From positions 1-24,121 of the forward strand of contig NZ_MAEI01000020.1 of assembly GCF_009933255.1 (NCBI RefSeq): a DNA stretch of 24,121 nucleotides, given 5' to 3'. The position numbers were made by a program, and so were the translations under genes. Within the stretch, counting starts at the first letter, position 1. Each line of letters begins with the position of its first letter. This stretch comes from Enterococcus diestrammenae (GTDB lineage Bacteria > Bacillota > Bacilli > Lactobacillales > Enterococcaceae). This document shows, piece by piece, positions 1 through 24,121 of the stretch. Under the pieces are notes generated by a model, which was not told where the DNA came from, did not search any database, and saw nothing but the letters and a program-made list of their open reading frames with translations.

Positions 1-121
1 GGTCGCAATCATGGAGCGTGTGGGCCATGAGGATTCTGACATCACGACTAAAATCTATACTCACATCACCAAACAGATGAAAGCAGACATTACATCCAAG
101 TTGACAGAGATAGGACTTTGA
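1..121 (+). CDS. int: Tyrosine-recombinase phage integrase, C-terminal end (5' partial)
   Basis: The reading frame is open from base 2 to the TGA at 119-121 and gives the last 39 residues of a tyrosine recombinase. The piece carries the end of the catalytic domain: the VGH box, with its His codon at 26-28, and the nucleophile Tyr in KIYTHIT, with its codon at 56-58. An integrase of this family cuts and rejoins attP and attB through a covalent phosphotyrosine. The gene is the only plus-strand gene in the window and points towards the lysin gene, with a spacer of about 380 bp between them. Core binding and N-terminal arm-binding domains lie outside the window. The family call is firm; subfamily and target site cannot be read from this fragment. 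Confidence 0.93.
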   Translation, partial: VAIMERVGHEDSDITTKIYTHITKQMKADITSKLTEIGL

Positions 122-125
122 CAAG

Positions 126-147
126 TTGCCCCTTTATTGCCCCTTTA
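126..147. repeat. Tandem 11-bp direct repeat, possible integrase arm sites
   Basis: Two perfect copies of TTGCCCCTTTA lie head to tail five bases after the integrase stop codon. A degenerate pair in the same orientation lies at 344-365. The 11-bp period is close to one helical turn, so bound subunits would sit on the same DNA face. An arm-type role is inferred from position and spacing. Confidence 0.65.
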
Positions 148-174
148 TGTATTAAATAAATGATAGAAATAGAA

Positions 175-200
175 AAGAACCCCGTTTTATAGGGGTTCTT
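175..200. terminator. Hairpin terminator downstream of int, probably bidirectional
   Basis: AAGAACCCC (175-183) and GGGGTTCTT (192-200) form a perfect 9-bp stem with an 8-nt loop. On the minus strand the hairpin is followed by TTCTATTTC, a moderate U-rich tail. On the plus strand only the TTCTT of the stem itself follows. It could end integrase transcription, or block read-through from the late operon into int. Confidence 0.65.
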
Positions 201-209
201 AACGTTCAA

Positions 210-272
210 TTATTTAACAGCATCTTTCACATTGACACCATTTGACCATATCCAGCCGAATACGAAACCCCA
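210..272 (-). pseudogene. Short C-terminal coding remnant inside the attP-like spacer
   Basis: The minus strand reads WGFVFGWIWSNGVNVKDAVK and then TAA, preceded directly by an in-frame TAA at 273-275. There is no upstream ATG, GTG or TTG that would allow a real gene. The GWIW-x-NGV pattern resembles the end of an SH3-like domain, compare DWGWAHPND in the neighbouring lysin. Ten bases after its stop comes the hairpin at 175-200. Two readings fit: a remnant of a lysin repeat, or the 3' end of the host target gene carried in attP. Confidence 0.3.
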
Positions 273-310
273 TTAAATCAGGCTGTTTTGAGGGTTATAT
301 AATAGTAGAT

Positions 311-340
311 AGTCCGACACTTTTTAGACCGCATCGGACT
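311..340. repeat. 7-bp inverted repeat in the attP-like spacer
   Basis: AGTCCGA (311-317) and TCGGACT (334-340) are perfect reverse complements separated by 16 bp. The right arm ends three bases before the second TTGCCCC-type pair. It could be a protein site such as an excisionase or core site; nothing more can be said from sequence. Confidence 0.4.
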
Positions 341-473
341 TATCGCCCCTTTTTTGCCCCCTTTAGCGTATCTCCTACTAGGAGGCGATATCATGATAAT
401 CAGACAAGGCAAGGCTAGATGAGATATTTCGAGAGATCGTGGCGATTTCCTCCCAAAAAACAAATAAAAAATA

Positions 474-504
474 ACCCCTGGGATAGAGGTCCCAGGGGCT
501 TTTT
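474..504. terminator. Strong bidirectional terminator after the lysin gene
   Basis: ACCCCTGGGA (474-483) pairs with TCCCAGGGGC (490-499) over at least nine base pairs with a 6-nt loop. On the minus strand the hairpin leads into TATTTTTTATTTG, on the plus strand into CTTTTTACT. It ends the late operon just after the lysin stop at 506. Confidence 0.9.
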
Positions 505-505
505 A

Positions 506-1540
506 CTACTTAAGATAGACGGATGGCACCCAGCCCCAGCCGTCAACTTCGGACCAGTTTTTTGATCCGTGAACCGACTGGCCGTTATTAGCTGTTGCTG
601 TGACTTTAACTTTCGTTCCCTTTTTAAGGATACGGTAGCCACTAGCCGTTTTAACGATTGGGCTAGAAAGCGACTGACTCGTGTAGACATTAAGCTTGTC
701 GATCGTTACCGTCTTAGTTTTGCTATTGGAAGGCTTGCTGGTGCTACCACTTGATGCGCGCTTAACCAATTGGATATCGTTCGGATGCGCCCAGCCCCAA
801 TCCTCAACTAGATATTTCTTGCTATTTCCGACGATACGTTTGATTTTACCTTGCTTGCCACGTTTGGCAGTGGACTTAACAGCGCCTAGACTATCACGAT
901 ACAAAGCGTTGTATACCTTGACCGTATCGCCAATTTTCCCATCTTTTAATGGCTTAGGGTTTGGTTTCATGCCACCAGAAGATGAGCTACCGCCACCTTT
1001 TAAACGATTGTACTCTTTAATTACCGCATCACGAAAAGCAATCCACTGACCATCATTGCGCATTTTACTAGGGCAGTTTTTGCCAGACCGGTCATAATGC
1101 GATTTGACTGTGGAGGTATTAGCCGGGATACCTTGTTCTAGCATGATTTGAGCGATTACCTTGATGGCGTTAGCTTTCGCTTTTTTGTATTGCTCAAGCT
1201 GTGTGCCGGTGATGTTCGTGCCTTGACTTTGATTATAGTTCCGGCAGATTTCAAAACTAATTGATTTGCGGTTACCGTGACCACTACCACCATCGCCCGC
1301 ATTCCACGTGTTACGGTTAAACGGGATGCCTTGCACGGCTTCGTTTTCGTCAATCGCAACGTGATAAGATACTTGGTCGGTGTTGCCAATCATATAGCTA
1401 ACTTCGTTATTAGCCGAGGCGTCGTTGTCAGTTTCGTGAATCGTCGCACTGTCGGCATCCATAGCGTACGGACATTTTGCGCCATAATTCCACGCACCAA
1501 CCAATTTTTGGCGGAACGGTACACCGTTTTTGCTACTCAT
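506..1540 (-). CDS. Endolysin: N-acetylmuramoyl-L-alanine amidase with two SH3-like domains
   Basis: This 344-residue endolysin cuts the bond between muramic acid and L-alanine in peptidoglycan at the end of infection. The N-terminal 180 residues match the zinc-dependent Amidase_2 fold: IHETDN supplies His35, YHVAID holds His60, and SHYDRSGKNCP supplies His148, Lys154 and Cys156, the usual ligand and catalytic set. A Gly/Ser linker near residue 184 leads to two SH3-like modules, about 203-260 and 277-344, each ending in a DWGWA or DGWGW motif, which probably bind the cell wall. There is no signal peptide, so release should depend on the holin. The gene overlaps the holin gene by 8 bp and starts 8 bases after AAGGGAGA. 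Confidence 0.93.
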   Translation of the reverse strand: MSSKNGVPFRQKLVGAWNYGAKCPYAMDADSATIHETDNDASANNEVSYMIGNTDQVSYHVAIDENEAVQGIPFNRNTWNAGDGGSGHGNRKSISFEICRNYNQSQGTNITGTQLEQYKKAKANAIKVIAQIMLEQGIPANTSTVKSHYDRSGKNCPSKMRNDGQWIAFRDAVIKEYNRLKGGGSSSSGGMKPNPKPLKDGKIGDTVKVYNALYRDSLGAVKSTAKRGKQGKIKRIVGNSKKYLVEDWGWAHPNDIQLVKRASSGSTSKPSNSKTKTVTIDKLNVYTSQSLSSPIVKTASGYRILKKGTKVKVTATANNGQSVHGSKNWSEVDGWGWVPSVYLK

Positions 1541-1757
1541 CGATATCGTCTCCCTTATTGTAGTTGTAGCTAGATACGCCTAAGCACGTTCCTAAAAGGA
1601 CTGTGAGGGCCGTCCAGATGGTCAGCACGCTGTCGGTATAGCTCCACTCTAAAACGCCACCTACGACGCCCACGAACACGCCTAATGCCGGCATAACAAT
1701 CTGCACTGCCCATTTGATGATTGCGTACTGCTCATCCGTTAGTTTAAATTTTGGCAT
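1533..1757 (-). CDS. Phage holin, Dp-1-like
   Basis: A 74-residue membrane protein with two hydrophobic segments, about residues 13-34 and 41-60, ending in a charged GDDIDE tail. The opening LTDEQYAIIKWAVQIV and the late LGVSSYNYNK motif resemble the Dp-1-type holin family. Holins form the lethal inner-membrane lesion that lets the amidase reach the wall, and the lysin gene follows with an 8-bp overlap. The ATG at 1757 is chosen because AAGGAGG lies just upstream. A longer frame to 1817 would run into the preceding gene and lacks such a site. The family match is from memory of its pattern and not from a search. Confidence 0.85.
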   Translation of the reverse strand: MPKFKLTDEQYAIIKWAVQIVMPALGVFVGVVGGVLEWSYTDSVLTIWTALTVLLGTCLGVSSYNYNKGDDIDE

Positions 1758-1758
1758 A

Positions 1759-2049
1759 TTACTGCACCTCCTTGAAAAGTGATTTAATCTGCTCGCTATG
1801 CTCAATAATTTTGTCACCTTGTCGATCTAAACGTTCATCGTGTTTTGCCAGCTCGTTATGGATTGCCAATCTATCAGACTTACTCGCTTCTAAATCTCGG
1901 CTGATTAAATCAAGATTGTGACTAATTTTTGTTAAGTTGCTCGAAATTTTTGTAAAACTCGACAAAATAGGGTGGATGACAAATCCCACCAAGCCGATGA
2001 TAGTCATAATCCAACCGGCCCATGTAGCTATCTCACCTACATTTAGCAT
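1759..2049 (-). CDS. Holin-associated small membrane protein with coiled coil
   Basis: A 96-residue protein with one hydrophobic segment near the N-terminus (TWAGWIMTIIGLVGFVI). A heptad-rich charged stretch follows, predicted coiled coil, about residues 30-95. Its stop codon is one base from the holin start, so the two are surely co-expressed. Such proteins at this place act as second holins, antiholins or XhlA-like lysis partners; which one applies cannot be told here. Two ATGs are possible. The second, at 2049, sits 6 bases after AAGGA, whereas the first, at 2055, overlaps that site, so the second is preferred. Confidence 0.7.
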   Translation of the reverse strand: MLNVGEIATWAGWIMTIIGLVGFVIHPILSSFTKISSNLTKISHNLDLISRDLEASKSDRLAIHNELAKHDERLDRQGDKIIEHSEQIKSLFKEVQ

Positions 2050-2078
2050 TTGCATTCCTTCTTTACTCCAAATTAAAA

Positions 2079-2096
2079 GGGACTACTTAAAGTCCC
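2079..2096 (-). terminator. Second of two tandem terminators before the lysis genes
   Basis: On the minus strand GGGACT-TTAAGT-AGTCCC forms a 6-bp stem and is followed by TTTTAATTT. It lies 30 bases before the start of the first lysis gene. Together with the hairpin at 2140-2166 it should lower read-through from the tail genes. Confidence 0.7.
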
Positions 2097-2139
2097 TCGT
2101 CTTGCTATTCTTATTTTTGGCTTTTGGGACCAACAAAAA

Positions 2140-2166
2140 AGACAACCAGCGATTAGCCAATTGTCT
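2140..2166 (-). terminator. Strong terminator after the tail-fibre gene
   Basis: AGACAATTGGC and GCTGGTTGTCT pair over 11 bp (three G-U pairs) around a TAATC loop, followed by TTTTTTG on the minus strand. It lies 18 bases after the stop of the BppU/GDPD gene. No convincing separate promoter for the holins was seen between the two hairpins, so lysis expression may rely on read-through or antitermination. Confidence 0.85.
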
Positions 2167-2184
2167 ATTGTGGATTGTAAAAAA

Positions 2185-4611
2185 TTAATCTACCAATAAT
2201 TCTTGTTGGATATTGGCAAAATCTGTTGAAATTCCGCTGATACCCATATTTATAAGACTTGAACGATTAACATTATCTGCATTCCAAACATGTACTTCAA
2301 TGTTTTCACCTAGTGCAAGATTAACATTTTCAGTTGTAATTAAATCAGTTTGTGGGAAAACAACACATTTAGCTTCTTCTGTATTCAATTGTTTACATAC
2401 ATCTATAGAAGTTTGAGTTACATCGCTAAATAATAAATAGTAAAGTGTTGCGTTTGGATATTTTGTTCTGATTAAATCACCACTTGCTTTGCTATTTATA
2501 TACCAAACAATATTATAAAAATCATATTTAGTTAAAATGGTATCAAGTATCTCTAATTTATCTTCTGTTAAAAGAAATGCACGATCAACGTGTAGTCGTT
2601 GATTCAAAGCTTTGCACTGAATAACGCATTCTTCAAATGTTGGTAATTTTTCACCTTTAAATTCGGCGCCTTTCCAACTTCCATACTCATATTCTCTCGC
2701 TTGCGCTAATGTAATTTCAGAAATCTTCATATCCGTTACTGGTGGATTACCCTCGCTATCTCTAGCGGTTCGATTAATTGTATCATCATGTAAATCGACA
2801 GGGATATTGTCTGAAGTCCACGAAAGATCCATTTCAACTTCGTTAACACCAATAGTTTTTGACTTTCTGTATGCTAGTAAAGTATTTTCTGGATACTTTA
2901 ATGAATATCCTCTGTGATGAATGCACTTAACAGGAGCATCAAGTGAAATAGAAATGTTTTTACTTCCTTCGCCTGATGAATAACCGTATAGCTTACCATC
3001 AACAAGGAAAGGATGCGGTAAAAATAAGCTAAACTGTGATACGCCATTGATTACTCCCAATATTCTAAGAGATCCTAAGATAGCATACCCTCTTACATAA
3101 TTTCCAAGCGCACTGTATGGAATCACTGTTATCGCTTTTGTCGATAAATTGAAAATAAGATACCACGCAGAGGTTCCTGATAGATTAGATAAATCGACGG
3201 TTAATCCAGTAGATGGTATTGCATTCGTATAGGTTTTACCATCGACACTAAATATCCAGTCAAATCCCCCAGGGAAATCTAAAGTTTTAGTAATCGAATT
3301 TAAATTAGGAAAACGATTCGACGTACTGCCTCCAGAAAGTATAGTTACAAGGGGTAACTTGGGAATACTTTCTTCTGATGGATAACCATCTACTGTGATA
3401 GGAAAATCAGCAGAAATTATTATCTTCCCAGCAATATGTCTGAATCCCACTATTGCAATTTGATTTTGATTTAATTCTTTCGCCCATGACTCAAAAGAAA
3501 GTAATTTTGTCGAGATATCAAAAACTAACTTAAAACTAATAGTTCCCGTCTCAGTGCTATTTATCACTTTAGTTCCAACGGGTATTAAAAAGCTATTAGT
3601 GGTATAATTCCCATTTCCCCATGTAATGATATCTTGAGAGCCAGTAACACCATTAAAGCTCAGCGTTTTAGTAGTAGTGTCATAGTTCGGAGGGATAATA
3701 TGCGGGATGAGCATTGCTTTAAGAATAGGTGCTGAGACTTTTTTATCCGTTACTGCTCCATCAACGATGCTTGAGGTATTAACGCCGCCGGGACCGATTA
3801 CCGCCACACTTCCCCCTGTCATAGCTGTTTTGACTTCTTGCGATAGCATTCGCAGTGTAACTTGCTCATTTCCTCCCTTATCAACCTTTGTAGCTAAATT
3901 CGTCGCCATGCTTGCATTTGTTTGAGCTAAAGCAGTTTTATCCGCTTTAGTAGAATCTAAATTTTCTATATTTTCATTTGTTTGAGCTAAGTCTATTTTG
4001 TCCGCCTTTTTAATTTCAAGTGTGTCGATATCCGTCTGAAGCGCAAACGGTTCTAGCTTATCTTCAATTTCAGCTTTATTATAAACATCAGCTTTATTAA
4101 AAATTTCGGTTTGCTCGTCAATTCGTTGCTCTAACTCTTGCATTTTAGCAGTCGAACCAGCTTCAAATTCGCTCCATCCTTGCCAAAAATCCTCGGTGAA
4201 TTCCGTTAAGTTTGTGTCAATATCGGATACCCCCATGTTGATATAAAAATACCCAACGTGCATCGTTTGATTGTTTGAAAAATTGATATATAGCCCGCAT
4301 CGAATCTGCCCCTGATATCCTAAAAACTCTCGTGGGATAACGAAAGAGACGATTCCCTTCAGAGGATCAACAATTTCAGGAGTATAGATCAATTTTTGAC
4401 TTTGATTATTGAGTTTTACGGCAGAAAGTAGGATTTCTGTTCCGTTGGGTAAATCAAGCGGCTTGCCATCCATCAAAATGTGAATCAGTTGAAGCCCGCT
4501 GTTCTCGTCATACGAAAAATACTGAATGTCTTTAGCTTGAATAGCTTTACCGACTGGACTGATCTCGATTGAAAATTCGTTTGTTTTAAAAATTTTGTTA
4601 TCTTCGTTCAT
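2185..4611 (-). CDS. Baseplate/tail fibre: BppU N-terminus with C-terminal glycerophosphodiester phosphodiesterase domain
   Basis: An 808-residue tail-tip protein in three parts. Residues 1-145 match the BppU N-terminal domain that docks onto siphophage baseplates. Residues 150-250 are heptad-like with repeated TKADKT/LAQTN units, likely a trimeric coiled coil. After a beta-rich middle (about 300-550), residues 560-808 form a GDPD-type TIM barrel: HHRG (His566, Arg567), EVEMD (Glu593, Asp595), LHDD (His608) and a late VHVWNADN motif. GDPD enzymes split glycerophosphodiesters into glycerol phosphate and an alcohol. On a fibre the likely target is poly-glycerolphosphate teichoic acid; that target is inferred. 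It overlaps the upstream gene by 4 bp (ATGA) and is followed by two terminators. Confidence 0.88.
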   Translation of the reverse strand: MNEDNKIFKTNEFSIEISPVGKAIQAKDIQYFSYDENSGLQLIHILMDGKPLDLPNGTEILLSAVKLNNQSQKLIYTPEIVDPLKGIVSFVIPREFLGYQGQIRCGLYINFSNNQTMHVGYFYINMGVSDIDTNLTEFTEDFWQGWSEFEAGSTAKMQELEQRIDEQTEIFNKADVYNKAEIEDKLEPFALQTDIDTLEIKKADKIDLAQTNENIENLDSTKADKTALAQTNASMATNLATKVDKGGNEQVTLRMLSQEVKTAMTGGSVAVIGPGGVNTSSIVDGAVTDKKVSAPILKAMLIPHIIPPNYDTTTKTLSFNGVTGSQDIITWGNGNYTTNSFLIPVGTKVINSTETGTISFKLVFDISTKLLSFESWAKELNQNQIAIVGFRHIAGKIIISADFPITVDGYPSEESIPKLPLVTILSGGSTSNRFPNLNSITKTLDFPGGFDWIFSVDGKTYTNAIPSTGLTVDLSNLSGTSAWYLIFNLSTKAITVIPYSALGNYVRGYAILGSLRILGVINGVSQFSLFLPHPFLVDGKLYGYSSGEGSKNISISLDAPVKCIHHRGYSLKYPENTLLAYRKSKTIGVNEVEMDLSWTSDNIPVDLHDDTINRTARDSEGNPPVTDMKISEITLAQAREYEYGSWKGAEFKGEKLPTFEECVIQCKALNQRLHVDRAFLLTEDKLEILDTILTKYDFYNIVWYINSKASGDLIRTKYPNATLYYLLFSDVTQTSIDVCKQLNTEEAKCVVFPQTDLITTENVNLALGENIEVHVWNADNVNRSSLINMGISGISTDFANIQQELLVD

Positions 4612-5630
4612 CCTTCGAACACCTGCCCACCATAAGATTTAGATTCCATCGTTGTACCGCTGATTGAAGCGCCGGTGGAACGATAAATAGTTGATCCTTC
4701 CGATCGATATACTATATTGTTCTCTGTTCCTGAAACGGCGTTTGAAATTCTCACGCCTGTTCCAAAAGCGCCTTTGATCGCATAATATTGGTTTGAAGCG
4801 TGGGAACCGTAGATGTTTCCGGAGACACACCGCTCCCATCCAAATGCTGTATAGCCATCGATATTTTTCGTGTTTTGAACCGCGCGGCATTTATCCACAA
4901 CGCCGTACATAACACCGGTGAAATAAATAAAACGTTTCGGTGAATTCGCCGCATCTGTTTGTGTGAATCCTCTGACCGCACAGTACATTCCACAATCAAT
5001 GAATGCAACTGACCTCACAAAAACGCCTGTATCGCCAGCAGAAGCATCTACTACCGAAAGGTTAGTTCCTACGATCTCAAGCTGGCCACTTGTGATATTG
5101 GAAATCACGACATCTTCCAGATACACGCCTGGTTCTACATAGATAAAGAATTCGCTTGTGGATAGCAATGGCAGACTATTGATTGCCGCTTGAATCGTTT
5201 TGAACGGTTTTTCTTCTGTTCCGTCAGCAGTTGTGTCGTTTCCTAATTCCGCTGAAACAAACAACGAGATCGAGCCACCAGATCCTCCATAGAGTTCTTG
5301 TATCGTTGAATTTAACTGAGTGATAGCATCACTCTGATTTTTGATCAACTGATTCACTAGTGCCAGTTCCTCTTTGGTTAACAGCTCACCAGCAGCTAAT
5401 CGTTCTCGAAGCGTTTCAAAAATAGCACCTTCACTATTCACCCGCGCATCCACGACTTCATTCGGACTGTCGCCGCCAGCATTCAACACGAGATTATCGA
5501 TCCGTTTATTTGTTGCCTGATTTCTTTGGTCAACTCGTGTTTCCAATCCATTTAAATAATCGACATTGTCATTAAACGTCTTCTTCCATTCTGAGCTGAT
5601 CGCGTTTTTTACTAATTTCATTAAGCCCAA
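4608..5630 (-). CDS. Tail fibre/minor structural protein with beta-helix domain
   Basis: A 340-residue protein. Residues 1-110 are helical and charged and probably attach it to the tail. From about residue 125 a right-handed beta-helix pattern begins (SAELGNDTTADGTEEKPFKTIQAAIN, partly quoted), typical of pectin-lyase-fold phage proteins that bind or cut surface glycans. No catalytic residues can be assigned. The start is probably TTG at 5630: AAAGGAG lies 8 bases before it, while the first ATG (5621) is 17 bases away. The TTG follows the previous stop codon directly, which suggests translational coupling. The end overlaps the BppU gene by 4 bp. Confidence 0.75.
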   Translation of the reverse strand: MGLMKLVKNAISSEWKKTFNDNVDYLNGLETRVDQRNQATNKRIDNLVLNAGGDSPNEVVDARVNSEGAIFETLRERLAAGELLTKEELALVNQLIKNQSDAITQLNSTIQELYGGSGGSISLFVSAELGNDTTADGTEEKPFKTIQAAINSLPLLSTSEFFIYVEPGVYLEDVVISNITSGQLEIVGTNLSVVDASAGDTGVFVRSVAFIDCGMYCAVRGFTQTDAANSPKRFIYFTGVMYGVVDKCRAVQNTKNIDGYTAFGWERCVSGNIYGSHASNQYYAIKGAFGTGVRISNAVSGTENNIVYRSEGSTIYRSTGASISGTTMESKSYGGQVFEG

Positions 5631-6650
5631 TTACAACACTCCTTTCTTCTTCAGACCTGCAAGAATATTTGTCATTGTTTTTTTATTGTTGGATAACGTC
5701 ACTTCTGGCGGTTTGTTAGGTATCAGTGGATATTTTTTCAATCCGACGACTTGAATCATCTGACAAACATTCAGTGGCTCGTAGACAAACGTCACTTTGT
5801 CCCCACGCTTTAGATCAATCGCCCATTTGATATTCACCGTTCCCGAAATGTCCGGATAATCGTGGATATCTCGCCTTAGTCGTGCACTCATACTGCTTGC
5901 GACCGTGAATCGATCATCGCTCACAGGTTCTTGAATACGGATGCCCCATTTAGCCGATTCAGGCGACGTATACGTGATTGGACTAAAATAGTAGCTTTCG
6001 TCTTCTTTCTTCTTTCCAAATCCGCGAATCTGTGTTTTTAGGCTATACGTATCGATTTCAAAATGGACTTCATCGGTATTAAACTTGTACCGTATCTGTT
6101 CTTGTGTTTCATTTCCGTAATAACTCCGCGGATAAAACCTTAAGTGCTTGTTATCAGGGATCACCACTGCATCGTAGTCCGACAACACTTCATCGATCAG
6201 CTTCAGATAGTTTCCATCACCGAAATTCTCCTGTTCAATTCGGCTGAAGACACCGTTGGTATTGATTACTTCGTAGCTAAATCCCCGGTTTCCCGCTGAA
6301 AAGATATGGGATAGGCATTGATTAATGGAGAAAGTCCCTGTTATCTGCTCGTATTGATAGCCGTCTTGGACCGTATAATAGACGTGTGTGGCAACCACTT
6401 CTTTAAATCGCTGTGCGCCGACTGCATAATCCTTCATTTGCTTGACGATAAATTCCTGACCGTTCCAAAAAATAGAGCTTTCGTAGTCCACGAGATCAAA
6501 TGAATGGGCATCAGCTTTGGTTTTCATCACCAAAAAGCCGACTTCCCATGTTTCGTTTTCTTGCCAATTTTCAAAAAAAGAGTCCCTGTCAACACCGACA
6601 AGGATCTCTTCTTTGGTTTTATCGAAATTTGCTATTACAATATCATTCAT
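5631..6650 (-). CDS. Tail-tip hub protein (Tal/prophage tail family)
   Basis: A 339-residue protein in the Tal position, directly after Dit. The early SFDLVDYESSIFWNGQEF-type stretch and the mid-protein GDGNYLKLIDEVL and RRDIHDYPDISGTVNIKW stretches fit the prophage tail hub family, related to the gp27-like baseplate hub. It would sit under the tail tube and seal or open it at infection. Many Tal proteins carry a C-terminal peptidase of several hundred residues. This one stops after the hub domain, so wall degradation at entry must come from other tail proteins. Its last codons contain the ribosome site for the next gene. Confidence 0.8.
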   Translation of the reverse strand: MNDIVIANFDKTKEEILVGVDRDSFFENWQENETWEVGFLVMKTKADAHSFDLVDYESSIFWNGQEFIVKQMKDYAVGAQRFKEVVATHVYYTVQDGYQYEQITGTFSINQCLSHIFSAGNRGFSYEVINTNGVFSRIEQENFGDGNYLKLIDEVLSDYDAVVIPDNKHLRFYPRSYYGNETQEQIRYKFNTDEVHFEIDTYSLKTQIRGFGKKKEDESYYFSPITYTSPESAKWGIRIQEPVSDDRFTVASSMSARLRRDIHDYPDISGTVNIKWAIDLKRGDKVTFVYEPLNVCQMIQVVGLKKYPLIPNKPPEVTLSNNKKTMTNILAGLKKKGVL

Positions 6651-6661
6651 CCCATCACCAC

Positions 6662-7480
6662 CTACTTATACATAAAACGGAAATCCCACGCTGTTTTGAT
6701 ACGAGAAGCGTTGGAGATTTCAATTTTATTTTCGCCAGGAACCAATGAGATTAAGCCGTGATTTGTATCAATCCCACAGTGGATACCATTTTTTAGAGGA
6801 TAGACACCATCAAGCGTTAATGTCTCGCCGCTAACGGAATTGAGTGAACCGCGGTAGATAAATCGCTCACCAGTGGTTGCGTTGAACACTGTGAGATTGC
6901 CATCGCTCATCCCTTCAATTTTGATTTTCAGGTAATTTTCTCTTGGATCAATCGTGAAATCGCCGGCATTGAAAATCGTAAAGCGACTGGTCTGATGAGT
7001 GTATTCGTAATCCTCAGAAACTAAACCTTGCGAGAATTGCCAAGTTTCGTCTAGGCTGAAAGCTTTTAGGGTAGTGGATAGGGATTCCCCAGCTCCTTCA
7101 TAAACAAAAAACTCTATACTTCCCATCACATATCGAGCATTTTTTTCAGTGATTTCAATCGCAACTTTGACTTTAAACTGCTTTCCGGGTTCATTCGGAT
7201 TGATCAGCCACAATTCTTTGTCAGTGATCAGCAAAGATTCAAACTCCGTTTCAAAAAGAAAACCATCTTCATATCTTTCGATTTCTTTTAGAAATCTGGT
7301 GGAGTAAGAAAATGGTGCAAAGGATTGATTTTGTATTCGTTGCCCAGTTATACCAGAAAAATTTAGATACTCTACAAACAATTGAGGAGTCGTTCTTTGC
7401 AAACCAGAAAACCTGAGTTTTAAAAATCGATCCGAGAGATTAATTTCTTCTGTTTCTGTTTTAATGATTATATCCGTCAA
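6662..7480 (-). CDS. dit: Distal tail protein (Dit)
   Basis: A 272-residue protein between the tape measure and Tal genes, the normal place for Dit. The N-terminal 130 residues look like the conserved siphophage Dit ring domain (ITGQRIQNQSF, RFLKEIERYEDGFLFETEF). The second half looks like the galectin-like domain, with GDFTIDPRENYLKI and a TTGERFIY stretch. Dit hexamers join the tail tube to the baseplate and carry BppU-type receptor-binding parts, which agrees with the BppU gene downstream. The ATG overlaps the tape measure stop by 4 bp. Confidence 0.85.
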   Translation of the reverse strand: MTDIIIKTETEEINLSDRFLKLRFSGLQRTTPQLFVEYLNFSGITGQRIQNQSFAPFSYSTRFLKEIERYEDGFLFETEFESLLITDKELWLINPNEPGKQFKVKVAIEITEKNARYVMGSIEFFVYEGAGESLSTTLKAFSLDETWQFSQGLVSEDYEYTHQTSRFTIFNAGDFTIDPRENYLKIKIEGMSDGNLTVFNATTGERFIYRGSLNSVSGETLTLDGVYPLKNGIHCGIDTNHGLISLVPGENKIEISNASRIKTAWDFRFMYK

Positions 7481-10400
7481 TTCAAACCACCTCCGTTGTA
7501 GAGTAATTTAAAGAAGCTTTCGCCTGCGTATTTGTTAGCGATCGAGCCGATTGCATCTTTTGAGATAATAAAGTTCTTTTGAGCTATTATCCTCAGAAGT
7601 TTTATAACCTCTTTTAAATCTACTTGATTCTGTGCACTTGCAGGCGCAGGTGGATTTGCAAAATTGTTTGACGCCACGGATAATCGACTTAGTTTTGTGT
7701 CGTCAAACTTAGTCCCTGTAGCATACCGTGGTATCGTCTCCATCATCTTTTGGATAGACGGCCAAATTTTTGTACCTTTTGGTAAGTTGTACGGCGTCCA
7801 TGTAGCTGGCGAGATACCAAAATCACCCTGTGGAGTTAAAAATGGCTCTCGTTTTCCACCATCACCCAACCATACTGGCCCGCCTTGGAAATAAGGGTCA
7901 CCAGTAGCTTTGCCTGGAAGGACTGGGCCGATGAAGTTAGCTCGCACAGTTTTCGTAATCGTATCTGGCAAGTTGTTTTTAAAGTTTAAAACAGACCTAA
8001 AAGCATCCCCGGCTGGCCCGGAGGCGTTATCCACACCATTCATCGTTTTCGTGTTAGGCGAAATATTTCGGTTGTAATAGTTAACACCGTCAGTAGCGCC
8101 TTGCAATGCAGATTTAATCGAGGCGTTGTCCCCGTACAATACCTTTAATGCCGGATGGATAGTCTTATTGTAAGTACCAATAGAAATAGAACCATCAGAT
8201 ATTTTTTTCATTATGTCTTGATTATTTCCAAGCATCAGTTTGACATCTGTTGGAAGACTATTCCAAGCGGCCAAACTCCCTTCTGATGCCATAACCTTAG
8301 AAAGTAAGTCGCTATTATTACCCAAAAGGTGTTTTTCAGTTTCTGGCAAAGATTTCCATCGATTGTACTCTTGCTCAGAGGATAGAATCTTCGCCAACAC
8401 ATCTTGATTGTTACCAAGAATTTTCTTCTCCGTCTCCGGCAAAGCTTTCCAAGCGTTAAACGTTGCCTCGGAACCAGTAATTTTAAGAATTAAATCCTCG
8501 TTGTTACCCAAAATTTTCTTTTGGGCATCCGGGATTTGTTTCCACAAATTAAACCGTTCGTCAGACTCATACAACTTTTTGAGTAAGTCGTAGTTGTCCC
8601 CGAGTATTTCCTTGGTTTCAGCTGGGATAGAATTCCAGTTTCCTAGTTTCTCTTCGGACTTCGCAATAACTCCAAGGAACTCAGCGTTTTTGGCGCCTAG
8701 TTCTTTAATCTCCGGTTGGTACTTATCCCACAATCCCAGGTTTGCCATGGTTTCGGCCATGGTCTCCGGCGTGTTGGAGTAGATGAGAGCTTTCTTTTCT
8801 TCAAAAGATAAACCAGCCCAATCCCCTTTTGCCTGGACGGCTTGGGTCATGGTCTTAGTCACATTGCTGTCCAACATCGCTTGCTGTTCGGTAAAGGATA
8901 GGCCTTCCCATTTTCCGTTGGCGATAGCAGCTTCGGCAATCATTAATTTGGCATTGGAAGATACGTCTGCATCTTTGGCCAGCCACATCATCTGATTCCA
9001 GTTCTTTTCTTCCTTGGCGGCTTCGTTGACAATTTCTTGGGCATTTGTTTTGACATTGCCCTCTTTATCAATGAGTTCCAAGCTATTCCACATATCTCCA
9101 GCGGCCGTACCAGCTTCAGCAGTTAAAGCAATTTGATCTGCATTTTTTTGTGTATTCTCTGCCAACTCATTCGCCATGTCTCCTATACTACGCATGAGTT
9201 TTTCGTTATCTTTTATTAGCAAATCGCTGGCGCCTGTCGCCTCGGAAATAAGTTTTCCCGAACCCATGTGGACTTCGTTTGCCAATTCGGGATATTTTTC
9301 TTTAATGAGAGCCATTTGATTCAAGAAGCCGTCACCAGTCGCTTGATTCATCGCATCCCATTCATCGAGATACTTTTGAGCAAACTCACCGTCGAGGTTA
9401 TAACCCCATTCTTTGAGCCATTCTTCTTGTTCTTTTCTCGACTTAGCATAATGACTTTGCTGTGCATCGTATTGCTCGCCTAAAGATTGCATCATAGCTT
9501 TCGCTTCTTCTTTTGTGGCACTCGATACATCAGCAGTCATAGATTTCAAAATGGCGCGTTTTTGCTCGGCAGATACATCTAGTGTTTCCACGTAAGCCTC
9601 AGCGCTTTTTGTAGACAAATCTTGAATTTGTTTTGCTTCAGAAATCGTTAACTCTCTGTTTTCGTTAGAAGCCTTTTCTCGCAAAGCTTTAATGTGAGCA
9701 TTATTTTCTTCGACAGTAGCAAGAGAGCGTTCGTTCCGTTCTTTTTCGTCAGTTACAATTTGTTCCATTGTATCCGAGACTGTTTCCGGAAGTGCCTTAA
9801 GTAGTCCATCTAGCCCTTGAATTTTTTTAGTTAAACTATCCTCCAAAGTTGTGCCGATGGTAGCGAAGTTATTAGCCATTTCTCCGGTATTTGTCGATAC
9901 ACCGCTTGCTAACAAGCCAAATTGACCACTTGCTTCTTCCGTCTTACTTTTTACGGTGTCGAGAGTCCCAGAAACTTCTACACCGACATCCTCGCCCCAA
10001 CGTTTAACCCGTTGACTAGAGTTCCACGCTTCTTCACCAAATGTTTTCCACGCTCCATAGCCGAGTGCCAAAAGGCCACCAGCGCCGACAATGAGTGGTA
10101 ATGCACCCGCTAGTCCGCTAGCACCTAAAGCTGTAGTTAATGCTCCCACACCGCCGCTTCCGGCTGCTGTTGAAGCTCCAGCGGCTAATTTCAATGTGCC
10201 GTCTGCCATCAGTTCAAATGTTGTTTTGCTAGCTTTCGCCGTTCCTGATAGTTTTCCGATCCACTGGTTTAACTTTCCAACCGTGGATATCCCGCCACCG
10301 GTGATTTTCAGGAAGCCCCCAAGAACTTTAGATACAGGTCCAATCGCTGCAGCTAATCCGATGTATTTCATGATTGCTTGCTGTGTTTCGGGATTGGCTT

Positions 10401-11220
10401 CGCTAAATTTTTGAGCTAGATCAGCGATATTTTTAATGAATGGTTTTGCTGCCTGCACACCGTCTCTTAATGCGCCTAAAAACGGTCCACCAAATTCGAT
10501 GGCAACATCAGTTACTTCGTTTTTCAACATTGCCAATTGTGATTCGACTGTTTCATATCGTTTGCCAGCTTCTTCAGCTAATGCGGTGTTTTCCTCAAAA
10601 GCAGAGTTACCAGTTTCAATAGCCTCGCCAAAAATACCGCTCGCGTTAGCCGCACGTAGCAAGCTATCCCGCAACCGGACTTCTTTGATATCCATATCAT
10701 CTAAAACTTTAATCGCAGACGTGCCGGACTCTTCCGCTTTTGATAAGCCTTCAACAAATTTCATGATGGCTGTAGACGGGTCTTCTTTAAACATTTTTGC
10801 AAACTGATCGCCCGTCATTCCAGCGACGTCAGCAAACTGTTCCAGACTCGTTTTGGACTTATCAGCTTCTTTGTACATTTTCTTAAGCTCGGACCCGGTA
10901 AAGCCCATTTCTTTAGCCACACCGGTTAATTCCTTACCACCGTTTCTAACGGCAATAACCAAACGTTCCCAAGATACACCTTGGTCAGCGGCGTGTTGTT
11001 TCAATTCCTCGAAGGACCCGACACCCTTTTCGGTAGCCAGTTGCATTTGTACCATGACCTTGGAAAAAGCAGACCCACCAGCCTCGGCCTCTACCCCCAC
11101 ACTTGAGAGAGCGGCAGCGAAGCCTAAGATATCCCCCTCGGACATGCCAATCTGTTTACCGGCCCCGGCGAGGCGCAAGGCCATAGCAGAGATTTCTGAT
11201 TCCGTGGTTGCGTAGTTGTT
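7477..11220 (-). CDS. Tail tape measure protein, exon 2 (1,247 residues)
   Basis: Exon 2 begins at the AAC codon at 11220 and encodes 1,247 residues. Joined to exon 1 it gives a 1,545-residue tape measure protein, which sets tail length and fills the tail lumen. The junction reads DLG-NNYATTESEI, matching the conserved TP901-type tape measure core. Next come a hydrophobic Gly/Ala stretch around exon residues 365-395, a long coiled-coil region, and twelve repeats of 30-32 residues anchored by Trp or Tyr (8050-9093). The apparent ORF start at 11223 is the last three intron bases read as TTG and has no ribosome site. Without splicing this exon should not be translated efficiently. Confidence 0.92.
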   Translation of the reverse strand, partial: NNYATTESEISAMALRLAGAGKQIGMSEGDILGFAAALSSVGVEAEAGGSAFSKVMVQMQLATEKGVGSFEELKQHAADQGVSWERLVIAVRNGGKELTGVAKEMGFTGSELKKMYKEADKSKTSLEQFADVAGMTGDQFAKMFKEDPSTAIMKFVEGLSKAEESGTSAIKVLDDMDIKEVRLRDSLLRAANASGIFGEAIETGNSAFEENTALAEEAGKRYETVESQLAMLKNEVTDVAIEFGGPFLGALRDGVQAAKPFIKNIADLAQKFSEANPETQQAIMKYIGLAAAIGPVSKVLGGFLKITGGGISTVGKLNQWIGKLSGTAKASKTTFELMADGTLKLAAGASTAAGSGGVGALTTALGASGLAGALPLIVGAGGLLALGYGAWKTFGEEAWNSSQRVKRWGEDVGVEVSGTLDTVKSKTEEASGQFGLLASGVSTNTGEMANNFATIGTTLEDSLTKKIQGLDGLLKALPETVSDTMEQIVTDEKERNERSLATVEENNAHIKALREKASNENRELTISEAKQIQDLSTKSAEAYVETLDVSAEQKRAILKSMTADVSSATKEEAKAMMQSLGEQYDAQQSHYAKSRKEQEEWLKEWGYNLDGEFAQKYLDEWDAMNQATGDGFLNQMALIKEKYPELANEVHMGSGKLISEATGASDLLIKDNEKLMRSIGDMANELAENTQKNADQIALTAEAGTAAGDMWNSLELIDKEGNVKTNAQEIVNEAAKEEKNWNQMMWLAKDADVSSNAKLMIAEAAIANGKWEGLSFTEQQAMLDSNVTKTMTQAVQAKGDWAGLSFEEKKALIYSNTPETMAETMANLGLWDKYQPEIKELGAKNAEFLGVIAKSEEKLGNWNSIPAETKEILGDNYDLLKKLYESDERFNLWKQIPDAQKKILGNNEDLILKITGSEATFNAWKALPETEKKILGNNQDVLAKILSSEQEYNRWKSLPETEKHLLGNNSDLLSKVMASEGSLAAWNSLPTDVKLMLGNNQDIMKKISDGSISIGTYNKTIHPALKVLYGDNASIKSALQGATDGVNYYNRNISPNTKTMNGVDNASGPAGDAFRSVLNFKNNLPDTITKTVRANFIGPVLPGKATGDPYFQGGPVWLGDGGKREPFLTPQGDFGISPATWTPYNLPKGTKIWPSIQKMMETIPRYATGTKFDDTKLSRLSVASNNFANPPAPASAQNQVDLKEVIKLLRIIAQKNFIISKDAIGSIANKYAGESFFKLLYNGGGLN
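8050..9093 (-). repeat. Twelve aromatic-anchored ~31-residue repeats in the tape measure gene
   Basis: Aromatic codons recur at low-coordinate positions 9088, 8998, 8908, 8818, 8728, 8635, 8542, 8449, 8356, 8263, 8170 and 8074. The steps are 90, 90, 90, 90, 93, 93, 93, 93, 93, 93 and 96 bp. The later copies share WKxLPETEKxxLGNNxDLL. Regularly spaced aromatic residues are a known property of tape measure proteins, and gain or loss of whole units would change tail length. Confidence 0.85.
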
Positions 11221-11430
11221 CAATTTTGTTATCGTGTGGGCTTTTTATCCCTCACTTCTTACAGTTTCCTGTAAGTTCAGCATACATATTCACCTTCGTC
11301 TTTACACGGTCAGGTGCTAACCACTCGTGGAGGTATTTTTGCTCTCTTAACGCTCAACCTCTATGCGTTACGGTGGCGAGTGATGTTCTCGCTTACCTCG
11401 GTATTAGCTTAGTTTTTGGTATAATAAAAA

Positions 11431-11450
11431 CCCCTATTACAAAATAGAGG
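11431..11450 (-). terminator. Terminator-like hairpin overlapping the intron endonuclease stop
   Basis: On the minus strand CCTCTATT-TTGT-AATAGGGG forms an 8-bp stem followed by TTTTTATT. The stop codon of the intron endonuclease (11437-11439) lies inside it. If it terminates, full pre-mRNA for the tape measure needs antitermination or translation-independent read-through. It may instead end a short endonuclease transcript. Confidence 0.65.
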
Positions 11451-12360
11451 TTGTCGGTTTGTTTTCTTCTAAATATAAGGCAAATTGTTTTTTTGTATTA
11501 TGACCATATCCATATTTTTTATGAAATTTACGATGGCAATCTTCGCATAACGTTATTCCGTTATCGGTATTAAACCTTTCTTTTTCGTAAAAATCCCAAG
11601 AATTCAAATGATGAGCGTTCAACTTACGTCCTCTTCTTCCACACATTTGGCAAATATAATCATCTCGCAAGTAAATCTTATCTCTCCATTTTCTGATTGC
11701 TCCGTTTTGCATATCTCTTGCAGCTCGTTCTTCTTCAGTTAATGAAAAGTTATACTTATAATGGTTTTCTCCAGAACGTTTCTCAGTTCCACATTTATTG
11801 CAATGCGAACCTCTTAAAAAAGCATCCGGGGTTACCATAAACTCATGATTACATTTTTTAATGTTGTGTCTCATCAAAAGCGGAGTTTTGTTGTTTTTGT
11901 ATTTCCCTAGAACAATATATTCATTCTTAAAAAGATTAAACACTTCATTTTTGAATTGCTTAGTGGTTTTTCGATTATTGCCAAAGCATTTAGGGCATCT
12001 TGTTCCACCGTTTATAAAGTCGTCTGGTGTTGCAGAATAAAATGTTCCGCATTTTTTATGCGCTAACTCTATCTTATCCTTGCAAGTGACATATTCCCCA
12101 ATAACTTCATATTCATCGTTAGTAAGAGTTTTGACTTTCCTTTTGAATTCATTCGTGTTGCTTTTGAATTTTCCGTTACATAAAGAACACGTTCCTCTTG
12201 TTTTAAAATTTCCTGCGATTACGTTAAACTCTCTATCGCATTTTTTGTGATACATAAGTACATTATCTTTATTAGATACATACTCGCCTCTTACCTCGAA
12301 ATCTGGATAAGTCGAATTTACAAATTCGGAAAACATCTCTGTATTCCATTTTTTACCCAT
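11437..12360 (-). CDS. Intron-encoded HNH homing endonuclease with three zinc-ribbon repeats
   Basis: A 307-residue protein lying wholly inside the group I intron. The N-terminal 195 residues hold three tandem zinc-ribbon-like units, each HxxC or similar followed by CxxC: His38/Cys41/Cys58/Cys61, His101/Cys104/Cys122/Cys125, and His165/Cys170/Cys187/Cys190. The C-terminal part is an HNH nuclease: CQMC (237, 240), HH (250-251), N267 and CEDCH (272-276). It should cut intronless tape measure alleles and drive intron homing. The ATG at 12360 follows GGAGGG by 10 bases. A longer frame to 12459 would start within predicted intron structure and has no ribosome site. Confidence 0.9.
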   Translation of the reverse strand: MGKKWNTEMFSEFVNSTYPDFEVRGEYVSNKDNVLMYHKKCDREFNVIAGNFKTRGTCSLCNGKFKSNTNEFKRKVKTLTNDEYEVIGEYVTCKDKIELAHKKCGTFYSATPDDFINGGTRCPKCFGNNRKTTKQFKNEVFNLFKNEYIVLGKYKNNKTPLLMRHNIKKCNHEFMVTPDAFLRGSHCNKCGTEKRSGENHYKYNFSLTEEERAARDMQNGAIRKWRDKIYLRDDYICQMCGRRGRKLNAHHLNSWDFYEKERFNTDNGITLCEDCHRKFHKKYGYGHNTKKQFALYLEENKPTTSIL

Positions 12361-12463
12361 AATAAATACACCCTCCACAGTGTTTTTTCTCCAATTATTG
12401 TTAAACATGGGAAACGAAGTTGGAGTACTTCGCGTTCGCCCCGTCGGGCTATCCCACACCTTT

Positions 12464-12472
12464 ATTATACCA
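12464..12472 (-). promoter_or_regulatory. Extended -10 promoter candidate inside the intron
   Basis: The minus strand reads TGGTATAAT, a perfect TATAAT with the TGn extension, about 100 bases upstream of the endonuclease ATG. No good -35 box is seen at 17 bp, which extended -10 promoters can tolerate. It could give a spliceless message for the homing endonuclease. Position and sequence only; no transcript evidence. Confidence 0.5.
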
Positions 12473-12546
12473 TAAAACCTTAGCCTTCACCGATTTTGGT
12501 TAGTATTTTATGCTGCCAATTTCTCGGCAACCGGGCAACAATTTTT

Positions 12547-13440
12547 ACCCAAATCTACTAGTGCCGAACCTAAATTGCTAAACTTATCTTGTGACATCCC
12601 GACGATGTTCGCAAAACGCGCCATCTCTGTAGCGGCGGTTTCAGCCGACATGGTTGTCGATTCGCCCATGTCAATCATGGTCTTTGTAAATCCAACAACC
12701 TTATCTGTTTGGACACCTAATTGCCCGGCGGCTTCCGCTACCGCTGCAATCTCTTGGTGGCTGGCCGGTAATTCTTTCGCTAAGCCTCGCAAACCGTCTT
12801 CTAAGTCCTTGTAACTGTATACGACATTCCCATTACTATCAACGACTTCATCATTGGTCTTTTTAACCCCAGCAAAGGCACTCTCCCAATCCATTGCAGC
12901 TTTAACCGTTGCGCCAACACCAGCTACCAATGGCGCAGTAACACCCATCGTCCATTTATTGCCAAAGCTGTTTAACCCGTCGCCTGCTTTTGACACCTTG
13001 CCGCCAACGTTTTCTAGCGCTTGCCCAGCTTTCGTCCAGTTGGACTCGCTGATTGCAATCTGCGTGCCTAACGCTTTGTATTGACCGCTAAGTCGTTCGA
13101 TTTCAGCCGTCGTCTTGTTCATCGTGGCTTCTGCCGATAGCAACTGCGTTTTCTGGTCTGCTGTAGCGTTGTTCACATCGCCGATAGATTGCTTTAAGCC
13201 GTTGTACTTTTCCTTCTGCTTAACCAATTGTGCAGAATAGTTATCAATCGCTTTGCCAGTTAGCGTGTACTGTGCTTTCTGTGCATTAATGCTTTTGGAG
13301 TTATTCTTAAACGATGTTTCTTGTGCTTTTAAAGCGTTGTTAATCGAGCGCATTTGCGTTTCTAAAACCCGGGTCGACTGTTGGAAGGGGTCGATGTTTA
13401 GACTCGCTGTAGCAGCGATATTCCCTAAATTAGTTGCCAT
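12547..13440 (-). CDS. Tail tape measure protein, exon 1 (298 residues)
   Basis: Exon 1 encodes the first 298 residues of the tape measure protein: a coiled coil (about 25-130), then the start of the conserved TP901-type core (MDWESAFAGVKKT, ELPASHQEIAAVAEAAGQLG, SALVDLG). The ATG at 13440 follows AAGGAGG by 5 bases and lies 13 bases after the GT chaperone stop. Exon 1 ends on the complete codon GGT at 12547. Unspliced message would read on into the intron for about a dozen codons (KNCCPVAEKLAA) to a stop at 12508 and yield a short useless product. Confidence 0.92.
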
Positions 13441-13453
13441 ATTATCCTCCTTC

Positions 13454-13965
13454 CTACATTAGTAAGTCCAAAAAGTCTTCTGTGAGTTCAGACTCTGTGG
13501 AGGACTCGTCCAATATTTCGGTAAATAAGCCGATATCTGCTAATGACATCTCCAATATTTCCGGAAGTTTATAACCAGCTTTCATCAAACCTTGCATCAT
13601 GTTCCGTAGGGATTCATAGGCTTCTTCCGGAGTAATCGGCTCACTTACTTTTTTTTGGTATCTTCATCCACAGTGCCACCGAGGGCTTGGATATAAATTT
13701 CGTTTAAAACTTCTGATTCTTTACTTCCCAAACCGTCTAGCAGCTGGTCTGCTGTAAACTCGTTGCCAAAAATTTGGGCAATGGTTTTAATAAAATTCAG
13801 CTGGATTTTTTCGTATTCTTCCGGATCGTTGGCTTTTTCTGTATCCGAGTAATACTGTGTAGCTAAAATCTGGTGTTTGACCGCAAAGATGTTATCGCGG
13901 ATGGTGATTTCGCGTTTTTTAAACACTTGTTTCTTGCCGTCAATGGTGAGTTTAAGTTCAATCAT
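13454..13965 (-). CDS. Tail assembly chaperone GT, made by -1 frameshift
   Basis: Ribosomes that slip back one base at A AAA AAG (13648-13654), just before the G stop codon, read on for 64 more codons to the TAG at 13454. The product has 170 residues. The extension (beginning VSEPITPEEAYE) is acidic and ends near EDFLDLLM; it has no start codon or ribosome site of its own. In lambda-like siphophages G and GT coat the tape measure protein and recruit tail tube subunits, at a ratio set by the frameshift. The gene's position directly before the tape measure fits exactly. Confidence 0.9.
13645..13965 (-). CDS. Tail assembly chaperone G
   Basis: A 106-residue protein between the major tail protein and the tape measure, the standard place for gpG-like chaperones. 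It starts MIELKLTIDGKKQVF and is mostly helical after residue 30. The start at 13965 lies 6 bases after AGGAGG; an upstream in-frame TTG at 13980 lies within that ribosome site and is rejected. It ends in Lys-Lys-Lys encoded by eight consecutive A and one G, which is the slippery site for GT. A strong terminator-like hairpin precedes it, so its level relative to the tail protein is probably reduced. Confidence 0.85.
   Translation of the reverse strand: MIELKLTIDGKKQVFKKREITIRDNIFAVKHQILATQYYSDTEKANDPEEYEKIQLNFIKTIAQIFGNEFTADQLLDGLGSKESEVLNEIYIQALGGTVDEDTKKK
13648..13654 (-). promoter_or_regulatory. Slippery heptamer A AAA AAG for -1 frameshifting
   Basis: In frame the message reads ACC AAA AAA AAG TAA. 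The last seven coding bases form A AAA AAG, one of the most efficient bacterial -1 slippery sequences, with the stop codon immediately after. The -1 frame is then open for 64 codons. Confidence 0.88.
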
Positions 13966-13980
13966 GTGCTTCCTCCTCAA

Positions 13981-14012
13981 AATAAAAAGGCGACAGCAAA
14001 AATGCTATCGCC
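13981..14012 (-). terminator. Terminator or attenuator after the major tail protein gene
   Basis: GGCGATAGC and GCTGTCGCC pair over nine base pairs around an ATTTTT loop, followed by TTTTTATTTT on the minus strand. It sits 11 bases after the major tail protein stop. Partial termination here would give much tail tube message and little chaperone and tape measure message. Confidence 0.9.
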
Positions 14013-14023
14013 AATAATCAAAC

Positions 14024-14584
14024 TTAGCCTGCTGGTACCGTTTGGAAAATTTTCGCACGGAAGGCTTCCATATCAAACTCAGCGTTGTCTTCTCGAGCGA
14101 TAATGTGAGTGATTTTATCTGCCCGGGGTTCAAAGTTCCCGACCAAGGAATCTGGTTGTCCAGAAGGCGTTTCAGCCCGTGTATTTAAATCATATCCGCC
14201 CGGTACAAACTTACCTTTAGCCAAACCAAACCATACATATTTACCAGTATTCAATCGAGACCGGAAAATAGTTGCTACATATGGAATTGTCATGTCAGCG
14301 GTGTAAACTTCCATACCGTCTTCCAAAGTTAAACCGTGCAAGACTGCTTTCGCTTCAGATGTTAAATCCGCATTACCGATTGTTAATTGCATTGCGGAAA
14401 TACCGCCATCTAATACCGCCCACAAACCATCGTCTGCTTGAAAGTTCGCGCTGTTGATTGTGATGGATAGTTGGGCAGAGGTTAAACCCGGAATCGCTGT
14501 CGGGGTTCCGGTTACTTTGTCTGCATCGTCAAGTGTCGCCACTTCCCAATTATCTAAACCAATTTTTACTGTTCGTTGTGCCAT
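14024..14584 (-). CDS. Major tail tube protein
   Basis: A 186-residue protein whose place, after the tail terminator gene and before the chaperones, marks it as the tail tube subunit. Sequence features agree: beta-rich, with TPTAIPGLTSAQLSI, a DGLWAVLDGGISAM segment, and a late KFVPGGYDLNTRAETP stretch typical of phi13-type tail proteins. Hexamers stack to form the tail tube. The ATG at 14584 follows AAGGAGG by 9 bases; a longer frame to 14611 reads through that ribosome site and is rejected. Confidence 0.85.
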   Translation of the reverse strand: MAQRTVKIGLDNWEVATLDDADKVTGTPTAIPGLTSAQLSITINSANFQADDGLWAVLDGGISAMQLTIGNADLTSEAKAVLHGLTLEDGMEVYTADMTIPYVATIFRSRLNTGKYVWFGLAKGKFVPGGYDLNTRAETPSGQPDSLVGNFEPRADKITHIIAREDNAEFDMEAFRAKIFQTVPAG

Positions 14585-14598
14585 GTTTGTTTTCCTCC

Positions 14599-15012
14599 TT
14601 AATTTTTCCAATCAAAAAACCGATACTTCCTGTGATTAATCAACAGGTCAATATCGGCATCTTTGTATCTTGGATTTTCGTTCACTGTGTATGTTGTAAA
14701 ATCATTTGGTTTGAGTATTTCATCAAGTTTTTTCTTTATTTCAAAGGCTTGCGTGTCGGTCTTGCACCAAAAGGACACCTGAACCCGTTGCTCCTCGGAC
14801 ATGGAGACATCATCGGAATAATCATAGTCACCTTCATAAACCGGATTAATGCGGATAAACGGTGCTAATTCTTTCTTACGATACATTTCCGGAATATCGT
14901 GCTTCCAAATGCCATTTTCAGGAGTTAGGGATTTACCACGGAACTCGTCGAACAACGCAATTAGTTCTGTACTACCACTTAACAAGCGATAAACTCTTGT
15001 TTCGATATTCAT
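14599..15012 (-). CDS. Tail terminator / tail completion protein
   Basis: A 137-residue protein directly before the major tail protein, the usual place for the tail terminator that caps the tail tube and docks it to the head. It resembles the DUF3168/gp17-like group by size and by the pattern of a short N-terminal helix, LAPFIRINP strand, RVQVSFWCKT strand and a helix (AFEIKKKLDEIL). Its start overlaps the previous stop by 4 bp (ATGA), which implies coupled translation. The family is inferred mainly from order and pattern. Confidence 0.72.
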   Translation of the reverse strand: MNIETRVYRLLSGSTELIALFDEFRGKSLTPENGIWKHDIPEMYRKKELAPFIRINPVYEGDYDYSDDVSMSEEQRVQVSFWCKTDTQAFEIKKKLDEILKPNDFTTYTVNENPRYKDADIDLLINHRKYRFFDWKN

Positions 15013-15374
15013 AGCTTCAACCCCTCCTGTATTTTCTTGGCATATAGTTCTTGGATGGGCGCTGTCGACTCCTGTATCGTCCGCTCTTTAAAGTTCTGCG
15101 GACGTTGGTTGATAGTCCCATCATCAGGATATTTCACCCGCCAACCTGTGGACTTGCCGTATCCGATATCCTTTTCTATTTGACCTTGTGGACCACCTTT
15201 AAAACCGCTGATAGTTACATCTGATTTCATTTCGCCTTCGTCATAAGGCGTATTTGCTTCCAAGTTCTTTGCAAACAGTTCAGCGCCTTCTGTAACCGCT
15301 TGGCGGGCAACACGCTTGTTATTCGCTTGAAGCTTGTGGATATTGGCGAGAATTTCTTCAAATCCTGTTGTCAT
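15009..15374 (-). CDS. HK97 gp10-like head-tail joining protein
   Basis: A 121-residue protein of the HK97 gp10 family. Characteristic are the N-terminal helix with EGAELFAKNLEANTPYDEGEMKSDV, then a GYGKSTGWRVKYPDDGT strand pair and a C-terminal helix. The family works in joining tail to head or in tail completion; the exact role is uncertain. It overlaps both neighbours by 4 bp and belongs to a run of tightly coupled connector genes. Confidence 0.8.
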   Translation of the reverse strand: MTTGFEEILANIHKLQANNKRVARQAVTEGAELFAKNLEANTPYDEGEMKSDVTISGFKGGPQGQIEKDIGYGKSTGWRVKYPDDGTINQRPQNFKERTIQESTAPIQELYAKKIQEGLKL

Positions 15375-15706
15375 TCAATCGCCTCCACAGTGACCATTAG
15401 CATATCCTTAGACTTCCAGTCTTCTTCAAGGTCAATTACCTTGTATTCGGCATCTCGCCATTTAAGGAGCATTTCTGACTGGATATCCTTGCGGAATCGG
15501 ATATACATTGTCCGTTTGTTTCGTCGCTTTTGGATTTCCTCGATTTTTTCATTTGCGCGATCTCGGAATTCCTTAGTCGTCGCTTTCGCAATCTCGCACC
15601 AGCAAGAAAAGAGGTCCTTATCCGTTTCGACAAGGTCCCCATTTTCATCTTTTGTGATGGTGCGCTCGAAAAAGGTAATCCGCTCGTTTAGCTTACGGGT
15701 TATCAT
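15371..15706 (-). CDS. Head closure protein (phage head-tail joining family)
   Basis: A 111-residue protein of the SPP1 gp16-like head closure group: it starts ITRKLNERITFFERT, has a central CWCEIAKATTKEFRDRAN segment and ends with a strand-rich WRDAEYKVIDLEED part. In this family the protein adds to the connector after DNA filling and holds the DNA in. It overlaps the upstream connector gene by 14 bp and the downstream gene by 4 bp. Confidence 0.82.
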   Translation of the reverse strand: MITRKLNERITFFERTITKDENGDLVETDKDLFSCWCEIAKATTKEFRDRANEKIEEIQKRRNKRTMYIRFRKDIQSEMLLKWRDAEYKVIDLEEDWKSKDMLMVTVEAIE

Positions 15707-16019
15707 CCGTAGTCACTCCTTTCACGCGGAGCTGATGAATAATGTTTTCCACCCCATTAGCAAGCGAGTAGCGCATGGTGTCCGCGGATAACCCCCGATG
15801 TTCGTACTCTTCCTTGGCTTGCTTTTTAACAGCCAAGTGATACCGTGGTTCTTCCATAAAGTCGGCAGGTGTTTTCGACGTATCAATCGCATCAACTAAT
15901 TCCAAAGCGACAGCATCCAACATTTCTTTAATTAAGTCGTCCTCGTAGTCGATATCGACTTTGAGGTAAATCTTAATCTGCCCGTACTGCTCTTTTGAGA
16001 TTAATTCCGAGTAATTCAT
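15693..16019 (-). CDS. Head-tail connector protein (gp6-like, QLRG family)
   Basis: A 108-residue, largely helical protein. It carries two family marks: a middle helix with YHLAVKKQAKEEYEHRG and the C-terminal HQLRVKG that resembles the QLRG motif of gp6-like adaptors. Such adaptors form a ring under the portal. The ATG at 16019 is one base from the stop of the preceding small ORF, so translation is probably coupled to it. Confidence 0.82.
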   Translation of the reverse strand: MNYSELISKEQYGQIKIYLKVDIDYEDDLIKEMLDAVALELVDAIDTSKTPADFMEEPRYHLAVKKQAKEEYEHRGLSADTMRYSLANGVENIIHQLRVKGVTTDDNP

Positions 16020-16136
16020 CTACTCACCCGCTTTCTCTAGCAAGATAGCCTTGGTATCACTGGTTTCGTAAGCAATCCCGTGTTCTGTTAACCACACTTG
16101 GATATCCGCTTTAAGCCAAGAATTATCTGGTCTCAC
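16020..16136 (-). CDS. HeH/LEM-like small ORF after the capsid gene
   Basis: A short frame, 38 residues from a GTG at 16136, ends one base before the connector gene. Its WLKADIQVWLTEHGIAYE and TKAILLEKAGE segments match the helix-extended-helix pattern of small proteins often found after phage capsid genes. The GTG lacks a good ribosome site and is buried in the stem CACCTCT/AGAGGTG (16134-16153). The frame extends upstream without a stop into the capsid gene in the -1 register, so a capsid extension of 47 residues by frameshift at GGGGG (16162-16166) is an alternative. The domain call is tentative. Confidence 0.6.
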   Translation of the reverse strand: MRPDNSWLKADIQVWLTEHGIAYETSDTKAILLEKAGE

Positions 16137-16156
16137 CTCTGCTGGGAGAGGTGCCG

Positions 16157-17347
16157 TTATTCCCCCGCTCCACCTTCAACAGGCGCGGTGTAGGTAACGA
16201 AGTAGCCGGCATTCGCATCAGCTTTTTTAGTGTCAAAACGGGTAGCCACTTGCAAGTATTGACCATAGATTTCGTTAGCAACCCAGCGGACTGTGACATC
16301 CACACGGTTTGCAAACAATACCGCACGGCTTAAGTCACCGATAAATGCAGTCGTGTTTCCTGCTTCACCAAACAAGGTATCTTCAATCACAAATACAGGC
16401 ATTCCTAGTAATGTTTTACCACTTGGAGAAACGATAGAATCTTGTAACAAGTAGCGTCCGTTACCATCTTTCAAGGTGTCCAGCACGTTGTAGAAGGACT
16501 GCGTAGCCACAATCGCTTTGTTATAAGCAGGGTCTAAAGACACGTTGATGATTTTCTTCAAGTCGTCCAAGGTAGACATAGCAGCGGCAGTAAAGGTCTT
16601 CAGCACGTTCGCAATTGCATAATTGGTCGTGTTCAATTTTTGCTCGTTTGCATTCCGAGAGATAATACCAACCAAATCAACAGCAGAATCTTGGATAGAT
16701 TCGTTTGAAATTGGAATCGCACCACGATATGTTTGAACAGCCCAATCCACTTCTGTAAATTCTGGCTTAGCCAATTCTGGATTAGCTTCCAATTCAGCAA
16801 CAGTGTTCAAGCGTGCAGTTGCTTTCTTCAAGATTGGGTATTTACCACTTGCGGTATTCGCTTGGAAAATGTTGGTAAATTGCTTCAAGTCAGTAACTGT
16901 CTTGATTTCCATTTCTGGATTGTAGACGATTGATTCTGGAATGGTCACATCCACATCAGCAGACACAACGCCTGTTGCAGCACGACTTTCCAATAAGTAA
17001 CCCGGTACTACCGCTTCACCATCCTTAAGTGTCACGCCATCACGTTTTTCGCCTTTCGAACGGATAAAATCGTTCAAAGCATCGCGATATTCTTTTTCTT
17101 TCGGTGTTTCTTTGCTTCGTTTTGTTTCTTTCACTTGGTTCCCTTCTTTCTGGTCTTCGTAAAGCGCCAAGTTTTCCCGCAATTCAGCGAGTTCAGCTTT
17201 CAACGCTTCACGTTCCTCTTTTTTGGCTTTTGCATCTTCCAGATTTTCTGCTTCTAATAAGCTCCGGATTTCCGTCGCAAAAGTTTCAACTTGTGTTTCT
17301 TTGTCCGCAATTTGGGAGCGGATTTCGTTCATTTTTTCCTCGAACAT
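16157..17347 (-). CDS. HK97-family major capsid protein
   Basis: A 396-residue HK97-fold capsid protein. Residues 1-85 form a charged coiled coil, the delta scaffolding domain that the prohead protease removes. The mature part begins about residue 95-110. Family marks include VPGYLLESRA, the E-loop-like AVQTYRGAIPISNESIQDS, SLDPAYNKAIVATQSFYNVLDTLKDGNGRYLL (partly quoted) and GMPVFVIEDT near the C-terminus. It follows the protease gene, behind a terminator-like hairpin, and starts 6 bases after AGGAGG. The gene ends in GCG GGG GAA TAA, a G-run next to a hairpin that may allow frameshifting. Confidence 0.93.
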   Translation of the reverse strand: MFEEKMNEIRSQIADKETQVETFATEIRSLLEAENLEDAKAKKEEREALKAELAELRENLALYEDQKEGNQVKETKRSKETPKEKEYRDALNDFIRSKGEKRDGVTLKDGEAVVPGYLLESRAATGVVSADVDVTIPESIVYNPEMEIKTVTDLKQFTNIFQANTASGKYPILKKATARLNTVAELEANPELAKPEFTEVDWAVQTYRGAIPISNESIQDSAVDLVGIISRNANEQKLNTTNYAIANVLKTFTAAAMSTLDDLKKIINVSLDPAYNKAIVATQSFYNVLDTLKDGNGRYLLQDSIVSPSGKTLLGMPVFVIEDTLFGEAGNTTAFIGDLSRAVLFANRVDVTVRWVANEIYGQYLQVATRFDTKKADANAGYFVTYTAPVEGGAGE

Positions 17348-17373
17348 CTCGTGTCCTCCTTATTTTTTGTGTA

Positions 17374-17405
17374 TAAAAAATAGCCATCTCCGTTTGGAAA
17401 TGACT
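17374..17405 (-). terminator. Terminator-like hairpin between protease and capsid genes
   Basis: AGTCATTTCC and GGAGATGGCT pair over 10 bp (two G-U pairs) around AAAC and are followed by ATTTTTTATA on the minus strand. It lies just after the protease stop (17410). It may partly terminate, or may protect a processed capsid message at its 5' side. Confidence 0.75.
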
Positions 17406-17409
17406 GTTT

Positions 17410-18027
17410 TTATAAAGTATTGAGTATTTCTTCTTTGTCTAAATCATCTAGCATCCGTTTGATTTCTTGCTTAACCGGATGGCTGCGGAGTTCTTCCACA
17501 ATCTCTTTACTTCTAGCGCCAACAACCGCCTCTGTGTCTGGATATGCTGGAGTAGTGACGACAGATACATCATAAAGCTTGTCGATTTTTCGAATATAGC
17601 GTTCATAGATACCTGTCTCTTCATTTTCTCGCCACTCTTCTGCCCCTTCTTCATCAGGGATAGTAAAAGCAAACGAGCATTGATTAATCACACCAGACCG
17701 GATATTTTCCATCAAATCTCGCGATAGTGTGGTATTGGTTGGGGAAATCCGGAACTTAAGCCCGATATTATCCACTTCCAAATCAAGATTGGCTCCTGTT
17801 CGGCCTAAAATCTGTGATTGATCGTGATTAAACAGAGCTACCACATTCTCGGTATCAGCCGTATCTAAACAGCCCGGTTCCAATTTCTCACGAAACGGAT
17901 AAAACCAGCCTAATGTATCTGACCAGCGGTCAAACTTTAGTGCATAACCTTCAATGACTTCGGTGTCATTCTCCAACTTTCTCAATTCGAGTTTCGTCGT
18001 CAGTTGACGAGTCTCCATTTCCTTCAT
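17410..18027 (-). CDS. HK97-type prohead maturation protease
   Basis: A 205-residue serine protease of the HK97 prohead family (herpesvirus-assemblin-like). The core is EGYALKFDRWSDTLGW, then VVALFNHDQSQILGRT with His68 and GVINQCSFAF with Ser118, the expected catalytic pair, then YDVSVVTTPAYPDT. It cuts the delta domain off the capsid protein inside the prohead. The start at 18027 follows AGGTGAG; the longer frame to 18135 would run deep into the portal gene with no ribosome site. The gene overlaps the portal gene by 62 bp. Confidence 0.9.
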   Translation of the reverse strand: MKEMETRQLTTKLELRKLENDTEVIEGYALKFDRWSDTLGWFYPFREKLEPGCLDTADTENVVALFNHDQSQILGRTGANLDLEVDNIGLKFRISPTNTTLSRDLMENIRSGVINQCSFAFTIPDEEGAEEWRENEETGIYERYIRKIDKLYDVSVVTTPAYPDTEAVVGARSKEIVEELRSHPVKQEIKRMLDDLDKEEILNTL

Positions 18028-19219
18028 CTTTCTCACCTGCCTTTTGTTTGGTATTTGATGTAGCTTGATACTCTTCCGCCTTGTCAGCCCACACATAGTT
18101 AAGGCTAAACTTCCTACGTTGCATATCAGCATCATGCGTTGGCGATTTGCCCATATACATCAAGGCTTGGTCGCCCGTAATCACGCCACCGTTGTAAAGT
18201 TTTAAAGCTTCTTCCGGATTCATGCCGGTAACGGAGCGAGTATCAAACTCTAAAGTAAATTTGTGCCGATCATCATCGTTAAAAATCTTCATCTGGTGCT
18301 CTGACGTGATGGCGTTAAAGTAGTAAGGCAAGTCATTTAAGATATAGTCGTCATTTAACTGTTTAACAGACTGATTCGGGTTAGTGACTGCCAGTTTGTG
18401 TGCCGGTACTCGCATACACTTTGCAATTTGCGCGGTGGAGTAGTTGTTTGAGTTAATTAGCCCCAGCACGTTAGTATCAACTTCTAGCGGTGTATAGTCC
18501 ATGGTAGAGTCCAAAATAATCGGACTACCACCAGTAGAGCCTTCCCGTGATTTCTCAAACTCGGTTCTCGCCTTCTTCCGAGCATCTCCAGATAGCTGGG
18601 TACCTTTTAAACTTAAAATCCCACTCGAAAATCCATCTCGGAAAAACTTCAGCAGCGTGGCAATCCCAGAATCCTGCAAGTTGATTTCATCATCAAGTGA
18701 CAACAGCGGAGACCGGCCATAAATCGTGTCGTGGCTAAAAAACTTCCAATGTATCATGTTCTCTGGCTCACAACGTATCTGCTTACTACCGTTTGGCGGA
18801 TAAATCATGTAATGATAGGTTTCGTAGTTGTCATTCGACACGATATCCACGTTTGATGGTGGATAAAACTCATACTCCAGCGCCTCGTTAGTCGCCGGGT
18901 CTCGCAAGATTCGTGAGTAGCTGTTTCCACACAAAATCGTGTTCACGGCCATTGCAAACTTCCACACATGTGCGGTAGTCTGCTTGGTAGAGCGCACGTT
19001 CATGAGGTAATTCAGCTTTTCATCTTGCACGATGTTTCCGTCCAAGTCTTTCTTGATAATCGGAAATCGAGCAATATCGCCAGCGACAATAGTGGTAGCC
19101 GTCAGCACATCGGAGTTCTTAAGCCCTTTGATACCAACATAGGAATTTCTGCTTGGTGTGTCGTAAAGCAGTTCTTGTACTTGCTCTTTGGTGGAGCCTA
19201 GCGGTTGAAAAAATGCCAT
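17966..19219 (-). CDS. HK97-family portal protein
   Basis: A 417-residue portal protein, the dodecameric ring through which DNA is packaged and exits. Family marks include GNSYSRILRD, IHWKFFSHDTIYGRSPL, MRVPAHKLAV and TGMNPEEALKLYNGGVITGDQA. The last 40 residues are charged, low in complexity and lie over the protease start. It starts shortly after AAAGGAGGG and follows the DUF1056-like gene in the order terL, small membrane protein, portal, protease, capsid that is typical of these phages. Confidence 0.93.
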   Translation of the reverse strand: MAFFQPLGSTKEQVQELLYDTPSRNSYVGIKGLKNSDVLTATTIVAGDIARFPIIKKDLDGNIVQDEKLNYLMNVRSTKQTTAHVWKFAMAVNTILCGNSYSRILRDPATNEALEYEFYPPSNVDIVSNDNYETYHYMIYPPNGSKQIRCEPENMIHWKFFSHDTIYGRSPLLSLDDEINLQDSGIATLLKFFRDGFSSGILSLKGTQLSGDARKKARTEFEKSREGSTGGSPIILDSTMDYTPLEVDTNVLGLINSNNYSTAQIAKCMRVPAHKLAVTNPNQSVKQLNDDYILNDLPYYFNAITSEHQMKIFNDDDRHKFTLEFDTRSVTGMNPEEALKLYNGGVITGDQALMYMGKSPTHDADMQRRKFSLNYVWADKAEEYQATSNTKQKAGEKDEGNGDSSTDDETRIEKVGE

Positions 19220-19251
19220 TCTCTTCCCTCCTTTCTATTTTGGGATAATCG

Positions 19252-19422
19252 TCAGCCCATTCCCCGACTTATCAGCAGACTGACGATGATTAAGCTGACA
19301 CCCAAAACCAGAAAGCCGGTGATTACGGAATATAAAAAAGCCGACGTTGCGATGAATGCAATGCCGACGAATAGTAGTATGGTGTGGATATTACGGAGTA
19401 GCCAATTGAGTAGTTTATTCAT
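19252..19422 (-). CDS. DUF1056-like small membrane protein between terL and portal
   Basis: A 56-residue protein with two hydrophobic helices (about residues 12-31 and 34-51) separated by a short turn, opening MNKLLNWLLRNIHTILLFVG. Small proteins of this shape, grouped as DUF1056, are regularly found between terminase and portal genes in Gram-positive siphophages; their function is unknown. The start at 19422 follows AGGAGG; the longer frame to 19449 overlaps the terminase end and that ribosome site. Confidence 0.75.
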   Translation of the reverse strand: MNKLLNWLLRNIHTILLFVGIAFIATSAFLYSVITGFLVLGVSLIIVSLLISRGMG

Positions 19423-19432
19423 TCCATCCCTC

Positions 19433-21175
19433 CTAAAAACCAAAATCATCGCTCAAAATCATTTCATCAGTCCAAAAACCGCCTGATTGAAACTCGGTGT
19501 AACACATTGCATAAGCATCTAGCAGAGCATCTAAAGGATCTATACGATTACTGTTTTTATTCTTATCAATCCGCATGCCATTGTTATCGACTTTTGTCAT
19601 GGCGTTATTGACCGCAGCCGTAAGCAGTTTGTTCCCACTGTGGCGGACTTTCAAATCAATCACATCATCACGTAGCTGTTTCGTCGGCATGTTCAACACA
19701 AGGCTTGTCTGCTTGATTTCTGCTTGGAGCCATTCAGGGTGATTCTTTTCGATTAACGTCAAAATGTGGCCGTATTGATACGGGTCAAACGAGATTGATT
19801 GTAAGTCGAGATCGTTGTCGTAAATAAAATGCTCCAACCATTCGTAGGCCTCGTCGTAGTCAATAACGCCACTTTCCAAGTCGGTAATCTTACACTCATC
19901 AATGGACTGTAGATAGGTGTAGTTCATACCGTCCCGCTTTTCCTTGGTAGCTAGTCCGTACTTAGTAGCGATAAAGCTAAAACTATCCACATAAAAGTAA
20001 TCTTCCATCTGGACCGCCCATGAGATACTAAACAAGTCACTCGTTCGACCAACGTCAATCCCAACCCAAACCTTTCTACCAGTGATATCAGGTTTCTCGA
20101 TTTCCGCTGCTTTCCAATGTTCGGCAGAGAGGTAGGACTCCTCGCTTGCCTGCGTCCACATGTTAAAGTTTTTTACCATCACTTTAACGGTGTTTCCTGT
20201 CTCTTTGGCGGTCTTCCAACGTTTCGTGAGATAATCCATCATTTTGTCTTTTAAGGCGTCCACAACGAGGATAGGGTTGCTTTTAATGTACAGTTCCGGC
20301 TTTTCTATCTCGTCTAACGATTCTTGCTCGGCAATATAGGCAAACTGTTCATCGTCTTCCAAATCACCAGATAAAATACTGCCCATCCGCGGATATTCCA
20401 CGGTGTACATTGGCACGTTTAAATCAAAGTTGGCAGTGGAAATAATCAACGTCAGCGGATTGTCTAGCTGTCCTTGCCCTGATTCGATAAGTTCCATCAT
20501 CTCGTTAGTTTTACTAGCGCCATACTCATCAAACACACCTACATACGGCTCAAAACCATCAATCGCACCAGTCTCTTTAGATAGATAGGTCACATAGGAT
20601 TCATCATTTAAATTTTTTAACTGGTCCCGTACACGTTTGGTTGCTTTGCGGATTTCCGGAAACTTCGCTCGCAAGGCATCTAACTGTTTTCGTGCCATTT
20701 CAAAAGCGATTTTTGCTTGTTCCTTCGCGTTAGCTGTACAAAATATTTGCCTGCTCATTGCTGGGTTCTTGCCAAAAAGGAATTCGTACAGCACAATGCC
20801 CGCGATTAAAATCGTCTTCCCATTTTTCCGGGCTACGCTGATAAAAGCACGCTTAAACCGCCGTAACGCTTTATCTTTCTTGTGGCGCCAACCATAGATA
20901 TTGCCAATAATAAACCGTTGGAAGTTTGCTAGCGGATAAGTTTTGCCTGTTTTAACGTCAGGCAGCATCTCCAAAAATTCAACCGCCTTGCTTGCCTCTT
21001 CCACACTATAAGTGTATTTCCAACTGGCTTTTGGAATCTTTAGGAGGTCTTTCAAATGGCGGACACACGCATCGTAGACTTTCTTGCACGATTCCACCGC
21101 ACGCTCGACGATTAGGACTGCATAGGCATAGGTGTCGTCTCGCAGTTCTTCTGGTATGGATTGGTAGTCAACCAT
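19433..21175 (-). CDS. terL: Terminase large subunit
   Basis: A 580-residue packaging motor of the HK97/Terminase_1 type. The ATPase half shows Walker A SVARKNGKT (113-121), Walker B VGVFDE (213-217, with Asp216 and catalytic Glu217) and the coupling motif IISTANF (244-250). The nuclease half shows GIDVGRTSD (Asp374), SFDPYQYG (Asp464) and NRIDPLDALLDA (Asp546, Asp549), matching the RNase H-like metal site. It pumps DNA into the prohead and cuts the concatemer. The small subunit gene is 24 bp upstream. Confidence 0.95.
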   Translation of the reverse strand: MVDYQSIPEELRDDTYAYAVLIVERAVESCKKVYDACVRHLKDLLKIPKASWKYTYSVEEASKAVEFLEMLPDVKTGKTYPLANFQRFIIGNIYGWRHKKDKALRRFKRAFISVARKNGKTILIAGIVLYEFLFGKNPAMSRQIFCTANAKEQAKIAFEMARKQLDALRAKFPEIRKATKRVRDQLKNLNDESYVTYLSKETGAIDGFEPYVGVFDEYGASKTNEMMELIESGQGQLDNPLTLIISTANFDLNVPMYTVEYPRMGSILSGDLEDDEQFAYIAEQESLDEIEKPELYIKSNPILVVDALKDKMMDYLTKRWKTAKETGNTVKVMVKNFNMWTQASEESYLSAEHWKAAEIEKPDITGRKVWVGIDVGRTSDLFSISWAVQMEDYFYVDSFSFIATKYGLATKEKRDGMNYTYLQSIDECKITDLESGVIDYDEAYEWLEHFIYDNDLDLQSISFDPYQYGHILTLIEKNHPEWLQAEIKQTSLVLNMPTKQLRDDVIDLKVRHSGNKLLTAAVNNAMTKVDNNGMRIDKNKNSNRIDPLDALLDAYAMCYTEFQSGGFWTDEMILSDDFGF

Positions 21176-21199
21176 TTGATTTGCTCCTTTCTAAATAAT

Positions 21200-21664
21200 C
21201 TAACCAAACTTATCGAACATGGTTTCTTCCTTCTTTTCTTTCTTAGGAAGATACAAACGAAGACGACTATCAACAGTCAGGCCCAGCTCACTTGCTGTAG
21301 ACTTGATGTTTTTAGTCGCCTTTTCTAGTGTTCTGATTAACGGATTTTCTTTAAATTCCCCGTCAGTGTTCTCAATGATATTTCCCTGCTCTGTCAATTT
21401 CTGGCTAGTCTCTTTAAAGACCGAATACCATAGACAGTAGTTTTCGAGGATAGCACGATCGAGATTTCGAAGTGGTAACTTTTGCAAATCACCAATGACT
21501 CGCTTGTATTCCTGTTTAGCGATGGAGTTCATGTGATTCGGTGCAGTCACTTGCATCTCCACTAACCCGTCACCCGCAAGCTTTTCGGCTGCTTTCCGGT
21601 CTTCGATTTCATCTTTTGTCATGTGCATTTTGTTGTTATCCAATAATGTTAGCTTTCTGCCCAT
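21200..21664 (-). CDS. terS: Terminase small subunit (P27 family)
   Basis: A 154-residue protein of the P27-type small terminase group: MTKDEIEDRKAAEKLAGDG near the N-terminus, NSIAKQEYKRVIGDL and a helical core with LDRAILENYCLWYSVFKE, then a late basic LYLPKKEKKEE tail. It recognises the packaging start site and hands DNA to the large subunit. The start at 21664 follows GGAGGTG; the longer frame to 21736 has no ribosome site. The candidate cos region lies directly upstream. Confidence 0.9.
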   Translation of the reverse strand: MGRKLTLLDNNKMHMTKDEIEDRKAAEKLAGDGLVEMQVTAPNHMNSIAKQEYKRVIGDLQKLPLRNLDRAILENYCLWYSVFKETSQKLTEQGNIIENTDGEFKENPLIRTLEKATKNIKSTASELGLTVDSRLRLYLPKKEKKEETMFDKFG

Positions 21665-21819
21665 TTCCACACCTCCAATCGCTTTAGTAATAGGAAAATC
21701 GGCTCCAGAAGAGAGCGCGTTGTTCAAGACCCCCACAACCCTACCCCGTTTTGCATTTTAGGGGGGTATAGTCCCCACTTTTGCACCGTATACGTAAATA
21801 TTCCCCACCTAGAAACCAC
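21665..21819. other. Candidate cos region between HNH and terS genes
   Basis: About 155 bp without a gene. It holds a run of C- and G-rich blocks, including CCCTACCCCG (21749-21758), TTTTAGGGGGGTATAG and GTCCCC before the terS start. In cos-type HK97-like phages the order HNH endonuclease, cos, terS, terL is common, with the HNH protein helping terminase to cut. The exact cohesive end cannot be read from one sequence. Confidence 0.5.
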
Positions 21820-22164
21820 TCATAAATTATATTTTTGTTTCTCTTCTCTCGTTTTGACTGCATGACATGAGTCACACAATGGTTGAATGTTATCTTTGTC
21901 TAATCTCAAACTCCAATCAACTCGAACAGGAATGATATGATCAGCGAGAGTCGCATCTCCTCCACACTTAGTACACACATAGTAATGCTCATTGAGTACC
22001 ACCTTGCTTAGCTGTCGCCATGCTTTGGAATTGTAGAAGCGCATCAAATCATTCTGGTGTTTCCAGCGCGTGCGGTTGTAGTCTTGGTACTCCTCCTTGC
22101 GACTATCAAAGTCTACGAGCTGTCGCTTGCCGTTGACTACTATCAGTCGCTTAGGCTTTGCCAT
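21820..22164 (-). CDS. HNH endonuclease of the packaging module
   Basis: A 114-residue HNH nuclease. CTKCGG (Cys64, Cys67) and CDSCH (Cys97, Cys100) bind the structural zinc, and ADHIIPV (Asp75, His76), Asn92 and His101 make the ββα-metal active site. It lies next to terS, as in many cos phages where such proteins stimulate terminase cutting at cos. It is unrelated in layout to the intron endonuclease, lacking the zinc-ribbon array. Its start overlaps the upstream gene by 14 bp. Confidence 0.92.
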   Translation of the reverse strand: MAKPKRLIVVNGKRQLVDFDSRKEEYQDYNRTRWKHQNDLMRFYNSKAWRQLSKVVLNEHYYVCTKCGGDATLADHIIPVRVDWSLRLDKDNIQPLCDSCHAVKTREEKQKYNL

Positions 22165-22447
22165 TTATCTTATCCATATACACAGCTAACATTGCTTTCA
22201 CGATTGCTAGCTTACCATCTACCCCTAGCCTATCTACGTCTATATTAAAGTGCTGGGTGATAAAGGCCTTGTTATGACTGGCGGATAATGTCGCGTCCAC
22301 CATGTAGAAAGACAGCGCACATACTTCATCCACAGTTAGTCCATACATATTGGTCACAGATAAGAACAGCTCGGCAATCTGATCGATGTCCTTTTCTTCC
22401 CGGACTTGCTTCAGCAACTCTAAGAACTCTTGTTGTTTGTCTTGCAT
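22151..22447 (-). CDS. Hypothetical helical phage protein
   Basis: A 98-residue, acidic, mostly helical protein that I do not recognise. It has no cysteine motif and no membrane segment; the middle holds ELFLSVTNMYGLTVDEVCALSFYMVD. An AGAGGTG ribosome site precedes the ATG. The 14-bp overlap with the HNH gene and 2-bp gap to the upstream gene place it in the same transcript. Confidence 0.7.
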   Translation of the reverse strand: MQDKQQEFLELLKQVREEKDIDQIAELFLSVTNMYGLTVDEVCALSFYMVDATLSASHNKAFITQHFNIDVDRLGVDGKLAIVKAMLAVYMDKINGKA

Positions 22448-22449
22448 TG

Positions 22450-22665
22450 TTACACCTCTCGATAATCAAATGAGATACTAACATACTTAACCGTCATACT
22501 ATCTGGTTCTGGCACTGGTGAAGTAACTGATGCATCACCAGACGTGATGACTACCTCGCCCGCCTCGACCTCACGCTTATATCTTTCTAACATATCAATC
22601 GTTTCTTGTAGCCAGTCCAATGTATCCGGCTTGGTTCCCTTGTTAACTACTGTGCCTTGTTTCAT
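22450..22665 (-). CDS. Hypothetical small phage protein
   Basis: A 71-residue protein of unknown function: a basic start (MKQGTVVNKGTKPD), a helix (WLQETIDMLERYKREVEAG) and a short beta-rich end (MTVKYVSISFDYREV). The ATG at 22665 is preceded by AGGTGGAG, and it starts one base after the stop of the upstream gene; a longer frame to 22770 overlaps that gene heavily. Coupled translation is likely. Confidence 0.65.
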   Translation of the reverse strand: MKQGTVVNKGTKPDTLDWLQETIDMLERYKREVEAGEVVITSGDASVTSPVPEPDSMTVKYVSISFDYREV

Positions 22666-22666
22666 C

Positions 22667-22864
22667 TCAACTCCACCTCTCACATATCCAATCAAAGTAA
22701 TCCCGCCACACTCTGCACTCTGTCGCATAGTCCATCTGTCTGCCGTGGTTATATTCGTACCGCTGCACAATCAATCCTATCCTCTGCTTTGAGTAGCCAG
22801 GGAAATCATTAGCAAACTCTCGGTGCTTGGCTTTGAGATAGGTTAGGTAGTCGGTGTAGGTCAT
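22667..22864 (-). CDS. Hypothetical small aromatic- and Arg-rich phage protein
   Basis: A 65-residue protein, not recognised. It is rich in Tyr, Trp and Arg (MTYTDYLTYLKAKHREF, GRQMDYATECRVWRDY). The ATG follows AGGAGG at a good distance, so expression is likely. It is the first gene after the structured RNA region and its terminator. Confidence 0.68.
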   Translation of the reverse strand: MTYTDYLTYLKAKHREFANDFPGYSKQRIGLIVQRYEYNHGRQMDYATECRVWRDYFDWICERWS

Positions 22865-22880
22865 GGTGTCGCCTCCTAAA

Positions 22881-22908
22881 TAAATAGACAGCCCGCAATG
22901 GACTGTCT
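22881..22908 (-). terminator. Terminator closing the structured RNA region
   Basis: AGACAGTCC and GGGCTGTCT pair over nine base pairs (one G-U) around ATTGC, then ATTTATTT follows on the minus strand. It lies 22 bases upstream of the next ATG and gives the structured RNA a defined 3' end. Confidence 0.75.
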
Positions 22909-23150
22909 TTGACTATGTATCAGCAACCTACCCAGCCCCGACGTCCGGCTCTCCTCCCTACCTCTGCCTCGGTTGCTATGTACAGATACGGACTGGACTA
23001 CCGCCTCCAGTCGTGGCCAACTCGTGTATTAAAGCCTCACGCAGGCAACTTGCCGTATCCCTAGCAAGTCCAACTTAATGTTAAGCAACCTACCCCATTC
23101 TGGGACCCACCGTTCTTCCAAGCCTGGCGGTTGGGGCTGCTCGGTTGCTA
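22886..23150 (-). ncRNA. Structured RNA, downstream module (candidate part of a GOLLD/ROOL-like RNA)
   Basis: No gene fits this stretch, but helices are dense. Two similar arms open AGCAACCGAG and close GGTAGGTTGCT: stems 22922-22928/22971-22977 and 23084-23090/23143-23149. Between them are GACTGGA/TCCAGTC (22991-22997/23006-23012), GCCT/AGGC (23034-23037/23043-23046) and ACTTGC/GCAAGT (23048-23053/23064-23069). The loop of the last holds CGTATC (23054-23059), which pairs with GATACG (22985-22990) to make a pseudoknot. A terminator ends it. The setting, a phage late operon beside a tRNA, fits giant phage RNAs, but no family match was computed. Confidence 0.65.
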
Positions 23151-23172
23151 TTGACGTGGCAGGATTCGAACC
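23149..23172 (-). repeat. Duplicated tRNA 3' end (T-arm and half acceptor)
   Basis: The 24 bases match 23413-23436, the 3' end of the tRNA-Lys gene plus flank, with two mismatches. On the minus strand they give CAGG-TTCGAAT-CCTG, a perfect T-arm, then CCACGTCA. No matching 5' acceptor half, D-arm or anticodon arm is found upstream, where a gene ends at 23200. It is either a tRNA remnant or a T-arm used inside the structured RNA. Confidence 0.7.
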
Positions 23173-23199
23173 TGACGAGCCTCCGTTTTTCGGTCAGCC

Positions 23200-23376
23200 C
23201 TAAAATGCATGTACCGTACGTGCATGCTGCTCAATCGCTTTATCTAGTTTCATGCCTGCTCTTTTATCATCTACAATCGCTTTGATGCCTTCCAACTCAT
23301 GTAGAGAAAATCGTCTATCCTCGGAAACTTTCTTCAAATATGCTTCTTCACCTTTTAAAATAGCTTCTTGTAACAT
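23200..23376 (-). CDS. Small acidic/helical hypothetical protein inside the RNA region
   Basis: A 58-residue protein, not recognised, predicted almost all helix (MLQEAILKGEEAYLKKV, RRFSLHELEGIKAIVDDK). Two ATGs are possible; the second, at 23376, lies 7 bases after GAGGAGG, while the first, at 23382, overlaps that site. It sits between the tRNA-Lys and the tRNA-like repeat, so it interrupts the structured RNA region. The good ribosome site makes it a likely real gene. Confidence 0.68.
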   Translation of the reverse strand: MLQEAILKGEEAYLKKVSEDRRFSLHELEGIKAIVDDKRAGMKLDKAIEQHARTVHAF

Positions 23377-23415
23377 TTCCATTCCTCCTCAAAATAAAAA
23401 GCCACCCGCAATTAT

Positions 23416-23486
23416 TGACGCGACAGGATTCGAACCCGCGACCTTGGATTAAAAATCCACCGCTCCACCAACTGAGCTACGCGTCA
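23416..23486 (-). tRNA. tRNA-Lys (anticodon UUU)
   Basis: A 71-nt cloverleaf: acceptor TGACGCG/CGCGTCA (7 perfect pairs), D-arm GCTC/GAGC, anticodon loop TTTTTAA with TTT at 23451-23453, short variable loop GGTC and T-arm GCGGG-TTCGAAT-CCTGT. The anticodon stem has a mismatch at the 27-43 pair (G and A). CCA is not encoded. It is minus strand, in line with the late genes. Confidence 0.92.
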
Positions 23487-23791
23487 CCTTGGAGGAGCTA
23501 CCTCCATGAGATTGACTTGTCCTGACGGTACCTGCTAGACAAGCTCAGCACCTAATGGCTCGGAGTACCGTCTCAACCTCTTTGGGTCAGATACTCAATG
23601 CTCCGCGCTAAGAGTCAAGGAGTCCTCCCAATGTCACTGGAGTGGCACTGCCCCACTCACGGTAGTTTCAGCTCGGCTTGTTGCGGATTCTACTACCAAC
23701 CCTAGAGGTCTCTCACCTCTCGAAACCATTCATAATGATGGCACCACCGATAATTCAACCTATATGCGTCTTCTACTTCCGCCACAGTGAC
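23487..23791 (-). ncRNA. Structured RNA, upstream module with pseudoknot
   Basis: No convincing gene lies here. Helices include a long-range GTCACTG/CAGTGAC (23633-23639 with 23785-23791), AGAGGT/ACCTCT (23704-23709/23715-23720), GGTAGT/ACTACC (23661-23666/23692-23697), GAGTGG/CCACTC (23640-23645/23653-23658) and GGAGG/CCTCC (23491-23495/23501-23505). GACGGTAC/GTACCGTC (23524-23531/23565-23572) and CTTGTC/GACAAG (23516-23521/23538-23543) interleave as a pseudoknot. The tRNA-Lys follows at once. Together with the downstream module it may form one large RNA. Its 5' end is not defined and no promoter was recognised. Confidence 0.6.
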
Positions 23792-23837
23792 TATCGCCCA
23801 CAGAATAATTTTTACGTATCAAAAAATCGCATTGTTA

Positions 23838-24121
23838 TTACATTAACTTTCTTAAAGTTTTACCTTCATCATTCAAGAGCCACATTGATTTAATTTGATA
23901 TTCGTGCATTTCTTGGGCGCAATCTACCTTAAACCAATGATCTTTATTATCTGGCTCAACATTTGTATAGGAATGAACATCGCCATTTAAAAATTCCACC
24001 ATTACATATTCTTCATCAATGCAGTTAGCCCTAACAACTTTATCAAGATAATCAATTCTTTTAGCTACTTTTCCTTCATTGAGTCCTTTTCTAGGTAGTT
24101 CTTTATTAATTTGTAATATCA
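23838..24121 (-). CDS. Hypothetical protein, C-terminal part (5' partial)
   Basis: The minus-strand frame is open from the window edge to TAA at 23838-23840 and gives 93 residues, beginning ILQINKELPRKGLNEGKV and ending GKTLRKLM. It is not recognised. The stretch EEYVMVEFLNGDVHSYTN looks like strands of a small soluble domain. Its start lies outside the window. It is the last gene before the structured RNA and tRNA region. Confidence 0.75.
   Translation of the reverse strand, partial: ILQINKELPRKGLNEGKVAKRIDYLDKVVRANCIDEEYVMVEFLNGDVHSYTNVEPDNKDHWFKVDCAQEMHEYQIKSMWLLNDEGKTLRKLM

Follow-up and report, generated by a model that had tools for sequence, protein, structure and literature searches.

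The 5′ part of a prophage late operon in Enterococcus diestrammenae can be read, with moderate confidence, as a mosaic of RNA modules that starts with a tRNA-like module, here called TLS, and most likely yields RNAs serving as decoys for, or adaptors to, proteins of the host that handle tRNA. Judged by comparison of homologous sequences, the TLS very probably represents a class of RNAs with a predicted tRNA-Leu-like scaffold in which an insert stands in place of the anticodon arm. The window, i.e. the whole stretch of 24,121 nucleotides analysed (contig C20), is a late operon on the minus strand with amidase, tail and head genes, TerL, TerS, HNH and small ORFs, and the RNA region (22886-23791, minus strand) forms its 5′ part, upstream of HNH-TerS-TerL (Table 1). 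The first-pass annotation had proposed a region of structured RNA with a phage tRNA ahead of the packaging genes, which is borne out by comparison with homologues, including covariation. Its further proposal of one large ornate RNA of the GOLLD or ROOL type is not sustained: the region reads instead as separate shuffled modules, and Rfam models find neither GOLLD nor ROOL in the window, whether the limit is the gathering level or E ≤ 10.

Table 1. Features of the RNA region and the adjoining packaging genes, in window coordinates
Feature	Position	Strand	Basis or remark
3′ half (TGTGGGCGATA) of 5′ hairpin	23792..23802	-	complete in L140 as TATCGCCCACA..TGTGGGCGATA
TLS module, 159 nt, tRNA-Leu-like scaffold	23633..23791	-	comparison with homologues
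TLS insert, 107 nt, replacing anticodon and variable arms	23659..23765	-	sequence comparison
MID module (GGGAGGACTC..TCTGACCC..)	23506..23632	-	module seeds
Hairpin GGAGG-TAGCT-CCTCC, recurring ahead of tRNA slot	23491..23505	-	module comparison
tRNA-Lys (TTT), CCA not encoded	23415..23486	-	Rfam, ARAGORN
Late-leader terminator, 3′ half (ATTGCGGGTGGCTTTTTATTTT)	23391..23412 (approx.)	-	comparison
58-codon ORF	23200..23376	-	without Pfam match
Second tRNA, 3′ half (T-arm and acceptor 3′ strand)	23152..23176	-	5′ half not found by eye
Arm module 1, AGCAACC..GGTTGCT	23084..23149	-	homologues
LSR module (ACATTAAGTTGGACTTGCTAGG..)	22978..23081	-	module seeds
Arm module 2, closing scaffold as arm 1, interior different	22922..22977	-	comparison
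Intrinsic terminator AGACAGTCC..GGGCTGTCT and T-rich tail	22886..22908	-	terminator prediction
HNH	21820-22164	-	late operon
Terminase small subunit (TerS)	21200..21736	-	PF05119
Terminase large subunit (TerL)	19433..21175	-	PF20441, PF03354

Composition of the RNA region

Because single-sequence folding energies in the region are ordinary or weak (minimum free energy z-scores of -0.23, -1.04, -0.99 and -1.71), its structure must be judged from homologues. The window TLS reads GTCACTG-TG-GCG..CGC-[107 nt]-GAGTGG-GGCAGTG-CCACTC-CAGTGAC, that is, a 7-bp acceptor (GTCACTG/CAGTGAC), a D-arm (GCG..CGC) and a 6-bp T-stem (GAGTGG/CCACTC) with the loop GGCAGTG; it scores 35.7 bits with model R1, to which the insert is partly aligned, and 19.8 bits with model R2, and the entire TLS of L041 is 99% identical to it. 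Its first base, 23791, had been the upper limit of the first-pass annotation, which did not name the TLS module or the 3′ halves of a second tRNA and of a terminator. The 5′ partner of the TGTGGGCGATA hairpin half is missing between 23802 and the contig end.

The tRNA-Lys(TTT) annotated earlier is present, and the closing terminator corresponds to a terminator-like hairpin, one of two such sites as against 0.7 expected in shuffles. The two paralogous arms also stand as an internal duplication; arm modules have AGCAACC(GAG)..GGTTGCT in common and variable interiors. Among eight homologues of arm 1, two inner pairs are double-changed (6 cells versus 2.2 in shuffles), with both changes splitting off the same 3/8 sequences, and the number of both-side-changed pairs is not above that in shuffles (2 versus 1.6; 315/500). 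When only the arms were used as the search pattern, 76 viral stretches matched, including 53 new ones. A strict TLS start lies at most 900 nt upstream in 28/53; many of the other 25 have a variant TLS, and several offer too little upstream sequence. In three of these 25 (L223, L240 and L242) the arm pattern looks like a chance occurrence in other sequence.

The tRNA-Lys is followed by the terminator 3′ half, the small ORF, the tRNA 3′ half and then the next modules. The length of 58 codons given earlier for the ORF is correct for the second ATG (23376), which is better spaced from AGGAGG, and becomes 60 codons from the first (23382). The ATTGCGGGTGGCTTTTTATTTT remnant can pair only with the tRNA 3′ end, in a weak hairpin of 5 pairs, and no 5′ half was found by eye for the second tRNA. 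An ORF homologue lies directly 3′ of an intact terminator in L056/L042, and in L034, L035 and L044 the next module follows the tRNA slot directly, with no gene between. A gene between modules had been thought unusual; the gene is there, and together with the half tRNA it most likely marks where two cassettes have fused, one contributing its modules and first gene and the other its 3′ part.

Contig C21 of this genome has part of another cassette at its end (L040, 1661-2027), to which positions 23491-23607 are 95% identical; the assembly may have been interrupted by the repeated modules. In other loci a gene for DUF6275 (PF19791) occurs near or inside the cassette, namely in an E. faecium element (L201, 5828-6088), in Enterococcus phage EH-TP1 (L033, 4280-4540) and in ATCC 8014-B2 (L414, 2568-2828), and its product is a candidate protein partner for the RNA.

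A covarying tRNA-like scaffold

A first pattern, based on the 5′ end of the scaffold, matched at least 120 viral stretches; in the species-genome collection it matched 19, of which 11 are from Enterococcus, 2 from Lacticaseibacillus and 6 from others. Five of these six others are ordinary tRNA-Leu, and the sixth, L191 (Nocardioides), is a false match, without a tRNA-like 3′ half. Among the matches listed there are 109 distinct hits, 18 of which are ordinary tRNA-Leu and 91 non-canonical. A T-arm with a matching acceptor 3′ strand lies downstream in 86/91 non-canonical hits, compared with 137/910 shuffles (15%), and is missing by the rule used in the other five. A search with a T-stem of 5 bp matched just 3/91; the stem is one of 6 bp. 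These 86 TLS range from 70 to 222 nt in length; L074, in which an insert in the T-loop had caused the T-arm to be miscalled, was later dropped, leaving 85.

The covariation that the first-pass annotation had named as the check on its structured RNA is found in the TLS acceptor and T-stem; arm 1, as described above, has two double-changed pairs. In 44 distinct scaffolds of the first set, 98.3% of cells are paired and 67 are double-changed, compared with 23.4 in shuffles (0/500), and the both-side-changed pairs are not above shuffles (5 versus 4.0; 87/500). Because the first pattern had fixed the 5′ acceptor, a second scan used the D-arm alone and left the acceptor free. Among the matches listed, it yielded 113 distinct hits in new loci, and in the 85 of these that have a T-arm the acceptor, of which there are 64 distinct versions, is paired at 7/7 positions in 60, at 6/7 in 10 and at 5/7 or fewer in 15. 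With swapped 3′ ends, 7/7 pairing occurs in 3.9% and 6/7 in 7.8%, i.e. at least 6/7 in 11.7%, compared with 70/85 for the real ends. The 63 distinct scaffolds with at least 6/7 pairs show both-side changes at 7/7 acceptor pairs and covariation at 5/6 T-stem pairs, with 256 double-changed cells versus 69 in shuffles and a covariation score of 0.695 versus 0.178; the selection inflates the share of paired cells and not the number of different pair types, and the loci are related, so that such counts are not independent events. The comparative evidence for the predicted scaffold is thus that of the cells, the score and the second set, and not the pair count of the first set.

The remaining 28/113 hits, which have no T-arm, include several ordinary tRNAs and six with an insert inside the T-loop. 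This second insertion site, with GTGACTAT..ACGAG and CTCG[TG]CAAAT as conserved borders, is seen in L280, L289, L315, L329, L343 and L348, and also in L074.

The D-loop and T-loop are linked across the insert: a D-loop AGGGT is accompanied by a T-loop TTC in 38/38 cases and TAGGT by TGC in 13/14, and GTAGA by TTC in 0/25, with a cluster-level mutual information of 1.17 versus 0.35 (0/10000). This linkage fits a predicted elbow and could in part reflect common descent.

A canonical tRNA has a T-stem of 5 bp and an acceptor/T helix of 12 bp. The TLS departs from this with a T-stem of 6 bp and an acceptor/T helix of 7+6 bp, and it has no anticodon arm with a 7-nt loop. ARAGORN, with tRNA and tmRNA calls counted together, recognises 0/86 TLS of the first set and 1/70 of the second (1/156 overall). 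No Rfam intron, group I introns included, matched at gathering level in 58 loci, and the TLS read contain no anticodon-stem halves.

Variation of the insert

Grouped by shared 8-mers, the inserts fall into 36 clusters among the 85 TLS of the first set and 62 among 70 of the second, which are upper bounds for the number of families, since some clusters (L078/L093, L080/L137) are visibly related. These related inserts occupy different scaffold types, as does one computed cluster (that of L035). In the one insert family that could be tested, an alignment of the L078 and L093 types, 4/13 pairs are double-changed (0/500), and all four both-side changes lie in one of the 7 sequences, of L093 type. 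An 88-nt TLS has a hairpin with a 4-nt loop at the site expected for an anticodon loop, and covariation there is modest.

Distribution and gene neighbourhood

Under a single rule applied throughout, with permitted T-loops that were derived from the same data, a TLS is present in 208/311 viral loci among the matches listed, and TLS are found in the cultured Lactobacillus phages Sha1, phiJL-1, Satyr and P1. A detectable tRNA lies within about 1.5 kb in 16/70 loci of the second set. When the 971-nt region was used as a query against the genus (10 genomes) and the family (105 genomes), matches at E ≤ 1e-6 occurred in 21/105 family genomes, in six by way of the tRNA stretch only and in one by way of a CRISPR spacer only; the other family matches come in blocks whose order differs. 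Scoring of 128 loci with a fixed set of module seeds yields 54 different module orders. These loci are not independent, forming 80 groups by 15-mer overlap; some are truncated at contig ends, and at least one (L191, Nocardioides) is false.

A genome pattern applied over the order gave 0/395, being too strict for this to signify absence. Model R2 found 13 matches in 12 of 149 genomes of the phylum; 10 of 11 inspected read as tRNA-Leu, of which true copies reach 35.8 bits with R2, or as fragments of it, one (L405) looks TLS-like, and L400 and L408 lie outside the inspected stretch. A BLAST search of one TLS against the phage collection gave no match, and matches in Listeria and EF62phi are to a terminator or a gene, not to a TLS. 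No Rfam family matched a TLS in 58 loci, not all of which bear one. A literature search, beyond whose coverage lay most subscription papers and preprints, returned no recognisable account of the class, and the available portion of the enterococcal RNA maps (PMC7724050) holds no relevant passage.

In several loci ARAGORN labels the occupant of the tRNA slot Stop(tta) or SeC(tca), and these are possibly further non-decoding mimics. A CRISPR array in a genome of the same family (G084; L055, 1501-1533) has a spacer that is 94% identical, across 33 nt, to the junction of tRNA 3′ end and arm, a hint that foreign DNA brings this junction into cells.

Between the RNA region and the contig end lie 330 bases, so that a late activator or a promoter may be situated beyond the contig; within the window, 2 promoter-like sites were found as against 2.1 expected, none standing out, and no ArpU gene was found. 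Elsewhere, according to phmmer with four and six queries, which may miss cases, ArpU-type proteins are encoded upstream in 76/108 loci offering 900 nt to inspect and HNH, TerS or TerL downstream in 35/54 loci offering 4 kb. The annotation of the E. faecium records L200-L202 agrees with ArpU upstream and HNH/TerS/TerL downstream, and Lactobacillus phage Sha1 has the gene order RinA-cassette-HNH-TerS-TerL. For type-C TLS, where 20/22 downstream and 10/22 upstream candidate ORFs were examined, the 4 kb downstream has TerL as its largest ORF in 8/20 and a portal gene in one, which has TerL upstream; in the rest the largest ORF is a DNA polymerase, RecE, another enzyme or unknown, so that some TLS adjoin replication genes.

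In the same operon, the tape-measure gene (7477-13440) is interrupted by an HNH ORF (11437-12459), which is likely an intron- or intein-like insertion. The two halves match positions 5-88 and 87-193 of the PF10145 profile, both under the curated cut-off, and the sole Rfam match there is a sub-threshold one to int-alpA (28.6 bits versus a gathering level of 35.8).

Possible functions of the TLS

Function is deduced here from architecture alone. A fast-changing insert on a tRNA mimic fits a decoy or an adaptor best, and we tentatively suggest this role for the TLS. A single transcript would span the late leader, and RNase P and RNase Z would cut this RNA at each tRNA and TLS, because both enzymes read acceptor and elbow. 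The freed TLS, unable to decode, would present its insert as a specificity domain and might in this form bind or divert host proteins acting on tRNA, plausibly tRNA-cleaving or tRNA-modifying antiphage effectors. Such targets would account for both the rapid turnover of the insert and the adjacent tRNA-Lys. Published work describes RNase P, RNase Z and the CCA-adding enzyme as reading the elbow (PMC4810234), and the scaffold keeps the acceptor and probably the elbow. Antiphage systems, some of which phage tRNAs counter, are described as attacking tRNAs either in the variable loop or at the acceptor end (PMC13096335, PMC11559606); Septu and retron-Eco7 cleave the tRNA-Tyr variable loop, which a phage tRNA counters (PMC13096335).

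It is also possible, though rather doubtful, that the TLS and tRNAs just mark the cuts by which RNase P and RNase Z free the arms, LSR and ROOL, the insert being filler. TLS do flank other modules, the ROOL of L286 appears to lie between TLS-like units, and it is the acceptor and T-arm that are kept and the anticodon that is not. However, one insert family covaries and one insert cluster occurs on two scaffold types, which argues that inserts are not mere filler, and 9/128 cassettes consist of TLS and terminator alone among the modules scored.

The recurrent site between ArpU/RinA and the first packaging genes, with an intrinsic terminator at its end, would suit a cis-acting leader of the late operon, for example an antitermination element before its own terminator. 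This is unlikely, because among the modules scored the TLS, which served to find the loci, is the sole element common to all cassettes, interiors are hypervariable, and type-C TLS also lie near DNA polymerase or RecE genes.

LeuRS reads A73 and the elbow, not the anticodon, so that a TLS with its tRNA-Leu-like D-arm might be charged by LeuRS and act as a leucine sink or regulator. Position 73 is A in 45/85 T-arm hits of the second set, but T in 60/86 TLS of the first set; CCA is encoded in 2/85 of the second set, and the acceptor-T helix has 13 bp, compared with 12 in tRNA-Leu. Charging is therefore quite unlikely, even though contact of LeuRS with the elbow is described in PMC4810234.

A terminase helper resembling the phi29 pRNA is less plausible again. 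TerL does follow within 4 kb in the eight type-C cases above, and the ninth has a portal gene with TerL upstream, but there is no Rfam packaging-RNA match in the window, some phage TLS are near replication genes, and variability would fit a motor part poorly. That the TLS are decaying tRNA genes without function, as the half tRNA of the window might suggest, is highly improbable and is contradicted for the class by the compensatory changes at every acceptor pair and at five of six T-stem pairs; conceivably, the window's own copy has lost its function.

Returning to decoys or adaptors, we would cautiously extend the suggestion to tailed phages beyond Enterococcus, which might carry hypervariable RNA effectors on one anticodon-less scaffold in interchangeable late-leader cassettes, with tRNAs and an optional ROOL. 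Such cassettes would do with RNA what anti-defence islands do with proteins, and their targets would be the tRNA-acting defence proteins of the host. The TLS would offer a short, deletable element for asking what such phage RNAs do.

Comparison with known systems

Like the RNA of the window, ROOL (RF03087) is a structured RNA of phages and prophages near tRNAs, but it is one RNA of about 570 nt, whereas the window has separate modules of 56-159 nt without a ROOL match. ROOL was found in 3/58 loci scanned with Rfam (L279, L286 and L414, the last taken in for its likeness to L286). The earlier hunch of a ROOL fails for the window itself and is partly borne out by related loci, with a true ROOL beside the TLS and next to terminase in L286 and L414. 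The order in L286, a contig of Lactobacillus-phage type, appears to be TLS-like unit, ROOL, TLS-like unit, TLS, terminator and putative TerS ORF; L275 and L284 are similar, with no ROOL in the stretch read. ATCC 8014-B2 (L414) has ROOL, tRNAs, the DUF6275 gene and a TLS between TerS and TerL, and this TLS, with a D-loop one base shorter, is detected by R2 only in part. ROOL is thereby placed as one element of a shuffled locus. GOLLD, for which Rfam has a profile, is likewise a phage RNA near tRNA islands, and tRNAs sometimes lie in its linker, according to PMC12286853.

In tmRNA, as in the TLS, the ends resemble those of a tRNA and other RNA replaces the anticodon arm, but ARAGORN found no tmRNA, which would have a tag ORF, in the loci searched. 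The tRNA-like structures of plant RNA viruses are 3′-terminal and aminoacylated, whereas the TLS is internal and occurs in DNA phages. With tRNA-Leu the TLS shares the D-arm sequence and the architecture of acceptor and T-arm, and it differs in having no anticodon arm, a T-stem of 6 bp and a hypervariable insert. The pseudo-tRNA tRNA-Other of Bacillus cereus, as described in PMC3399842, is tRNA-like, acts outside translation and forms part of a larger RNA adjacent to a genomic island; its Trp anticodon is retained, whereas the TLS is a diverse phage class without one. Mimicry of tRNA as such is known; what is new is the architecture, in which a covarying tRNA scaffold lacks the anticodon and bears a hypervariable insert. 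The TLS would be a naturally occurring equivalent of aptamers engineered on a tRNA scaffold.
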